Shown here: piece by piece, positions 1 through 64,000 of the stretch
How the letters are laid out: each line of letters begins with the position of its first letter
Numbering within the stretch: position 1 is the first letter of the stretch
NCBI GenBank assembly: GCA_945868435.1
Contig: CAMBLG010000011.1
Location: 1 to 64,000, forward strand
Length of the DNA stretch: 64,000 nt
Direction of reading: 5' to 3'
From: an uncultured Lachnospiraceae bacterium
GTDB lineage: Bacteria > Bacillota > Clostridia > Lachnospirales > Lachnospiraceae
Notes under the pieces: generated by a model
Told to the model about the DNA's origin: nothing
Database searches by the model: none
The model's input: only the letters and a program-made list of their open reading frames with translations
Position numbers and translations under genes: made by a program

Positions 1-25
1 AAATAAAACAAAGTAAAAACATTTT

Positions 26-54
26 TTGTGTCCACTTTTCTTGACTGCTACAAT
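26..54 (+). promoter_or_regulatory. Possible promoter of the DUF4143 ATPase
   Basis: A TACAAT -10 box at 49-54 is preceded by TG at 46-47 (extended -10). A weak TTGTGT -35 lies at 26-31, 17 bp upstream. If it is used, the whole 33-bp repeat array lies in the transcribed leader. It is an assignment by eye and the -35 is poor. Confidence 0.35.
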
Positions 55-67
55 AAAAATGAATTTT

Positions 68-166
68 ATGGGGATTCTGTAGATATACGGCATGAAACGA
101 ATGGGGATTTGAGCGTAATTAAAGTTTACACAAACGGGGATTTGCGTTATACTGTGATTTGAGAGG
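68..166 (+). repeat. Three direct repeats with exact 33-bp period
   Basis: The motif A(T/C)GGGGATT(T/C) begins at 68, 101 and 134, so the GGGG blocks start at 70, 103 and 136, exactly 33 bp apart. Only about the first 11 bases of each unit are conserved; the other 22 differ. The third unit ends at the GAGAGG ribosome binding site of the ATPase gene. The layout suggests an array of protein binding sites or a short repeat-spacer array. It is too short and too weakly conserved to call a CRISPR. Confidence 0.7.
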
Positions 167-175
167 TGAAAAAAC

Positions 176-1516
176 ATGGAAAAGCCAGTTTTTAAAAGAA
201 AAATATATAATGAAATACTCGAATGGAAAGAAAAGCGTAGTGATAAATATGCTCTTTTAATAAAGGGTGCCAGACGAGTTGGAAAGTCTACTATTGCTGA
301 GGAGTTTGCAAAGAATGAGTTCAAATCATATATTTTGATTGATTTTGCACATACCAGCAAAGAAATTATAGGACTATTTGATGACACGTACAATTTAGAT
401 TTTTTCTTTTTGCAATTACAGCAGTTAACCGGAATCAGATTATATGAGAAAGAGTCTGTAATAATATTTGATGAGGTTCAGCTGCTTCCAAAGGCTCGAC
501 AGGCAATCAAATATCTTGTAGCAGATGGAAGATATAAATATATTGAAACAGGTTCTCTTTTGTCTATAAAAAAGAATACGAAGGATATTTTGATTCCGAG
601 TGAGGAGCATAAGATATCAATGTATCCTATGGATTTTGAAGAGTTTTTGTGGGCAATTGGTGATGAGATAACTGCTGAGACAATTAAGATACTTTTAAAA
701 AACAAAAAAGCTGCAGGGAATGCATTGCATAGAAATCTTATGAGAATTTTCAGATTGTATATGCTTATTGGTGGAATGCCACAGGCTATAGAAGCATATA
801 TAGAGCAAAATAATCTGCAAGTAGTCGATGAAGTCAAAAGAGAAATTGTTGATTTGTACGAGGAAGATTTTATTAAGATAGATGGAACTGGACTTGCAGG
901 TGATATATATGATGCGATTCCGGCAAATCTTAGTGGTAATGCGTCAAGATATGTTTTATCAAATGCAAGAGAAGGAACAAGGTCAGAGCAGGTGCGTGAA
1001 TTAATACCTGATATGCTTAGTTCGTTTACGGTCAATATTGCTTATCATGCAAATAATCCGGGTGTGGGAATGTCATTAGAGAAAGATGCAGGACGATATA
1101 AGCTGTTTTCATCGGATGTAGGATTGTTTGTGACGCTTGCATTTAAAGATAAAAAATATACGGAAAACGTGATATATAATAAACTGCTTTCAGATAAACT
1201 TGAAGCCAATTTAGGGTATGTATATGAAAACGTTGTATCGCAGATGTTGATAGCCAAAGGGAACAACCTGTTCTATTATACGATGGAAAACGAAACGTCC
1301 AATCATTTGTATGAGATTGATTTTTTGGTTTCAGTAAGAGACAAAATATGTCCAATTGAGGTGAAATCCGGTAATTATAGAAGTCATAAATCACTAGATG
1401 TATTTTGTGACAAATTTAGTAGTCGTATAAGCGAAAAATATGTTGTTCATACCAAGGATTATAAGTGGGAGAATGGTATTCATTATATTCCTGTATATAT
1501 GGTTCCATTTCTATAG
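176..1516 (+). CDS. AAA-family ATPase with DUF4143 C-terminal domain
   Basis: A 446-residue P-loop ATPase. Walker A (GARRVGKST) is at residues 31-39, Walker B (VIIFDE, D99-E100) precedes a VQLLP segment, and a TGS sensor-like motif follows. The C-terminal third carries EIDFLV followed by CPIEVKSG, the PD-(D/E)xK-like signature of DUF4143 proteins. Biological roles of this family are poorly known; it recurs in accessory regions of anaerobes. The RBS is GAGAGGTG. The gene is visibly more AT-rich than those that follow and sits behind a 33-bp phased array, consistent with horizontal acquisition. No toxin or partner gene adjoins it. Confidence 0.85.
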   Translation: MEKPVFKRKIYNEILEWKEKRSDKYALLIKGARRVGKSTIAEEFAKNEFKSYILIDFAHTSKEIIGLFDDTYNLDFFFLQLQQLTGIRLYEKESVIIFDEVQLLPKARQAIKYLVADGRYKYIETGSLLSIKKNTKDILIPSEEHKISMYPMDFEEFLWAIGDEITAETIKILLKNKKAAGNALHRNLMRIFRLYMLIGGMPQAIEAYIEQNNLQVVDEVKREIVDLYEEDFIKIDGTGLAGDIYDAIPANLSGNASRYVLSNAREGTRSEQVRELIPDMLSSFTVNIAYHANNPGVGMSLEKDAGRYKLFSSDVGLFVTLAFKDKKYTENVIYNKLLSDKLEANLGYVYENVVSQMLIAKGNNLFYYTMENETSNHLYEIDFLVSVRDKICPIEVKSGNYRSHKSLDVFCDKFSSRISEKYVVHTKDYKWENGIHYIPVYMVPFL

Positions 1517-1585
1517 AAGCATACTCAAGATTAAAAGATGGTGTGGAAAACTTTGTTGTCTGGTATGTAGTGACAGTCTGTAATA

Positions 1586-2416
1586 CTATGTATTCTTTTT
1601 TCTACGGTATTCCTTTGGTGGCATGCCGTGCTTCTTGCGAAAGGTTTTGGAAAAATACAGGCCGTTGTCGAAACCGACAGAATTGGCAATGGCAGTGATG
1701 GATAGGTCGGAGTGCTCCAGAAGATAACAAGCCTGCTTCATGCGAAAATCCGTCAGATATTCCTTGGGCGATTGGCCGACCACGTCCTCGAAGGATCGGA
1801 ACAGGTGGCTTCTGCTCAAACCCACATAGGCGGCAATATCCTCCACGGTAATGGGGTAGGAGTAATTGGCGCTGATGTATTCGATGCTTTTTTGCACATA
1901 GGTGTTGGCGGAGTTCTTTGCTTCCTTCCGGTGGGCGCACTGAATGAAAAGGGCCAGGGTCGTATACAGGCGTCCGGCCATTTCCACTGCGTGCTGAAAC
2001 TCATTGCCTCTGGCATCGTAGATATGAAGGAGCTGCCGCTCAATGTCTTTGCCGTTTTCCACTTGAAAAATGCAGGGTGTTTTCTGGGAGAAATCCGTCG
2101 CTTTCAAAATCATTGCGGCATCACTTCCCGTGAAGCCGACCCAGGCGTATTCCCATGGTTCCTCCGCATCGGCGCAGTAGATAATCTCCGTGTTTGGATA
2201 TACCAGAAAGGCGTCACCGGCGGTCAGCTCGTAGGTGGTGCCATTCACCTGATAGGTGCCTTTTCCGGAGATGATATAGTGAATGAGATAGTGATCCCGG
2301 ATTCCGGGTCCCCACTGGTAGCCGGGATCGCAGTTCTGATAGCCGACGTTGTACACCGACAGGGATACCAGTTCCTTTTCCGTTGCTTTATACGAATTCT
2401 TGTACTTTTCCTGCAT
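1586..2416 (-). CDS. AraC-family transcriptional regulator
   Basis: A 276-residue regulator. The N-terminal half (about residues 20-140) is a cupin-type AraC sensor domain, with HYIISGKGTY and an LTAGDAFLVYP strand. The C-terminal 95 residues hold the double helix-turn-helix: TVEDIAAYVGLSRSHLFRSF, then SITAIANSVGFDNGLYFSK and the closing PKEYR. Such proteins usually sense a sugar or small molecule and activate an adjacent operon, but no sugar operon adjoins it here, so its target is unknown. The start is preceded on its own strand by GGAGG. Its composition is more GC-rich than the ATPase next door. A MITE lies in its upstream region. Confidence 0.9.
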   Translation of the reverse strand: MQEKYKNSYKATEKELVSLSVYNVGYQNCDPGYQWGPGIRDHYLIHYIISGKGTYQVNGTTYELTAGDAFLVYPNTEIIYCADAEEPWEYAWVGFTGSDAAMILKATDFSQKTPCIFQVENGKDIERQLLHIYDARGNEFQHAVEMAGRLYTTLALFIQCAHRKEAKNSANTYVQKSIEYISANYSYPITVEDIAAYVGLSRSHLFRSFEDVVGQSPKEYLTDFRMKQACYLLEHSDLSITAIANSVGFDNGLYFSKTFRKKHGMPPKEYRRKKNT

Positions 2417-2450
2417 GATATACCTCCGGTCTCTTTCCTTGGATTACATT

Positions 2451-2564
2451 CATTATGCGTATCTATTCGAGCCACCTTACGAATAAGATAATCAGCCTCT
2501 TACATGCAAGCATGACGATTCTGCTTATCTTATTCTTAGGGGTTCTGAATAGATACCATTATGC
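2451..2564 (+). mobile_element. IS66-like MITE, copy A, with perfect 8-bp target duplication
   Basis: The 98-bp element at 2459-2556 begins GTATCTATTC and ends GAATAGATAC. The inverted ends continue imperfectly for about 33 bp, so the transcript folds into a hairpin. The octamer CATTATGC flanks it directly on both sides (2451-2458 and 2557-2564), a perfect target-site duplication. There is no coding capacity. It lies between the divergent araC-type and galE genes. Confidence 0.88.
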
Positions 2565-2684
2565 AACAAAATTACATATATTGCAATACATTTACTTCTG
2601 TACATTACACACGAATTACGTTAAAATAGCATTATAAAGAACGGTACGAAAGTTCGAATCAGACAGGAAAAGGAGAAGAAGATT

Positions 2685-3701
2685 ATGGCAATTTTAGTTA
2701 CAGGTGGAGCAGGTTACATCGGAAGTCACACATGTGTAGAATTATTGGATGCCGGTTATGAGGTTGTGGTATTGGATAATCTGTCCAATTCATCCGAGAA
2801 GTCACTGGAGAGAGTGGAAGCACTGACCGGTAAGAAGGTTACCTTCTATAAGGGGGACATTTTAGACCGCGAGATTTTAGGCAGGATTTTTGCAGAACAG
2901 AAGATTGACAGCTGTATTCATTTCGCAGGACTGAAGGCAGTTGGCGAGTCGGTGGCTAAGCCATGGGAGTATTACAACAATAATATTGCAGGAACCCTTA
3001 CACTGGTGGATGTGATGCGCCAGAACGGATGCAAGAACATTATCTTTTCTTCCTCCGCAACCGTATACGGAGATCCGGCTCAGATCCCGATTACCGAGGA
3101 GTGCCCGAAGGGACAGTGCACCAATCCATATGGCTGGACCAAGTCTATGCTGGAGCAGATCCTTATGGACATCCAGAAGGCAGACAATGAGTGGAATGTG
3201 ATTCTTCTCCGCTACTTCAATCCAATCGGTGCGCACCAGAGCGGTACTATGGGAGAGAATCCAAACGGTATCCCGAACAATCTGATGCCATACATTACTC
3301 AGGTTGCAGTTGGAAAGCTGGAGCAGCTGGGCGTATTTGGAGATGACTATGATACACCGGACGGAACCGGTGTCCGTGATTACATCCATGTGGTAGACCT
3401 GGCAGTCGGACATGTGAAGGCATTGAAGAAGATTGAGGAGAAGGCTGGACTTTGCATCTACAATCTGGGAACCGGACACGGATACAGCGTGCTGGATATT
3501 GTGAAGAATTTCGAGGCAGCCAACGATATCAAGATCCCGTATGTGATCAAGGACAGAAGGCCGGGCGATATCGCTACCTGCTACTGTGATCCAAGCAAGG
3601 CAGAGAGAGAGCTTGGCTGGAAGGCACAGTATGGAATTAAGGAGATGTGTGCAGACTCCTGGAGATGGCAGAAGAACAATCCAAACGGATATGAGGATTA
3701 A
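2685..3701 (+). CDS. galE: UDP-glucose 4-epimerase
   Basis: A 338-residue short-chain dehydrogenase that interconverts UDP-glucose and UDP-galactose (Leloir pathway and cell-surface sugar supply), with bound NAD. The Rossmann motif GGAGYIGSH is at residues 7-15, an SSSATVYG strand at 122-129, and the catalytic Tyr149-x3-Lys153 (YGWTK) pair is present. Its length is typical of the family. The RBS is AAGGAG. It is monocistronic here. Its stop codon overlaps by two bases the stop of the convergent downstream gene, leaving no room for a terminator between them. Confidence 0.97.
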
Positions 3702-4291
3702 TCCTGTTTCGAATCGGATTTCATAGATGAGAGGTATTCATCAACCGTCATCATAGATACATGAAGAGGCGCAAGGCCGGACAGCGTAAGTTCGGTTGCC
3801 GCCTCTTTTTCTTTGTCCAGACCGGAGACACCGTCGGTCAGATAGATGACGTAGATGCCCGCGTCAATCAGGGCAAACACTGTGGACAGTACACAGCATT
3901 CGGCCACGACACCTGTGACGACAACGCGGTCTGCCTTTTTTGCGGCGGAGAGAACCTCCGGAATGGCAAGAGAGGAGTATACGCCTTTGGTGTAAAGCGG
4001 ATATTGTTTTAAGGCCGATTCAAATTGCGGAAGCATCTCGTTGGCCCACGCATTTTGGTTGATGTGGTCGTATTTGATATTGTAATTCCTCCAGACTCCG
4101 TCGGGGGAGGATGAGGCTATAAAACGGGTAAAGATCACATCGGAGCACACCCCTGTATCAATGATCCGGTTAATGCGCTCTGCGGCTCCTTCTGTGTCCA
4201 GACAGGCCCATTCCTGGCCGGTTATGTATATGTTCTGCATGTCAATGACAAGCAGCAGATCGTTTGGTTTTTCCTGTTGGTTTGTTTTCAT
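3698..4291 (-). CDS. Isochorismatase-family cysteine hydrolase
   Basis: A 197-residue hydrolase with the Asp-Lys-Cys triad of this fold: Asp in LLLVIDMQN, Lys in YTKGVYSS, Cys in [10 protein letters not shown]. Family members hydrolyse nicotinamide, ureidoacrylate, N-carbamoylsarcosine or isochorismate; the sequence alone does not choose among them, and nicotinamidase is only one option. The start at 4291 is preferred because GAGGG lies eight bases upstream on the minus strand; longer in-frame starts read through AT-rich leader. It converges on galE and its stop codon overlaps that of galE. Confidence 0.85.
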
Positions 4292-4455
4292 AATTGATCC
4301 CTCATTGCAAAGAATGCCTACTTTATATAATTTTTTGTGCAGAACACGGTTCGTAGGATGTTTTATAATTAGTATATCAAAAATCCACGATTTCTTACAG
4401 TGAAAATGGGGCTTTTTCTGCAGTTGTTTCTTTTGTGTAAAAAATTTCAAAAAAA

Positions 4456-4490
4456 GCTTGCATTCTGCCTGAGCCTATGATAGTATAATA
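4456..4490 (+). promoter_or_regulatory. Promoter block of first tRNA-Glu
   Basis: GCTTGCATTC with TTGCAT at 4458-4463 and TATGATAGTATAAT at 4476-4489 is shared almost exactly with the second tRNA-Glu gene, in the same spacing. Which hexamer is the -10 is unclear: TATAAT is 20 bp from TTGCAT and only four bases from the tRNA, whereas TAGTAT (4481-4486) gives a 17-bp spacer. Confidence 0.55.
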
Positions 4491-4493
4491 GAC

Positions 4494-4565
4494 GGTTCGT
4501 TGGTCAAGCGGTTAAGACGCCGCCCTCTCACGGCGGAAACACGGGTTCGATTCCCGTACGGACTG
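4494..4565 (+). tRNA. tRNA-Glu (CUC), copy 1
   Basis: The cloverleaf can be drawn: acceptor GGTTCGT pairs with ACGGACT (two G-U pairs), anticodon stem CCGCC/GGCGG closes the loop CTCTCAC with anticodon CTC, and the T arm is ACGGG-TTCGATT-CCCGT. The discriminator is G4565 and CCA is not encoded. It is identical to the copy at 8137-8208. Confidence 0.93.
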
Positions 4566-4570
4566 CTTAA

Positions 4571-4603
4571 GGGATTTCCTATATGGAAGTCCCTTTTCTT
4601 TTT
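4571..4603 (+). terminator. Terminator of first tRNA-Glu
   Basis: A 9-bp stem, GGGATTTCC (4571-4579) with GGAAGTCCC (4585-4593), has a 5-nt loop and is followed by TTTTCTTTTT. Confidence 0.85.
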
Positions 4604-4738
4604 ACTATACGACGGAAAATCACCGTTTTCTTTATACAATCTTAATGCCAGACACAATATCCTTAATACAAACTTTAAACAAAAGCATGGATAATGGGAA
4701 CGGAAATTTTGTGGTATCAAGAAAGTGATTTTCAACTA

Positions 4739-6091
4739 ATGAAGAATGCACAATTCAAACGAAAACGTCTGACTTCTTTTCAGATTATCATTATAGGATT
4801 TTTATCTGTAATATTAACCGGAAGCGTGTTGCTGATGCTTCCGGTTTCTTCCAACGCAGGACGCGCGACTCCGTTTTCTGAGGCTTTGTTTACCGCCACC
4901 TCGGCAGCCTGTGTGACGGGATTGGTGGTGCATGATACTGCAACCTACTGGTCTTCCTTCGGACAGGCGGTTATTCTGCTTTTGATTCAGATCGGCGGAA
5001 TGGGTGTGGTTACCATTGCCGTTGCGCTTTCCGTTATTTCGGGAAGAAAAATCGGTCTGAACCAGAGAAGCACGATGCAGGAGGCCATTGCGGCTCCCAG
5101 TGTGGGCGGAATTGTGAGACTGACAGGTTTTATCATCCGGTCCACCATTGTGATTGAAGCAACGGGAGCAATTCTGATGCTTCCTGTTTTTGGAAAAGGG
5201 GAACACCCGGGAAAGGGAATCTGGTATGCGGTCTTTCATTCCATTTCAGCGTTCTGTAATGCAGGATTTGACTTGATGGGAGAAAAACGGCAGTATTCTT
5301 CCCTGACGTCTTATGCGGACAATTATCTGATCAATATGGTAATCATCGGATTGATTGTTGTGGGAGGCATCGGATTTCTTACCTGGGATGATGTGAAGTG
5401 TAAAGGAATTCATTTTGGACGATACAGAATGCAGAGCAAGGTGATTTTGGTCACAACCTATTGTCTGATACTTTTTCCGTTTTTGTTCTTCTTTTTTGGC
5501 GAATTTCAACGTCCGGTCTGGGAACCTTTGTCACTTGAAGATAAGATTATGGCGGCACTGTTTCAGACAGTAACGCCGAGAACGGCGGGATTTAACACGG
5601 TGGATCTGACACAGTTCAGCGATACGGGACTGACCATTATGATGGTTTTGATGCTGATCGGAGGATCGCCCGGGTCTACGGCAGGCGGAATGAAGACGAC
5701 GACACTGGCGGTCTTACTGATTACTTCATTGGCGGTATTCCGTAGAAAGGAAGACACCGAGTGTTTTGGCAGAAGAATCGATGATGGAACGATTCGATAT
5801 GCGGCCACCATTGTCATGATGTATTTTACGCTGTTTTTTGCAGGTGGAATTTTGATCAGCGGAATCGAGAATCTGCCGATGATGACCTGCCTCTTCGAGA
5901 CAGCTTCTGCAATTGGCACCGTTGGTCTGTCGTTGGGCATTACACCGGAACTGGGAAATATTTCCAGAATGATTTTGATTCTTCTTATGTTTATGGGAAG
6001 AGTGGGCGGACTTACTCTGGTTTTTGCGGCTTTTTCTGGGAAAGAGAAAACGGCAATCCGGCTTCCGAAAGAAAAAATCACAGTTGGGTAG
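4739..6091 (+). CDS. TrkH/KtrB-type potassium channel subunit
   Basis: About 450 residues of integral membrane protein of the Trk/Ktr K+ uptake family. Four pore loops with filter glycines are visible: ACVTGLV, FCNAGFD, RTAGFNT and GTVGLSLG. KRKRLTSFQ precedes the first helix, as in clostridial TrkH. An upstream ATG at 4694 would add 15 residues; neither start has a strong RBS. TrkH normally needs a cytosolic TrkA/KtrA gating ring, which is not encoded next to it, so TrkA is presumably elsewhere. A kinase and response regulator of the Kdp type follow 12 bp downstream, apparently in one operon. Confidence 0.92.
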   Translation: MKNAQFKRKRLTSFQIIIIGFLSVILTGSVLLMLPVSSNAGRATPFSEALFTATSAACVTGLVVHDTATYWSSFGQAVILLLIQIGGMGVVTIAVALSVISGRKIGLNQRSTMQEAIAAPSVGGIVRLTGFIIRSTIVIEATGAILMLPVFGKGEHPGKGIWYAVFHSISAFCNAGFDLMGEKRQYSSLTSYADNYLINMVIIGLIVVGGIGFLTWDDVKCKGIHFGRYRMQSKVILVTTYCLILFPFLFFFFGEFQRPVWEPLSLEDKIMAALFQTVTPRTAGFNTVDLTQFSDTGLTIMMVLMLIGGSPGSTAGGMKTTTLAVLLITSLAVFRRKEDTECFGRRIDDGTIRYAATIVMMYFTLFFAGGILISGIENLPMMTCLFETASAIGTVGLSLGITPELGNISRMILILLMFMGRVGGLTLVFAAFSGKEKTAIRLPKEKITVG

Positions 6092-6103
6092 GGAGGTGAT
6101 AGA

Positions 6104-7366
6104 ATGGAAACCCTGGGATGGATACTTGTCATAGTCTGGGTTGCAGGACTGGGCTTTTGGGCGGTAAATAAGCTGGAAATGTTTATGGAGACAGATGAAA
6201 CGACCCTGAAGGATGGGGAGAAGGGCACAGATGCATCAGTAAATTCTGACAGTACTACAGATCTGGTCAACAAGGCACAGATGGACGGGAAAAAGGCGGT
6301 GCCTTTGCTGAATGTGCCGGATGTGATGAAAAGTATGGTAATGCTCGCCCTTTCGTCAGCAGTCGGTTTTGCATTCTGGAACCTTGGAATGAGTGAATCC
6401 AATATTATCATGATGTATATTCTTGGCGTTTTGATCACATCGGTCATTACCAACCATCAGATATACAGCCTGATTACTTCTATTGTAAGTGTGTTCGTCT
6501 TCAACTTCCTTTTCACGGAACCGCGCTATACCTTGAAAGCCTATGAAAAGGAATATCCGGTAACCTTTATCACCATGTTTGTGGCGGCTTTTCTCACGGG
6601 CTCCTTGGCCGCGAAGCTGAAAGAACATTCTGCGCAGTCGGCGAAGGCGTTACTGATAGCGCAAAAGGAGCAGCTCAGGGCAAACCTGCTTCGCTCCATT
6701 TCCCACGATCTGCGCACACCGTTAACCTCCATTTCCGGCAACGCCAGCAACCTGTTGACCAACGGTGAAAAGTTTGACCCGGAGACGAAAAAGCAGCTCT
6801 ACATGGATATCTATGACGATTCGATATGGCTGAACAACCTGGTGGAAAATCTGCTTTCCGTGACGAAAATAGAAGAGGGCAGCTTGAATATCCGGCCTCA
6901 GGCGGAGCTGTTGGATGAAATCATAGCGGAGGCGCTGCAGCACATCAGCAGGAAAAAGGAGGAGCATGAGATCGTGTTTCGGACATCCGAGGATTTTATT
7001 CTGGTCAAGGTGGACGCCCGGCTGATTATGCAGGTGGTAATAAATATTGTGGAAAATGCGATTAAGTATACGCAAAACGGCTCCGAAATAATAATAACGA
7101 CAGAGAGAACAGAAAAGGAAGCGGTGGTTCGTATTGCGGACAATGGACCGGGAATTCCGGATGACATGAAACCGCAGGTGTTTGAGATGTTTTACAGCGG
7201 GGCCAAAAGCATCGCGGACAGCAGGCGAAGCTTAGGCCTTGGATTGTCTCTCTGCAAATCGATCATCACTGCCCATGGAGGCAGTCTGGAACTGACGGAC
7301 AACGAGCCCCACGGGGCAGTGTTTACTTTTACACTGCCGATAGAGGAGGTTGATATACATGAATAA
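6104..7366 (+). CDS. Short KdpD-like sensor histidine kinase (DUF4118)
   Basis: A 420-residue kinase. Residues 5-25 form a first membrane helix, followed by an acidic segment and then a four-helix DUF4118 region (about 65-170, including FNFLFTEPRYTL) as in KdpD. The HisKA box SISHDLRTPLTSISG carries the phospho-acceptor His201. The HATPase domain has N-box VVENAIKYT, DNGPGIP and GLGLSLCKSI. The large KdpD-N and Usp domains of canonical KdpD (about 890 residues) are absent, so this is the truncated form. It follows trkH with RBS GGGAGGTGA and overlaps the regulator gene by eight bases. It probably tunes K+ uptake. Confidence 0.9.
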   Translation: METLGWILVIVWVAGLGFWAVNKLEMFMETDETTLKDGEKGTDASVNSDSTTDLVNKAQMDGKKAVPLLNVPDVMKSMVMLALSSAVGFAFWNLGMSESNIIMMYILGVLITSVITNHQIYSLITSIVSVFVFNFLFTEPRYTLKAYEKEYPVTFITMFVAAFLTGSLAAKLKEHSAQSAKALLIAQKEQLRANLLRSISHDLRTPLTSISGNASNLLTNGEKFDPETKKQLYMDIYDDSIWLNNLVENLLSVTKIEEGSLNIRPQAELLDEIIAEALQHISRKKEEHEIVFRTSEDFILVKVDARLIMQVVINIVENAIKYTQNGSEIIITTERTEKEAVVRIADNGPGIPDDMKPQVFEMFYSGAKSIADSRRSLGLGLSLCKSIITAHGGSLELTDNEPHGAVFTFTLPIEEVDIHE

Positions 7367-8057
7367 AACATTGATTCTGGTTGTGGAAGACGACCGGCCG
7401 GTGCAAAATCTTATGATCACCACACTGAAGGCTCACGATTACCGATATCTGACCGCAATGAACGGGGAGACGGCAATCATGGAAGCTTCCTCCCATAATC
7501 CGGACATCATCCTTCTGGATCTGGGGCTTCCGGATATGGATGGAATTGATGTGATCAAAAAAATCCGTACATGGTCTAACTCACCCATTATCATCATCAG
7601 CGCCAGAAGCGAAGATAGTGACAAGGTGGAGGCTCTGGATGCCGGGGCGGACGATTATCTCACCAAGCCTTTTTCCGTGGAAGAGCTTCTGGCGAGACTT
7701 CGGGTCATGGAGCGGAGACTGGCTGCGAGCCGGACCGAGCATATGCTGTCTTCCGTGTTTGTGGACGGAAAGCTTCGGATTGATTACACTGCGGGCTGTG
7801 CGTATATGGAGGAGGAAGAATTGCATCTGACTCCCATCGAGTACAAGCTTTTGTGTCTGCTTTCCAAGAATGTGGGAAAAGTGTTGACCCATACCTATAT
7901 AACCCAGAACATCTGGGGACACAGCTGGGAAAATGACGTGGCATCCCTTCGGGTGTTCATGGCTACGCTCCGCAAAAAGTTAGAGAAAAACTCGGATTCC
8001 GTCCAATATATCCAGACACATGTGGGAATCGGATACCGCATGATCAAGGTGGAGTAA
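7359..8057 (+). CDS. KdpE-like OmpR-family response regulator
   Basis: A 232-residue regulator. The receiver domain has acidic residues EDD at 10-12, phospho-acceptor Asp54 in ILLDLGLPDMDG, and KPF near residue 105. A C-terminal winged helix follows, with LTPIEYKLLCLL and the closing VGIGYRM. The ATG at 7359 has GAGGAGG nine bases upstream; a TTG at 7350 abuts the Shine-Dalgarno sequence and is unlikely. Overlap with the kinase gene indicates translational coupling. By analogy with KdpE it would control K+ uptake genes. No kdpFABC is in the window, so trkH itself is the likeliest local target (inference). Confidence 0.92.
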   Translation: MNKTLILVVEDDRPVQNLMITTLKAHDYRYLTAMNGETAIMEASSHNPDIILLDLGLPDMDGIDVIKKIRTWSNSPIIIISARSEDSDKVEALDAGADDYLTKPFSVEELLARLRVMERRLAASRTEHMLSSVFVDGKLRIDYTAGCAYMEEEELHLTPIEYKLLCLLSKNVGKVLTHTYITQNIWGHSWENDVASLRVFMATLRKKLEKNSDSVQYIQTHVGIGYRMIKVE

Positions 8058-8100
8058 TGAAACGTTTTACCAGGAAAACGGAAATTTTATAAAAAAGTGC

Positions 8101-8132
8101 TTGCATTCGGACGAACCCTATGATAGTATAAT
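8101..8132 (+). promoter_or_regulatory. Promoter block of second tRNA-Glu
   Basis: TTGCAT (8101-8106) and TATGATAGTATAAT (8119-8132) have the same spacing as upstream of the first tRNA-Glu. Confidence 0.55.
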
Positions 8133-8136
8133 AAAC

Positions 8137-8208
8137 GGTTCGTTGGTCAAGCGGTTAAGACGCCGCCCTCTCACGGCGGAAACACGGGTTCGATTCCCGT
8201 ACGGACTG
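8137..8208 (+). tRNA. tRNA-Glu (CUC), copy 2
   Basis: Identical over all 72 bases to the copy at 4494-4565: the same CTC anticodon in loop CTCTCAC and no encoded CCA. The promoter block is also nearly the same, so the whole transcription unit was duplicated. Confidence 0.93.
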
Positions 8209-8237
8209 CTACTGTTAGAGATAACAGCCCAACCCGG

Positions 8238-8275
8238 GAACACCTTCCAAGTTTGGAAGGTGTTCTTTTGTTTTG
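8238..8275 (+). terminator. Terminator of second tRNA-Glu
   Basis: A perfect 13-bp stem, GAACACCTTCCAA with TTGGAAGGTGTTC, closes a 2-nt loop (functionally a slightly larger one) and is followed by TTTTGTTTTG. The T-tract is the insertion target of the adjacent MITE. Confidence 0.9.
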
Positions 8276-8476
8276 TAACTATTCAGAACCCCTCCCATAC
8301 ATTCGCAAAAACAGCCCGTCTACCGGTCTGTCGCTTCTTCGAAGCTTTCTTTTTGCTCATATATGGGGCGGTGACTCTATTCGAGCCACCTTACGAATAA
8401 GATAATCAGCCTCTTACATGCAAGCATGACGATTCTGCTTATCTTATTCTTAGGGGTTCTGAATAGACTTTGTTTT
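8267..8476 (+). mobile_element. Compound 194-bp IS66-like MITE, copy B, with perfect 8-bp duplication
   Basis: The element at 8275-8468 starts GTAACTATTCAGAACCCC and ends GGGGTTCTGAATAGAC, giving 14 bp of perfect inverted repeat CTATTCAGAACCCC. The octamer TTTGTTTT flanks both sides (8267-8274 and 8469-8476). The right 90 bp (8377-8466) are the same as the core of copy A; the left part resembles the inverted copy at 38.1 kb. It is therefore a longer or composite family member. It separates the tRNA terminator from the rimP promoter. Confidence 0.85.
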
Positions 8477-8497
8477 TATATAAAATGCAATTTTCCC

Positions 8498-8526
8498 TTG
8501 ATTTCAAGGAGAAAGAGTGCTACTAT
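8498..8526 (+). promoter_or_regulatory. Promoter of the rimP-ribF operon
   Basis: TTGATT (8498-8503), a 17-bp spacer and TACTAT (8521-8526). Transcription would start near 8533, giving a leader of about 340 nt before rimP. Confidence 0.6.
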
Positions 8527-8552
8527 ACTTACAGTAGCATAGTAAATTAAGG

Positions 8553-8580
8553 TTGAGAGAGGGCATCGGTCCTCTCTCAA
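8553..8580 (+). promoter_or_regulatory. Leader hairpin upstream of rimP
   Basis: TTGAGAGAGG (8553-8562) and CCTCTCTCAA (8571-8580) form a perfect 10-bp stem with an 8-nt loop. No T-run follows, so it is not a simple terminator; it is a structured part of the operon leader. Confidence 0.6.
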
Positions 8581-8586
8581 TCCACG

Positions 8587-8852
8587 TTTATGGGGATGTT
8601 ACTCCGATTCTCATAATTTGATTTATGAAATAATCTAATCGCTCAGAACGGTGTACAAATTTCTGAAGTCTGTGGCAACAGCACCGCCGTTCCATTTTCT
8701 AGCGTTAATTGCGCATATGTTAGTTGTTTGCGTGAAATCAAGGGCGGGGCAAATTTTCCACAGACTGAAGAAATTTTGTACCCGGCTGAGCGTATTTCAA
8801 TATTCTACGTATAAATCAAATTATGAGAACCGGAGCAACAATCCCGAATAAA
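8587..8852 (+). repeat. Long imperfect inverted repeat (about 265 bp) in the rimP leader
   Basis: The left arm (8587-8690) and right arm (8741-8852) are inverted copies. Long matched blocks are TTCTCATAATTTGATTTAT (8608-8626 against 8811-8829), CGCTCAG...GTACAAA and AGTCTGTGG. The outer ends TTTAT and ATAAA also pair. The loop is about 50 nt. No direct repeat flanks it, so insertion is not demonstrated. Its transcript would be a very long hairpin ending just before the rimP RBS. The 8209-8874 gap holds no credible gene otherwise. Confidence 0.8.
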
Positions 8853-8874
8853 GAAGGAAAAGAGGTGACATGCT

Positions 8875-9342
8875 TTGTCAAAAGCGGACATCTACGAAGC
8901 AAAAACGGAAACCTTGATCATACCAATTTTGGAGCGCATGAACTTTGAACTGGTGGATGTCGAGTACGTGAAGGAGGGCGGAATCTTTTACCTGCGTGCG
9001 TACATTGACAAGGAAGGCGGCATAACCGTCAATGACTGTGAAGCAGTCGCGCGGGAGATGAATGAGATTCTGGATGCGGAAGATTACATTGCGGACTCTT
9101 ATGTGTTCGAGGTAAGTTCACCGGGGCTTGGCCGGCCGCTCAAGAAGGAGAAGGACTTTATTCGCAATATGGGGAAGGAAGTCGAGATCCGGACCTACCG
9201 CGCCATTGATAAATGTAAGGAATTTTACGGTGACCTTGCAGCGTATGATAAGGACAGCGTGACGATCACGGATGCTGACGGCACGCAGATGGTATTTGCC
9301 AGAGCGGACATTGCTTTGATCCGGCAGGCGGTGCATTTTTAA
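8875..9342 (+). CDS. rimP: Ribosome maturation factor RimP
   Basis: A 155-residue protein needed for late assembly of the 30S subunit. Conserved family stretches are visible: ELVDVEYVKEGG near residue 25, LRAYIDKEGG, the DCE segment and VSSPGLGRPL near residue 83. Translation starts at TTG 8875, seven bases after GAGGTG; the ATG at 8870 is out of frame. It is the first gene of the nusA-infB operon, as in most Firmicutes. A MITE separates it from nusA. Confidence 0.95.
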   Translation: MSKADIYEAKTETLIIPILERMNFELVDVEYVKEGGIFYLRAYIDKEGGITVNDCEAVAREMNEILDAEDYIADSYVFEVSSPGLGRPLKKEKDFIRNMGKEVEIRTYRAIDKCKEFYGDLAAYDKDSVTITDADGTQMVFARADIALIRQAVHF

Positions 9343-9349
9343 TTTTTAT

Positions 9350-9445
9350 GTCACAGAGTAACTATTCAGAACCCCTTAGAATTCGATAATCAGAATCGTC
9401 ATGCTTGCATGTATGAGGATGGGTTCTGAATAGATACGTCACAGA
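9350..9445 (+). mobile_element. IS66-like MITE, copy C, inside the rimP-nusA operon
   Basis: The 80-bp element at 9358-9437 has ends GTAACTATTC and GAATAGATAC, flanked by perfect direct repeats GTCACAGA (9350-9357 and 9438-9445). It is transcribed with the operon and folds into a hairpin in the rimP-nusA spacer. It has no coding capacity. Confidence 0.88.
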
Positions 9446-9522
9446 AAACAAATTTTACCTTCACTGCTAAGATGCTGTGAAAATGACGCATAAATAACAC
9501 AACAAATAGGAGGATAAAAATA

Positions 9523-10668
9523 ATGAATAATGAGTTATTAGAGGCGTTAACGATATTGGAACAGGAGAAGAACATCAGCAAAGAGACTCTTTTGGAGGCA
9601 ATCGAGAATTCTCTCATTACTGCCTGCAAGAACCATTTCGGCAAATCCGAGAATGTAAAAGTAGTCATTGATCCGGATACCTGTGAATATCATTGTTTCC
9701 AGGAAAAAACCGTTGTGGAAGAGGTGACGGATCCGGTTGAGGAGATCTCGCTTCCAAACGCGCAGATGATCGATACCAAGTATGAGCTTGGCGATATCGT
9801 TCAGGTGGAAGTAAAGTCTAAGGAATTCGGACGTATTGCAACCCAGAATGCCAAGAACGTAATTCTTCAGAAGATCCGTGAGGAAGAGCGCAAGGTCATT
9901 TACGATGAGTATAACAGCAAGGAAAAGGATGTTGTGACCGGTGTGGTTCAGCGTTATGTGGGCCGCAATATCAGCATCAATCTCGGAAAGGCGGATGCGC
10001 TGCTGACCGAGAGTGAGCAGATTAAGGGAGAGCACTTCAAGCCGACCGAGCGCATCAAGGTATATATCCTTGAGGTGAAGGCAACCTCCAAGGGACCGAA
10101 GATCCTTGTTTCCAGAACGCACCCGGAGCTGGTAAAGCGACTGTTTGAGTCCGAAGTGACTGAGGTCCGTGAGGGCATTGTTGAGATCAAGGCCATTTCC
10201 CGTGAAGCAGGAAGCCGAACGAAGATCGCCGTGTGGTCCAATGATCCGGATGTGGATCCGGTGGGCGCATGTGTCGGTATGAACGGAGCCAGAGTCAATG
10301 CAATCGTGGACGAATTGGGCGGAGAGAAGATTGATATCGTAATCTGGGATGAAAATCCTGCAATCCTGATTCAGAATGCATTAAGTCCTGCAAAAGTAAT
10401 CTCCGTTATTGCGGATGCTGATGAGAAGGCAGCAAAGGTTGTTGTTCCGGATTATCAGCTTTCTCTTGCAATCGGTAAGGAAGGACAGAATGCAAGACTG
10501 GCCGCAAGACTGACCGGATTTAAGATTGACATCAAGAGTGAGACCCAGGCAAGAGAGTCCGGTGATTTCCTCGATTACGAGAATGAGTACGAGGATGAGG
10601 AGTACTACGACGAGGACTACGAAGCGTATGAGGATGAGGAGTACACCGGAGAACAGGGCGAGGAATAA
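9523..10668 (+). CDS. nusA: Transcription termination/antitermination factor NusA
   Basis: A 381-residue RNA polymerase-binding factor. The order is an N-terminal polymerase-binding domain (to about 125), an S1 domain (about 135-205, with [16 protein letters not shown]) and two KH domains (about 225-345, with [14 protein letters not shown] and [17 protein letters not shown]). It lacks the C-terminal acidic repeats of proteobacterial NusA and instead ends in a very acidic Tyr/Glu/Asp tail (about 350-381). The RBS is AGGAGG. It is the second gene of the operon, set off from rimP by a 180-bp gap that contains a MITE. Confidence 0.97.
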
Positions 10669-10673
10669 TTCAT

Positions 10674-10943
10674 ATGGCAAATAAAAAAATTCCATTGCGC
10701 CAGTGTGTCGGCTGCGGAGAGATGAAGCCCAAAAAGGAACTGATCCGGGTGATTAAGACGGAGGATGAGATCCTGATTGATGCCACCGGCAAGAAAAACG
10801 GTCGGGGCGCTTATATCTGCGGAGATCCGGAATGCCTGAAGAGGGCGCGCAAGTCCAAAGGTCTGGAGCGCTCCTTAAAGGCAGTCATTCCGGCTGAGGT
10901 GTACGAGAAACTGGAAAAGGAGATGAGTGCACTTGGCAGTTGA
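10674..10943 (+). CDS. ylxR: YlxR family RNA-binding protein (DUF448)
   Basis: An 89-residue protein beginning with the family signature RQCVGCGEMKPKKELIRVI, followed by GRGAYICGDPECL. YlxR is a small nucleic-acid-binding protein; in some Firmicutes and Thermus it has been linked to RNase P and to transcription regulation. It starts six bases after the nusA stop and its 3' end overlaps the next gene by 17 bases, a tightly coupled arrangement. Confidence 0.92.
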   Translation: MANKKIPLRQCVGCGEMKPKKELIRVIKTEDEILIDATGKKNGRGAYICGDPECLKRARKSKGLERSLKAVIPAEVYEKLEKEMSALGS

Positions 10944-11247
10944 TCGGGTATTATCCATGCTTGGAATTGCAGCCAAGGCTGGCAATGTGGTGAGTGGCGA
11001 GTTTTCCACGGAAAAAGCGATCAAGATCGGTACGGCTTGTCTGGTGATCGTGTCGGAGGAGGCTTCTGACAACACAAAGAAGCATTTTACGGATATGACA
11101 TCGTTTTACGAGGTGCCGTGCTACTTTTACGGGGATAAGGAAAGCCTGGGCCGTTGCATCGGCAAAGAGTTTCGGGCATCCCTGGCAATTACGGATGAGA
11201 ATCTGGCACGGGCGGTGGAAAGCAAGCTTAAAAACAATAAAAACTGA
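10927..11247 (+). CDS. L7Ae-family ribosomal-like protein (YlxQ)
   Basis: A 106-residue protein of the L7Ae/L30e/Gadd45 fold, which binds kink-turn [23 protein letters not shown] at the N-terminus and [18 protein letters not shown] are typical of YlxQ proteins encoded between ylxR and infB. Translation starts at GTG 10927, overlapping ylxR, with GGAG five bases upstream. Its exact role in Firmicutes ribosomes is not settled. Confidence 0.9.
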
Positions 11248-11267
11248 ATAACGGAGGTAATGAATAT

Positions 11268-14033
11268 ATGGCAAAAATGAGAGTTCATGAACTCGCAAAA
11301 GAGTTAGATATAAAATCACAGGATATTATAGAGGCGCTCAGCGCAACAGAATATGCAGTCAAGAGTGCATCCAGCGGAATTGAGGATGCGGCTCAGGCAA
11401 TTGTAAGAAGCCGCTTTGGAAAAGCCCAAAAGAAGGAGGAGGCACCGAAGGCTGTCGAGGTAAAGGCAGAGGAGCCGAAGAAGGAGCAGGAAAAGGCAGG
11501 GGCACCAAAGGCTGCACCTAAGACAGATGGGGAAGCAAAGCAGGAACGTCCGAAGAAGAAATCCAGCATCACAGCGGTATTCAATGCCCAGTACAGCAAG
11601 CAGGGTAAGAGACCGGGGCAGGGCAACGGCAGCCGTAATGGTCAGCGCGGGGATAACAGAGGTCCAAGACGCGACGGCGGAAATAACCGCCCGGAGGCAC
11701 AGCATAGCATCATTCGTCCTCGTCCGGTGGGAGAGCGTGCGATGCGGCCAATCAGCGAGCGCACGGCCAACAATGTGGATGATTTCTCTGATGTAAAGGC
11801 AGCACAGGTAAGTGAGCGCCCCGCAAGACCACAGAACGGAGACAGAAGCCGGGTGCAGTCAGATCGTCCGGCAAGACCACAGGGAGACAAAACCCGTGCA
11901 CAGTCCGATCGCAGCCGTACTCCGGGAGGAGACCGTCCGCAGGGAACAAGAGGCGAACGCACTGAGCGTCCGGACAGAAATGAGCGCAACGACAGAAATG
12001 AGCGCAACGACAGAAATGATAGAAATGCGACCTCAGGCGGAAGAGGACAGGGCAAGGGACGTCCGGATAACAATCGCTTTAATAAAGAGGCAGCTCCGGC
12101 AGCGGATGATGTAAGAGGCAAGGAGAGCCGAGAGAGAGGCAATGACCGCAAGGGCGCAAACAAGCGCCAGCAGGATCACGATAAGCTGGGCAAGCGTCAG
12201 GAAAACTATGTGAACCTTGAGAAGCACGGCGGCAAGAAAAAGCCACAGCAGCCACAGAAGCCGAAGGAGGATGAGGATGCAATCAAGACCATCACCCTTC
12301 CGGAGAAGATGACCATTCGTGAACTGGCAGATGCCATGAAGGTTCAGCCGTCTGCTATTGTGAAGAAGCTGTTCATGAAGGGACAGATGGTTACGGTAAA
12401 TCAGGAGGTTGATTTCGAGTCTGCGGAGGAAATCGCGCTGGAGTTCAACTTTATCTGTGAGCCGGAGGAGAAGGTGGATGTGATTGCAGAGCTTTTGAAG
12501 GAGGACGAGGAGAATACCGAGGATATGGTAGCGCGTCCGCCGGTTGTCTGTGTTATGGGTCACGTTGACCATGGTAAGACTTCTCTTCTGGATGCAATCC
12601 GTTCTACTAAGGTAACAGACCGTGAGGCCGGTGGTATCACACAGCATATCGGTGCTTCCGTAGTGTCCATCAACGGCCAGAATATTACGTTTCTGGATAC
12701 ACCGGGACATGAGGCTTTCACCGCAATGCGTATGCGTGGTGCTAACTCTACGGATATTGCAATCCTTGTAGTCGCAGCGGATGACGGTGTCATGCCGCAG
12801 ACCGTTGAGGCAATCAACCATGCCAAGGCAGCAGGAGTTGAGATTATCGTTGCAATCAACAAGATCGATAAGCCGAGTGCAAACATTGAGCGTGTAAAGC
12901 AGGAATTGTCCGAGTACGAACTGATTCCGGAAGATTGGGGCGGAAGTACGATTTTTTGCCCGGTTTCTGCACATACTAAGGAGGGTATCGACAACCTTCT
13001 GGAGATGATCCTTCTTACAGCAGAGGTGCTGGAGCTTAAGGCAAATCCGAACCGTAATGCGAGAGGCCTTGTGATCGAGGCACAGCTGGATAAGGGACGC
13101 GGAGCCGTTGCAACCGTTCTTGTTCAGAAGGGAACCCTTCATGTGGGGGATTCCATTGCCTGCGGAAGCAGTTACGGTAAGGTTCGTGCCATGATCGATG
13201 ACAATGGCCGTCGTGTAAAGACCGCCATTCCGTCCACACCGGTGGAGATTCTTGGTCTGAACAGTGTGCCTGCGGCCGGTGAGACCTTTGTTGTCTGTGA
13301 TTCCGATAAGGAGGCAAAGGCGTTTGCGGATACCTATATCTCCGAAGAAAAGAATCGTCTTCTGGAGGAGACTAAGTCCAGAATGTCACTGGATGATCTG
13401 TTCTCACAGATTCAGTCCGGTAACATGAAGGAACTGAACATCATTGTCAAGGCAGATGTGCAGGGTTCTGTGGAGGCTGTTAAGCAGTCACTGGTGAAGT
13501 TGTCCAATGAGGAAGTGATCGTTAAGGTGATCCACGGCGGTGTCGGTGCCATCAATGAGTCCGACGTTATCCTTGCATCCGCATCCAATGCGATCATCAT
13601 TGGATTTAACGTTCGTCCGGACCCGATCGCAAAGGTGTCTGCGGACAACGAGGGCGTAGATATCCGTCTGTACAAGGTCATCTACAATGCAATTGAGGAT
13701 GTTGAGGCAGCTATGAAGGGTATGTTGGATCCAATCTTCGAGGAGAAGGTTATCGGACACGCAGAGATCCGTCAGATTTTCAAGGCTTCCGGCGTTGGAA
13801 ATATCGCGGGTTCCTATGTGCTTGACGGCGTGCTGGAGCGCGGTTGTAAGGTGCGCATTTTCCGTGGCGAAGAGCAGATCTTCGAGGGAGATCTCGGTTC
13901 CTTAAAGCGCTTCAAGGATGACGTGAAGGAAGTTAAGACCGGATATGAGTGTGGTCTTGTATTCGATGGCTTTAATGATATCCAGGAATTTGACCGTGTA
14001 GAAGCATATAAGATGGTAGAAGTACCAAGATAG
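11268..14033 (+). CDS. infB: Translation initiation factor IF-2
   Basis: A 921-residue GTPase that places initiator tRNA on the 30S subunit. It has a short IF2-N helical domain ([11 protein letters not shown]), a long basic, low-complexity linker (about 50-330) rich in Arg, Asn, Asp and Gln, a second IF2-N motif ([20 protein letters not shown]), then the G domain with GHVDHGKTS at 431-439, DTPGHEAF and NKID, and the C-terminal domains. The linker carries near-tandem 18-bp repeats encoding NERNDR at 11973-12026. RBS GGAGG. Length is at the upper end for Firmicutes because of the linker. Confidence 0.97.
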
Positions 14034-14041
14034 GATGTTAT

Positions 14042-14422
14042 ATGAGAAAAAACAGTATTAAAAATATTCGTATCAACGAAGAGGTTATGCGGGAATTGTC
14101 CAATATTATCCGCGGGGAAATCAAAGACCCGCGGATCAATCCCATGACCAGTGTGGTCGCTGTGGAGGTGGCACCGGATCTGAAAACTGCCAAGGCCTAT
14201 ATCAGTGTGCTTGGAGATGAGGAATCCCAGAAGAAGACTCTGGCGGGACTGCGCTCGGCGGAGGGATATATAAGGAGAGCACTTGCAAAGTCCATCAATC
14301 TCCGCAATACACCGGAGATCCGTTTTATTCTCGACCAGTCCATTGCCTATGGTGTGGAGATGTCAAAGAAGATCGATGAGGTGACAAAGGATTTGAGAGA
14401 GGACAGCGATGATCAGGATTGA
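14042..14422 (+). CDS. rbfA: Ribosome-binding factor A
   Basis: A 126-residue KH-fold protein required for 16S rRNA 5'-end maturation. Family motifs include RINEEVMRELSNIIRGEIKDPR near the start and LKTAKAYISVLGDEE. It starts eight bases after infB and overlaps the following gene by 14 bases. Confidence 0.95.
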   Translation: MRKNSIKNIRINEEVMRELSNIIRGEIKDPRINPMTSVVAVEVAPDLKTAKAYISVLGDEESQKKTLAGLRSAEGYIRRALAKSINLRNTPEIRFILDQSIAYGVEMSKKIDEVTKDLREDSDDQD

Positions 14423-15359
14423 TGAGAAGCTTACGGGGGTGCGGACAGTCGGAATTGCCGGCCATGTGCGGCCGGATGGGGACTGTGTCGGCTCTACCCT
14501 TGCACTGTACAATTATATTAAGAATTATTATCCAACCCTTGAGGTGACGTTGTTTTTGGAGCCGATTCCGAATATTTTTAAATTTCTGAACCGCTCCGAG
14601 GAGATTGTGAATACCCCGGATACAGACGTGTCACAGTTTGATCTGTTTTTTGCATTGGACTGTGGCGATACGGGACGATTGGGATCGTTTGCGGATTTCT
14701 TTTTAAATGCAAAAAGTACGGTATGTATTGATCATCATGTCAGCAATCAGGCCTTTGCCGGGGACAATTACATTTTTCCGGAGGCAAGCTCTACCTGCGA
14801 GCTGGTGTTTGAACTGATGGAGGAAGAGAGGATCACGAAGGAGATTGCGGAATGCCTGTACACAGGAATGGTACATGACACCGGAGTGTTCCAGTACTCG
14901 TGTACATCCGCAAAGACCATGAATATTGCCGGTATCCTTATGGAAAAGGGAATTGATTATCCGAAGATCATTGATGATACCTTCTACACCAAGACCTTTA
15001 ACCAGAACCGGATTCTGGGACAGGCGCTTCTAAACAGCAGCCTGTATCTGAACGGACGTTGTATTGTCAGCTCTGTATCCCGGGAGGAAATGGAGGCTTT
15101 TGATGTGCTCCCGAAGCATCTTGATGGCATTGTAAATCAGCTTCGTGTCACGAAGGACGTTCAGGTGGCGGTGTTTTTGTATGAGAACGAGGATGGAAGC
15201 TGGAAGGGAAGTCTTCGCGTTAACGGGGACTTCAATGTTGCAGAGGTCGCAATCGTGTTTGGCGGTGGCGGACATGTTAAAGCAGCCGGATTTACCATCT
15301 GGGGCAGTCTGTCGGAATGCACAGAGCGCGTGTTGGCTGAAATTGAAAAGCGCTTGTAG
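14409..15359 (+). CDS. nrnA: DHH-family nanoRNase / pAp phosphatase (NrnA-like)
   Basis: A 316-residue DHH/DHHA1 phosphoesterase. Metal-binding motifs are GHVRPDGDCVGS (about residues 19-30), the FALDCGD aspartate, DHHVSNQ (the DHH triad) and MVHDTGVFQYS. The C-terminal DHHA1 domain carries GGGGHVKAAGF. Homologues degrade 2-5 nt RNA oligomers and dephosphorylate 3'-phosphoadenosine 5'-phosphate, and in this operon position NrnA is common in Firmicutes. The start overlaps rbfA by 14 bases. Confidence 0.92.
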   Translation: MIRIDEKLTGVRTVGIAGHVRPDGDCVGSTLALYNYIKNYYPTLEVTLFLEPIPNIFKFLNRSEEIVNTPDTDVSQFDLFFALDCGDTGRLGSFADFFLNAKSTVCIDHHVSNQAFAGDNYIFPEASSTCELVFELMEEERITKEIAECLYTGMVHDTGVFQYSCTSAKTMNIAGILMEKGIDYPKIIDDTFYTKTFNQNRILGQALLNSSLYLNGRCIVSSVSREEMEAFDVLPKHLDGIVNQLRVTKDVQVAVFLYENEDGSWKGSLRVNGDFNVAEVAIVFGGGGHVKAAGFTIWGSLSECTERVLAEIEKRL

Positions 15360-15389
15360 GAAAGAGCCTGTCCACAGGAGGAATATACA

Positions 15390-16286
15390 GTGGTCAATGG
15401 AATTGTAAACGTATACAAAGAGAAGGGCTTCACCAGCTTTGATGTGGTGGCGAAAATGCGTGGCATTTTCCATCAGAAGAAGATCGGTCATACAGGGACG
15501 CTGGATCCGGATGCGGAGGGGGTGCTCCCGGTGTGCCTCGGAAGTGCCACAAAGGTTTGTGAGCTGCTGACGGACAAGGATAAGGAATATGAGGCTGTAT
15601 TGCTGTTGGGGCGGGTGACGGACACCCAGGATATTTCCGGAGCCACGTTGGAAGAACATGAGGTGACTGTGCAGGAGGAGGAAGTGCGCCGTGTCATTGC
15701 GTCCTTTGTGGGAGAGTATATGCAGGTTCCTCCCATGTATTCCGCCCTTAAGGTCAACGGACAGAAGCTCTGCGATCTGGCGAGACAGGGAATTACCGTA
15801 GAACGCAAGCCCAGACCGGTCAGATTATATGAGATAGAAATTCTTGAAATGTGTCTGCCAAAAGTGCGGATGCGGGTGGTCTGTTCCAAGGGAACTTACA
15901 TCCGAACCCTGTGTCAGGATATCGGGGAAAAACTTGGTTGTGGTGGCTGTATGAAATCTCTGGTGCGAAGCAGAGTGTCGCAGTTTGCACTTGCAGATGC
16001 GCTTCGTCTCTCGGAGATAGAGGAGCTTGTGAACACACAGCAGCTTGGTTTTGTTCACTCGGTGGACTCTGTATTTATGCAGTATCCTAAGGCGGTAGTA
16101 CGGAAAGATGCATCGAAACTTCTGGAGAACGGAAACTGGATACCGGAGCAATTAGTAGTGGTAGATGACTCACAGACTGCACAATCCTGCATCCGGTTTT
16201 ACGATTCCGAAGGGAAGTTTGTGGGATTGTATACATATAAGAAAGAGAGCCGGGCCTATAAACCGGTGAAGTTATTCTTCTGCTAA
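15390..16286 (+). CDS. truB: tRNA pseudouridine-55 synthase
   Basis: A 298-residue enzyme that makes pseudouridine 55 in the T-loop of tRNAs. The catalytic motif HTGTLDPDAEGVL places the nucleophile at Asp39; FTSFDVV and MYSALKVNG are further family motifs, and a C-terminal extension resembling the PUA-like TruB tail is present. It starts with GTG 15390 after a strong AGGAGG. Confidence 0.96.
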   Translation: MVNGIVNVYKEKGFTSFDVVAKMRGIFHQKKIGHTGTLDPDAEGVLPVCLGSATKVCELLTDKDKEYEAVLLLGRVTDTQDISGATLEEHEVTVQEEEVRRVIASFVGEYMQVPPMYSALKVNGQKLCDLARQGITVERKPRPVRLYEIEILEMCLPKVRMRVVCSKGTYIRTLCQDIGEKLGCGGCMKSLVRSRVSQFALADALRLSEIEELVNTQQLGFVHSVDSVFMQYPKAVVRKDASKLLENGNWIPEQLVVVDDSQTAQSCIRFYDSEGKFVGLYTYKKESRAYKPVKLFFC

Positions 16287-16307
16287 AGTTGTTGGCGTAA
16301 AGGCTGG

Positions 16308-17234
16308 ATGGAAATGAACTATATTAAGAACAGATTGGATTATACAATTGAAGAAGAAACAGTAATTACACTGGGTAAATTTGATGGTCTCCATCGTGGG
16401 CATGAGCTTCTGATGGAGAATCTTTTTGCCAAAAGCCGTCAATACGGCTACAAGACCATGGTGTTTACCTTTGACATTCCACCCCGCAGGCAGGTGAAGG
16501 ATGAAGATGCGAGAGTTCTGACTACCAATGGGGAAAAGCGGTATATTTTTGAGAGGACCGGTGTGGATTACCTCTTTGAGTGCCCATTTACACCGGAAAT
16601 CATGTGCATGGAGCCGGAAGATTTTATTGCGTGGATCGTGCGGGCGTTTCATGTCCGCTGCGTTGTGGTCGGAAAGGACTTTCATTTTGGACATAACCGA
16701 AGAGGGGATTACCATGTACTTCAGGCGTGCGCCGATACCTATGGCTATGAGGTCGTTGTCCTTGAGAAGATTCAGGAGGATGGCAGAGACATTAGCAGCT
16801 CCTTCGTGCGGGAAGAAATCATGAAGGGCAATATCGAGAAGGCCAATCATCTGCTGGGGTATGAATTTTTTGTGCAGAACACGGTTGTCCATGGACGCAG
16901 GCTGGGACACACCATCGGAATACCAACCATCAATATGGAGTTTGAAAAACAGAAGCTTCTGCCTCCCAACGGTGTATACATAAGTCGTGTTCTCGTAGAT
17001 GAAAAGGCTTATCTCGGTGTGACGAATGTTGGCTGTAAGCCTACGGTCAGTGATAGTGGTAAGGTTGGTGTGGAGACGCATATTGTCGCGTATTCAGGTG
17101 ACTTGTATTCCCAAACCCTAACGGTACAGTTTCTGCATTTTATAAGACCGGAGATGAAATTTGCATCGGTGGAGGAACTGAAGGCACAGATGGAACAGGA
17201 TATTATGTTTGCCAAAGAGACCTGTGAGCGTTGA
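16308..17234 (+). CDS. ribF: Bifunctional riboflavin kinase / FAD synthetase
   Basis: A 308-residue enzyme that makes FMN and then FAD from riboflavin. The N-terminal nucleotidyltransferase domain (to about 185) has GKFDGLHRGHELL and SSSFVREEI. The C-terminal kinase domain has GRRLGHTIGIPTINM and PNGVY. It is the last gene of the rimP operon. Two in-frame ATGs six bases apart (16308, 16314) are both possible starts. It matters for the flavin-rich Rnf complex encoded later, though that link is inference. A 23-base stretch inside it is repeated upstream of the hydrolase gene at 4.3 kb. Confidence 0.96.
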   Translation: MEMNYIKNRLDYTIEEETVITLGKFDGLHRGHELLMENLFAKSRQYGYKTMVFTFDIPPRRQVKDEDARVLTTNGEKRYIFERTGVDYLFECPFTPEIMCMEPEDFIAWIVRAFHVRCVVVGKDFHFGHNRRGDYHVLQACADTYGYEVVVLEKIQEDGRDISSSFVREEIMKGNIEKANHLLGYEFFVQNTVVHGRRLGHTIGIPTINMEFEKQKLLPPNGVYISRVLVDEKAYLGVTNVGCKPTVSDSGKVGVETHIVAYSGDLYSQTLTVQFLHFIRPEMKFASVEELKAQMEQDIMFAKETCER

Positions 17235-17250
17235 CGGGATTTAAGATTTT

Positions 17251-17267
17251 GTTACAAAAATATTACA
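17251..17267 (-). promoter_or_regulatory. Candidate WalR box
   Basis: On the minus strand the sequence reads TGTAAT-ATTTT-TGTAAC, an exact match to the WalR consensus TGTWAH-N5-TGTWAH. It lies eight bases upstream of the -35 of a secreted wall hydrolase, the class of gene WalRK controls in Bacilli. No walRK is in the window, so regulation is inferred. Confidence 0.5.
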
Positions 17268-17274
17268 AATAAGG

Positions 17275-17302
17275 TTGACATTGTAATATTTCATGTTATA
17301 CT
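17275..17302 (+). promoter_or_regulatory. Promoter of the NlpC/P60 hydrolase gene
   Basis: A consensus TTGACA (17275-17280), a 16-bp spacer and TATACT (17297-17302). Confidence 0.72.
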
Positions 17303-17350
17303 TGTATTTGTTGTAAACGAATCAAAATCAGTCGCGGGAGGAAAAGCGAT

Positions 17351-18517
17351 ATGAAGTTCAATAAATGGATGAAGATACGTGTGAGTGCTGTGTTGGTATT
17401 TACTCTTACAGTGGTCGGGGTGGCTGCCTATGCCGGAAACATGCCAAAAGAGGCTCCGAAAACCGCTGATATGACACAGAGTAATCTGACTGCAGGTGTG
17501 GTTTCTGCGTTGGATGTGGCGAGTGAGGTTCCGCTTGACGTTACCGCCGGCGTGTCTGATATCCTGACAGATATGAGAACGGTTGCAGTGGATGACATGG
17601 ATCTTGCAACAGTTGGACAGGGAATTGAGACCGATTCTCAGGATGGGGAAGCTTCTTCGGAGGAAGAAGGAATTATCTGCGGCTATGAGAACCTTGGTAT
17701 TGCAGATATCAAAGAAGGCAATCTGAATGTCCGTGAAGAAGCAACCACAGACAGTAAGGTTGTGGGCAAGATGACGAAGCACAATGCATGTGAGGTACTT
17801 GAGCAGGATGGAGACTGGCTTAAGATCAAGTCCGGCAAGGTGCAGGGCTATGTGAAGGCGGAATATATTCTGACCGGTGACGAAGCGTTTGCCATTGCGG
17901 AGGAGGAGCTTGTTACGGTTGTGACTGTTACGGGAACTGCGACACTTCGCGTCCGTGAGAAGCCGTCTACGGATTCTGCAACCCTTGCGCTGGTAGGAGA
18001 GGGAGAAAGCCTGGTTGTTAAGAAAGAGAAGAACGACTGGTATTATGTAGAGGTGGATGATCAGGAGGGCTATGTGTCCGGAGATTATGTTGAGGTGTCC
18101 ACAAAGCTTCCGACAGCGCAGACCATCACAGAGGTAAAATATGGAGAGGGCGTTTCGGATGTGCGTGTTGCTCTTGTTCAGTATGCCCTTCAGTTCGTTG
18201 GTAACCGCTATGTATGGGGTGGAACAAGTTTGACGAACGGTGTCGACTGTTCTGGATTTACCATGCAGGTATACGCACACTTTGGCATCAGTCTGCCGCA
18301 TCATTCCGGTTCACAGCCGGGATACGGAACAAGAATCAGTGCTTCCCAGGCAAGACCAGGAGATCTGTTCTTCTATGGTAACGGAAGCCGTATCAATCAT
18401 GTTGCCATCTATATCGGCAATGGACAGATTGTGCATGCCAGCAACCCGCGTACAGGTATTAAGGTATCCAATGCCTATTACCGCACACCGGTATGCGTAG
18501 TAAGTTATTTGCCATAA
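17351..18517 (+). CDS. Secreted SH3-domain NlpC/P60 peptidoglycan endopeptidase
   Basis: A 388-residue exported protein. A signal peptide (residues 1-29, ending near AYA) is followed by a linker, two bacterial SH3 domains (about 116-178 and 190-256, each with LNVRE/LRVRE and GYV) and a C-terminal NlpC/P60 domain (about 268-388). The catalytic triad residues are Cys300 (DCSGF), His350 (NHVAIYIG) and His362 (IVHAS). Such enzymes cut gamma-D-Glu-diamino acid bonds in stem peptides during growth and separation. It has its own consensus promoter and a candidate WalR site, and is probably monocistronic. Confidence 0.93.
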   Translation: MKFNKWMKIRVSAVLVFTLTVVGVAAYAGNMPKEAPKTADMTQSNLTAGVVSALDVASEVPLDVTAGVSDILTDMRTVAVDDMDLATVGQGIETDSQDGEASSEEEGIICGYENLGIADIKEGNLNVREEATTDSKVVGKMTKHNACEVLEQDGDWLKIKSGKVQGYVKAEYILTGDEAFAIAEEELVTVVTVTGTATLRVREKPSTDSATLALVGEGESLVVKKEKNDWYYVEVDDQEGYVSGDYVEVSTKLPTAQTITEVKYGEGVSDVRVALVQYALQFVGNRYVWGGTSLTNGVDCSGFTMQVYAHFGISLPHHSGSQPGYGTRISASQARPGDLFFYGNGSRINHVAIYIGNGQIVHASNPRTGIKVSNAYYRTPVCVVSYLP

Positions 18518-18530
18518 TATAAATTTGTTG

Positions 18531-18559
18531 TTTACAAGCATACAAACCTGTGGTATATT
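18531..18559 (+). promoter_or_regulatory. Promoter of rpsO
   Basis: TTTACA (18531-18536), a 17-bp spacer and TATATT (18554-18559); transcription would start near 18566. Confidence 0.72.
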
Positions 18560-18565
18560 ATTTCA

Positions 18566-18673
18566 GTATGGTTTAGCCTATATTCGGTAGATGGACACTC
18601 CGACCTTCCGCTGATTATTGGGCCTAATAAGCAGCCGAATGTGTGCTGCACGATAGTATAAGGAGGATTTATC
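18566..18673 (+). promoter_or_regulatory. Structured rpsO 5' leader
   Basis: An approximately 108-nt leader with a clear hairpin at 18610-18635: GCTG pairs with CAGC and TTATT with AATAA around a GGGCCT loop. S15 commonly autoregulates by binding its own leader, with different folds in different phyla. Whether this one does is inference. Confidence 0.5.
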
Positions 18674-18940
18674 ATGATCGCAAAGGAAAAGAAACAGGCA
18701 ATTATTGCTGAGTACGGCAGAACACCGAACGACACCGGTTCACCGGAGGTTCAGATCGCTGTATTGACTGCAAGAATCCAGGAGCTCACAGAGCATCTGA
18801 AAGAGAACCCGAAGGATCATCATTCCAGAAGAGGTATGCTTAAGATGATCGGTCAGAGACGTGGATTATTATCTTACTTAAAGAAAATCGATATTGAGAG
18901 ATATCGTTCTTTAATTGAGCGTTTAGGTCTCAGAAAGTAA
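18674..18940 (+). CDS. rpsO: 30S ribosomal protein S15
   Basis: An 88-residue primary 16S rRNA-binding protein of the central domain, full length for the family. Signature stretches are [35 protein letters not shown] and [10 protein letters not shown]. The RBS is AAGGAGG. It has its own promoter and terminator. As in many bacteria it lies directly upstream of pnp, though a strong terminator separates the two. Confidence 0.98.
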
Positions 18941-18946
18941 TTGTTG

Positions 18947-18979
18947 GAGAGCGGAGTGAAACCATTCCGCTCTCGTTTT
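18947..18979 (+). terminator. Terminator of rpsO
   Basis: GAGAGCGGA (18947-18955) pairs with TCCGCTCTC (18966-18974), followed by GTTTT. Confidence 0.8.
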
Positions 18980-19001
18980 GATATACAGAGCTTATACCGG
19001 G

Positions 19002-19045
19002 ACCACTGAAGAATGCATAGGAGTTCCTGTGTATTGTTCAGTAGT
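19002..19045 (+). promoter_or_regulatory. Long hairpin in the pnp leader
   Basis: Residues 19002-19022 and 19025-19045 form a 21-position stem with 17 Watson-Crick pairs, two G-U pairs and two mismatches. It ends 56 bases before the pnp start and no T-run follows. E. coli pnp has a leader hairpin cut by RNase III and then used for PNPase autoregulation; a similar role here is inferred by position only. Confidence 0.55.
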
Positions 19046-19101
19046 TTCGGGGTTCTGCATGTCAGACAGTATTTTATTTCAGAGTAAAAAGGAGAGAAAA
19101 C

Positions 19102-21192
19102 ATGTACAAAAGTTATTCAATGGAGATTGGCGGAAGAACACTTACCGTTGATATCGGCAGAGTCTGTGCACAGGCAAATGGTGCAGCACTCTTGAAGTAT
19201 GGTGACACCACCGTGTTATCTACCGCTACCGCTTCCGACAAGCCAAGAGATGGAATCGATTTCTTCCCGCTCAGCGTAGAGTTTGAGGAGAAGATGTATG
19301 CCGTAGGCAAGATTCCGGGAGGATTTAATAAGCGTGAGGGCAAGGCTTCTGAGAATTCCATTCTCACCGCCCGTGTTATCGACCGTCCAATGCGTCCGCT
19401 TTTTCCAAAGGATTACCGCAATGATGTAACCTTGAACAACATGGTTATGTCTGTGGATCCGGAGTGTCGCCCGGAGATTGTTGCAATGATCGGTGCAGCA
19501 CTTGCAACCACAATTTCCGATATTCCGTTTGACGGCCCATGTGCCATGACCCAGATGGGTATGGTAAACGGTGAGTTTATCGTCAATCCATCTCAGAAGG
19601 TATGGGATGAGGGTGATCTGGAACTCACGGTTGCATCAACCGCTGAGAAGGTGATCATGATTGAGGCCGGTGCCAACGAGATTCCGGAGGCCAAGATGAT
19701 CGAGGCTATTTATAAATGCCATGAGATCAACCAGACCATCATTGCTTTTATGAACAAGATCCGCGAGGAGGTTGGAAAGCCGAAGCATGCTTACACAAGC
19801 TGTGCAATCCCGGAGGAAATGTTTGCAGCAATGAAAGAGATTGTCACTCCTGAACAGATGGAGGAGGCAGTCTTCACTGACGAGAAGCAGAAGAGAGAAG
19901 AGAATATTAAGGCAGTTACAGAAAAATTCGAGGAGGCATTTGCCGACAATGAAGAGTGGCTTGCTGTATTGGGAGAGGCTGTATATCAGTATCAGAAGAA
20001 GACCGTCCGCAAGATGATTCTGAAGGACCACAAGCGTCCGGATGGACGAGCTATTGATCAGATTCGTCCGCTGGCTGCAGAGGTTGACCTGATTCCGAGA
20101 GTTCACGGTTCTGCAATGTTTACCCGTGGACAGACACAGATCTGCGATGTTGTTACATTGGCACCGCTGTCTGAGGTTCAGAAGATTGACGGTTTGGATG
20201 AGAATGTGACAACCAAGCGCTATATGCATCATTACAATTTCCCATCCTACTCTGTAGGAGAGACAAAGCCAAGCCGCGGACCGGGACGTCGTGAGATCGG
20301 TCACGGTGCATTGGCAGAGCGCGCGCTGGTTCCGGTACTTCCTTCTGTTGAGGAGTTCCCATATGCGATCCGTGCCGTATCCGAGACCTTTGAGTCTAAC
20401 GGATCTACTTCTATGGCATCTACCTGTGCGTCCTGTATGTCACTTATGGCTGCAGGTGTTCCGATTAAGAAGATGGTTGCCGGTATCTCCTGTGGTCTTG
20501 TAACCGGAGATACCGATGATGATTACATCGTTCTTACCGATATCCAGGGACTTGAGGATTTCTTTGGAGACATGGACTTCAAGGTTACCGGTACACATGA
20601 TGGTATTACTGCAATCCAGATGGATATCAAGATTCACGGTCTGACAAGACCGATTGTAGAGGAGGCGATTGCCCGCACCAGAGAGGCGAGACTCTACATT
20701 ATGGATGAGGTTATGAGCAAGGCTATCGCTGAGCCGCGCAAGGAGGTCAGTGAGTGGGCACCGAAGATTGAACAGATTACCATTGATCCGAACAAGATTG
20801 GTGATGTTGTGGGTCAGAAAGGTAAGACAATCAATGAGATTATCGCCCGCACCGGTGTGAAGATTGATATCACAGATGATGGCGCTGTATCCGTATGTGG
20901 AACAGATAAGGCAAAGATTGCTGAAGCAATCCACATGATCGAGACCATCACAACCGATTTCGAGGAAGGACAGATCTTTACCGGAACCGTTGTAAGTATC
21001 AAGGAATTTGGCGCGTTTATTGAGTTCGCACCGGGTAAGGAGGGAATGGTTCACATTTCCAAGATTGCGAAGGAGAGAATCAACCGCGTTGAGGATGTGC
21101 TGACACTGGGGGACAAGGTGACCGTGGTATGTCTTGGCAAGGATAAGATGGGAAGAATCAGCTTCTCCATCAAGGATGTTCCAAACGCATAA
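19102..21192 (+). CDS. pnp: Polyribonucleotide nucleotidyltransferase (PNPase)
   Basis: A 696-residue phosphorolytic 3'-5' exoribonuclease. Two RNase PH domains (about 1-215 and 300-540, with FTRGQTQICDVVTL and MASTCASCMSLMAAG), a KH domain (about 550-610, with IGDVVGQKGKTINEII) and an S1 domain (about 618-690, with GTVVSIKEFGAFIEF). Normal length. It sits downstream of rpsO behind a leader hairpin. RBS AAAGGAGAG. Confidence 0.98.
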   Translation: MYKSYSMEIGGRTLTVDIGRVCAQANGAALLKYGDTTVLSTATASDKPRDGIDFFPLSVEFEEKMYAVGKIPGGFNKREGKASENSILTARVIDRPMRPLFPKDYRNDVTLNNMVMSVDPECRPEIVAMIGAALATTISDIPFDGPCAMTQMGMVNGEFIVNPSQKVWDEGDLELTVASTAEKVIMIEAGANEIPEAKMIEAIYKCHEINQTIIAFMNKIREEVGKPKHAYTSCAIPEEMFAAMKEIVTPEQMEEAVFTDEKQKREENIKAVTEKFEEAFADNEEWLAVLGEAVYQYQKKTVRKMILKDHKRPDGRAIDQIRPLAAEVDLIPRVHGSAMFTRGQTQICDVVTLAPLSEVQKIDGLDENVTTKRYMHHYNFPSYSVGETKPSRGPGRREIGHGALAERALVPVLPSVEEFPYAIRAVSETFESNGSTSMASTCASCMSLMAAGVPIKKMVAGISCGLVTGDTDDDYIVLTDIQGLEDFFGDMDFKVTGTHDGITAIQMDIKIHGLTRPIVEEAIARTREARLYIMDEVMSKAIAEPRKEVSEWAPKIEQITIDPNKIGDVVGQKGKTINEIIARTGVKIDITDDGAVSVCGTDKAKIAEAIHMIETITTDFEEGQIFTGTVVSIKEFGAFIEFAPGKEGMVHISKIAKERINRVEDVLTLGDKVTVVCLGKDKMGRISFSIKDVPNA

Positions 21193-21216
21193 GAGCTGAA
21201 TACGAAGAAACAGGAA

Positions 21217-21250
21217 AGAGGAATTCATTTCGGTGGGTTCCTCTTTTTTT
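21217..21250 (+). terminator. Terminator of pnp
   Basis: AGAGGAA (21217-21223) pairs with TTCCTCT (21238-21244), followed by a run of seven T. Confidence 0.82.
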
Positions 21251-21324
21251 GTGTGCAAACGCGTTTGGCAATACCTTTTGACACTCATATCATATAATAA
21301 AAAGAGCAAACCGGGTGATACAGT

Positions 21325-22209
21325 ATGAATCATGTAAAAAGGATTGTACAGGCGGAGGAAGTGTATCGGAGAGGATACACAGGAAAGGGAGTACGGATTG
21401 CCGTGCTGGATACCGGAGTATATGCACATCGGGATATTGTAAAACGCGTCGTGTTTTTTAAGAATTATATGGGAAAGCGCCAGACCTACCATGATGACAA
21501 CGGGCATGGAACGCATGTGGCAGGCATTCTCTGTGGAGACGGAAGTATAAGCCATGGTGTAGTGCGCGGTATGGCACCGGGGGCAGAACTGGTGGTATTT
21601 AAGGTGCTGGATAAGGATGGAAATGGAAAAACAGAGAAAGTGTTGGAAGCTCTGAAGTGGATCCAAAAGTATCATATGGAATACAAAATCCGACTGCTTA
21701 ATTTTTCTGTGGGCTTTTTACAGGGGGCAGAGAACGATGCGCAGGAAGAAATTATTCGCTCACTGGAACAGCTTTGGGATGAAAATGTGACCGTTGTGAC
21801 AGCGGCAGGCAACAACGGTCCCGGAGAGGGGAGTATCACGGTTCCCGGAATCTCGCGGAAGGTGATTACGGTTGGTGCCTGTGATGATGAACAGGGCGGG
21901 AGGAGTATGCCAAAAGGCTATAGCGGAAAGGGACCAACCGGCTGCTGTATTGTGAAGCCGGAGATTCTGGCACCGGGAACCAATATCGTCAGCCTGAGCA
22001 ATAAGGGGAATCAGTATGTACCAAAAAGCGGTACGTCTATGGCAACGCCTATCGTGTGCGGTGCACTGGCACTTGCCCTGGAGAAAAATCCTGCTCTGCG
22101 GCCGGAAAACCTGAAGCTGAAGCTGTATGAATCCCTGGTGCCGGGGAGAGAGCGCAAGGGACCTGCGTGGGGAATTCTACAGGTTGATAATTTGATGAAG
22201 TTGATTTAA
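21325..22209 (+). CDS. Subtilisin-like S8 serine protease, cytoplasmic type
   Basis: A 294-residue peptidase with the complete S8 triad: Asp29 in IAVLDTGV, His61 in NGHGTHVAG and Ser in SGTSMATP near residue 236; the oxyanion Asn lies in TAAGNNG. No signal peptide or propeptide is visible: the chain begins MNHVKRIVQAEEVYRRGYTG, straight into the catalytic domain. This is the layout of intracellular serine proteases. Substrates cannot be told. It follows the pnp terminator and precedes cardiolipin synthase by about 25 bp. Confidence 0.93.
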   Translation: MNHVKRIVQAEEVYRRGYTGKGVRIAVLDTGVYAHRDIVKRVVFFKNYMGKRQTYHDDNGHGTHVAGILCGDGSISHGVVRGMAPGAELVVFKVLDKDGNGKTEKVLEALKWIQKYHMEYKIRLLNFSVGFLQGAENDAQEEIIRSLEQLWDENVTVVTAAGNNGPGEGSITVPGISRKVITVGACDDEQGGRSMPKGYSGKGPTGCCIVKPEILAPGTNIVSLSNKGNQYVPKSGTSMATPIVCGALALALEKNPALRPENLKLKLYESLVPGRERKGPAWGILQVDNLMKLI

Positions 22210-22233
22210 AATAGTTTCTTGGAGGATATTACC

Positions 22234-23784
22234 ATGAAACGTTTTGCACATAAGCTATTTGGAAAATTACCACTGGGGCTTTTTACTATCTGTCTGCAGT
22301 TTGGCTGGCTGGTGTATCTGGCATATTATGCAACCATGGCCAGTTCCATTGTGAATCTGATTTTTGAGATTATAGCTGCGCTTGTGGCGCTTAATATTGT
22401 AAATAGGGATATGCGTACATCCTTTAAGTTATCATGGATTTTCCTGATACTGTTTCTGCCTGTTTTCGGTATTCCGGCGTATTACATTTTTGGACGGTCG
22501 GAGATTACCAAACGTACGAAACGGAAGCTGCTTCATGTGGAGGAGGCTTACCGTCCCCTTAGACCGCAGGATGAACAGGTAATGCAGGAGTTGTATGATC
22601 AGGATTATTACGCAGGGATGCAGTCCTCTTACATTTCCAACTTTGCGGGATATCCGTTATATCGGGAAGAGTCCAGCCGATATTACGAAAGCGGGGAAGC
22701 GTTGTTTCCGCAGTTTTTGGAGGATTTAGAAAAGGCTGAGCATTTTATTTTTATGGAGTATTTTATCATTGAAAACGGAGAGATGTTTGATGCTGTTCTC
22801 GATATTCTCGAGCGAAAGGCGAAGCAGGGCGTGCTGGTGCGCCTGATCTATGATGATGTCGGATGTGTCAATACACTTCCGCCGAGGTATTATAAGCAAC
22901 TCCAGGCAAAAGGTATTCACTGTGCCTGCTTTAACCCGTTTCGTCCGGTTATGTCAGTGGTAATGAATAACCGGGATCACCGAAAGATTGCGGTGATTGA
23001 CGGATATATCGGTTATACCGGAGGTTTTAATCTGGCAGATGAATATATTAACAAGAGGGAACGATTTGGATATTGGAAGGATGCAGGTATTCGGGTGACG
23101 GGAGAGTGTGTCTGGAATTTTACGACCATGTTCCTTGAAATGTGGACTTACATCACTAAGGAGGCTGAGGATACAAGCCAATATCGTCCTCAAAACAGGC
23201 TGTGTGACATGGAACCGGCTTCGGGAGAAGAGCCGTGTGGATTTATTCAGCCCTACAGTGATTCCCCAATGGACCGGGAGAACGTGGGAGAGAATGTGTA
23301 CCTGAATCTGATTGCACACGCCAAGCATTATGTGTATATTTTTACTCCGTATCTGATCCTGGGATCGGAGATGACCACGGCGTTAATCAATGCGGCAAAA
23401 TCCGGTGTCGATGTGCGGCTTGTTGTGCCGAGTATTCCGGATAAGAAGATGGTCTATCTTTTGACCCGCTCCAATTATGCACCGCTGGCCAGAGGAGGTG
23501 TGAAGATATACGAGTATACACCGGGCTTTATCCATTCGAAGTGCTTTGTGGTGGATGATGTCTATGCGACCGTCGGTACAATCAACCTGGATTATCGCAG
23601 CCTGTATCTGCATTTTGAATGTGGTACATTCATGTATCGCACGAAGGCGGTTATGCAGGTAAAGCAGGATGCCCTGGATACCTTTGCCAAGAGCCGGGAG
23701 GTAACGCTGGAGGAATCGGAGAAACACCTGCTTATTGTACGCATGTTTTTTGGTGTGCTGAAGCTCTTGGCTCCGCTTCTGTAA
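22234..23784 (+). CDS. cls: Cardiolipin synthase (phospholipase D family)
   Basis: A 516-residue membrane enzyme that joins two phosphatidylglycerols into cardiolipin. Two N-terminal transmembrane segments (about 12-35 and 40-75, the PLDc_N region) are followed by two HKD motifs, His249-x-Lys (NRDHRKIAVIDG) and His434-x-Lys (IHSKCFVVDD), each with the trailing GGFN/GTIN strand. The ATG at 22234 lies nine bases after GGAGG; a TTG at 22219 overlaps that site and is unlikely. Confidence 0.94.
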   Translation: MKRFAHKLFGKLPLGLFTICLQFGWLVYLAYYATMASSIVNLIFEIIAALVALNIVNRDMRTSFKLSWIFLILFLPVFGIPAYYIFGRSEITKRTKRKLLHVEEAYRPLRPQDEQVMQELYDQDYYAGMQSSYISNFAGYPLYREESSRYYESGEALFPQFLEDLEKAEHFIFMEYFIIENGEMFDAVLDILERKAKQGVLVRLIYDDVGCVNTLPPRYYKQLQAKGIHCACFNPFRPVMSVVMNNRDHRKIAVIDGYIGYTGGFNLADEYINKRERFGYWKDAGIRVTGECVWNFTTMFLEMWTYITKEAEDTSQYRPQNRLCDMEPASGEEPCGFIQPYSDSPMDRENVGENVYLNLIAHAKHYVYIFTPYLILGSEMTTALINAAKSGVDVRLVVPSIPDKKMVYLLTRSNYAPLARGGVKIYEYTPGFIHSKCFVVDDVYATVGTINLDYRSLYLHFECGTFMYRTKAVMQVKQDALDTFAKSREVTLEESEKHLLIVRMFFGVLKLLAPLL

Positions 23785-23850
23785 ACGAATATGTGTTCCC
23801 TAAATCTTGTGCCGAAAATGGAATAAAATACTAAATATAGTAATTGTCTC

Positions 23851-23879
23851 TTGAATTTTCCCCTATATCGTGTTATGAT
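23851..23879 (+). promoter_or_regulatory. Promoter of scpAB
   Basis: TTGAAT (23851-23856), a 17-bp spacer and TATGAT (23874-23879). Confidence 0.65.
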
Positions 23880-23942
23880 ATCCGAGGATTCCAAAGAGGT
23901 TTTGCGCGCTTTGGACAGTTCGATGGGAGAGGACAGGAGACG

Positions 23943-24692
23943 ATGGAGCTTACAGTTAAACTGCAGGTGTTTGAAGGTCCGCTGGATCTGCTTTTGCATC
24001 TGCTGGACAAAAATAAAGTAAATATATATGATATTCCGATTGTGGAGATTACGGCACAATATATGGAATATATTGCGGAGATGAAGCGACAGGATCTGGA
24101 TGTTCTCAGTGAGTTTCTTGTGATGGCGGCCACACTCATTGACATTAAGTCCAAGATGCTGCTTCCCTCAGATCCGGATCAGGAGGAAGAGGAAGAAGAC
24201 CCGCGTGCAGAGCTGGTACAGCAGCTGCTTGAATACAAGATGTACAAGTGTATGGCATACGAATTGAAGGATCGTCAGATTGATGCCCAGCGCGTGATGT
24301 TCAAAGAGCCTACCATTCCGGAAGAGGTTCTGGCGTATGAGGAACCGGTGAATTTTGAAGAACTGATCTCGGATGTGACGCTTGCCAAGCTCAATGAGAT
24401 ATTCAAGAGCATCATGAAGAAGCAGAAGGATAAGATTGATCCGGTCCGCTCCAAGTTTGGAAAGATTGAGAAGGAAGAGGTATCGCTGGAGGAGAAGATG
24501 GTACAGTTGGAACAATATGCAGCAGAGCACAGGCATTTTTCTTTCCGCAATCTTTTGGAAGAACAGTCAAGCAAGGTGGAGATTATCGTGACATTCCTTG
24601 CGATACTGGAGCTTATGAAGATGGGCAAAATCTTCATTTCGCAGGAACGCATTTTTGATGATATTAAGATTGATTCAAAGATTGCTGCATAA
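23943..24692 (+). CDS. scpA: Segregation and condensation protein A
   Basis: A 249-residue kleisin of the SMC-ScpAB condensin. The typical N-terminus TVKLQVFEGPLDLLLHLL is followed by an acidic segment (DPDQEEEEEDPRAEL), and the C-terminal winged helix (TFLAILELMKMGKI) contacts the SMC head. The start at 23943 (METxx-type, MELTVKLQ) has AGGAG upstream; the in-frame upstream ATG would precede the promoter's transcript start. scpB follows 28 bp downstream. Confidence 0.96.
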   Translation: MELTVKLQVFEGPLDLLLHLLDKNKVNIYDIPIVEITAQYMEYIAEMKRQDLDVLSEFLVMAATLIDIKSKMLLPSDPDQEEEEEDPRAELVQQLLEYKMYKCMAYELKDRQIDAQRVMFKEPTIPEEVLAYEEPVNFEELISDVTLAKLNEIFKSIMKKQKDKIDPVRSKFGKIEKEEVSLEEKMVQLEQYAAEHRHFSFRNLLEEQSSKVEIIVTFLAILELMKMGKIFISQERIFDDIKIDSKIAA

Positions 24693-24720
24693 GGATGACA
24701 GAACAGGAAGATTTGGATTT

Positions 24721-25290
24721 ATGGATGAGAAAAACTATAAAGCAATCATTGAAGCCATTCTCTTTACCATGGGGGAGTCGGTGGAACTGGATAAGCTTGC
24801 GGATGCCCTCGAATTAGATAACAAGACGACGAAGGCAATCATCGAGGAAATGATGGAGGAGTGGGAAAAAGAAGACAGAGGCGTTGCCATCATGGAATTG
24901 GACGGCGCATATCAGATGTGTACGAGAACGGAGATGTACGAATACCTGATCCGCATTGCAAAGCAGCCTAAGAAGCGCGTGCTTACGGATGTGCTTTTGG
25001 AGACCCTTTCCATCATCGCATATAAGCAGCCGGTCACCAAGGCGGAGATTGAAAAAATCCGCGGCGTCTCCTCTGATCATGCGGTAAATAAGCTGGTGGA
25101 GTACAATCTGGTATGTGAACTGGGACGTCTGGATGCTCCGGGCAGACCTTTACTGTTCGGAACAACAGAGGAATTTTTGAGAAGCTTCGGTGTGCATTCC
25201 ATCGAGGAGCTTCCGGTACTCTCCACGGTGCAGCTGGAAGAGTTCAAGCAGGAGGCCGAGGCTGAGATGAACGTCCAGTTGGATATATAA
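24721..25290 (+). CDS. scpB: Segregation and condensation protein B
   Basis: A 189-residue winged-helix partner of ScpA in the condensin complex. Signature regions are AIIEAILFTMGESV, LLETLSIIAYKQPVTKAEIEKIRGV and GRLDAPGRPLLFGTTEEFLR. The ATG at 24721 lies ten bases after AGGAAG. The upstream in-frame alternative at 24655 lies inside scpA and would give an atypical N-terminus. Confidence 0.96.
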   Translation: MDEKNYKAIIEAILFTMGESVELDKLADALELDNKTTKAIIEEMMEEWEKEDRGVAIMELDGAYQMCTRTEMYEYLIRIAKQPKKRVLTDVLLETLSIIAYKQPVTKAEIEKIRGVSSDHAVNKLVEYNLVCELGRLDAPGRPLLFGTTEEFLRSFGVHSIEELPVLSTVQLEEFKQEAEAEMNVQLDI

Positions 25291-25304
25291 ATTGCAGGAA
25301 TAAG

Positions 25305-26744
25305 ATGATTTGGAATAATCATATATATTTCGTAAGGAATATGTATGGTTATTTTTTTATGAGAAAATGCAGGCGTTTTTACAAAATCTTACAGCGCATA
25401 GACAGAAATAAGGCAGCAAGAGGGGTTGGAATCGCAATGCTGACGCTGTGTCTTTTGGCGGCAGCGTTTCCCCGAAACTGCAACGGGCAGATTCTGACGC
25501 ACCAAAATCTTGTGCAGAAAGAAACAAGACAGATAGAAACAAAACAGATAGAAACAAAGCAGAAAGGTGTGGCACAGGAGGGACAGACCCAAAAGGTGGA
25601 ATTGCCGGAGTCGGAACTGTACTCCAAAGCCTGCGCCCTGATCGATGGTGAGAGCGGAAGACTTTTATATGGAAAGAATGAACTGGACGGAATGGCCAAC
25701 GCAAGTACAACGAAGATCATGACCTGTATCCTGGCACTGGAAAGCGGTATGTGTGATGAGGCGGTGACGGTAACCGCAAATGCTGCGGCGCAACCGAAGG
25801 TTCATCTGGGCATGCGGGAGAACGAACAGTTTTATCTGAAGGATCTTCTGTATGGGCTTATGCTGGAATCCTATAATGATTGTGCTGTGGCAATCGCTGA
25901 ACACGTATCCGGATCCGTAGAGGAATTCGTAAAACTCATGAACGAAAAAGCAGAAAAGCTGGGGTGTGAGGACACGCATTTTGTCACGCCCAATGGTCTG
26001 GACGGAGAAGATGAAGAGGGGGAACATCACACGACGGCGTATGATCTGTGCCTGATCATGCGTTACTGTGCGTGGGAGTCGGACGCAAGTGAAGAGTTTC
26101 TCGCACTGACACAGACAAAAAACTATTCATTCTGTGATCTGGAGGGGCAATCGTTTTCGGTCTATAATCACAACAGTTTTCTTGATATGATGGACACTGC
26201 GATTACCGGTAAAACCGGGTTTACCTCCAAGGCGGGATACTGTTACGTCGCAGCGGTGGAAGACGGTCAGAGGAAGTACTGTATTGCACTGCTGGCCTGC
26301 GGGTGGCCCGACAACAAGAATTACAAATGGGAGGATGCTAAAAAGCTTTTTGCCTATGGCTGCGATTACTATCACTTGTATCAGGCAGAGGAGTCGGCGC
26401 TGGATCTGCTGCCCATTGAAGTGGGGAGCGGGGTCAAAACAGGTACGCTGGAGGAATGGGGGAAACGTTCCTCATTAAAACTGTATGTGGACAATGGCCC
26501 GGAGGATATGCTTTTTTTGAAAGCGGACTGGGACGATGCCATGATCCAAAAAGAGTTTGTGAACCATGTGGCACTTCCGGTGGAGGAGGGGGATGTGCTG
26601 GGAAAGATCTATTACCGGATTGGCGGGGAGATTTTGTACAGCTATGATATCTGCGCGGCAGAGGAGATAAAGGAGTGGAACTTTCCGGCTTTTTTACGTG
26701 CTTTATGGCAGGAATTTACCCTGGCTTCACAATCGGAAATGTGA
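25305..26744 (+). CDS. D-alanyl-D-alanine carboxypeptidase (PBP5/DacF type)
   Basis: A 479-residue S11 peptidase that trims the terminal D-Ala of peptidoglycan pentapeptides. A hydrophobic export segment lies at about 40-58, followed by a Gln/Lys/Thr-rich linker with repeated QIETK (about 75-86). Active-site motifs are Ser134-Thr-Thr-Lys137 (ASTTKIM), SYN (SxN) and KTG (TGKTGFTSKAGYC); a beta-rich C-terminal domain (about 380-479) follows. The start is uncertain: 25305 has AGGA five bases upstream, while ATGs at 25341 and 25359 give a more usual signal length but poor RBS. Confidence 0.9.
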   Translation: MIWNNHIYFVRNMYGYFFMRKCRRFYKILQRIDRNKAARGVGIAMLTLCLLAAAFPRNCNGQILTHQNLVQKETRQIETKQIETKQKGVAQEGQTQKVELPESELYSKACALIDGESGRLLYGKNELDGMANASTTKIMTCILALESGMCDEAVTVTANAAAQPKVHLGMRENEQFYLKDLLYGLMLESYNDCAVAIAEHVSGSVEEFVKLMNEKAEKLGCEDTHFVTPNGLDGEDEEGEHHTTAYDLCLIMRYCAWESDASEEFLALTQTKNYSFCDLEGQSFSVYNHNSFLDMMDTAITGKTGFTSKAGYCYVAAVEDGQRKYCIALLACGWPDNKNYKWEDAKKLFAYGCDYYHLYQAEESALDLLPIEVGSGVKTGTLEEWGKRSSLKLYVDNGPEDMLFLKADWDDAMIQKEFVNHVALPVEEGDVLGKIYYRIGGEILYSYDICAAEEIKEWNFPAFLRALWQEFTLASQSEM

Positions 26745-26789
26745 ATAATTAAATAAGTAAAATTCATAGTGAAATATTTAACAATTTGG

Positions 26790-26818
26790 TTGATTTCATA
26801 TTGGAAATGTTATACAAT
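26790..26818 (+). promoter_or_regulatory. Promoter of the decarboxylase/transcarboxylase operon
   Basis: TTGATT (26790-26795), a 17-bp spacer and TACAAT (26813-26818), 44 bases before the first gene. Confidence 0.68.
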
Positions 26819-26862
26819 CACAATAGCGAAAATTTTTCATTTTTATAGATGGAGGGCATAAG

Positions 26863-28299
26863 ATGAGTACTAACAATGAAAGCCTGGCAATGCAGCGTAT
26901 TGCCAAGTTAGTCGATGAGAACAGTTTTATGGAAATTGGTTCTCTCGTAACCGCTCGCAGTACTGACTTTAATCTTACTGCGGCAAAAACCCCTTCTGAT
27001 GGTGTCATCATCGGTCATGGACTGATTGACGGTAATCTGGTGTTTATTTACAGCCAGGATGCATCCGTGCTAAACGGAACCATTGGAGAGATGCATGCGA
27101 AGAAGATCGCATCTGTGTATGACATGGCGATGAAGATGGGCGCTCCGGTCATCGGACTGATTGATTGTGGAGGAGTTCGTCTTCAGGAGTCTGTGGATGC
27201 ATTGGATGGCTTCGGAACAATCTACGCAAAGGAAGTTGCAGCTTCCGGCGTCGTACCGCAGATCTGCGGTGTGTTTGGCAATTGCGGCGGCGGTCTTGCT
27301 GTTGTTCCGGCGCTCAGTGATTTCGCATTTGTCGAGGAGAGCAAGGGAAGAATGTTTGTCAACACTCCAGATGCAATTGAAGGCAACCGCACAGAGAAGT
27401 GCGACACTGCAAGTGCTGCATTCCAGAGTGAGAACAATGGCTGCATTGATTTTGTTGGATCTGAGGATGAGATTATGGATCAGATGCGTGCACTGGTTTG
27501 CATGCTTCCGGGAAATAATGAGGGTGACGTGTATACCGATGATTGCCAGGATGATCTGAACCGTGCCTGCGAAGGTATGGTGCAGATGAAGGGAGAGCCG
27601 AGATATCTTCTCTCTCAGATTTCGGACAACCATATATTCTTTGAGACCAAACCGGATTTTGCCAAGAATATGGTCACCGGTCTGATCAAGCTCAATGGTA
27701 TGACAGTAGGTGCCGTTGCCAACTGCAGTGAGGTCTATGATGCAGAGGGCAAGAAGACCGAAGATCTTGGACTTGCACTCACTGCAAAGGGATGCAACAA
27801 GGCGGCTGAGTTTATTCAGTTCTGCGATGCCTTTTCTATTCCGGTTCTGTCCCTTACCAATGTGAATGGGTTCAAGAACTGCATGTGCTCCGAGAAGAAT
27901 CTGGCAAGAGCCATTGCCAAGATGACGTATGCGTTTGCCAATGCAACCTGTGCAAAGGTGAATCTGGTTACCGGTGATGCCTTCGGAAGCGCGTATGTAT
28001 CTATGAATTCCAAGTCGATTGGAGCGGATCTCGTGTATGCATGGCCGGATGCAAGAATCGGTACGATGGAGCCGAAGATGGCTGCAAAGCTCATGTATCC
28101 GGATGCTTCCGCTGCTGAGACAGAGGAGAAGGCTTCTGCATATGAGAAGCTGCAGGATTCTGTTTCCGCTGCTGCGGCAAGAGGATATGTAGATCGCATT
28201 ATTGACCCGGCTGACACGAGAAAGTATCTGGTTGCTGCATTTGAGATGCTTTATACCAAATATGTAAAAGAGCCGGAGAAAAAGCACGGTACCAAGTAG
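26863..28299 (+). CDS. Acyl-CoA carboxyltransferase subunit (12S / MmdA-like)
   Basis: A 478-residue carboxyltransferase of the propionyl-CoA carboxylase-beta / methylmalonyl-CoA decarboxylase-alpha fold, which moves CO2 between an acyl-CoA and carboxybiotin. Visible family parts are the N-terminal DGVIIGHGLIDG, RLQESVDALDGFGTIY, QICGVFGNCGGGLAVVPALSDFAFV and, in the second half, DAFGSAYVSMNSKSIGADLVYAWPDARIGTMEP. It is shorter than the usual 510 residues. The other parts needed (biotin carrier, pump and a second carboxyltransferase) follow in the same operon. The acyl-CoA substrate cannot be told from sequence. Confidence 0.88.
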   Translation: MSTNNESLAMQRIAKLVDENSFMEIGSLVTARSTDFNLTAAKTPSDGVIIGHGLIDGNLVFIYSQDASVLNGTIGEMHAKKIASVYDMAMKMGAPVIGLIDCGGVRLQESVDALDGFGTIYAKEVAASGVVPQICGVFGNCGGGLAVVPALSDFAFVEESKGRMFVNTPDAIEGNRTEKCDTASAAFQSENNGCIDFVGSEDEIMDQMRALVCMLPGNNEGDVYTDDCQDDLNRACEGMVQMKGEPRYLLSQISDNHIFFETKPDFAKNMVTGLIKLNGMTVGAVANCSEVYDAEGKKTEDLGLALTAKGCNKAAEFIQFCDAFSIPVLSLTNVNGFKNCMCSEKNLARAIAKMTYAFANATCAKVNLVTGDAFGSAYVSMNSKSIGADLVYAWPDARIGTMEPKMAAKLMYPDASAAETEEKASAYEKLQDSVSAAAARGYVDRIIDPADTRKYLVAAFEMLYTKYVKEPEKKHGTK

Positions 28300-28313
28300 A
28301 AAGGTGAAGTTTT

Positions 28314-29096
28314 ATGAGAAAAAAAATTGCTATGGCGCTTAGCATGCTCATTGTGATGCTGATGCTTGGTGCCTGTGGAACAGATCCGACTACCGTGGAT
28401 TACAATGGACATTCCTACAACGATCTTGAAACTGAGACTTATCAGAATGTAAGCGCGGTTGCGCAGCTGGCTTCTTTCATTGCCCAGAACGGACTTACGG
28501 AAGCAGATATGACAAAGGATTTGTACGATGCGCTTTCTTCCAATTACGGCTTTACAGAGGCACAGATTGATGCTGCCATCGTATGGAAGAATGTGGCGGA
28601 CGAATTCGGAGAGCTTCAGACAGTGGATGAGGAGAGCTTTACGGTTGAGAAGGCCGGAAATACACTCACTACAGATATTACACTGAAGTTTGAGAAGAGG
28701 GATGTTGATTTTCAGGTAGTCTATACGTATTACTCCATGGAAGTTTCCGGTCTCACGGTTGAGCCGGTGTACTCCCTGTCAGAGAAGATGGGCAAGGCCG
28801 GCATGAATACAGTGATTTCAATGAGCATTGTGTTCTGCGTACTGATCTTGATCAGTCTGATTATTGCCTGCTTTAATATTTTCCCGTATATCGAGAAGAA
28901 GAAAGCAGCGAAAAAGGCGGCAAACACTTCTGCAGATGTAAAAGATTCCGCAGTTGAAGAAGCTGCAGTTGCGGCACCGGTTGTTCCGGCTGCTGTAGAT
29001 GATACGGAACTGATTGCGGTGATTGCCGCTGCAATTGCTGCAAGTACCGGGACTTCTACAAGTGACTTTGTAGTGCGTTCCATCAATAGAAGATAA
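28314..29096 (+). CDS. OadG-like subunit with N-terminal lipoprotein domain
   Basis: 260 residues. The N-terminus has a lipoprotein signal (LMLGAC, acylated Cys at about residue 21), then about 130 residues of predicted extracytoplasmic domain, one transmembrane helix (about 165-188, VISMSIVFCVLILISLIIACF) and an Ala/Lys-rich cytoplasmic tail ending in FVVRSINRR, as in OadG/MmdD gamma subunits. Ordinary OadG is only about 80-120 residues and lacks the exported domain. It lies between the carboxyltransferase and biotin carrier genes, so it is probably the gamma or assembly subunit of the pump. Confidence 0.8.
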   Translation: MRKKIAMALSMLIVMLMLGACGTDPTTVDYNGHSYNDLETETYQNVSAVAQLASFIAQNGLTEADMTKDLYDALSSNYGFTEAQIDAAIVWKNVADEFGELQTVDEESFTVEKAGNTLTTDITLKFEKRDVDFQVVYTYYSMEVSGLTVEPVYSLSEKMGKAGMNTVISMSIVFCVLILISLIIACFNIFPYIEKKKAAKKAANTSADVKDSAVEEAAVAAPVVPAAVDDTELIAVIAAAIAASTGTSTSDFVVRSINRR

Positions 29097-29113
29097 TTTA
29101 GGAGGATATATTC

Positions 29114-29482
29114 ATGAAAAATTATACAATTACAGTTAATGGTAATGTATACGACGTTACAGTAGAAGAGACCGGAAGTACACCAAGCGTTGCAGCTCCT
29201 AAGCGTGCCGCTGCTCCGGCAGCAACACCGGCACCGGCAGCTAAGCCTGCTGCTGCAACAGGCGCCGGAAGTGTTAAGATTGAGGCTGGTGCTGCAGGTA
29301 AAGTATTTAAGCTTGAGAAGAAGGTTGGAGATTCCGTTAAGAAGGGAGATGCCATCCTCGTACTTGAGATTATGAAGATGGAGACTCCGGTTGTTGCACC
29401 GGAAGACGGAACGGTTGCAAGCATTGATGTGGCAGTTGGAGATGCAGTAGAAGCTGGTGCATTATTGGCGACTTTAAACTAG
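29114..29482 (+). CDS. Biotin carboxyl carrier protein of the decarboxylase
   Basis: A 122-residue carrier. An N-terminal strand (NYTITVNGNVYDVTVEETG) leads into a Pro/Ala hinge (about 30-55), then the biotinyl domain with the biotinylation motif EIMKMET, the modified Lys near residue 87. The hinge lets the carboxybiotin move between the carboxyltransferase sites and the membrane pump. Equivalent to the 1.3S subunit of transcarboxylase or MmdC. RBS AGGAGG. Confidence 0.93.
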   Translation: MKNYTITVNGNVYDVTVEETGSTPSVAAPKRAAAPAATPAPAAKPAAATGAGSVKIEAGAAGKVFKLEKKVGDSVKKGDAILVLEIMKMETPVVAPEDGTVASIDVAVGDAVEAGALLATLN

Positions 29483-29501
29483 GTCGAGGAGGAATTAAAT
29501 C

Positions 29502-30650
29502 ATGGGTTATGTAGGTGAAACACTTATGAACCTCCTGCATCAGACAGCCTTTTTCAACCTGACTTGGGGAAATTACGTCATGATCGTTGTGGCATTTGTA
29601 TTCCTGTTTCTGGCCATTAAGAAAGGCTTTGAGCCATTGCTGTTAGTTCCGATCGCATTTGGTATGCTGTTGGTTAACATCTATCCGGATATCATTGTAA
29701 GTCCGGAGGAGACAAGCAATGGAGTAGGTGGTTTGCTTTACTATTTCTATACGTTGGATGAGTGGTCAATTCTTCCTTCGCTGATTTTCCTTGGCGTTGG
29801 TGCGATGACTGACTTTGGACCGCTGATTGCCAATCCGATCAGCTTCCTGATGGGTGCGGCTGCACAGTTTGGTATTTTCAGTGCATACTTCCTTGCAATT
29901 GGTCTTGGATTTAATGACAAGGCCGCAGCTGCAGTTTCTATTATCGGTGGAGCAGACGGACCGACTTCCATTTTCCTTGCGGGTAAACTGGGACAGTCGG
30001 GACTGATGGGACCGATCGCGGTGGCGGCATACTCGTACATGGCGCTTGTTCCGGTGATCCAGCCGCCGATCATGAAGCTATTGACGACGAAGAAAGAGCG
30101 CTCAATTAAGATGGAGAATCTGCGTCCGGTCAGCAAGCTGGAGCGAATTTTATTCCCGATCGTTGTTACGGTTGTGGTGTGTCTGATTCTTCCGTCTACG
30201 GCTCCGTTGGTCGGCATGTTGATGCTTGGAAATTTATTCCGCGAATCCGGTGTTGTGCGTCAGTTGACAGAGACTGCAAGTAATGCGTTGATGTATATTG
30301 TAGTTATTCTGCTCGGTACTTCCGTTGGTGCAACGACAAGTGCTGAGGCGTTCTTAAACTGGAGCACGATCAAGATTGTTGTACTTGGTCTGGTTGCATT
30401 TATGGTTGGTACGGCTGCCGGAGTATTGTTCGGTAAGCTGCTCTGTCTCATTACGAAGGGTAAGATCAATCCGCTCATTGGTTCTGCCGGTGTATCCGCT
30501 GTGCCGATGGCAGCCCGTGTATCCCAGAAGGTGGGAGCAGAAGAGGATCCTACCAACTTCCTGCTCATGCATGCTATGGGACCGAATGTTGCCGGAGTTA
30601 TCGGTACAGCCGTAGCGGCAGGCTGCTTTATGGCAATATTTGGAGTATAG
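29502..30650 (+). CDS. oadB: Sodium-translocating decarboxylase beta subunit
   Basis: A 382-residue polytopic membrane protein that decarboxylates carboxybiotin and pumps Na+ outward. The hallmark IIGGADGPTSIFLAGKLG (about residues 147-164) and the AVPMAARVSQKVGAEEDPTNFLLMHAMGPNVAGVIGT region, both needed for Na+ coupling in characterised OadB, are intact. It follows the biotin carrier gene by 19 bp. The symbol denotes the family; the pump could serve oxaloacetate or methylmalonyl-CoA decarboxylation. Confidence 0.93.
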   Translation: MGYVGETLMNLLHQTAFFNLTWGNYVMIVVAFVFLFLAIKKGFEPLLLVPIAFGMLLVNIYPDIIVSPEETSNGVGGLLYYFYTLDEWSILPSLIFLGVGAMTDFGPLIANPISFLMGAAAQFGIFSAYFLAIGLGFNDKAAAAVSIIGGADGPTSIFLAGKLGQSGLMGPIAVAAYSYMALVPVIQPPIMKLLTTKKERSIKMENLRPVSKLERILFPIVVTVVVCLILPSTAPLVGMLMLGNLFRESGVVRQLTETASNALMYIVVILLGTSVGATTSAEAFLNWSTIKIVVLGLVAFMVGTAAGVLFGKLLCLITKGKINPLIGSAGVSAVPMAARVSQKVGAEEDPTNFLLMHAMGPNVAGVIGTAVAAGCFMAIFGV

Positions 30651-30677
30651 CAAAGAAAGTAATGGAGGAAAATTATC

Positions 30678-32099
30678 ATGTCAGAGATAAATGCTAAGCC
30701 GGTAAAAATTACCGAGACAATTCTGCGTGATGCGCATCAGTCTATGATCGCTACACGTATGACAACGGAGCAGATGCTTCCAATCATTGATAAAATGGAT
30801 AAGGTTGGCTACCACGCAGTTGAGTGTTGGGGTGGAGCTACCTTCGATGCATCCCTTCGCTTCCTGAAGGAAGATCCATGGGATCGTCTTCGCAAACTAA
30901 GAGACGGATTTAAGAACACAAAGCTTCAGATGCTGTTTCGTGGACAGAATATTCTGGGATATCGTCCGTATGCAGATGATGTTGTAGAGTACTTTGTACA
31001 GAAGTCCATTGCTAATGGTATCGATATTATTCGTATTTTTGACTGTCTGAATGATCTTCGCAATCTTCAGACCGCAGTTACTGCAACCAACAAGGAGAAA
31101 GGACATGCACAGGTTGCTCTGTCCTATACACTGGGTGATGCGTACACATTGGATTACTGGACCGATATGGCGAAGCGCGTGGAAGATATGGGAGCAAATT
31201 CTCTCTGTATCAAGGATATGGCAGGACTTCTTGTTCCGTATAAGGCTGATGAGCTGGTACGTGCGTTGAAGGAAGCTGTTGACATCCCGATTGAACTTCA
31301 TACTCATTACACCTCCGGAGTTGCTTCTATGACTCTTATGAAGGCTGTCGAGGCAGGTTGTGATATCATTGATACCGCAATGTCACCATTTGCACTGGGA
31401 ACAAGCCAGCCTGCAACAGAGGTTATGGTTGAGACCTTCAAGGGAACTCCTTATGACACAGGTCTGGATCAGAATCTTCTTGCAGAGATCGCTGATTACT
31501 TTGCGCCGATGAGAGAGGAAGCCTTGAAGAGTGGACTCCTGAATCCAAAGGTGCTCGGAGTTAATATTCAGACTCTTCGTTACCAGGTTCCGGGAGGAAT
31601 GCTTTCCAACATGATTTCTCAGTTGAAGGAGCAGGGTGCAGAAGATAAGTATGAGGAAGTGCTCAAGGAAGTACCGAGAGTGCGTAAGGATCTCGGTGAG
31701 CCACCTCTTGTTACACCGTCTTCACAGATCGTCGGAACACAGGCTGTGTTTAACGTATTGATGGGCGAGCGTTACAAGGTGGCAACGAAGGAGACCAAGG
31801 GTATCCTTCAGGGTAAGTATGGTCAGACCGTTAAGCCATTTAACCAGGAGGTTGTGGATAAGGTGCTTACTCCGGAAGAGAAGGCAGAGGCGATTACCTG
31901 TCGTCCGGCAGATCTCTTGGAGCCGGAGCTGGATAAGATCGAGGCAGAGATGAAGCAGTACAAGCAGCAGGATGAGGATGTGCTTTCTTATGCACTGTTC
32001 CCTCAGGTTGCTATGGATTACTTCAAATACCGCGAGGCACAGCAGACCGGAGTGGATGCGAAGGCTGCTGACACAGAGAATGGAGCATATCCGGTATAA
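30678..32099 (+). CDS. oadA: Oxaloacetate decarboxylase alpha / transcarboxylase 5S-like subunit
   Basis: A 473-residue HMGL-like TIM barrel with a PYC_OADA domain. ETILRDAHQSMIATRMTTE at the N-terminus is the metal-binding signature, followed by IDIIRIFDCLNDLRN, SLCIKDMAGL with the carbamylated-type Lys, and ELHTHYTSG with the metal histidines. It lacks the C-terminal biotinyl domain of full OadA, which here is the separate carrier gene upstream. It transfers CO2 between oxaloacetate/pyruvate and carboxybiotin. Last gene of the operon, followed by a terminator. Confidence 0.92.
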   Translation: MSEINAKPVKITETILRDAHQSMIATRMTTEQMLPIIDKMDKVGYHAVECWGGATFDASLRFLKEDPWDRLRKLRDGFKNTKLQMLFRGQNILGYRPYADDVVEYFVQKSIANGIDIIRIFDCLNDLRNLQTAVTATNKEKGHAQVALSYTLGDAYTLDYWTDMAKRVEDMGANSLCIKDMAGLLVPYKADELVRALKEAVDIPIELHTHYTSGVASMTLMKAVEAGCDIIDTAMSPFALGTSQPATEVMVETFKGTPYDTGLDQNLLAEIADYFAPMREEALKSGLLNPKVLGVNIQTLRYQVPGGMLSNMISQLKEQGAEDKYEEVLKEVPRVRKDLGEPPLVTPSSQIVGTQAVFNVLMGERYKVATKETKGILQGKYGQTVKPFNQEVVDKVLTPEEKAEAITCRPADLLEPELDKIEAEMKQYKQQDEDVLSYALFPQVAMDYFKYREAQQTGVDAKAADTENGAYPV

Positions 32100-32136
32100 T
32101 CCTGATTATACGACAACTCAATGCAAGTGATATATT

Positions 32137-32174
32137 CCGCTGGGGAAGAAAGTTTCCCCGGCGGTATTTTGTTT
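32137..32174 (+). terminator. Terminator of the decarboxylase operon
   Basis: CCGCTGGGGAA (32137-32147) pairs with TTCCCCGGCGG (32154-32164; one G-U), followed by TATTTTGTTT. Confidence 0.82.
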
Positions 32175-32214
32175 CAGTTGATGTGGGCCTGCCCACTTTG
32201 TTCTGAAATATTTC

Positions 32215-32242
32215 TTGCAAATTTCCTGTAAAGTGATACAAT
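32215..32242 (+). promoter_or_regulatory. Promoter of the RpiR regulator operon
   Basis: TTGCAA (32215-32220), a 16-bp spacer and TACAAT (32237-32242). Confidence 0.6.
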
Positions 32243-32310
32243 TTCTACTGGTAGTGTTATGAAATGTTGGAAAAATGCATGGAATCATGCAGAATTTGAA
32301 GGGGTTTGTG

Positions 32311-33237
32311 ATGGCAAATACAAATGAGTTGTTGAATCGGATCAATAACAGTTACAGTTCTATGAGCAAGGGACAGAAGCTCCTTGCCACCTATATTACG
32401 GATAATTATGATAAGGCTGTGTTTCTCACTGCGGCAAAGATGGGAGAGACAGTGGGAGTCAGTGAATCCACAGTTGTCCGGTTTGCAACTTTTCTTGGAT
32501 ATAAAGGGTATCCGGAATTTCAGAAGGCGTTGGAGGAACTGGTGCGCAACAAGCTGAATTCCATTCAGCGCATGGAGGTTACTTACGGCCGGATCAGTCA
32601 GTCGAAAATTCTCGAGACGGTATTGCAGTCTGATGAGGATAAGATTAAGACGACACTGGAAAAAATCGACCATAATGCATTTGAAAATGCGGTTACAACC
32701 ATTCTCGATGCAAGAAATATTTATATAGTAGGAATTCGAAGCTGTGCGCCGCTGGCCAGTTTTCTCGGGTTTTATCTGAATCTGATGTTTGACAATGTGC
32801 ATCTGCTCACCACCAACAGCTCCAGTGAGTTGTTTGAACAGATGGTGCGCATTGACAAGGACGATGTGATCATCGGAATCAGCTTTCCGCGATATTCCAT
32901 GCGTACATTGAAGGCGCTTGAATTTGCCAACAATCGAAGCGCGAAAGTGATCACGATCACAGACAGCGTGCATTCGCCTATGAATCTATACTCCTCCTGC
33001 AATCTGATTGCAGACAGTGATATGGCGTCCATTGTAGATTCACTGGTGGCACCGCTTTCGGTCATTAATGCGCTGATTGTGGCACTGTGCATGAAAAAGC
33101 AGAATGAGGTGGCTCATACACTTACGATGCTGGAGGATATCTGGGACGAGTATCAGGTCTATGAGAATGATGAAATCAATTACATTGACGATTCCATTAA
33201 GGTTCACTATGCCAAGCTTGAAGGAATGGACGAATGA
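32311..33237 (+). CDS. MurR/RpiR-family transcriptional regulator
   Basis: 308 residues. The N-terminal HTH_6 domain (about 1-77) has SKGQKLLATYITDNYDKAVFLTAAKMG and VSESTVVRFATFLGYKGYPEFQ. The C-terminal SIS domain (about 110-250) has ARNIYIVGIRSCAPLASFL and DVIIGISFPRYSMRTL and would bind a phosphosugar. The start at 32311 lies six bases after AAGGGG. No sugar operon follows; it overlaps by four bases a flavoprotein gene, so it may have been co-opted or act elsewhere. Confidence 0.92.
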   Translation: MANTNELLNRINNSYSSMSKGQKLLATYITDNYDKAVFLTAAKMGETVGVSESTVVRFATFLGYKGYPEFQKALEELVRNKLNSIQRMEVTYGRISQSKILETVLQSDEDKIKTTLEKIDHNAFENAVTTILDARNIYIVGIRSCAPLASFLGFYLNLMFDNVHLLTTNSSSELFEQMVRIDKDDVIIGISFPRYSMRTLKALEFANNRSAKVITITDSVHSPMNLYSSCNLIADSDMASIVDSLVAPLSVINALIVALCMKKQNEVAHTLTMLEDIWDEYQVYENDEINYIDDSIKVHYAKLEGMDE

Positions 33238-34487
33238 AGCGCGTAATTGTAATCGGAGGTGGTCCGGCCGGCATGATGGCTGCATATGGGGCGGCACAGT
33301 GCGGACATAAGGTGACACTCATTGAGCAGAATGAGAAGTTAGGGAAAAAGCTTTTTATCACAGGAAAAGGCCGATGCAATATTACCAATGCCAGTGATAT
33401 GGAAACGCTTTTTTCCAATGTGATGAGTAATCGCAAATTTTTATACAGCGCATTTTATGCTTTTGACAATGAGCAGGTCATTGCCTTTTTTGAAACGATG
33501 GGGCTTCGGACCAAGGTAGAACGCGGCAATCGTGTGTTCCCGGAATCTGATCATTCCTCGGATGTGATTGCAGCATTGAAGAGAGCGTTGGAGCGTGCGG
33601 GCGTGACGATTCGCCTTCAGGAACAGGTAAAAGAGCTTGTATTGGAACCGGATGCGCCTTCGGAAGTAGAAACACAAAAGGTTAGCGGAGTACTGTTAAA
33701 TAAGGAAAGGCTGTCGGCGGATGCCGTGATTGTCGCGACGGGAGGTCTGTCTTATCCGTCAACCGGAGCAACAGGGGACGGATACCGTATGGCACAGGCC
33801 TGCGGACATGCGCTGGTGCCATGTACACAGTCTCTGGTTCCACTGGAAATCAAAGAAGCATGGGTACCGCAGTTACAGGGACTTTCGCTTAAGAATTCAT
33901 CTATTCGCATCTGCAGAGGGAAAAAGACGTTATATGAAGATTTTGGAGAGATGCTGTTCACGCATTTTGGTGTGAGCGGCCCGATGATCCTGTCTGCCAG
34001 CGCCAGCATCAAACCGGAGTATTTTGAGGAAGCGCTTTCCCTTACGATTGACCTGAAGCCGGCTTTGGATGAAGAGCAGTTGGACAAGCGGATTCTCAGA
34101 GATTTTGAAGAGGCGAAGAACAGACAGTTTAAGAATTCCATAAATCATCTGCTCCCGGCAAAGCTTGTGCCGGTTATGATAGATTTGAGCGGCATCGACC
34201 CGGATAAGCAGGTCAATGAAATTTCCCGGGAAGAGAGAAAAATGCTGGTAAAACTGATAAAGAATCTCCCGATGACCATTGCCGGAAAACGTGGATGGAA
34301 TGAAGCGATTATTACAAAAGGCGGCGTGTCCGTAAAAGAAATTAATCCGTCTACCATGGAGTCAAAGCTGGTGAAGGGATTGCATTTTTGCGGAGAGGTG
34401 TTGGACCTGGATGCCTTGACGGGAGGCTACAATCTGCAGATTGCATGGTCGACCGGATATCTGGCAGGAATTTCAATTGAGGGATAA
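33234..34487 (+). CDS. HI0933/BaiN-family NAD(P)/FAD-dependent oxidoreductase
   Basis: A 417-residue flavoprotein. The FAD Rossmann motif GGGPAGMMAAYGAAQCG (residues 8-24) is followed by KLGKKLFITGKGRCNITN, the family signature; VIVATGGLSYPSTGATGDGY and the closing GEVLDLDALTGGYNLQIAWSTGYLAG are also present. Family members are annotated as aminoacetone oxidase or flavin reductases; the physiological substrate is not established. Start ATG overlaps the regulator's stop (ATGA), and cmk follows by 11 bp. Confidence 0.92.
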   Translation: MKRVIVIGGGPAGMMAAYGAAQCGHKVTLIEQNEKLGKKLFITGKGRCNITNASDMETLFSNVMSNRKFLYSAFYAFDNEQVIAFFETMGLRTKVERGNRVFPESDHSSDVIAALKRALERAGVTIRLQEQVKELVLEPDAPSEVETQKVSGVLLNKERLSADAVIVATGGLSYPSTGATGDGYRMAQACGHALVPCTQSLVPLEIKEAWVPQLQGLSLKNSSIRICRGKKTLYEDFGEMLFTHFGVSGPMILSASASIKPEYFEEALSLTIDLKPALDEEQLDKRILRDFEEAKNRQFKNSINHLLPAKLVPVMIDLSGIDPDKQVNEISREERKMLVKLIKNLPMTIAGKRGWNEAIITKGGVSVKEINPSTMESKLVKGLHFCGEVLDLDALTGGYNLQIAWSTGYLAGISIEG

Positions 34488-34498
34488 AAAGGAGGAAC

Positions 34499-35164
34499 AT
34501 GATGATCAATATCGCAATCGATGGCCCGGCAGGTGCGGGCAAGAGCACAATTGCAAAGCGCCTTGCAAAAGAACTGGGCTATATCTATGTGGACACCGGT
34601 GCCATGTACCGGGCTATGGCATATTATTTTTTGAAAAATCATATTTCGGCGGAAGATGAAAACCGGATCGCCGCTGCCTGTGAGCATGTGGATATTACCA
34701 TCCGGTACCAGGATGGAGAACAGCAGGTCATTCTGAATGGCGAGAATGTCAATGGTGTTATCCGCAACGAGGAAGTCGGGAATATGGCAAGTTCTACCAG
34801 TGTTTATCCGGTTGTGCGCAAAAAGCTTGTGGAATTGCAGCAACAACTGGCTGTCAAAGAGAATGTTATCATGGATGGCCGGGACATCGGCACCGTTGTG
34901 CTTCCGAACGCGGATGTAAAAATTTATCTCACCGCAAGCTCGAAGGTTCGTGCAAAGAGACGATATGATGAACTTACCTCCAAGGGGGAAGTCTGTGATC
35001 TGGATCAGATTGAACAGGATATCATCGATCGCGATTACCGCGATATGAATAGGGAAACTTCTCCGCTAAAACAGGCGGATGATGCTGTCCTTCTGGACTC
35101 TTCGGATCTGGATATTGACGGTGTTGTGGAAAAAATGAAAGAGATTATCAAAAGCCGGGTATAG
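34499..35164 (+). CDS. cmk: Cytidylate kinase
   Basis: A 221-residue P-loop kinase that phosphorylates CMP and dCMP. The P-loop is IDGPAGAGKSTIAKRLA; YVDTGAMYRAMAYYFL, IRNEEVGNMASSTS and MDGRDIGTVVLPNA are conserved Cmk stretches, and RDYRDMNRETSPLKQADDA forms the lid and C-terminal helix. Two consecutive ATGs start it after GGAGG. cmk-ispH-rpsA in this order is typical for Clostridia. Confidence 0.96.
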   Translation: MMINIAIDGPAGAGKSTIAKRLAKELGYIYVDTGAMYRAMAYYFLKNHISAEDENRIAAACEHVDITIRYQDGEQQVILNGENVNGVIRNEEVGNMASSTSVYPVVRKKLVELQQQLAVKENVIMDGRDIGTVVLPNADVKIYLTASSKVRAKRRYDELTSKGEVCDLDQIEQDIIDRDYRDMNRETSPLKQADDAVLLDSSDLDIDGVVEKMKEIIKSRV

Positions 35165-35207
35165 CTTAACGTTGAATGTGCCCGGTTCCCAAAGAAGGAG
35201 AATGGAG

Positions 35208-36077
35208 ATGCAACAGCAGCAAAGAACGGTTACTGTGGCGAAAAGCGCAGGGTTCTGCTTCGGCGTAAAACGCGCGGTGAATATGGTGTACGAGGAGGCC
35301 GATCAGACGGAAGTCCCAATCTACACCTACGGACCGATCATTCACAATGAGGAAGTGGTAAAGGATCTGCAGAGCAAGGGAGTGCGTGTCGTCTCTGATC
35401 TGGATGAACTTGCAGCTCTTCCAATCGGAAAAATTGTCATCCGTTCCCACGGAATCAGCAAGGCAGAATACGAGAGGATTCATAACAGCGGGTTTGAAGT
35501 ATTGGACGCAACCTGTCCCTTTGTGCGCAAGATTCACCGTCTGGTGGGAGAGTACAGCCAAAAGGGATACACGATCGTCATTGCCGGAAATGGGGTACAT
35601 CCGGAGGTGGCCGGAATCATGGGCTGGGTGGGAAACAGCGATGTATATACGGTTTCCGAAGCTTCCGACATACAGAATCTGCCAATGCCCAAAGGGACAA
35701 ACGTGTGTCTGGTGGCACAGACGACATTTAACTACAATAAATTTCAAGAATTAGTTGAAATTATCGAGAAAAAAGGGTATGATATAATTGTTTTAAATAC
35801 AATCTGCAATGCGACCGAGGAACGGCAGACAGAAGCACGCAGAATTGCCTGTCAGTCTGAGGCGATGATTGTCATTGGGGACAAGCATAGCTCCAATACG
35901 CAGAAGTTATTTGAAATATGTAATAAAGAATGTGCAAATACTTACTACATACAAACGAGTAACGATATGGATTATCACAAGCTGAAATCCATCAATAACG
36001 TAGGTATTACAGCAGGGGCGTCAACCCCAAATAATATCATTGAGGAGGTTTCAAAGAATGTCAGAAATGAGCTTTGA
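35208..36077 (+). CDS. ispH: 4-hydroxy-3-methylbut-2-enyl diphosphate reductase
   Basis: A 289-residue Fe-S enzyme of the last MEP-pathway step, making IPP and DMAPP. The three cluster cysteines are in KSAGFCFGVKRA (Cys17), DATCPFVRKIH and NTICNATEERQ; the RSHGISK and AGASTPNNIIEEV motifs complete the site. The ATG at 35208 has AAGGAG seven bases upstream; the ATG at 35202 is too close. The last 20 bases overlap the start of rpsA in another frame; the S1 Shine-Dalgarno lies inside ispH. Confidence 0.96.
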   Translation: MQQQQRTVTVAKSAGFCFGVKRAVNMVYEEADQTEVPIYTYGPIIHNEEVVKDLQSKGVRVVSDLDELAALPIGKIVIRSHGISKAEYERIHNSGFEVLDATCPFVRKIHRLVGEYSQKGYTIVIAGNGVHPEVAGIMGWVGNSDVYTVSEASDIQNLPMPKGTNVCLVAQTTFNYNKFQELVEIIEKKGYDIIVLNTICNATEERQTEARRIACQSEAMIVIGDKHSSNTQKLFEICNKECANTYYIQTSNDMDYHKLKSINNVGITAGASTPNNIIEEVSKNVRNEL

Positions 36078-37176
36078 ACAGATGCTGGACGCATACGAAA
36101 AAACAATAAGAAATGGAGAAGTGGTAGAAGGTACCGTTATTGATGTGAAGCCTGATGAGATCATCTTGAACATCGGTTACAAGTCAGATGGAATCATTAC
36201 ACGTAATGAATATACAAACGAACCTAATGTTGACCTCACTACAGTCGTTAAGACGGGCGATTCTATGGAAGCCAAAGTCGTTAAAGTCAATGACGGCGAA
36301 GGCCAGGTACTCCTTTCTTACAAGAGACTGGCTGCAGAGAAGGGAAGCAAGAGATTGGAGGAGGCTTTCGAGAATCAGGAAGTTCTCACAGCCAAGGTTA
36401 GCCAGGTATTGGCAGGCGGTGTGTGTGTGATCGTCGATGAGACGAGAGTATTCATCCCTGCAAGCCTTGTATCCGACACTTATGAGAAGGATCTCTCTAA
36501 GTTTAAGGATCAGGAGATTGAATTTGTTATCACCGAGTTCGATCCGAAGAAGAGAAGAATCATCGGTAACCGCAAGACACTTCTGGTTGCAAAGAAGGCA
36601 GAACTTCAGAAGGAGTTATTCGCTAAGATCAATGTTGGCGATGTGGTAGAAGGAACTGTTAAGAATGTGACAGATTTCGGTGCATTTATTGATCTTGGAG
36701 GAGTGGATGGACTTCTTCACATTTCCGAGATGTCATGGGGACGCGTTGAGAGCCCGAAGAAGGTATTTACCGTTGGACAGACGGTGCGTGTATTCATTAA
36801 GAGCATCTCCGATACCAAGATTGCACTTAGCATGAAATTTGAGGATGAGAATCCTTGGAATGGTGCAACTGAGAAATATGCAGTCGGCAATATCGTAACC
36901 GGAAAGGTTGCACGTATGACCGATTTCGGTGCATTCGTTGAGCTGGCACCTGGAGTAGATGCATTACTTCACGTTTCGCAGATCTCTCACGATCATGTTG
37001 AGAAGCCTGCTGATGTGCTTAAGATTGGTCAGGAGGTTGAGGCCAAGATTGTTGATTTCAACGAAGAAGACAAGAAAATCAGTCTGAGTATCAAGGCACT
37101 CACAGAGGCACCTGCAAAGGAAGAGGAGCCATCCGAGGAAGTAACAGAAGAAGTAGCGACTGAGACAGAAGCGTAA
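36058..37176 (+). CDS. rpsA: 30S ribosomal protein S1-like protein (four S1 domains)
   Basis: 372 residues with four consecutive S1 domains at about 17-90, 105-180, 193-260 and 278-350; the last two carry the clearest GTVKNVTDFGAFIDLGGVDG and GKVARMTDFGAFVEL signatures. It ends in an acidic Glu-rich tail. Shorter than the six-domain E. coli S1, as is normal for Firmicutes. The start ATG 36058 lies nine bases after AGGAGG inside ispH, so the two genes are translationally coupled. In some Clostridia these two proteins are fused. Confidence 0.93.
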   Translation: MSEMSFEQMLDAYEKTIRNGEVVEGTVIDVKPDEIILNIGYKSDGIITRNEYTNEPNVDLTTVVKTGDSMEAKVVKVNDGEGQVLLSYKRLAAEKGSKRLEEAFENQEVLTAKVSQVLAGGVCVIVDETRVFIPASLVSDTYEKDLSKFKDQEIEFVITEFDPKKRRIIGNRKTLLVAKKAELQKELFAKINVGDVVEGTVKNVTDFGAFIDLGGVDGLLHISEMSWGRVESPKKVFTVGQTVRVFIKSISDTKIALSMKFEDENPWNGATEKYAVGNIVTGKVARMTDFGAFVELAPGVDALLHVSQISHDHVEKPADVLKIGQEVEAKIVDFNEEDKKISLSIKALTEAPAKEEEPSEEVTEEVATETEA

Positions 37177-37187
37177 TCATATGTCAA

Positions 37188-37214
37188 AAGGAGCTGTCAA
37201 TCTGGCAGCTCCTT
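37188..37214 (+). terminator. Possible terminator of rpsA
   Basis: AAGGAGCTG (37188-37196) pairs with CAGCTCCTT (37206-37214). Only CATTTATA follows, so the T-tract is weak. Confidence 0.5.
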
Positions 37215-37281
37215 CATTTATACCGTTGTATATAGGACTAATTTACTATGAGAACGCGATATCTTAGGAGGAGAAGCGTAT

Positions 37282-38061
37282 ATGTTTGATAATTATGAAG
37301 GGTTTAAAAAGGATGTATTGGCACTCACTAAAATAGACTTGAACTATTATAAAGAGAAGCAGATGCGCCGCCGGATTGATACACTGGCAACAAAGAATGG
37401 ATGCAAGAGCTATGAGGAATATACGAAGATGCTTCGCAACGATGCAGAAAAGTTCGAGCAGTTTGTGAATTTTCTGACCATCAATGTGTCAGAATTTTAT
37501 CGAAATCCGGATCAATGGAAGCTGATGGATGAGACCGTAATTCCAAAGCTGATCAAAGAGCAGGGCAAGAGCTTAAAAATCTGGAGTGCTGCCTGCTCAA
37601 CCGGTGATGAACCATATTCGCTTGCCATGGCTTTTTCCCGTCATGTTCCTCTTGCAAATATCCGGATTCTTGCGACGGATATCGATAAGAAAGTGATTGA
37701 GCATGCGCAGGTTGGATTATACAGTGAGAAAAGTATTGCCGCCGTTCCGGATGACCTGAAGAAGAAATACTTTACACAGGTGGGGTCATCTTTTCAGATT
37801 TCCAATGAAATTAAGCACTGTGTTACCTTTAAGGAGCACAATCTATTGAAAGATGTATATCCAAAGGATTTTGACCTGATTCTCTGCCGTAATGTGGTTA
37901 TTTATTTTACGGATGATGCAAAGGACATGATTTACAAGAATTTCTTTCAGTCCCTGAAACCGCATGGTGTATTGTTTATCGGCAGCACGGAACAGATAAC
38001 GAATTATAAAGATATCGGATTTTCCAGAATGAGCAGCTTTTATTTTGAAAAAACCGAGTAA
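37282..38061 (+). CDS. cheR: CheR-type chemotaxis protein methyltransferase
   Basis: A 259-residue SAM-dependent methyltransferase that methylates receptor glutamates. The N-terminal CheR_N helical part includes NVSEFYRNPDQW. The catalytic domain has IWSAACSTGDEPYSLAM, ILATDID and FDLILCRNVVIYF. No other che or fla genes adjoin it, so this is a detached locus. RBS AGGAGGAG. Its TAA stop lies at the first bases of an inserted MITE; without the insertion the same final residues and a TAA stop would still be encoded. Confidence 0.94.
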   Translation: MFDNYEGFKKDVLALTKIDLNYYKEKQMRRRIDTLATKNGCKSYEEYTKMLRNDAEKFEQFVNFLTINVSEFYRNPDQWKLMDETVIPKLIKEQGKSLKIWSAACSTGDEPYSLAMAFSRHVPLANIRILATDIDKKVIEHAQVGLYSEKSIAAVPDDLKKKYFTQVGSSFQISNEIKHCVTFKEHNLLKDVYPKDFDLILCRNVVIYFTDDAKDMIYKNFFQSLKPHGVLFIGSTEQITNYKDIGFSRMSSFYFEKTE

Positions 38062-38151
38062 CTATTCAGAACTCCTTAGAATTCGATAATCAGAATCGTC
38101 GTGCGGTTTTGCGAATGTATGAGGATGGGTTCTGAATAGTTACCAAACCGA
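38050..38151 (+). mobile_element. IS66-like MITE, copy D, at the cheR stop codon
   Basis: The 86-bp element at 38058-38143 has ends GTAACTATTC and GAATAGTTAC, flanked by AAAACCGA (38050-38057) and CAAACCGA (38144-38151), a 7/8 match as expected for a duplication with one later change. Its first bases GTAA supply the cheR stop codon. Confidence 0.83.
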
Positions 38152-38153
38152 AT

Positions 38154-38210
38154 AAAAAAAGGCGTAAGCTTGAGGAACTTTGATTCCAGTCAGGCTTACG
38201 CTTTTATTTT
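38154..38210. terminator. Bidirectional terminator between cheR and the exonuclease gene
   Basis: GCGTAAGC (38162-38169) pairs with GCTTACGC (38194-38201), with an A-run on the left and TTTTATTTT on the right, so it can stop transcription from both convergent genes. Confidence 0.8.
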
Positions 38211-38225
38211 GCAAATTATTAGGTT

Positions 38226-39329
38226 TTAACGCTTGGTTTCAAACATATATTTCAATATATGATCCACATAACGCCTGAGCATAACGTCGGAAGAACAAAA
38301 ATCCTCCGTCAACTCAAAGTAAGTGATTTTATCCTTGTATTCCTTCCGAAATTCCGGCTGCATGATGCTTTCGTATTGTGGAAGATAAGAACCGGTTCTT
38401 CTGTTGTAGCAGTTGCTGGCGCGGGCTGTCTCCCGATAATCCTTATCTACGAAGGAGGCAACACTTTTGTGGACTGCCATATCTTCCTTGGGAAGATAGT
38501 AGTAATCCTTGTAATTCGAATAGAAATATCGCAGCTCTCCCCGGTAGATCGGGACGCGGATCGAGGTGCGGGACGGACTGATCATCAGGTAAAAATCGCC
38601 TAATTTATGGGAAATCCGCCGGGGAACCGGGTAGTCATTCTGCATGGTTATGATCAGTTCTTCGCCGGTGTTTCCATCGTAACTGTGATACTGGTCAATT
38701 CTTGTGGACAAAATGGAAAAAGCACCATTAAAGATCTCAATATATGAGAGCATCGGAAGCAGATCCATCATACCGATGACATCTTCGTAATTATGCAGAT
38801 GAAGCAGATGATATCCTTCTTCCGTGGGATTTTTTACATACTCGTGATACACATTGATAAGTTCTCCTCCGGAGGCCTTGTCTTCCCGTGGAAGCTTAAG
38901 AAAACTTTCGATGGTTTTTTGCTTGTAATTCGGAAGCTTTAATAAAAATTTGAGCTCGGAAACCGATTTAAAGATGTCCAGGTAGTGGAAATCCCGAAAG
39001 TTTTCCGCAAGTTGATACTGATCGCATTTGGCCTTTAAAAACGGAATGTCAAAGCCGACTCCGTTAAAGGAGATAATGGTATCGTATGCTTTTAACAGTT
39101 CAAGAAAGGCCGTGAGAATCAGCCGCTCTTCGGACGGATTTTCTGCAAAGAACTGATCGATGCAAACGTATTTTCCGGATCTTCTGGCACAGCCGATCAT
39201 ATAAACGGAGGAACTGGCCGGGGAAAAACCGGTTGTCTCAATATCGAAGAAGATGGAACGCTCATCGAAAAGTTGATCGGTAAGGGCATCCTGACGTATA
39301 TAGAGTTCTTCCTTGTGGGTAGTTTTCAT
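38226..39329 (-). CDS. RNase H-fold exonuclease (YprB-like)
   Basis: 367 residues. The N-terminal half is a DnaQ-like 3'-5' exonuclease fold: FFDIETTGFSP holds the first two acidic metal ligands, followed by ISFNGVGFDIPFL and, further on, HNYEDVIGMMDLLPML with the third Asp. This matches the RNase_H_2/YprB family; nucleic acid substrate and role are unknown. The C-terminal 150 residues are Tyr-rich and unassigned. RBS on its strand AAGGAGGAG. Divergent from the Rnf operon. Confidence 0.82.
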   Translation of the reverse strand: MKTTHKEELYIRQDALTDQLFDERSIFFDIETTGFSPASSSVYMIGCARRSGKYVCIDQFFAENPSEERLILTAFLELLKAYDTIISFNGVGFDIPFLKAKCDQYQLAENFRDFHYLDIFKSVSELKFLLKLPNYKQKTIESFLKLPREDKASGGELINVYHEYVKNPTEEGYHLLHLHNYEDVIGMMDLLPMLSYIEIFNGAFSILSTRIDQYHSYDGNTGEELIITMQNDYPVPRRISHKLGDFYLMISPSRTSIRVPIYRGELRYFYSNYKDYYYLPKEDMAVHKSVASFVDKDYRETARASNCYNRRTGSYLPQYESIMQPEFRKEYKDKITYFELTEDFCSSDVMLRRYVDHILKYMFETKR

Positions 39330-39439
39330 TGTGGTCTCCTCCTTAAGGCGATTATATCATAGATTTCTATCTGGTACGAAAAAAAATACAAAATTACCGA
39401 AAAAAATACAAAAATAAGCGTTTCTATTTCGTTAATAAG

Positions 39440-39448
39440 TGCTATAAT
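39440..39448 (+). promoter_or_regulatory. Extended -10 promoter of the rnf operon
   Basis: TGC-TATAAT (39440-39448), with no good -35. It lies 64 bases upstream of rnfC in an AT-rich intergenic region. Confidence 0.55.
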
Positions 39449-39512
39449 TATATCATTATAGGGTCGAAATATATATTATTTTGCCAAAAAAAACAAGAAA
39501 GAGGGCACAAGA

Positions 39513-40838
39513 ATGGGTTTGAAAACATTTAAAGGCGGCGTTCATCCGTTTGAGGGCAAAGAACTTGCCAAGGATTCGCCAATCAAAGAAGTTCTACCCA
39601 AGGGTGAACTGGTATTCCCGATGTCTCAGCATATTGGAGCACCAGCAACTCCGATCGTCGCTGTAGGTGATACGGTGTTAAAGGGTCAGAAGATTGCAGA
39701 AGCCGGTGGCTTTGTATCTTCGCCAATCTATTCTTCCGTATCCGGAACGGTTACCAAGATTGAACCACGGCGCGTTGCAGTGGGGGACATGGTCAATTCC
39801 ATTGTGATCGAGAGCGATGATCAGTTTACGGAAGTAGAATATTCCGCGGTGGAAGATGTAACCTCCCTCTCCAGGGAAGAAATTATTGGTAAGGTGAAAG
39901 AAGCCGGCGTTGTCGGCATGGGCGGAGCCGGATTTCCGACACATGTGAAGCTGTCTCCTAAGGAGCCGGACAAAATTGAATATATTATTGCCAACTGTGC
40001 GGAATGTGAGCCATATCTGACCGCTGATTATCGCAGAATGTTGGAGAATGCAGAAGAACTCATCGAAGGCATGAAGATTATCTTGCAGCTTTTCCCCAAT
40101 GCAAAGGGCGTTTTGGGAATCGAGAACAACAAGCCGGATTGTATTGCAAAGCTGAAGGAACTCACGAAGGATGAAGCTCGCATTGAAGTATGCGAACTGA
40201 TGACCAAGTACCCGCAGGGTGGTGAGCGTCAGCTGATCTATGCATGCACCGGAAGAGCCATTAATTCGAAGATGCTTCCGGCAGACGCAGGCTGTATCGT
40301 AGATAATGTGGAGACAATCATTGCCGTATATAATGCGGTTAAGAACGGAATTCCGGTGATGAAGCGTGTTTCTACCGTGACAGGTGATGCGATTGTCAAT
40401 CCGTCCAACTTCCTTTACAGCATGGGAACTCCGTATCAGCAGTTGATCGATGCTGCCGGTGGATTTAAGACGGAACCGGAGAAAATCATATCCGGCGGAC
40501 CGATGATGGGATTTGCAATGTTTAGCCTGGATATTCCCACAACAAAGACTTCTTCATCGATTTTGTGCATGACGAAGGACGCGGTTGCTCAGATGGGTGA
40601 GCCGCTTGCATGTATCAATTGCGGGCGCTGTGTTGAGGCGTGCCCGGAGAATCTGATTCCTTCCCGTCTTGCCAAATTCGGCAACAACGGACGGATGGAA
40701 GCATTTGAGGCATGGCATGGTTTAGAGTGTATTGAGTGTGGAAGCTGTACCTATGTATGTCCTTCCAGACGACAGGTTGCACAGTCTGTCAAGACGATGA
40801 AGAAATTAGTATTAGCTGAAAAGAGAAAACAAAAATAA
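39513..40838 (+). CDS. rnfC: Rnf complex subunit RnfC
   Basis: A 441-residue peripheral subunit, the NADH-side electron entry/exit of the ferredoxin:NAD+ oxidoreductase. It has an N-terminal barrel-sandwich part (GGVHPFEGKELAKDSPI), the NADH/FMN-binding fold with KVKEAGVVGMGGAGFPTHVKL and IIANCAECEPYLTADYR, and two [4Fe-4S] motifs near the C-terminus: CINCGRCVEACP and CIECGSCTYVCP. First gene of rnfCDGEAB. Confidence 0.97.
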   Translation: MGLKTFKGGVHPFEGKELAKDSPIKEVLPKGELVFPMSQHIGAPATPIVAVGDTVLKGQKIAEAGGFVSSPIYSSVSGTVTKIEPRRVAVGDMVNSIVIESDDQFTEVEYSAVEDVTSLSREEIIGKVKEAGVVGMGGAGFPTHVKLSPKEPDKIEYIIANCAECEPYLTADYRRMLENAEELIEGMKIILQLFPNAKGVLGIENNKPDCIAKLKELTKDEARIEVCELMTKYPQGGERQLIYACTGRAINSKMLPADAGCIVDNVETIIAVYNAVKNGIPVMKRVSTVTGDAIVNPSNFLYSMGTPYQQLIDAAGGFKTEPEKIISGGPMMGFAMFSLDIPTTKTSSSILCMTKDAVAQMGEPLACINCGRCVEACPENLIPSRLAKFGNNGRMEAFEAWHGLECIECGSCTYVCPSRRQVAQSVKTMKKLVLAEKRKQK

Positions 40839-40857
40839 GAGAAAGAGGTGGATTGTT

Positions 40858-41826
40858 GTGAGTGAAAATTATCAGGTTTCATCCGCACCACATGTGCGTG
40901 CCAAAGATTCCACCAGCAGGGTTATGCTGTATGTGATCATCGCATTGCTTCCGGCCAGCCTGTTTGGTATTTATAACTTTGGTATCAGAGCATTGTTTTT
41001 GATCTTGATTACCATTGCAAGCTGTGTGGCTTCCGAGTGGATTTTTGACAAGATCGTACATAAAAAGAATACTATCGGTGATTTGAGTGCAGTGGTTACA
41101 GGACTTTTACTTGCACTGAATTTTCCGGTGAGTCTTCCATGGTGGGAAGCAGTCATCGGTGCGGTGTTTGCCATTGTGATCGTCAAGATGATGTTTGGCG
41201 GACTTGGTCAGAACTTCATGAACCCGGCTTTGGGGGGGCGCTGTTTCCTGCTGATTGCGTTTGCGGCGGATATGACCAACTTTAACGTTACAAAGAATGG
41301 TGTGGACGTTTATACAGGAGCAACACCCCTTGCGTTGATCCGGAATGAGGGATTATCCTCCGTCAATGTCATGGATATGCTGACCGGTAAGATTGCCGGT
41401 ACCATTGGTGAGACTTCCGTTATTGCAATCTTGATCGGAGCAATTATTTTGATCCTCTGTGGCGTGATCAATCTGCGCATTCCTGCGTCATATATTATTA
41501 CGTTTGCAATTTTCGTATTCCTCTTTGGCGCAGAGCGTTTTGATATCACTTATGTTGTTGCAGAACTCTGTGGAGGCGGTCTTATGTTAGGTGCCTTTTT
41601 CATGGCAACCGATTACGTGACCTCTCCGATTACACCCCGCGGACAGATTTTGTTTGGAATCTGCTGCGGTATCTTGACGGGCCTGTTCCGTTGCTTCGGT
41701 GCCAATGCAGAAGGTGTATCCTTTGCAATCATCCTGAGCAACCTGCTTGTTCCGCTTATTGAGAAAATTACGGTTCCCAATGCGTTTGGAGTAGTTAAGG
41801 TAAAGGAGGCAAAGAAGAATGAATAA
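40858..41826 (+). CDS. rnfD: Rnf complex subunit RnfD
   Basis: A 322-residue membrane subunit with about nine helices. It carries a covalently bound FMN through the threonine of YTGATPLALI, the flavinylation motif attached by ApbE (encoded nearby). Translation starts at GTG 40858 after GAGGTGG. It overlaps rnfG by eight bases. Together with RnfE and RnfA it forms the ion channel part. Confidence 0.95.
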   Translation: MSENYQVSSAPHVRAKDSTSRVMLYVIIALLPASLFGIYNFGIRALFLILITIASCVASEWIFDKIVHKKNTIGDLSAVVTGLLLALNFPVSLPWWEAVIGAVFAIVIVKMMFGGLGQNFMNPALGGRCFLLIAFAADMTNFNVTKNGVDVYTGATPLALIRNEGLSSVNVMDMLTGKIAGTIGETSVIAILIGAIILILCGVINLRIPASYIITFAIFVFLFGAERFDITYVVAELCGGGLMLGAFFMATDYVTSPITPRGQILFGICCGILTGLFRCFGANAEGVSFAIILSNLLVPLIEKITVPNAFGVVKVKEAKKNE

Positions 41827-42424
41827 ACGAATTGTACATGACGCTTTGATCCTGACCGCTTTTACATTGGCGCTGGGCCTGATTCTCGGTTTTGTGTACG
41901 GCATTACCAAAGACCCAATCGCAAAGGCAAATGAAGAGGCGACGAAGGCTGCATATCAGGCAGTTTTTGTGGATGCAGATGATTTTAATGAAGTAGATTA
42001 TGACAAGGATGCGGCCAACGCTCTTGTATCGGATGCCGGTTATTCCGATACGATTGACGCAGTAGTGGAAGCACTGGATGCAAATGGCAATGCCCTGGGT
42101 TATGTGATTACTGTTACAGCTAAGGATGCCAGCCAGTCCAGCATCACCTTTTCCGTTGGCATTACCAATGACGGAACGGTGAACGGATATTCCATTACTG
42201 ATATTTCAGAAACTCCGGGACTTGGTATGAAGGCACAGGAAGAGGAATTCTACACCCAGTTCGCCAATAAGAAGGTGTCCGAGTTCGTTGTTGTAAAGCA
42301 GACACCGTCTGCCGACAATGAGATTGAGGCGATTACCGGTTCTACCATTACCTCCAAAGCTATGGCCAACGGTTGTAATGCTGCAATCTATTATTTTGAG
42401 AATGCTCTGGGAGGTGGACAGTAA
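41819..42424 (+). CDS. rnfG: Rnf complex subunit RnfG
   Basis: A 201-residue subunit: one N-terminal helix (about 8-28) and an extracytoplasmic FMN_bind domain. The flavinylation site is the Thr of ITGSTITSKAM near residue 175. Overlaps rnfD at its start and rnfE by one base at its stop (TAATG). Confidence 0.95.
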   Translation: MNKRIVHDALILTAFTLALGLILGFVYGITKDPIAKANEEATKAAYQAVFVDADDFNEVDYDKDAANALVSDAGYSDTIDAVVEALDANGNALGYVITVTAKDASQSSITFSVGITNDGTVNGYSITDISETPGLGMKAQEEEFYTQFANKKVSEFVVVKQTPSADNEIEAITGSTITSKAMANGCNAAIYYFENALGGGQ

Positions 42425-43152
42425 TGAATAAATATGTAGAGCGTTTATATAACGGTGTGATCAAGGAGAATCCTACATTTGTCTTGATGCTGGGAATGTG
42501 TCCGACACTTGCGGTTACATCTTCAGCCATCAACGGTCTGGGTATGGGATTGTCGACGATGGTGGTTCTCATCTGTTCCAACCTGCTGATTTCGTTATTC
42601 CGTAAGATTATTCCGAACGGCGTGCGTATTCCGGCTTACATCGTAATTGTTGCTTCACTGGTTACAGTTGTACAGCTTTTGATGCAGGCGTATATGCAGG
42701 ATTTGTCCAAGGCATTGGGTGTGTATATTCCGCTTATCGTTGTAAACTGTATTATCCTGGGTCGTGCAGAGAGCTACGCATCTAAGAATGGCCCAATCGA
42801 ATCTGTTTTCGATGGGATTGGTATGGGACTTGGATTTACGGTTGGACTTACACTGATTGGTCTGATCCGTGAGATCTTAGGTGCCGGAACTTTCTTTAAT
42901 TTGCCATTTTTATCTGCAATCGAAGGATTTACACCGATCACCATCTTCATTATGGCACCGGGAGCCTTTTTAGTGCTGGGCTTTTTGGTAGCGGGTATGA
43001 ATATTATCCGCAAGAAGATGGAAGAGAGAGGAACACCGCTGGCTGAGCCTGCAGGATGTCTGTCCGGAGATTGTGCACACTGCGGTCAGTCTGCAATGTG
43101 TACGGGAAAAAGCCAGGTAGAAACCAAATCAGCAGATACAGCGGCAAAGTAA
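42424..43152 (+). CDS. rnfE: Rnf complex subunit RnfE
   Basis: A 242-residue membrane protein with six helices, paralogous to RnfA. Conserved stretches are NPTFVLMLGMCPTLAVTSSAINGLGMG and NCIILGRAESYASKNG, whose cysteines help hold a membrane [2Fe-2S] cluster with RnfA in solved complexes. The C-terminal tail has an unusual cysteine group (CLSGDCAHCGQSAMC, about 221-235) that looks metal-binding and extends beyond the usual family end. Confidence 0.95.
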   Translation: MNKYVERLYNGVIKENPTFVLMLGMCPTLAVTSSAINGLGMGLSTMVVLICSNLLISLFRKIIPNGVRIPAYIVIVASLVTVVQLLMQAYMQDLSKALGVYIPLIVVNCIILGRAESYASKNGPIESVFDGIGMGLGFTVGLTLIGLIREILGAGTFFNLPFLSAIEGFTPITIFIMAPGAFLVLGFLVAGMNIIRKKMEERGTPLAEPAGCLSGDCAHCGQSAMCTGKSQVETKSADTAAK

Positions 43153-43167
43153 GGAGGGAGAGAAAAC

Positions 43168-43773
43168 ATGAGTACATTAGCATCATTATTGCTGATCGCA
43201 GTCGGTTCTGCGATTGTAAACAACGTTGTTCTGAGCCAGTTCCTCGGAATCTGTCCTTTCCTGGGTGTATCTAAGAACACAAAAACCGCCGCAGGTATGG
43301 GTGGCGCCGTTATCTTCGTAATTACTGTGGCATCCTTTGTGACAGGGCTGATTTACAAATTTATCCTTGCCAATCCGGCTCTTTTGGCCAAGGGCATTGA
43401 TCTGACATATCTGCAGACAATTGTATTCATTCTGGTTATCGCTGCGCTGGTTCAGTTTGTGGAGATGTTCTTGAAAAAGCAGATGCCGCCACTGTATCAG
43501 TCACTTGGTGTATATCTGCCACTGATCACCACCAACTGTGCAGTGCTGGGGGTTGCCCTCAACTGTGTAACCTATGAATATAACCTGTTAGAGAGTGTTG
43601 TATATGGCTTTGCCACTGCGGTTGGCTTCTTTATTGCAATCGTACTGATGGCCGGAATCCGTGAGAAAATTGAATACAATGACATTCCAAAACCATTTCA
43701 GGGTACGGCAATCGTTCTGCTTACCGCATGTCTGATGTCCATTGCGTTCATGGGCTTCTCGGGAATGATTTAG
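43168..43773 (+). CDS. rnfA: Rnf complex subunit RnfA
   Basis: A 201-residue, six-helix membrane protein paralogous to RnfE. NNVVLSQFLGICPFLGVSKN near residue 18 and TTNCAVLGVALNCV carry the conserved cysteines for the shared Fe-S cluster. RBS AAGGAGGG. Confidence 0.96.
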   Translation: MSTLASLLLIAVGSAIVNNVVLSQFLGICPFLGVSKNTKTAAGMGGAVIFVITVASFVTGLIYKFILANPALLAKGIDLTYLQTIVFILVIAALVQFVEMFLKKQMPPLYQSLGVYLPLITTNCAVLGVALNCVTYEYNLLESVVYGFATAVGFFIAIVLMAGIREKIEYNDIPKPFQGTAIVLLTACLMSIAFMGFSGMI

Positions 43774-43786
43774 GAGGAAATGACTT

Positions 43787-44578
43787 ATGAATATTGTAGC
43801 AATTATCGTCGCAGCACTGGTAGTGGGCTGCGTTGGAATTATTCTTGGATTTTTCCTCGGAATCTCCGGAGAGAAGTTCAAGGTTGAAGTGGATCCCCGG
43901 GAGGAGGCAATTCTTGGCGTCCTTCCAGGCAATAACTGTGGCGGTTGTGGTTATGCAGGCTGTAGTGGTCTGGCCTCAGCAATTGCCAAGGGAGAGGCTC
44001 CGGTAGGCCAGTGTCCGGTCGGAGGAGATCCGGTAGCTGCCAAGGTCGGTGAGATCATGGGTGTGACAGCAGAGGCAGGAAGCAAGAAGGTTGCCTTTGT
44101 AAAATGTGCAGGAACCTGTGAAAAGGCGAAGAAGGATTATGATTATACCGGAATTGAAGATTGCGCCGCTATGGCGTTCGTGCCCAATGGCGGGCCAAAG
44201 TCCTGTAATTATGGATGTCTTGGTTACGGAACCTGTGTAAAGGCTTGTCCGTTTGATGCTATTCATATCGTGGATGGTATTGCAAAGGTTGATGAGAAAA
44301 AGTGTAAAGCCTGTGGAAAATGTGTGGCTGCATGCCCGAAGAACCTGATTGAGCTTGTTCCGTATGAGGCAATGCATCTGGTGCAGTGCAATTCCAGAGA
44401 TAAGGGAAAGGATGTCATGAACGCCTGCTCCGTTGGCTGTATTGCATGTCATCTGTGCGAAAAGAATTGTCCATCCGATGCAATCCATGTGGAGAATAAT
44501 ATTGCGTATATCGATCAGGAGAAATGTACCGGCTGTGGCATCTGTGCAGAAAAGTGTCCAAAGAAAATCATTCTGTAA
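43787..44578 (+). CDS. rnfB: Rnf complex subunit RnfB (polyferredoxin)
   Basis: A 263-residue subunit that takes electrons from ferredoxin. A single membrane anchor (about 3-25) is followed by the [4Fe-4S] motif NNCGGCGYAGC, then ferredoxin-like motifs GTCVKACP, CKACGKCVAACP, CIACHLCEKNCP and CTGCGICAEKCP. Last gene of the operon. The operon couples ferredoxin oxidation to NAD+ reduction and ion export; Na+ versus H+ cannot be read from the sequence. Confidence 0.97.
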   Translation: MNIVAIIVAALVVGCVGIILGFFLGISGEKFKVEVDPREEAILGVLPGNNCGGCGYAGCSGLASAIAKGEAPVGQCPVGGDPVAAKVGEIMGVTAEAGSKKVAFVKCAGTCEKAKKDYDYTGIEDCAAMAFVPNGGPKSCNYGCLGYGTCVKACPFDAIHIVDGIAKVDEKKCKACGKCVAACPKNLIELVPYEAMHLVQCNSRDKGKDVMNACSVGCIACHLCEKNCPSDAIHVENNIAYIDQEKCTGCGICAEKCPKKIIL

Positions 44579-44598
44579 GTAATTGCATATAGGTACAT

Positions 44599-45564
44599 AT
44601 GAAAACATTACATATCATCTTTAATGTGAGTGCCCGAAGCGGCAAGACAAGAAAGCTTTGGCGTGAATTGAAAGGAATACTAAAGGAGCGTGAGATTGAC
44701 TTTAAAGCATATCGCACGCTCCGCGAGGGGCATGCAACCCAGATTGCCAGAGAACTTTCCCTTCTGGCGGATGAGGCGGTGTATATTGCTGTGCTTGGCG
44801 GAGATGGCACCATCAATGAAGTATTGAACGGAATTGTCGATTTTGAGAAGGTGCGTCTTGGCGTGATGCCAACGGGATCCGGCAATGACTTTGGAAGAAG
44901 CTTGTGGATACCCAAGAAGCCCTTGGATGCTTTGGAGAAGATTTTGGAGTGCATGAAACGGGAAGAAGAGGGAATACCAGTTCCCTGTCTGGATCTCGGA
45001 CAGGTTTCCTGGGACGGATGCGATAAGCCCAGAATCTTCGGAATCAGTGCTGGAGTGGGATTGGATGCGCTTGTCTGCAAAAAGGCATTGGATTCCGGTC
45101 TGAAACGATTCCTGAACAAGTTCCATCTTGGAAAGCTGACCTATGTATTCCACACGATACAGTCCCTTTTTACCATGGATACGGCGAATATCACACTTTC
45201 ATACAGAGAAGGTGAACAGGAATCGACCTGTAAGTGTGAGATGGAAAAAGTAATCTTTGCCGCAGCTATGAATCTGCGGGCGGAGGGCGGAGGCGTGCCG
45301 ATGGCACCCCATGCGGTCCCGACAGACGGTTTGTTATCTTTGAGCAGTGCGTCCGGGATTCCAAAGTGGAAGACATTTTTCTGTCTGCCACTTTTGATCG
45401 CGGCAAAGCATGAAAGAATCAAAGGATTTTCCATTGTGAATTCCTGCGAGTTTGTACTCCGTATCAGCAAGCCAATGGTACTACACGCGGATGGCGAGTA
45501 TTGCGGAGAGGTGACCGAGGTGACATTTCGATGCTTGCGAGGGTGCTTGAAGCTTTTGCGATAA
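44599..45564 (+). CDS. Diacylglycerol kinase-family lipid kinase (YegS/DgkB type)
   Basis: A 321-residue kinase. Phosphate-binding GGDGTINEVLNGI (about residues 71-83) and LGVMPTGSGNDFGRSL (about 91-106) are the DAGK catalytic motifs; NLRAEGGGVPMAPHA and the terminal ADGEYCGE complete the fold. It recycles diacylglycerol or phosphorylates another lipid. It follows rnfB by 20 bp with a weak RBS and ends at a terminator shared with the convergent apbE. Confidence 0.9.
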   Translation: MKTLHIIFNVSARSGKTRKLWRELKGILKEREIDFKAYRTLREGHATQIARELSLLADEAVYIAVLGGDGTINEVLNGIVDFEKVRLGVMPTGSGNDFGRSLWIPKKPLDALEKILECMKREEEGIPVPCLDLGQVSWDGCDKPRIFGISAGVGLDALVCKKALDSGLKRFLNKFHLGKLTYVFHTIQSLFTMDTANITLSYREGEQESTCKCEMEKVIFAAAMNLRAEGGGVPMAPHAVPTDGLLSLSSASGIPKWKTFFCLPLLIAAKHERIKGFSIVNSCEFVLRISKPMVLHADGEYCGEVTEVTFRCLRGCLKLLR

Positions 45565-45622
45565 TTTCTGTGAAAATAAAATGGGATGATTTTTCCAACT
45601 TTAAAATGACAATTAGATGCAG

Positions 45623-45660
45623 AAAGGGTGAGTATTTCCTTTGGGAAATACTCACCCTTT
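45623..45660. terminator. Bidirectional terminator between lipid kinase and apbE
   Basis: A perfect 17-bp stem (45623-45639 with 45644-45660; arms end AAAGGG and CCCTTT) around a 4-nt loop, between convergent genes. Confidence 0.85.
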
Positions 45661-45661
45661 C

Positions 45662-46714
45662 TTATTCTGCCTGAAATGTAATGCTATCACCGATTCCACT
45701 GCTGCAGTGAATTGCCTCGTCGTTTGTCACAAAGACGGCCTCCACACCGTCTAATGACTCTACCAAGGCCATGCCGTCCGTCAGACCGAGCGCAAAGCAG
45801 GTGGTGCTCAGAGCATCACCATCCATAGAACAGTTGTTTATTATAGTAACCTGATACAGGTCATTTTCGATGGGATATCCGGTACTGGTATCTAAAATGT
45901 GATGGTACAGCTTATCATTCACCCGGTAATAGCGTTCATATATTCCCGAGGAAACGATGGACGCATCTTTCACGGAAATAGTGCCGATGCTGGTTCCGGT
46001 AGGGGCAAAAGGCTTTTGAATGCCGACGTTATAATTGGAACCGTCTGCTTTGGGACCAATGGTCAGAACGTTGCCCCCTAAGTTGATGATTCCAGATGTG
46101 ACCTGCTGCTCATTCAGGTAATCCCGCATGCGGTCTGCAATATAGCCTTTGGCAATTCCCCCGAGATCCAGCTTGGATTTGCGGTCGTTAAGGCGAACCT
46201 TGTTTCCATCGATCTCAATTGTGGTGTAATCCACGTGAGTGACGGTTTTTAAAATGGTATCCTTGTCGGGGACAACGGAGGCATCTGCTTCATTGTCTTC
46301 GCTTTCCAGATTGGCTGCGATTTCAGAGAAATTCCACAGGTCGGACAGATTGCCGATGGTAATATCAAAGCTTCCGTCGCTGAGTTCCCCATATGAAATA
46401 CCGGCTTTGATTAATTCTATGGTTTCGGGGCTTACTTCAACAAATTTTCCGGCATTCTGATTGATTTTGGAAATCTCGCTGGTTTCAATCGTGTTGGAAA
46501 ATTTGCGTTCATATTCTTTTGCCAATTCAAAACATTGATCGATGTAGCCTTCATTGGAGGTCCCATACAATGTGATTGTGATGATGGTGTCAAAGTAAAA
46601 ACCGGAGCGGGATACTTTTTGTTGCCCGGAGCCGCAGGAACACAGACTGACAAGAAGACAACAGGCAAGTAAAGCGGCAATCCATTTTGGAATATTTCTA
46701 TCGAAAAACTGCAT
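45662..46714 (-). CDS. apbE: FAD:protein FMN transferase ApbE, lipoprotein
   Basis: A 350-residue lipoprotein: N-terminal helix (about 11-25) ending in a lipobox-like LCSC. The ApbE fold is marked by FDTIITITLYG, SELSDGSFDITIGNLSDLW, KLDLGGIAKGYIADRM and the late GDALSTTCFALG. It attaches FMN to threonines of RnfD and RnfG on the outer face of the membrane. Its location one gene from the rnf operon, although on the other strand, fits this role. Confidence 0.95.
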   Translation of the reverse strand: MQFFDRNIPKWIAALLACCLLVSLCSCGSGQQKVSRSGFYFDTIITITLYGTSNEGYIDQCFELAKEYERKFSNTIETSEISKINQNAGKFVEVSPETIELIKAGISYGELSDGSFDITIGNLSDLWNFSEIAANLESEDNEADASVVPDKDTILKTVTHVDYTTIEIDGNKVRLNDRKSKLDLGGIAKGYIADRMRDYLNEQQVTSGIINLGGNVLTIGPKADGSNYNVGIQKPFAPTGTSIGTISVKDASIVSSGIYERYYRVNDKLYHHILDTSTGYPIENDLYQVTIINNCSMDGDALSTTCFALGLTDGMALVESLDGVEAVFVTNDEAIHCSSGIGDSITFQAE

Positions 46715-46957
46715 AAGAGAGTTCTGATTCCTTTCTGAATTTTATCATTGTTTCTTTATACACCTTGGAATGATATTCTTTTCCCAACGCATAATATACA
46801 ACATATTCCAGAGGCGGACAAGCCGCGATTTATTAAATTTTCCTTATTTTTGCATGATTTTTATAGAAATAGCAAATTGTTTTTTGTATTTTTATGAATT
46901 ATATGATACAGTATAAAAAGATGCGTAAATAAGCATGAGATAAGGAAGATATATACA

Positions 46958-47797
46958 ATGATAAGGGATAAAAAATACAAACGAATTGTGATCAAGATTG
47001 GTTCATCCTCAATTACACATCCGGAGACCGGAAGACAGAATCTTGGCAAGCTAGAGCGTCTGGTTCGGACAATATGCGATCTTCGCAATCGGGGAATGGA
47101 TGTGTGTCTGGTGAGTTCCGGAGCCATTGCGGTGGGAAGAGCCGCCATGGGAATTGAGGAGCGGCCTAAGGAGATTTCATTGAAACAGGCCTGTGCGGCT
47201 GTTGGACAAGGTCGGCTGATGATGACGTACCAGAAGCTTTTTGCAGAGTACAATCACACTGCAGGACAGATCCTTCTGACGAAGAACACTATGGCGAATC
47301 CGGTGTCCAGAGAGAATGCAAGGAACACGTTCGAGGAACTGTTTGGACTTGGTGTGATTCCGGTTGTAAATGAAAATGATACGGTCAGTACATATGAGAT
47401 GCAGTTTGGCGATAATGATACTTTGTCAGCCCTTGTGGCTTCTCTGGTGGGAGCAGATCTTTTGATTCTTCTGTCGGATATTGACGGACTGTATACCGAT
47501 GATCCAAACCGTAATCCCGATGCCCAGCTAATCAGGGAAGTTTCCGAGATTGATGAAAGTATTTACGGAATGGCCAAGGCTTCGTCCGGAAGTAATGTGG
47601 GAACCGGTGGGATGGCGACCAAGCTTGCAGCTGCAAGGATTGCAACATTGTCCGGTGCGGACATGATCATTGCCAATGGGGCAGACGTACATGTGATCGC
47701 CGATATTATGGATGGAGAGTATGTCGGAACACTGTTTACGGCCAAGGAGAACTCCAATTTCAATCTGGCGGCATATGTGATGGAAACCATCGGGTAG
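46958..47797 (+). CDS. proB: Glutamate 5-kinase
   Basis: A 279-residue amino-acid kinase catalysing the first step of proline synthesis. Motifs: VIKIGSSSITH, VSSGAIAVG, ENDTVSTYEMQFGDNDTLSALVA, LLSDIDGLYT and GTGGMATKLAAA. It lacks the C-terminal PUA domain of E. coli ProB (367 residues), a natural short form. First gene of a run proB-DUF896-5-FCL-proA. RBS AGGAAG. Confidence 0.95.
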   Translation: MIRDKKYKRIVIKIGSSSITHPETGRQNLGKLERLVRTICDLRNRGMDVCLVSSGAIAVGRAAMGIEERPKEISLKQACAAVGQGRLMMTYQKLFAEYNHTAGQILLTKNTMANPVSRENARNTFEELFGLGVIPVVNENDTVSTYEMQFGDNDTLSALVASLVGADLLILLSDIDGLYTDDPNRNPDAQLIREVSEIDESIYGMAKASSGSNVGTGGMATKLAAARIATLSGADMIIANGADVHVIADIMDGEYVGTLFTAKENSNFNLAAYVMETIG

Positions 47798-47840
47798 TCC
47801 AGGTGTTCTGTGGAAATAAGAGGTCGTTAGGGAGAGTAAT

Positions 47841-48077
47841 ATGACGGATGAAAAGATTGCGCGCATTAACGCGTTATACCGCAAGTCGAAGGCAGAGGGG
47901 CTGACAGACGCAGAGAAGAAGGAACAGGATCTTCTGCGCAAGGAGTTCGTCGCCGCTGTGAGAGGCAATCTACGCGCGCAGTTGAATAATATCGACATGG
48001 TAAACGAGGATGGTTCTGTAGAGAATCTGGGAGAAAAGTATGGGAACGCAAGTCATGGACAAAGACCAACTTCGTAG
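47841..48077 (+). CDS. DUF896 family protein
   Basis: A 78-residue protein of the YnzC/DUF896 family: the N-terminal helical hairpin IARINALYRKSKAEGLTDAEKKEQDLLRKEF is the family core. Its role is unknown; in B. subtilis a relative is in the SOS yneA operon. Its end overlaps the next gene by 38 bases. Confidence 0.88.
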   Translation: MTDEKIARINALYRKSKAEGLTDAEKKEQDLLRKEFVAAVRGNLRAQLNNIDMVNEDGSVENLGEKYGNASHGQRPTS

Positions 48078-48663
48078 GTTCATGATGGGAAAGCGTGATG
48101 CGCTTCCTGCGGAGGTGCGTTGTCTGAAAAGTGTGGGCATTGCAGAACGGCTTGCTGATATGGAATGGTATAAGGAACAGGAGGAAATCCTTGTCTATTC
48201 CGCAATCCGAAGTGAAGTTGACCTTACTTCATTCTGTCGCAGCGCCTGGAAGGATGGGAAAGTGTTGTTTTTCCCGAGAGTCTTTGGAGAGAAGATGGAG
48301 TTTTACCGAATTGATTCCATGAGTCAGCTGATAAGGGGAAGCTTTTCGGTTATGGAGCCACGTCTGAAGGAGGATGCGGATCCTAACAATGAAGATATGC
48401 CCATAGCAGGGGAAGCATGGACAGAAGGCAGAAGTGAGAAAACGCCGGTTCTTGTGCCGGGGGTTGCTTTTTCTCGCAAAGGGGCAAGACTTGGTTATGG
48501 CAAGGGCTTTTATGACCGGTATCTTGCTGTTCATCCATCGCTGGTGCCCATTGGAGTGTGCTTTGATGAGCAGCTGACAGAACAAATCTGTGCGGATGAA
48601 CATGACTACCCGATGTACAGGATTATGACGGAATCGGAAAGCATTCTGTGTGTACAGATGTGA
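48040..48663 (+). CDS. 5-formyltetrahydrofolate cyclo-ligase
   Basis: A 207-residue enzyme that converts 5-formyl-THF to 5,10-methenyl-THF using ATP. KDQLRRFMMGKRDALP at the N-terminus, VLVPGVAFSRKGARLGYGKGFYDRYL (the folate/ATP site) and IPIGVCFDEQL define the family. The ATG at 48040 lies inside the preceding gene, after GGGAG. Confidence 0.93.
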   Translation: MGTQVMDKDQLRRFMMGKRDALPAEVRCLKSVGIAERLADMEWYKEQEEILVYSAIRSEVDLTSFCRSAWKDGKVLFFPRVFGEKMEFYRIDSMSQLIRGSFSVMEPRLKEDADPNNEDMPIAGEAWTEGRSEKTPVLVPGVAFSRKGARLGYGKGFYDRYLAVHPSLVPIGVCFDEQLTEQICADEHDYPMYRIMTESESILCVQM

Positions 48664-48743
48664 AACGGATTGGGCTCCAAACAGGGAAGATTTTGTAGAA
48701 GCGAATGTTAGGAATAAGAGATTTAGGGAAAGGGTGCATGGAA

Positions 48744-50000
48744 ATGAAGTTAGAAGAATTATGCAGACAGGCGCATGAAGCGAGAATCAAAGTCGGAATG
48801 CTGGATACAGATCTGAAAAACGAGACCTTAAGAGCTGCTGCAGATGCTATTTTAGCAAATGAAGAGGAAATCTTAAAAGCAAATGAGCTGGATATGGAAC
48901 GCGCCAGAAGCAAGTCTATGCCACAGGGACTTCAGGATCGATTGAAATTGAATCATGAGCGGCTTTTGGGAATGGCAGATGGTCTCAGACAAATTGCGAA
49001 GCTGGATGATCCCATCGGGGAAGTTATGTCCATGATAAAACGTCCGAACGGTCTCATTATCGGAAAGCGTCGCGTTCCGATCGGTGTCATCGGAATTATT
49101 TTCGAGGCGCGGCCTAACGTTACGGCAGATGCTTTCGGGTTGTGCTTTAAGTCCGGCAATTGTGCGATTTTAAAGGGCGGTAGTGATGCCATCAACTCCA
49201 ATACCGCGATAGTTCGCGCCATGCAGGAGGCATTGGATGAGAAAGGGATTCCGGAGGGAGCCCTCTCTCTGATTGAATCGACGGATCGGGAAACCACCAA
49301 TCAGTTTATGAAAATGAAGAAATATGTGGATCTGCTTATTCCGAGAGGCGGAAGCGGGCTGATTCAAAGTGTGGTGGAGAATGCAACGATTCCGGTTATT
49401 GAGACAGGAACCGGTAATTGTCATATCTATGTGGATGAGTTTGCAGACCAGGATATGGCTGTCAATATCATAAAGAATGCCAAGACCCAGAGAATCGGTG
49501 TCTGCAATGCCTGTGAATCCATTGTGGTACACAGAAGTATTGCAAAGGAGTTTTTGCCAAAGTTATATGAGGCTCTTAAGGAGTTCTCTGTGGAGATGAG
49601 GGGGGATAACTGCGCGGTAGAATGCCTTGGAGCAGACAAGGAGTTTGTGGCATCTGCAACGGACGAAGACTGGGGAAAGGAATATCTGGATTATATTCTT
49701 TCGGTTAAGATTGTGGATTCTCTTGAGGAAGCCATTGCGCATATCAATCGCTACAATACTTCCCACTCGGAGGCAATCATTACAAAGGATTATGACATTG
49801 CGCAGAAATTTCTGGAAGAGGTGGATTCTGCATGTGTCTATGTCAATGCGTCTACGCGTTTTTCCGATGGCAATGAGTTTGGTTTCGGAGCTGAAATCGG
49901 AATCAGTACACAGAAATTACATGCCAGAGGTCCCATGGGACTTGAGGCATTGACCAGCTATAAATATATTATCTACGGAACGGGACAGGTACGACCATAA
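48744..50000 (+). CDS. proA: Glutamate-5-semialdehyde dehydrogenase
   Basis: A 418-residue enzyme of the second proline step, reducing glutamyl phosphate. Motifs: [35 protein letters not shown], the catalytic-Cys region [14 protein letters not shown] and [16 protein letters not shown]. The ATG at 48744 is nine bases from AGGGAAAGGG; upstream in-frame ATGs at 48705 and 48738 give an atypical N-terminus. The stop overlaps the miaB start by one base (TAATG). Confidence 0.95.
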
Positions 50001-51430
50001 TGAGAGATTTGGAACAACAGATACTGACAGGAGAAGAGGAAAAGAAGCTTCAGTACGAATACATGGACAAAGTCCGGCAGATCGTAAAGGCGAAAGAAGA
50101 GGAGAAAGGACGCAGGCTGACCTGCTGCGTGAAGACCTTCGGCTGTCAGATGAATGCGAGAGATTCGGAAAAGCTTGTGGGAATTCTTACGGATGTAGGG
50201 TATGTGGAGACCGAGGATGAACATGCGGATTTCGTCATCTACAATACCTGCACCGTACGGGAAAATGCTAACAACAAGGTGTATGGCCGACTGGGATATC
50301 TGTCAACCTACAAGAAAAAGAATCCGGATATGATGATCGCATTGTGCGGATGTATGATGCAGGAGGAAGGGGTTGTGGCAAAGCTTCAGAAATCCTACCG
50401 CTTTGTCAACCTGATCTTCGGAACACATAACATTTACAAATTTGCGGAGCTGTTATATCGGAGTCTGACCTCGGATGGAATGATCGTTGATATATGGAAG
50501 GATACCGATAAAATTGTTGAGGAACTGCCGGTCAAACGGAAGTTTTCTTTCAAATCCGGTGTCAACATTATGTTCGGCTGCAATAATTTCTGCAGCTACT
50601 GTATTGTGCCCTATGTGCGTGGCAGGGAGCGCAGCCGCGAGCCGCAGGATATTATCCGCGAGATAAAAGGCCTGGTGGCAGATGGCGTGTGTGAGATCAT
50701 GCTGCTGGGACAGAATGTGAATTCTTACGGGAAGAATCTGGAACATCCCGTTACCTTTGCGGAACTGTTGCGCATGGTCAATGAAATTGATGGATTGAAG
50801 CGCATCCGGTTTATGACTTCGCATCCGAAGGATCTGTCGGATGATCTGATTCTTGCCATGAAGGAATGCGATAAGGTCTGCAAGCATATGCATCTGCCGT
50901 TGCAATCGGGAAGCTCGAGACTTCTCAAGCTGATGAACCGGCATTACGACAAAGAGCAGTATCTTACGATTGTGAAAAAGCTGCGGGAAGCAATTCCTGA
51001 CATTGCGCTTACCACGGATATTATCGTGGGATTTCCGGGGGAGACCGAGGAGGACTTCATGGAAACACTGGATGTGGTGAAGCAGGTAGAATACGACAGT
51101 GCGTTTACCTTCATCTATTCCAAGCGTACCGGAACGCCGGCTGCCGCCATGGAGAATCAGTGCGACCCGAAGGAGGTCAAGGAGCATTTTGACATGCTGC
51201 TTAAGGAAGTGCAGGCCATCAGTACAAAGAAGGCGATGGCACTCACCGGAACGGTTCAGGAAGTGCTGGCGGAGGAAGAAAACGAACAGGACAAGCGGCT
51301 GATTACCGGGCGTCTTTCCAACAATTCCATTGTGCATTTCCCGGGAGACTGCAGCATGATCGGTAATTTGTATCAGGTGCGGCTCACGGAGTGCAAGGGA
51401 TTCTATTATCTGGGCGAGATTGTTTCATAA
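50000..51430 (+). CDS. miaB: tRNA-2-methylthio-N6-dimethylallyladenosine synthase
   Basis: A 476-residue radical-SAM methylthiotransferase acting on A37 of tRNAs. The UPF0004 domain cysteines are in KTFGCQMNARDSE, NTCTVRENA and LCGCMM; the radical-SAM cluster is CNNFCSYCIVPYVRGRERSR; a TRAM domain ends the protein. An N-terminal extension of about 60 residues precedes the UPF0004 domain, as in Clostridia. It follows proA with a 1-base overlap. Confidence 0.96.
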   Translation: MRDLEQQILTGEEEKKLQYEYMDKVRQIVKAKEEEKGRRLTCCVKTFGCQMNARDSEKLVGILTDVGYVETEDEHADFVIYNTCTVRENANNKVYGRLGYLSTYKKKNPDMMIALCGCMMQEEGVVAKLQKSYRFVNLIFGTHNIYKFAELLYRSLTSDGMIVDIWKDTDKIVEELPVKRKFSFKSGVNIMFGCNNFCSYCIVPYVRGRERSREPQDIIREIKGLVADGVCEIMLLGQNVNSYGKNLEHPVTFAELLRMVNEIDGLKRIRFMTSHPKDLSDDLILAMKECDKVCKHMHLPLQSGSSRLLKLMNRHYDKEQYLTIVKKLREAIPDIALTTDIIVGFPGETEEDFMETLDVVKQVEYDSAFTFIYSKRTGTPAAAMENQCDPKEVKEHFDMLLKEVQAISTKKAMALTGTVQEVLAEEENEQDKRLITGRLSNNSIVHFPGDCSMIGNLYQVRLTECKGFYYLGEIVS

Positions 51431-51474
51431 AGGAACATTCGTTGCGCTTAAGATCCATGGAGAAGAGTTCTATC

Positions 51475-51867
51475 ATGAAACAGGTTGTGAAGCGAATCGG
51501 AAAGAATGATATGATATTTATCGGAGTACTGTTGATGGTGGGCATCGCAGTACTCTTCGCTTTTTCTCTGCACAGGGAGAAGGGAAGCGGCTGGGTTATT
51601 GTGACCTGCGATGGGGAGGAATACGGCCGTTATTGTCTTAAGGAAGATCAGACGGTGGAAATTACCGATGCGAAGGGACAGGTGACCAACGTACTGGTAA
51701 TCGCAGAAGGAAAAGCAGATATGGCGGAGGCAGACTGCCCGGATAAGCTCTGTGTTCATCAGAAGGCAATCGCATATGCGGGGGAGAATCTGGTGTGTCT
51801 GCCCAACAGAGTTGTGGTAACCGTCGAGGCGGAACAGGAAAACGGTCTGGACGGATTTGCACAGTAG
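51475..51867 (+). CDS. NusG domain II-containing membrane protein
   Basis: About 130 residues. One N-terminal helix (about 12-32, MIFIGVLLMVGIAVLFAF) anchors a small exported NusG_II beta domain, with CPDKLCVHQKAIAYAGENLVCLPNRVVV as the typical cysteine-bearing core. Unrelated in function to NusG itself; role unknown. The start is uncertain: ATG 51475 (after GGAGAAGAG), ATG 51457, and TTG 51442 with AAAGGA upstream are all possible. Such proteins are often next to Gx transporters, as here. Confidence 0.85.
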   Translation: MKQVVKRIGKNDMIFIGVLLMVGIAVLFAFSLHREKGSGWVIVTCDGEEYGRYCLKEDQTVEITDAKGQVTNVLVIAEGKADMAEADCPDKLCVHQKAIAYAGENLVCLPNRVVVTVEAEQENGLDGFAQ

Positions 51868-51884
51868 GAAAGAGATAAGCAGTG

Positions 51885-52469
51885 ATGAAGAATGAGAAAC
51901 ATGATGCGGAAAAATCGAATCCCCAAAAATTGAAGTCGGAAAAATCGGCAGCGGGTCGAAAGCGTTCTGTCAGTGGCCGCTGGGTGGCGCAGATGGGATT
52001 GTATGTTGCAGTCGCATTGATCTGCAGCTATATTGAGACCCTGATCCCAATCCAGTTTGGCGTGCCGGGCATTAAGCTGGGGCTTGCCAATCTGGTGGTA
52101 CTTCTTGTTCTGTATACCATGAATGCGAAGGATGCGTTTCTAGTTTCGGTGCTTCGTATTCTTCTGGCGGGATTTATGTTTGGAAACCCTTTTAGTATTC
52201 TGTATTCTCTGTCCGGAGGTTTCTTAAGCTTTCTTGTCATGTGGCTGTTAAAGCGAAGCGGCAAATTGCATTGTATATCGGTCAGCGTGGCCGGGGGAAT
52301 CAGCCACAATGTGGGGCAGCTTTTGCTGGCTTCTGTCGTTGTGGAAAACTATCACATTTTCTACTATATTCCGGTGCTTATATTGGCGGGGCTTCTCACT
52401 GGGCTGGTGATTGGAATTGTTTCGCAGGAAATAATATTAAGGCTTGAAAATAGAACAAATGTTTGCTAA
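51885..52469 (+). CDS. Gx transporter family protein
   Basis: A 194-residue membrane protein of the Gx / Hpre_diP_synt_I family: after a basic N-terminus come five or six helices, with IPIQFGVPGIKLGLANLVVLLVLY and LSGGFLSFLVMWLLKR as family regions, and GGISHNVGQLLLA. It resembles ECF-type S components; the substrate is unknown. The ATG at 51885 directly follows GTG 51882; the former is preferred. Confidence 0.85.
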   Translation: MKNEKHDAEKSNPQKLKSEKSAAGRKRSVSGRWVAQMGLYVAVALICSYIETLIPIQFGVPGIKLGLANLVVLLVLYTMNAKDAFLVSVLRILLAGFMFGNPFSILYSLSGGFLSFLVMWLLKRSGKLHCISVSVAGGISHNVGQLLLASVVVENYHIFYYIPVLILAGLLTGLVIGIVSQEIILRLENRTNVC

Positions 52470-52523
52470 AATAAGCTCAGATGAAACGCCTTTGTTTTGA
52501 ATGGGTGAACGAGAGGGAAGAGT

Positions 52524-53138
52524 ATGTACGCATATGTGAAAGGTGAGCTTACGGAAGTTACGGTTGATTTCATTGTAATTGAGGCCGGAGGGATCGGATA
52601 CCGGATATTTATTCCGGGGAAGACCTTCGAGTATTTGCCGGGAATCGGGGAGGAACTGAAGGTATATACGTATCTGCATCTGCGGGAGGATGTCATGATT
52701 CTATACGGGTTCCTCACAAAGGATGATCTGGAGCTTTTTAAGCTTCTTATCACGGTTAGTGGAATCGGCCCCAAGGGAGGGCTTGCAATTTTATCTACGC
52801 TGGAAGCGGATGACCTGCGGTTTGCAGTGCTGTCAGGGGACGCAAAGGCCATTGCCAAAGCGCCGGGAATCGGTGCCAAGACGGCCCAAAGAGTCATCCT
52901 TGAGCTGAAGGATAAGTTGTCGCTGGAGGATGCCTTCGAGAAGAAGTCGGAACATGTGGCGCTGAAACAGAACGCATCCGGGGCGAATCAGGTCAAGAAT
53001 GATGCTGTGCTGGCGCTTACGGCTCTGGGCTATTCTTCTACAGAGAGTATGAAGGCTGTATCCGCCGTTGCGATTACCGAGGAGATGGATGTGGAAGCTG
53101 TGTTGAAGGCGGCTTTAAAGCACATGTCATTGGTTTGA
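52524..53138 (+). CDS. ruvA: Holliday junction helicase subunit RuvA
   Basis: A 204-residue tetrameric junction-binding protein. OB fold (1-62, with EAGGIGYRIFIPG), helix-hairpin-helix region (LLITVSGIGPKGGLAILS, KAPGIGAKTAQRVILELK) and the C-terminal RuvB-contacting domain (ALTALGYSSTESMKAVSAV). ruvB follows 20 bp downstream. Confidence 0.97.
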   Translation: MYAYVKGELTEVTVDFIVIEAGGIGYRIFIPGKTFEYLPGIGEELKVYTYLHLREDVMILYGFLTKDDLELFKLLITVSGIGPKGGLAILSTLEADDLRFAVLSGDAKAIAKAPGIGAKTAQRVILELKDKLSLEDAFEKKSEHVALKQNASGANQVKNDAVLALTALGYSSTESMKAVSAVAITEEMDVEAVLKAALKHMSLV

Positions 53139-53158
53139 TGTTAAGGGATAGGTAAAGT

Positions 53159-54157
53159 ATGGAGAAACGTGTCATTTCAACCCAGCTTCAGGAAGAAGAT
53201 CTGAAGATGGAATCCAGTCTGCGTCCGCAGCATTTGTCGGACTATATCGGACAGGAGAAAATCAAAGACAATATGAAAGTATATATTGAAGCGGCGAAAG
53301 CCCGGGGAGAAGCCCTGGATCATGTGCTGTTCTATGGACCGCCCGGACTGGGTAAGACCACGCTGGCCGGGATAATTGCCAACGAGATGGGAACGCATCT
53401 CAAAGTTACTTCCGGTCCGGCTATTGCCAAGCCGGGGGAGATGGCAGCAATTTTAAACAACCTGGCGGAGGGGGATATTCTCTTTGTGGACGAGATTCAC
53501 CGGTTGAACCGTCAGGTGGAGGAGGTTCTGTACCCGGCTATGGAGGATTATGCCATCGATGTGATGATAGGAAAAGGAGAATCCGCCAGATCCATCCGCC
53601 TGAATCTTCCAAAGTTCACGCTGGTCGGGGCTACTACAAGAGCAGGCATGCTGTCGGCACCATTGCGTGACCGATTCGGCGTGGTGAGCCATATGGAATA
53701 TTATACGGTGGATGAACTGAAACATATTATTGAACAGTCTGCTGCAATCCTGCAGGTGGCAATTGATGACAAAGGGGCATACGAACTGGCAAGACGATCC
53801 CGCGGTACACCCAGACTGGCCAATCGTCTGCTCAAGCGTGTCCGGGATTTTGCCCAGGTCAAATATGACGGGATAATCACCTATGAGGTGGCAGCTTTTG
53901 CGCTGGATCTTTTGGAGGTTGACAAGCTGGGACTTGACCAGAATGATCGCAATATTCTTCTGACGATTATGGACAAGTTTGACGGAGGACCGGTGGGACT
54001 GGACACACTGGCGGCATCTATTGGAGAAGATTCCGGTACCATTGAGGATGTGTATGAACCGTATCTTGTGAAAAATGGCTTTATCAACCGGACGCCTAAG
54101 GGGCGCGTAGCGACCGATTACGCCTACACGCACTTTGACCGCATACGTTCTTCATAA
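53159..54157 (+). CDS. ruvB: Holliday junction helicase subunit RuvB
   Basis: A 332-residue AAA+ motor. Walker [12 protein letters not shown] at residues 59-69, Walker [17 protein letters not shown], the [20 protein letters not shown] sensor region, and a C-terminal winged helix ending [15 protein letters not shown]. Last gene of the run from miaB. Confidence 0.98.
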
Positions 54158-54164
54158 AAAGTAC

Positions 54165-54193
54165 TTGCTTATATACTTCCGTAAGGTTATAAT
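54165..54193 (+). promoter_or_regulatory. Promoter of zapA
   Basis: TTGCTT (54165-54170), a 17-bp spacer and a consensus TATAAT (54188-54193). Confidence 0.7.
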
Positions 54194-54230
54194 ACTACAT
54201 ATAGTGGTTTGAAAAATTGGAGGATACGAT

Positions 54231-54671
54231 ATGTCAGCCAAGACAAGCGCAGAGGTAGTAATTGACGGTAAAGTATATACATTGAGTGGTTACGAGGGGG
54301 AAGAATATCTCCAGAAAGTAGCGGCATACATCAATAATAAGATTGCCGAATTTGAGGCAATGGATGATTACCGGTATATTCCGCTTAACATGAAGGGAAC
54401 GCTGCTTCAATTGAATATTGCGGATGATTATTTTAAGGCCAAAGCCCAGGTAGAGAAGCTGGAGCGGGATATCGAGATCAAGGACAAGGAGTTGTATGAC
54501 TTAAAGCACGATCTGATTTCCAACCAGATTAAGACCGAGAGTGCAGAAGCAGCCATGAAGGAACTGGAAGCGGAGAACAAGGAGCTCCTTTTGAATAAGG
54601 CGCGGTTGGAGGCAGCACTTGAGGATAAGCTGTTGGATGGTAAGAAGGGTCCTGCCAAGACAACTGTATAA
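54231..54671 (+). CDS. zapA: Cell division protein ZapA
   Basis: A 146-residue FtsZ-ring associated protein. The N-terminal ZapA core (AEVVIDGKVYTLSGYEGEEYLQKVAAYINNKI) is followed by a long coiled coil (about 70-140) rich in Glu/Lys/Leu. It stimulates FtsZ bundling. Longer than Gram-negative ZapA (about 110) because of the coil. RBS GGAGG; own promoter and terminator. Confidence 0.92.
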   Translation: MSAKTSAEVVIDGKVYTLSGYEGEEYLQKVAAYINNKIAEFEAMDDYRYIPLNMKGTLLQLNIADDYFKAKAQVEKLERDIEIKDKELYDLKHDLISNQIKTESAEAAMKELEAENKELLLNKARLEAALEDKLLDGKKGPAKTTV

Positions 54672-54688
54672 GAAAAGAGAGAATATCT

Positions 54689-54718
54689 GGGACAGTGCAC
54701 TTGTGCTGTCCCCTTTTT
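54689..54718 (+). terminator. Terminator of zapA
   Basis: GGGACAG (54689-54695) pairs with CTGTCCC (54706-54712), followed by CTTTTTG. Confidence 0.8.
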
Positions 54719-54774
54719 GTTTTGTGGGGAATATACATTCTTGAACGATGCTTAAGGACAGTGAGGATGGTCGA

Positions 54775-57027
54775 ATGAAAGAGGAACAGGTAACACAACT
54801 GCATAGCGGTTTTGAACTATTGGCACCGGCGGGTTCGTTGGATATTTTTCGGGCTGTCATTCACGCCGGTGCGGATGCGGTATATGTCGGTGGAGATTTT
54901 TTTGGCGCGAGGGCATATGCCCGGAATTTTTCGAAAGAGGAACTGCTGGAGGCGATTGATTATGCGCATTTGCATGGACGGAAGGTATATCTGACTGTGA
55001 ATACGCTACTGAAAAATACGGAATTAGGACGACTTTATGAGTATCTGCTTCCGTTCTACAGGCAGGGATTGGATGCGGTTCTCGTGCAGGATCTGGGCGT
55101 TCTGCAGTATATCCGTCAGTCGTTTCCGGATCTTCCCATTCACACCAGCACCCAGATGACGGTGACGGGGGTGGAGGGGGCCAGACTCTTAAAGGAGCTG
55201 GGAGCCCAGCGCATTGTGCTGTCCAGAGAGGTGTCTCTTGCGGAGATGCGCCGTATTCACGAGGAGACAGGTGTGGAACTGGAGGCGTTCGTGCACGGAG
55301 CTTTGTGTTACAGTTATTCCGGTCAATGCCTGTTCAGCAGCATGCTTGGAGGCAGAAGTGGGAACAGAGGGCGCTGTGCACAACCATGCAGACTGCCGTA
55401 CACCGTGCTGGATGCAGATGGAAAAGAATGCCGGAAGGATTCCTATGTCCTGAGCCTCAAGGATATGTGTGGAATTGGGGATTTGAATAGACTTCATGAA
55501 GCCGGTGTATACTCTCTTAAGATTGAGGGACGAATGAAGCAGTTGTCTTACGCTGCCGGTGTTGTATCTTATTATAGAAACTATATCGATCAATATCTGA
55601 ATCAGAAGGATTTGACCGAAAAGCTCATAATCCGTCCGGAGGATATGCAGCATATCCTGGATCTGGGCAATCGTTGCGGATTTACCAATGGGTATTACGA
55701 CCGAACCAACGGCAAAGATATGGTGACTTTCGTAAAACCAAGCTACGAAAAGCAAAACGAAACGCTGCAGAAAGAGATTGCGGATACTTATACGACACAT
55801 GAGTTAAGAAAACATGCCACCGGAACCGTGACTCTTGTTACCGGGAAACCGGCAAAGTACCGGGTAGTCTGCGGGGATATCAGCGTGGAAGCTTTGGGGA
55901 TTCCGGTAATGGCCGCGCAAAACAAACCTCTTGTGTGTGACGAGGTGAGAGCACGCATGGAGAAAACCGGAGACACTCCATTTGTTATGGATCACGTGGA
56001 GGTGCAGATGGAAGGGGCAGTGTTTGTCCCAAACGGAGCATTGAACGCTCTTCGGCGCGATGCGCTGGAGCAATTGAAGGAACGGCTTCTATCAGAATTC
56101 CGAAGAACGGGAGAGACGCAGGAGGCTGTGTTGGAGCAGGTTGCGCCAGTGGAGGAAGCCGCGCGTGTAATCTGTTTAATCGAACGCCGTGATCTGCTTC
56201 CTGTCATCCTGCAGAATCCTTTGACGACAACGGTGTATCTGGATGCTTCCGCCTATGATTCCAATCATTTCTGCCGAGATTTGGCAGAAGATGTGGCTTC
56301 CTGCAGGGAAGCACAGAAGGAAGTGTGTCTTGCGTTGCCCCGGGTGTTCCGCAACCGTACCAGTGACCGGTTCCATCGTATGGCAGAGGAACTTTCTGAG
56401 ATTCCGTTGGACGGAGTCGTGGTGCGCACCTATGAAGAACTGCAATTTACCACAACGGTTCTGCCGGCGTTAGCCGTGATACTTGATTACAGTATGTATA
56501 CTTACAATGACTATGCGACAGCCGCATTTTCGCAGCTTCACGTCAGCCGCAACACTGTTCCGCTGGAGTTGAACCGGAAGGAGATTGCCCACAGGAATAA
56601 CACTTCCAGTGAAATGGTCGTATACGGATATTATCCGCTTATGATCAGTGCACAGTGCGTGAGAAACAGTGTGTCGGATCGCGGATTGTTCTGCCGGAAA
56701 AAGGAACAGGATTCCGTTAAGAGGGAACTGCGCAATGTGTGCTATCTGCAGGATCGCTATCATGTTTCCTTCCCGGTGAAAAATTATTGCAGTGACTGCT
56801 ATAATGTGATCTATAATTCGCTTCCGGTGTTGCTGTTTTCCAAAATAGGCGAACTTCGGAAATATGGAGTGCAGAGCTTTCGGCTGGATTTTACGGAGGA
56901 GTCCAAAGAAGAGGTGAAGAAGGTTCTTTCTCTTTTGGAGGAATTCGCTTATGGAGCGAGAAAGGAATATCCGAAGGAGTGGCAGGATTCCTACACCAAC
57001 GGACACTATAACAGAGGAGTAGAATAA
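54775..57027 (+). CDS. Peptidase U32-family protein (collagenase-like, long form)
   Basis: 750 residues. The N-terminal U32 core has ELLAPAGSLDIFRAVIHAGADAVYVGG, EAFVHGALCYSYSGQCLFSS and GGRSGNRGRCAQPCR; a DUF3656-type middle region and a C-terminal cysteine motif (KNYCSDCYNVIYN) follow. Related U32 proteins such as RlhA and TrhP hydroxylate rRNA or tRNA bases, so an RNA modification role is as likely as proteolysis. The ATG at 54775 has GAGG eight bases upstream. The stop overlaps the start of the next gene by one base (TAATG). Confidence 0.9.
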   Translation: MKEEQVTQLHSGFELLAPAGSLDIFRAVIHAGADAVYVGGDFFGARAYARNFSKEELLEAIDYAHLHGRKVYLTVNTLLKNTELGRLYEYLLPFYRQGLDAVLVQDLGVLQYIRQSFPDLPIHTSTQMTVTGVEGARLLKELGAQRIVLSREVSLAEMRRIHEETGVELEAFVHGALCYSYSGQCLFSSMLGGRSGNRGRCAQPCRLPYTVLDADGKECRKDSYVLSLKDMCGIGDLNRLHEAGVYSLKIEGRMKQLSYAAGVVSYYRNYIDQYLNQKDLTEKLIIRPEDMQHILDLGNRCGFTNGYYDRTNGKDMVTFVKPSYEKQNETLQKEIADTYTTHELRKHATGTVTLVTGKPAKYRVVCGDISVEALGIPVMAAQNKPLVCDEVRARMEKTGDTPFVMDHVEVQMEGAVFVPNGALNALRRDALEQLKERLLSEFRRTGETQEAVLEQVAPVEEAARVICLIERRDLLPVILQNPLTTTVYLDASAYDSNHFCRDLAEDVASCREAQKEVCLALPRVFRNRTSDRFHRMAEELSEIPLDGVVVRTYEELQFTTTVLPALAVILDYSMYTYNDYATAAFSQLHVSRNTVPLELNRKEIAHRNNTSSEMVVYGYYPLMISAQCVRNSVSDRGLFCRKKEQDSVKRELRNVCYLQDRYHVSFPVKNYCSDCYNVIYNSLPVLLFSKIGELRKYGVQSFRLDFTEESKEEVKKVLSLLEEFAYGARKEYPKEWQDSYTNGHYNRGVE

Positions 57028-59789
57028 TGGTACAGTTAATCGTACAGGCCTCCAAATATCTGATGATTATATTGTTTCTGGTATACACCTATGAATGCTT
57101 TCACGTATTCACCTGCAGGGATGCCGAGAAAGGACAGCGCAAATATCGCGTTCAGCGTGGCATTTTATTTGCGATTCATTTTGATGCCTTTCTGATTTTG
57201 TATCTGACTACAGGGGATCTCAGGATGATCGGCTTCTACCTTATGCAGGTCGTTCTTTTGGCTATGTTTTTTACATCCTATCATCTGTTTTACAAGCATG
57301 CGTCGGAACTGGTTCTCAACAATATGTGTATGCTTCTTGCAATCGGATTTATCATTCTGACGCGTTTATCCTTTGAAAAGGCGTTTCGTCAGTTTATGTT
57401 TGTGTGTGCCGGATACGTACTGTCGCTTTTGATTCCGGTGATTTTGTCTAATATGTCGCTGTTTCGTAAACTGACCTGGATGTATGCAGTGGCGGGAATC
57501 GGAGCGCTGGCAGTAGTGGCCATAGCGGGTTCTACCAGTTACGGTGCCAAGCTCAGTATCTCCATTGGACCGATTTCTGTGCAGCCGTCCGAGTTTGTCA
57601 AAATTATTTTTGTTATGTTTATTGCTTCCATGCTGTACAAAAAGCATGATTTCAGGCAGGTCTGTATCACAAGCGTAATCTCGGCTGCCTTTGTGCTGAT
57701 GCTCGTGGCGTCCAGGGACCTGGGTGGGGCGCTTTTGTATTTCTTTACCTACCTTGTGATGGTTTACGTTGCAACACAGCGGTTTACATACTTTGGCGCA
57801 GGAGTTCTCGCGATGGTAGTGGCTGCTGTAGGGGGATATTTCGCGTTTTCCCATGTGCGGACGAGAGTGGTTGCGTGGGCGGATCCTTTGCGTGTCATAG
57901 ACAATCAGGGGTATCAGATCTGCCAGTCCCTGTTCGCGATCGGAACCGGAGGATGGTTCGGTCTGGGGCTCAATCAGGGAATGCCGGAAAAAATTCCGGT
58001 TGTGACCAAGGATTTTATATTTTCTGCCATATCGGAGGAGTTGGGCGGTGTATTTGCGCTGGCTCTCATTATGGTCTGCGTCAGCTGCTATTTTATGATC
58101 ATGAATGTGGCAATGAAGCTGAAGGATTCCTTCTATAAACTGACGGCAGTCGGTCTTGGAACCCTTTATGCATTACAGGTATTTCTGATGATCGGCGGCG
58201 GAATTAAATTTATTCCGTCTACCGGTGTTACACTTCCTCTGATCAGTTACGGAGGAAGCTCCCTGCTTTCCACGCTAATTATGTTTGGAATCATTCAGGG
58301 ACTGTACATTGCCTCCGGTGCCGCAGAGACCGAGGCGGCAGAAACGAAAGAATCGGTAAAGCGGAAAGCCGGAAAGCAAAAAAACATTCGCAACCGGGAA
58401 TTTCTGGTGGTCATGTATCTGTTCCTTGTCATGTTTCTGGCTATGATGGCATACTTTGTGTACTTTCAGGTGCATAAAAGTGAGGAATTTATCAACAGTT
58501 CCTACAATTCCCTGCAGGATATGTTCTCGGAGCAGGTGGTTCGAGGCGATATTGTGTCTGCGGATAATCAGGTCCTTGCCACCACGAAGGTGGATGCAGA
58601 CGGCAATGAGACGAGAGTGTACCCTTATGATGAAATGTTTGCCCATGCAGTGGGATATGCTGTGAACGGAAAAGCCGGTATTGAGAAGCAGGAAAATTTT
58701 TCCCTGCTCAGATCTCATGAATTTTTCCTGAAACAGATTGCGGACGATCTGCAGAATGAGAAGAGCCAGGGTGATACGGTGGTTACAACTCTGGATTATG
58801 AGATTCAGAAACGGGCTTATGAGGCGCTGGGGGATTCCGATGGCGCGGTGATCATTATGGAACCCAGGACAGGTAAGATTATTGCGATGGTTTCGAAGCC
58901 GGACTTCGATCCCAATAAGGTCTCCGAGAACTGGGAGTCTATCACCGCAGAGGGAAGCACGGTTCTGTACAACCGTGCAACCCAGGGCAAGTATGCACCG
59001 GGGTCGGTATTTAAAATATTTACCACTCTGGAGTATTACAGGGAGAATCCGAATGTCTATGACAAGTATGATTTCACCTGTCTTGGCGAGATTTCAGTAG
59101 ATGGCCAGACGATACACTGTGCCTCCAACAAAAAGCACGGGGAAGAGGATCTTATGAGTTCCTTTGCCAATTCCTGCAATGCTTCTTATGCCAATATTGC
59201 GCTTTCTCTGGATGCAGACCGTTTTGACCAGCTTTGTGATGATATGCTGTTTGACCGGAATCTTCCGGTGGCGTTTGAATCCGGAAAAAGCAGTTTTCAG
59301 TTGTCCGCCGATGACAGCTCTGCTATGGTGATGGAGACCGGTATCGGTCAGGGAAAAACGATGGTTTCACCGTTGCATATGCTGATGGTTACCAGTGCGA
59401 TCGCCAATGACGGTGTGCTGATGAAGCCGTATCTGATCGATCGAAGGCAGAATGTATCCGGAATTGTTGTGAGCGCCAATGAACCGGAGGAATACGGGCA
59501 GCTTCTGAGCACAGATGAAGCAAAGCTTCTTCAGACCTATATGCGTGCGGTTGTAACGGATGGAACCGGCGGCAAACTGAGCGGCCAGTCCTATACGGCC
59601 AGCGGCAAGACAGGAACGGCACAGGTGTCCGATACCTCCGATAAAACCAATGCGTGGTTTGTGGGATACGCATCCAAGGAAGGTTATGAGGACATTGCTA
59701 TCGCCGTGATCGTGGAGGGGGGAAGCTCCGGCAGCTCCTATGCAGTACCTGTGGCAAAGCGGGTGTTTGACTTGTATTTTAATCGATAG
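57027..59789 (+). CDS. SEDS glycosyltransferase fused to class B penicillin-binding transpeptidase
   Basis: A single 920-residue chain with both halves of a peptidoglycan synthase. Residues 1-430 form a FtsW/RodA/SpoVE (SEDS) domain of about ten helices, with Asp329 in KDFIFSAISEELGG at the position of the Asp needed for polymerase activity, and STGVTLPLISYGGSSLL. After a Lys-rich linker (about 440-455) and one more helix (about 457-478) comes a PBP domain: Ser660-x-x-Lys663 (PGSVFK), Ser716-x-Asn718 and Lys861-Thr-Gly (ASGKTGTAQ). No frameshift is visible; reading is continuous. The normal dimerisation/pedestal part is short. Confidence 0.95.
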   Translation: MVQLIVQASKYLMIILFLVYTYECFHVFTCRDAEKGQRKYRVQRGILFAIHFDAFLILYLTTGDLRMIGFYLMQVVLLAMFFTSYHLFYKHASELVLNNMCMLLAIGFIILTRLSFEKAFRQFMFVCAGYVLSLLIPVILSNMSLFRKLTWMYAVAGIGALAVVAIAGSTSYGAKLSISIGPISVQPSEFVKIIFVMFIASMLYKKHDFRQVCITSVISAAFVLMLVASRDLGGALLYFFTYLVMVYVATQRFTYFGAGVLAMVVAAVGGYFAFSHVRTRVVAWADPLRVIDNQGYQICQSLFAIGTGGWFGLGLNQGMPEKIPVVTKDFIFSAISEELGGVFALALIMVCVSCYFMIMNVAMKLKDSFYKLTAVGLGTLYALQVFLMIGGGIKFIPSTGVTLPLISYGGSSLLSTLIMFGIIQGLYIASGAAETEAAETKESVKRKAGKQKNIRNREFLVVMYLFLVMFLAMMAYFVYFQVHKSEEFINSSYNSLQDMFSEQVVRGDIVSADNQVLATTKVDADGNETRVYPYDEMFAHAVGYAVNGKAGIEKQENFSLLRSHEFFLKQIADDLQNEKSQGDTVVTTLDYEIQKRAYEALGDSDGAVIIMEPRTGKIIAMVSKPDFDPNKVSENWESITAEGSTVLYNRATQGKYAPGSVFKIFTTLEYYRENPNVYDKYDFTCLGEISVDGQTIHCASNKKHGEEDLMSSFANSCNASYANIALSLDADRFDQLCDDMLFDRNLPVAFESGKSSFQLSADDSSAMVMETGIGQGKTMVSPLHMLMVTSAIANDGVLMKPYLIDRRQNVSGIVVSANEPEEYGQLLSTDEAKLLQTYMRAVVTDGTGGKLSGQSYTASGKTGTAQVSDTSDKTNAWFVGYASKEGYEDIAIAVIVEGGSSGSSYAVPVAKRVFDLYFNR

Positions 59790-59865
59790 TCTGATATACT
59801 TGGTAAGAAAATATCAACCGCTGGTGATCTGCAGCAATGCATGTCACAACACAGGAGGGATTGCA

Positions 59866-60318
59866 ATGATTGAAGCAACAAGCTGTGGCGGTGTAGTAAT
59901 CTTTCGTGGTAAGATTTTACTCTTGTATAAGAATTACAGGAATCGTTACGAGGGCTGGGTTCTTCCCAAGGGAACAGTAGAAGAGGGAGAGGAATACAAG
60001 GATACTGCGATTCGCGAGGTGAAAGAAGAGAGTGGAGCCAATGCAACAATCATCCGATACATTGGCAAAAGTCAGTATACCTTTACCGTGCCGGAAGATA
60101 CCGTAGAGAAAGAAGTGCACTGGTATCTGATGATGGGCGAAAGTTATTATAGCAAGCCGCAAAGAGAAGAGTATTTTGTAGATTCGGGGTTTTATAAGTA
60201 CCATGAGGCTTATCACCTGTTGAAATTTGCCAATGAGAAACAGATTCTTGAGAAAGCGTACAACGAATATCTGGATTTAAAGAAGAGCAATTTGTGGGGA
60301 AATCACAAATATTATTAG
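59866..60318 (+). CDS. NUDIX hydrolase
   Basis: A 150-residue hydrolase with a full Nudix box in GTVEEGEEYKDTAIREVKEESGA (Glu residues of REVKEE bind metal), preceded by GWVLPKG. The substrate, a nucleoside diphosphate linked to something else, cannot be told. The ATG at 59866 lies eight bases after GGAGGG. Confidence 0.92.
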   Translation: MIEATSCGGVVIFRGKILLLYKNYRNRYEGWVLPKGTVEEGEEYKDTAIREVKEESGANATIIRYIGKSQYTFTVPEDTVEKEVHWYLMMGESYYSKPQREEYFVDSGFYKYHEAYHLLKFANEKQILEKAYNEYLDLKKSNLWGNHKYY

Positions 60319-60366
60319 GAACCTGTGATTGCAGTAGCTGCTATGTCAAATTGGGATGGTTAATGT

Positions 60367-60693
60367 ATGAAGTGGTACAGTAGGCTTTACGTAAGTGAAT
60401 CCATTGGAAAAAAAGCAAACCGAATAAAGTGGCGCATCAATCATAATGCCGGCACACTTTCCGTTTATGTGATCGCATTTGCGTCGAACCACGACAACCT
60501 GTTGGATATTATTCCGGCCTGGAATCTGATGCAGAAATCTTATCCCAAGGAAGATGTGAAGATTATCGGTCTTGCCAAGGGGTATGACGAAGCGCTTGCG
60601 CTGGTGCGGGATATCGTAGATGAGACCTATCAGAATACAGGAAGCGTGGATGTGTGGCGCTATCTGAAGGAGGAACGGAGGAATTCTGCATGA
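60367..60693 (+). CDS. Conserved hypothetical protein, 108 residues
   Basis: A soluble basic-to-neutral protein with no signal or membrane helix and no recognised family. It begins MKWYSRLYVSESIGKKANRI and contains an alternating strand/helix pattern (TLSVYVIAFASN, DVKIIGLAKGYDEALALVRDIV), compatible with a small alpha/beta fold. Its last four bases overlap the DUF2953 gene start (ATGA), which ties it to the DUF2953-gerW sporulation pair; a role in that process is inference. Confidence 0.75.
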   Translation: MKWYSRLYVSESIGKKANRIKWRINHNAGTLSVYVIAFASNHDNLLDIIPAWNLMQKSYPKEDVKIIGLAKGYDEALALVRDIVDETYQNTGSVDVWRYLKEERRNSA

Positions 60694-61613
60694 CAGTCAT
60701 ACTTCTGATCCTTAAGCTGATAGGGCTTCTTCTTTTGTCGGTTCTGGCTCTTGGTCTGTTGATATTGCTTTTGGTTTTGTTTGTCCCTGTACGTTATCGG
60801 GGATACGGAAGCTATCACAAAGAACTCAGACTTACGTTGCGTGTAAACTGGCTTTTACATCTTGTCACGTTTGGGGTAGACATGCTTCCGGGGCAGAAAT
60901 CCATGTATGTCCGTATTTTTGGAATTAAGAAAAATCTGACGAAAGCTGATAATACAGAAGAATTTGAAGATACTATTGAAGAACTTGCCGATCAGGGGAC
61001 AGAAGATGTTTCGGAAGATGTAAAGCAGGAGGCGGAAGCATTTGCAGATACTTCTGTGGAGGAAGCACAGGAGCATTCGAGTGAAACCGGTGCAGCTTCT
61101 TCCGAAAAAGCACAGACCTCTTCCGACACGGATACGGTATCAGATTCAGAAAAACCTTTCGGATTTATCCGGAAATGTAAGGAATTTTGGGAGCGGATTA
61201 AGAATTCGTGCAGGCAATGGAAACAGAAGCTTATACGGCTTAAAGATACCGTCTCGCGTATTCAGCGGCTGGCATCGGATGAACGTAATCAGAAAGCGAT
61301 TCATCTGATTGGCAATCAGGTGTTTCGTCTGCTGAAATGCATGATGCCCAGAAGACTGAAATTAAATCTGACCTATTCCACCGGATCGCCGGATACCACA
61401 GGAGAGCTTATGGGGGTTCTGGCGCTTTTTCCAATTGGTTATACGCAGCGCTGGAATATTATGCCTGATTTTACGGCGGATGAATTCTACGCAGACGCGG
61501 ATTTTGATGTGAAGGGACGGATTTTTTTCTTTCAGATATTAAAATGTTCGCTGACTGTTTTGCTTGATAAGAATTGCAGAAGATTATATAATAAGTTAAG
61601 AAGTGGATCATAG
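60690..61613 (+). CDS. DUF2953 membrane-anchored protein (YtfI-like)
   Basis: 307 residues. An N-terminal helix (about 3-30, LILKLIGLLLLSVLALGLLI) is followed by VPVRYRGYGSY, a Glu/Ser-rich acidic stretch (about 95-150) and a C-terminal DUF2953 core (TYSTGSPDTTGELMGVLALFP, FDVKGRIFFFQILKC). In B. subtilis ytfI (DUF2953) precedes ytfJ (gerW), exactly as here. The ATG at 60690 follows GGAGG and overlaps the stop of the previous gene. Confidence 0.85.
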   Translation: MTVILLILKLIGLLLLSVLALGLLILLLVLFVPVRYRGYGSYHKELRLTLRVNWLLHLVTFGVDMLPGQKSMYVRIFGIKKNLTKADNTEEFEDTIEELADQGTEDVSEDVKQEAEAFADTSVEEAQEHSSETGAASSEKAQTSSDTDTVSDSEKPFGFIRKCKEFWERIKNSCRQWKQKLIRLKDTVSRIQRLASDERNQKAIHLIGNQVFRLLKCMMPRRLKLNLTYSTGSPDTTGELMGVLALFPIGYTQRWNIMPDFTADEFYADADFDVKGRIFFFQILKCSLTVLLDKNCRRLYNKLRSGS

Positions 61614-61627
61614 ATTGGAGGTACGCT

Positions 61628-62038
61628 ATGTCAGATAACAGTTTTAACAATACCGTTGAGTCTCTGTTTAAAGGGATGGACAGCTTCATTACAACGAAGA
61701 CGGTTGTGGGAGATGCGGTTCACATTGGTGATACGATCATTCTTCCTCTTGTAGATGTATCCTTCGGTGTAGCGGCTGGGGCCTTTTCTCAGGAGAAGAA
61801 GAATAACGGAGCCGGAGGTATGGGAGGCAAGATCAATCCGAGTGCAGTGCTTGTTATCCAGAATGGTGTGACCAAGCTTGTCAATATCAAGAACCAGGAC
61901 AGCATGACGAAGATTCTGGATATGGTGCCGGATTTTGTCAATAAGTTTACCGCCGGCAAGAATAGTAAAGAAGATTTGAACTTTGAGGATATTGTGGTGG
62001 ACGAGCAGGAGAGCGATTCTAAGGAAGATGCGGAATAA
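61628..62038 (+). CDS. gerW: GerW-family spore protein (YtfJ)
   Basis: A 136-residue protein of the sporulation protein YtfJ family: VGDAVHIGDTIILPLVDVSFG and NPSAVLVIQNG are the conserved core; an acidic tail ends it. In B. subtilis GerW is needed for L-alanine-triggered spore germination. Its presence suggests the organism can sporulate or retains spore genes. RBS GGAGG; followed by a strong terminator. Confidence 0.92.
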   Translation: MSDNSFNNTVESLFKGMDSFITTKTVVGDAVHIGDTIILPLVDVSFGVAAGAFSQEKKNNGAGGMGGKINPSAVLVIQNGVTKLVNIKNQDSMTKILDMVPDFVNKFTAGKNSKEDLNFEDIVVDEQESDSKEDAE

Positions 62039-62081
62039 GCGATACAGGTTCCTGTGATTTTGGGTAGTAGTTTGGAGATTG

Positions 62082-62115
62082 GAGCATATATTAGTAGTAA
62101 TATATGCTCTTTTTT
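62082..62115 (+). terminator. Terminator after gerW
   Basis: A perfect 12-bp stem, GAGCATATATTA with TAATATATGCTC, and a 4-nt loop, followed by six T. Confidence 0.88.
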
Positions 62116-62127
62116 GGTGGGATGTAT

Positions 62128-62271
62128 ATGCGGCGAGTCTGGGGCTACACCTTGTTTTGGTTTGGAATGGGAATGCTGTTGATGTACATCATCGATGGGG
62201 GAATTATTGGAATCCTGCTGATTGCAGGCGCGCTGCTTTTGAGCTATCTGCTATTTTCCTGCCGGAGATAG
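62128..62271 (+). CDS. Small membrane protein, 47 residues
   Basis: A short reading frame starting MRRVWGYTLFWFGMGMLLMY, with two hydrophobic segments (about 7-21 and 25-43) split by a DGG turn, ending in SCRR. GGTGGG lies six bases before ATG 62128. It begins only 12 bases after the T-run of the gerW terminator, so its expression depends on read-through or on a weak promoter inside the terminator region. It resembles small clostridial spore or membrane proteins in form only; no family is recognised. Confidence 0.6.
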   Translation: MRRVWGYTLFWFGMGMLLMYIIDGGIIGILLIAGALLLSYLLFSCRR

Positions 62272-62298
62272 TGTGGAGCATGACGGAACATTTTTGAT

Positions 62299-62395
62299 GT
62301 GACATTCGAGCCACCTTACGAATAAGAGAATCAGCCTCTTACATGCAAGCATGACGATTCGGATTCTCTTATTCGCAGGGGTTCTGAATAGTTAC
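62299..62395 (+). mobile_element. IS66-like MITE, copy E (degenerate left end)
   Basis: About 97 bp closely matching copy A internally (ATTCGAGCCACCTTACGAAT ... GGGGTTCTGAATAGTTAC). The right end GAATAGTTAC is intact; the left end is altered (GTGACATTC). The flanks (TTTTTGAT and CTTTTTAA) match only partly, so this is an older copy. Confidence 0.75.
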
Positions 62396-62401
62396 CTTTT
62401 T

Positions 62402-62431
62402 AAAAAAATAACCGCCACATAAGTGACGGTT
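62402..62431 (-). terminator. Terminator of rpmB
   Basis: On the minus strand AACCGTCAC (62431-62423) pairs with GTGGCGGTT (62418-62410; one G-U), followed by ATTTTTTT. Confidence 0.82.
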
Positions 62432-62441
62432 ATCGTACATA

Positions 62442-62627
62442 CTAAGCTCTCTCAACTTTACCGGATCTGAGGCAGGAAGCACAAACATATAACTTCTGTG
62501 GTACTCCATTGACCTTGCAGCTCACACGCTTAATGTTTGATTTCCATACTCTATTAGATCTTCTATGAGAATGGCTGACATTATTTCCGTAATGTACGCC
62601 CTTTTCACAAATTGCACATTTTGCCAT
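62442..62627 (-). CDS. rpmB: 50S ribosomal protein L28
   Basis: 61 residues, full length for the zinc-type L28. MAKCAICEKG and YVCASCLRSGKV give the two CxxC pairs of the zinc site; NVSHSHRRSNRVWKSNIKRV is the rRNA-binding region. On the minus strand, with its own promoter and terminator; RBS on its strand GGAGGTG. Confidence 0.97.
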   Translation of the reverse strand: MAKCAICEKGVHYGNNVSHSHRRSNRVWKSNIKRVSCKVNGVPQKLYVCASCLRSGKVERA

Positions 62628-62685
62628 GACATTGCACCTCCTTGCATTTCACTAAGCTTGATCTATACAAGCTCACAACAAGAGT

Positions 62686-62714
62686 ATTCTATCAGATTCG
62701 ATATGTGAATGCAA
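62686..62714 (-). promoter_or_regulatory. Promoter of rpmB
   Basis: On the minus strand TTGCAT (62714-62709), a 17-bp spacer and TAGAAT (62691-62686). Confidence 0.55.
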
Positions 62715-62752
62715 GAAAAAATTATAAAAAATTGAAATAAAAGTAGTATTTA

Positions 62753-62781
62753 TTTACATTTGAAGAAAAAATGGTTATAAT
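62753..62781 (+). promoter_or_regulatory. Promoter of the Asp23/DAK operon
   Basis: TTTACA (62753-62758), a 17-bp spacer and consensus TATAAT (62776-62781). Confidence 0.75.
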
Positions 62782-62810
62782 ACGAGTAGTATTCTAGGAG
62801 GTATAGTATT

Positions 62811-63170
62811 ATGAAGGGACAGATGGATACCCAATATGGTAAGATACTAATCGATGAAGATGTAATTGCAACCTATGCTGGTTCTGTTGCTGTGGGCTGC
62901 TTTGGAATTGTCGGCATGGCCGCAGTCAATATGAAGGATGGTCTGGTTAAGCTTTTGAAGAGAGATTATCTGACACATGGAATCAGCGTTTTTGTGGATA
63001 ATGAGAATCATATAACGATTGATTTCCATGTGATCGTAGCGTATGGAGTTAGCATCAGTACGGTTTCCGATAACCTAATCCAGACCGTAAAGTATGAAGT
63101 TGAGAACTTTACCGGAATGAAAATCAGTAAGATCAATATCTACGTCGAAGGCGTTCGCGTGATCGATTAG
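62811..63170 (+). CDS. Asp23/Gls24 family protein (YloU-like)
   Basis: A 119-residue Asp23-family protein: IATYAGSVAVGCFGIVGMAAVN and ISVFVDNENHITIDFHVIVAYGVSI are the core, closing with KINIYVEGVRVID. Such proteins are linked to envelope stress or lipid metabolism in Firmicutes. It pairs with the DAK-domain gene downstream as yloU-yloV do in B. subtilis. RBS AGGAGG. Confidence 0.92.
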   Translation: MKGQMDTQYGKILIDEDVIATYAGSVAVGCFGIVGMAAVNMKDGLVKLLKRDYLTHGISVFVDNENHITIDFHVIVAYGVSISTVSDNLIQTVKYEVENFTGMKISKINIYVEGVRVID

Positions 63171-63183
63171 GGAGGATAATAAA

Positions 63184-64000
63184 TTGGAAATCACAAGTAT
63201 TAATGCAGAAAAGCTGGCCAAGATGTTTCTTGCCGGCGCCAAGAACTTAGATGCAAAGAAAGAATGGATCAATGAATTGAATGTGTTCCCTGTGCCGGAT
63301 GGTGATACGGGAACCAATATGTCGATGACAATTATGTCTGCGGCCAAGGAAGTAAGCAGTTTGAGTAATCCGGGAATGAAGGACCTGGCCAAGGCGATTT
63401 CTTCCGGCTCACTGCGCGGTGCAAGAGGTAACTCCGGTGTTATTTTATCTCAGTTGTTCCGCGGATTCTGCAAAGTGATCGGAGAGTATCAGGAGATTGA
63501 TGTCAATATTTTAAGCGATGCCTTCCAGAAGGCTGTGGAGACTGCTTACAAAGCGGTCATGAAGCCGAAGGAGGGAACCATTCTCACTGTTGCCAAGGGG
63601 GCCGCTGACCGAGCGTTGGAGCTTTCTGAGGAGACCGAGGATATCGTTTATTTTTGTGAGGAAGTGATCAAGGAGGCTGAGTATGTACTCAGTCAGACTC
63701 CGGAGATGCTTCCTGTCTTAAAGCAGGCAGGGGTTGTAGATTCCGGCGGACAGGGACTTGTCCAGGTGTTGAAGGGCGCTTATGATTCTTTGATGGGCAA
63801 GGAAATTGATTACGAGATTGAGGGTGCCGCTTCCGGTTCCGGTGTGGTCAAGATTTCGGCCCAGACAGAGGAAGAGATTAAGTTCGGTTATTGTACCGAG
63901 TTTATTATTGTGTTGAATCATCCACTTTCCGATAAGGATGAGCAGGAATATAAGGCATTTTTGGAATCAATCGGTGACTCCATTGTTGTGGTAGCGGACG
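63184..64000 (+). CDS. DAK-domain protein (YloV / fatty acid kinase FakA-like), 5' part
   Basis: The first 272 residues of a protein running off the right window edge. TTG 63184 lies eight bases after GGAGG. The DhaL/Dak2 nucleotide and metal motifs are clear: NVFPVPDGDTGTNMSMT (about 34-50), SLRGARGNSGVILSQLFRG and QAGVVDSGGQGLVQVL. In staphylococci the equivalent FakA phosphorylates exogenous fatty acids with FakB; that function is inferred here. The full protein is usually about 550 residues. Confidence 0.92.
   Translation, partial: MEITSINAEKLAKMFLAGAKNLDAKKEWINELNVFPVPDGDTGTNMSMTIMSAAKEVSSLSNPGMKDLAKAISSGSLRGARGNSGVILSQLFRGFCKVIGEYQEIDVNILSDAFQKAVETAYKAVMKPKEGTILTVAKGAADRALELSEETEDIVYFCEEVIKEAEYVLSQTPEMLPVLKQAGVVDSGGQGLVQVLKGAYDSLMGKEIDYEIEGAASGSGVVKISAQTEEEIKFGYCTEFIIVLNHPLSDKDEQEYKAFLESIGDSIVVVAD

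Follow-up and report, generated by a model that had tools for sequence, protein, structure and literature searches.

A single open reading frame in the genome of an uncultured Lachnospiraceae bacterium carries both a SEDS glycosyltransferase and a class B penicillin-binding protein (bPBP). The frame lies in a 64,000-nucleotide stretch of contig CAMBLG010000011.1 (assembly GCA_945868435.1), referred to here in its entirety as the window. The locus raises four linked questions: whether the fusion is natural, to which SEDS-bPBP pair it corresponds, how it arose, and what a joined polymerase and crosslinker would do in the cell.

Domain composition of the fused protein

The gene, which joins a RodA-type SEDS half to a PbpA-type bPBP half, occupies 57027..59789 on the forward strand. 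From its ATG start, the frame translates into 920 residues with zero internal stops. The N-terminal ~100 residues, ahead of the SEDS core (57027..57326, +), form three predicted helices in a low-confidence structural model; the same region is also aligned in the separate SEDS genes of relatives. The SEDS core itself spans residues 103-424 (57333..58298, +) and matches the SEDS glycosyltransferase domain PF01098 with an E-value of 1.4e-62 and 212.2 bits against a cut-off of 26.4. Its DFIF motif contributes D329, which we take to be the catalytic aspartate of the SEDS half, and Asp occupies that position in 112/112 loci.

A junction linker rich in Glu, Lys and Arg, probably cytoplasmic, follows at about residues 431-460 (58317..58406, +). 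Beyond it, residues 506-585 (58542..58781, +) form a short PbpA-type pedestal that matches the PbpA dimerisation domain PF21922 (PBP_dimer_2; E 9.6e-11; 42.2 bits, cut-off 27). The transpeptidase covers residues 606-914 (58842..59768, +; PF00905, E 1.2e-52) and contains S660-V-F-K663 (SxxK), S716-C-N718 (SxN) and K861-T-G863 (KTG). Both domains thus lie within one open frame, as a natural SEDS-PBP fusion. This bears out the earlier note, which had described an uninterrupted 920-residue SEDS-bPBP chain with Asp329, Ser660-Lys663, SxN at 716-718 and KTG at 861-863; every residue falls where it was placed. The same note had raised the prospect of mutated catalytic residues in homologues. Instead, the equivalents of D329, S660 and K663 are kept in 112/112 loci, and the KTG lysine is absent from only two of them: G121, which a contig end truncates, and G181, which is broken.

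The transpeptidase half also contains C685, C698, H704 and C717, a putative Zn2+-binding tetrad proposed by analogy. In C. difficile PBP2, PBP3 and SpoVD, according to the available text of PMC9334274, a tetrad likewise ends with the Cys that is the X of SxN, and Cys and Asp interchange at its first two places; a SEDS domain, which sets the fusion apart, is not described in that text. Residues C, C, H and C occupy the tetrad positions in 87 of the 112 loci. The tetrad is missing in G526, G701, G628, G599 and G565, among others, and a group of loci that are fused and lie beyond the window's order has none.

Family identity and genomic setting

Against NCBIfam models, the fused protein falls below the cut-offs for FtsW (205.4 vs 337.5 bits) and RodA (177.9 vs 336.7), and below those for SpoVE, PBP2 and SpoVD. 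For this reason it is not filed under any of these five. Among solved structures, the PbpA entries 3un7 (3.5e-33) and 3lo7 (4e-33) match the PBP half across the pedestal and transpeptidase, and the top matches, 4n1x and 4jbf, are named simply peptidoglycan glycosyltransferase. Among the C. difficile bPBPs, the nearest by E-value is PBP3 (7rd0, 4.7e-36), followed by SpoVD (7rcz, 6.2e-28) and PBP2 (7rcw, 2.6e-10), with protein names as given in the accessible part of PMC9334274.

In the window, zapA (54231..54671, +; PF05164, 2.9e-18) and a U32 peptidase gene (54748..57027, +; PF01136, 1.4e-91) lie directly upstream of the fusion, the U32 stop and the fusion ATG having one base in common. Pfam matches thereby uphold the location, just downstream of zapA and U32, that the earlier note had reported. 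Downstream is a NUDIX gene (59860..60318, +; PF00293; start codon assumed, open frame from 59740) that belongs to the conserved neighbourhood in relatives, and the sporulation gene ytfJ is nearby. A 319-residue protein at 60654-61613 lacks a Pfam match and keeps its position in those genus loci that have room for it; it is perhaps a DUF2953 protein.

The upstream arrangement is conserved. Genus loci have the order ruvAB-zapA-U32-[SEDS-PBP]. Across the order, U32 is upstream in 40/42 loci, the remaining two having <100 nt of upstream sequence, and zapA in 34/42, with <2.5 kb upstream in seven of the eight misses (the exception is L151). Separate pairs of the order are zapA-linked as well.

Outside the order, the setting is different. 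A PASTA kinase gene lies downstream in 20/23 loci and is followed by RsgA in 17; FHA or PP2C genes lie upstream in 19 of the 20 kinase-bearing loci, the remaining one having no room. When Pfam was run on 20 neighbours of these loci, the FhaA N-terminal domain was among the matches. Three loci (L176, L178 and L179) have no kinase, of which L178 and L179 have FHA upstream. Fusions occur in both settings, zapA-U32 and FHA/PP2C-PknB. The linkage to zapA is thus not specific to the fusion: separate pairs have zapA, and where fusions occur outside the order their neighbours are PP2C or FHA genes and PknB. The window locus itself has no FHA, PP2C or PASTA kinase linkage of the actinobacterial type, with zapA-U32 upstream and NUDIX downstream instead.

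The FHA/PP2C-SEDS-PbpA-PknB setting outside the order resembles that of Actinobacteria, where the locus reads fhaA-fhaB-pstP-rodA-pbpA-pknA-pknB in the portion of PMC6554272 available. This supports the identity of the pair, and on sequence grounds the window fusion is a RodA-PbpA pair. The likeness extends to the short PbpA-type pedestal and SEDS-then-PBP order and to extra RodA membrane helices, 12 being listed for Rv0017c in the text seen of PMC8093794. Unlike the fusion, the actinobacterial genes are separate, and in the window's order the pair has zapA-U32 beside it and no kinase genes.

Fused and separate genes among relatives

One alternative is that an error of assembly or sequencing has run two overlapping genes together. 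The concern has some basis, as the two genes of close separate relatives have an out-of-frame overlap that a single indel error would turn into a fusion, and the window genome is a draft at 83.7% completeness. The earlier note had itself named such an error as the finding that would undo its reading. Relatives argue against it. The nearest fused relative (G128, locus L060) has 75% identity over the whole chain, and its junction falls at the same position although the linker differs. Four further genus genomes are grouped in a single fused clade (SH-aLRT 100), larger fused groups having weaker support, and a fused locus is present in the single-contig genome G306. Moreover, reading through the overlapping gene ends of close separate relatives does not simply reproduce the fused linker. 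With 25 fused genomes in the full set, a joining error is hardly credible, and the fusion is best regarded as natural.

The survey of Lachnospiraceae architecture suggested earlier was also carried out. Within the genus, 60 genomes were surveyed and 54 junctions are readable, 53 as open frames and one (G137) from match rows; seven are fused and 47 separate. The excluded junctions are G120, with 100 N at the SEDS end; G139, G140, G176 and G178, without a strong match; and G157, with SEDS and no PBP found beside it. In this last genome, the SEDS gene (locus L190) encodes 490 aa, and the PBP half was not found in the 9 kb of sequence covered. In the family, sampled as 120 genomes with one per genus, fused genes are present in at least 3 (G000, G094 and G042). 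The corresponding figures are at least 8 of 295 genomes for the order and at least 11 of 398 for the phylum. In this phylum and order fused set, G181 has a break within the PBP half and a contig end cuts the SEDS half of G738. A further candidate from the family sample, G041, looked full-length, but a stop separates its halves and it was rejected.

Two side observations concern frame length. In one phylum member (G789:C12:21133-22503), the PBP half lies inside a 798-residue open frame. Loci L159-L161, L166 and L167 (genomes G820, G777, G660, G492 and G572) have SEDS frames of ~553-588 residues, with ~100 more residues ahead of the SEDS match than is the case in the window's order.

Origin of the fusion

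In the majority of the family's separate relatives covered here, the two genes overlap out of frame. Among 63 out-of-frame separate pairs, 60 share the same relative frame, and the stretch open in both frames has a median length of 77 nt, although these pairs are not independent since related loci inherit their frame. The shared frame and overlap suggest an old overlapping pair that one small indel could join. From the same evidence, the fusion is probably the derived state.

Phylogenetic analysis points to more than one change between the two states. The genus tree (57 rows, 50 from the genus and 7 from the family; 887 columns, linker excluded; G120, G144, G147 and G152 left out) requires at least 3 changes between fused and separate states, 2 of which are forced by branches with SH-aLRT of at least 95. 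Forcing the 7 fused genus rows together costs 127 log-likelihood units, and a single fused clade is rejected (AU p=2.66e-13), the constrained group having been chosen after the data were seen. A wider quick tree of 112 loci (LG+G4, G120 dropped) requires a minimum of 10 changes, 8 of them forced by strong branches. In it, the fused rows make up 10 groups free of separate rows, including five single genomes (G130, G094, G042, G181 and G745) and two multi-genome groups with support of only 69. These change counts pool gains and losses, and the 112 loci, picked by score, are skewed towards in-frame or fused loci and unfit for estimating frequency. On balance, fusions appear to have arisen several times from an overlapping gene pair.

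Separate pairs in frame also occur. In L013, L067, L096-L098, L104-L106, L108 and others, SEDS and PBP are in frame with one to a few stops between them, often TAG, and read-through of these stops would yield a fused chain. The 24 in-frame separate pairs in the set are over-represented because the search merges in-frame neighbours into one match. Programmed frameshifting in the overlapping relatives was considered and has no support: a single relative frame prevails, but many of the overlaps contain no run of six identical bases. In the fused gene, internal starts located within or close to the PBP membrane helix (GTG461, ATG463, ATG469 and later ones) have no clear ribosome site by eye.

Pedestal, linker and mechanism

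The earlier note was correct that the pedestal is short. It had further proposed that allosteric activation by the pedestal must be rearranged, or replaced by the covalent tether. In its favour, the pedestal fits the short PF21922 model well and PF03717, the pedestal type of PBP2 in RodA-PBP2, weakly (0.061). However, separate relatives are equally short: the stretch corresponding to residues 484-605 has a median of 121 residues in 25 fused loci, 122 in 24 in-frame separate loci and 122 in 63 out-of-frame separate loci, the few short values arising from alignments that start late. Linkers, in turn, range from 18 to 54 residues where measurable and have no common sequence; in L109, L114, L117, L118 and L174, the measured stretch extends as far as the PBP membrane helix or past it, again through a late alignment start. 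A linker that substitutes for pedestal-dependent activation is therefore very improbable, and this part of the proposal does not stand. Equal pedestal length and variable linkers lead instead to the expectation that the SEDS and bPBP halves act in the ordinary way while staying joined to each other.

An AlphaFold model of the fused chain has low confidence (mean pLDDT 50.4, pTM 0.48; 11-row alignment, for which a scan of genome contigs gave 7 loci). It places three helices first, then ten SEDS helices and one PBP helix, and Arg/Lys-rich stretches occur at about 30-44 and 431-460. This helix order and charge would fit a linker on the cytoplasmic side of the membrane.

Judged from its domains and conserved residues, the protein is very probably a bifunctional peptidoglycan synthase, in which a RodA-type SEDS glycosyltransferase would act in cis with its own PbpA-type partner, tethered 1:1. 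The ancestor would be a rodA-pbpA pair of two genes, linked to FHA, PP2C and PASTA kinase genes in distant Clostridia and Actinobacteria and to zapA-U32 in the window's order. One small insertion or deletion in the out-of-frame overlap would join the genes, and appears to have done so on several occasions. The linker would then serve as a variable cytoplasmic tether that fixes the stoichiometry, and polymerisation, crosslinking and pedestal-dependent activation would most likely proceed as in the separate pair.

Role in the cell

The window genome (2.57 Mb, 37 contigs) has two SEDS genes besides the fusion. One lies in a dcw cluster with mraZ, mraW, two class B PBPs, a Mur ligase and ftsZ; this SEDS barely exceeds the FtsW cut-off (339.4 vs 337.5 bits), and both PBPs score best against SpoVD, under its cut-off. 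The other lies in the cluster mreB-mreC-mreD-PBP-ParA/MinD-type-SEDS and scores best against RodA, under the cut-off. With dcw and mre SEDS systems both present, the fusion constitutes a third. Its role may lie in building the septal wall or the wall in general, alongside the pair of the dcw cluster and the mre-linked RodA/PBP2.

Family genomes place this third system in context. Exactly three SEDS genes occur in 74/120 and more in 35/120. The RodA-PbpA pair is missing, with no strong match to either half, in 10/120; MreB is kept in nine of these ten, and the number of SEDS genes is two in six of the ten. With clear SpoIIE taken as E at or below 1e-50, SpoIIE and pair thresholds set after the data were seen and kinship ignored, the pair is missing from 7 of 38 family genomes without clear SpoIIE and from 3 of 82 with it (Fisher p=0.011, 120 genomes). 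Among genomes at least 90% complete, the values are 6/33 and 1/69 (Fisher p=0.004, kinship likewise ignored). The SpoIIE model's own cut-off is passed by only 4/120 family genomes.

Two more specific roles may be weighed against these data. In one, the zapA-linked pair, whether joined or separate, would serve as the order's vegetative division synthase in place of FtsW/FtsI, with the dcw pair passing to sporulation. A division role is attractive given the zapA linkage in 34/42 loci, the description of mycobacterial PbpA/RodA as septum-formation enzymes (available text of PMC8093794) and the report, in the part of PMC10693644 available, that many Clostridia have no division-specific SEDS-bPBP pair. 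The prevalence of three or more SEDS genes, with two in most pair-less genomes, is consistent with it, and the commoner loss of the pair without SpoIIE is expected if non-sporulators let the dcw pair divide. Against this, ten family genomes manage without the pair, the window's own dcw SEDS and two SpoVD-like bPBPs could divide the cell, and the SpoIIE association carries the post hoc thresholds and neglect of kinship noted above. The proposal is a possible one, if doubtful. That the repeatedly hard-wired RodA-PbpA pair is the missing vegetative divisome synthase of Lachnospiraceae and the order, its sporulator-biased retention reflecting a role swap with the dcw SpoVE/SpoVD-like pair, is rather unlikely. 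In the other, the pair is a spore-specific synthase, a role to which the nearby ytfJ might point, as might the nearest C. difficile bPBP, PBP3, which the portion of PMC12713402 available describes as sporulation-induced. Retention of the pair in 31 of the 38 family genomes without clear SpoIIE indicates that it is not spore-specific and makes this role improbable. Septal or general wall synthesis by a third SEDS-bPBP system remains the reading favoured here.

Relation to known systems and significance

The E. coli RodA-PBP2 complex shares with the fusion the SEDS fold, the catalytic Asp and a class B transpeptidase, and differs in that its genes are separate in nature. SEDS-PBP fusions as such are already known. 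According to the available text of PMC10449877, which cites the Rhodococcus sp. RHA1 genome (McLeod 2006), single-ORF fusions exist. That example is alike in having SEDS and PBP in one ORF and unlike the window's in being actinobacterial, the comparison resting on the citing statement, not on sequence. Engineered SEDS-PBP fusions are active (PMC10449877 and PMC6207328, in the parts available). In a literature search whose coverage left most subscription journals outside, the statement of a natural fusion occurs, among the matches listed, only in the available text of PMC10449877. Within that same coverage, no paper combining SEDS, FtsW, PBP and Lachnospiraceae was found, nor were repeated state changes in Clostridia or the zapA-linked setting.

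Whether SEDS enzymes work with more than one bPBP is still under discussion, according to the text available of PMC12713402. If the single chain is functional, the polymerase and the crosslinker of these lineages would have no need to separate or to change partners. Because the state has changed repeatedly, near relatives that are fused and others that are separate occur at the same locus, and they would allow stoichiometry, activation and localisation to be compared in naturally matched pairs. This locus may also supply a specific candidate for the division synthase apparently missing from many Clostridia.
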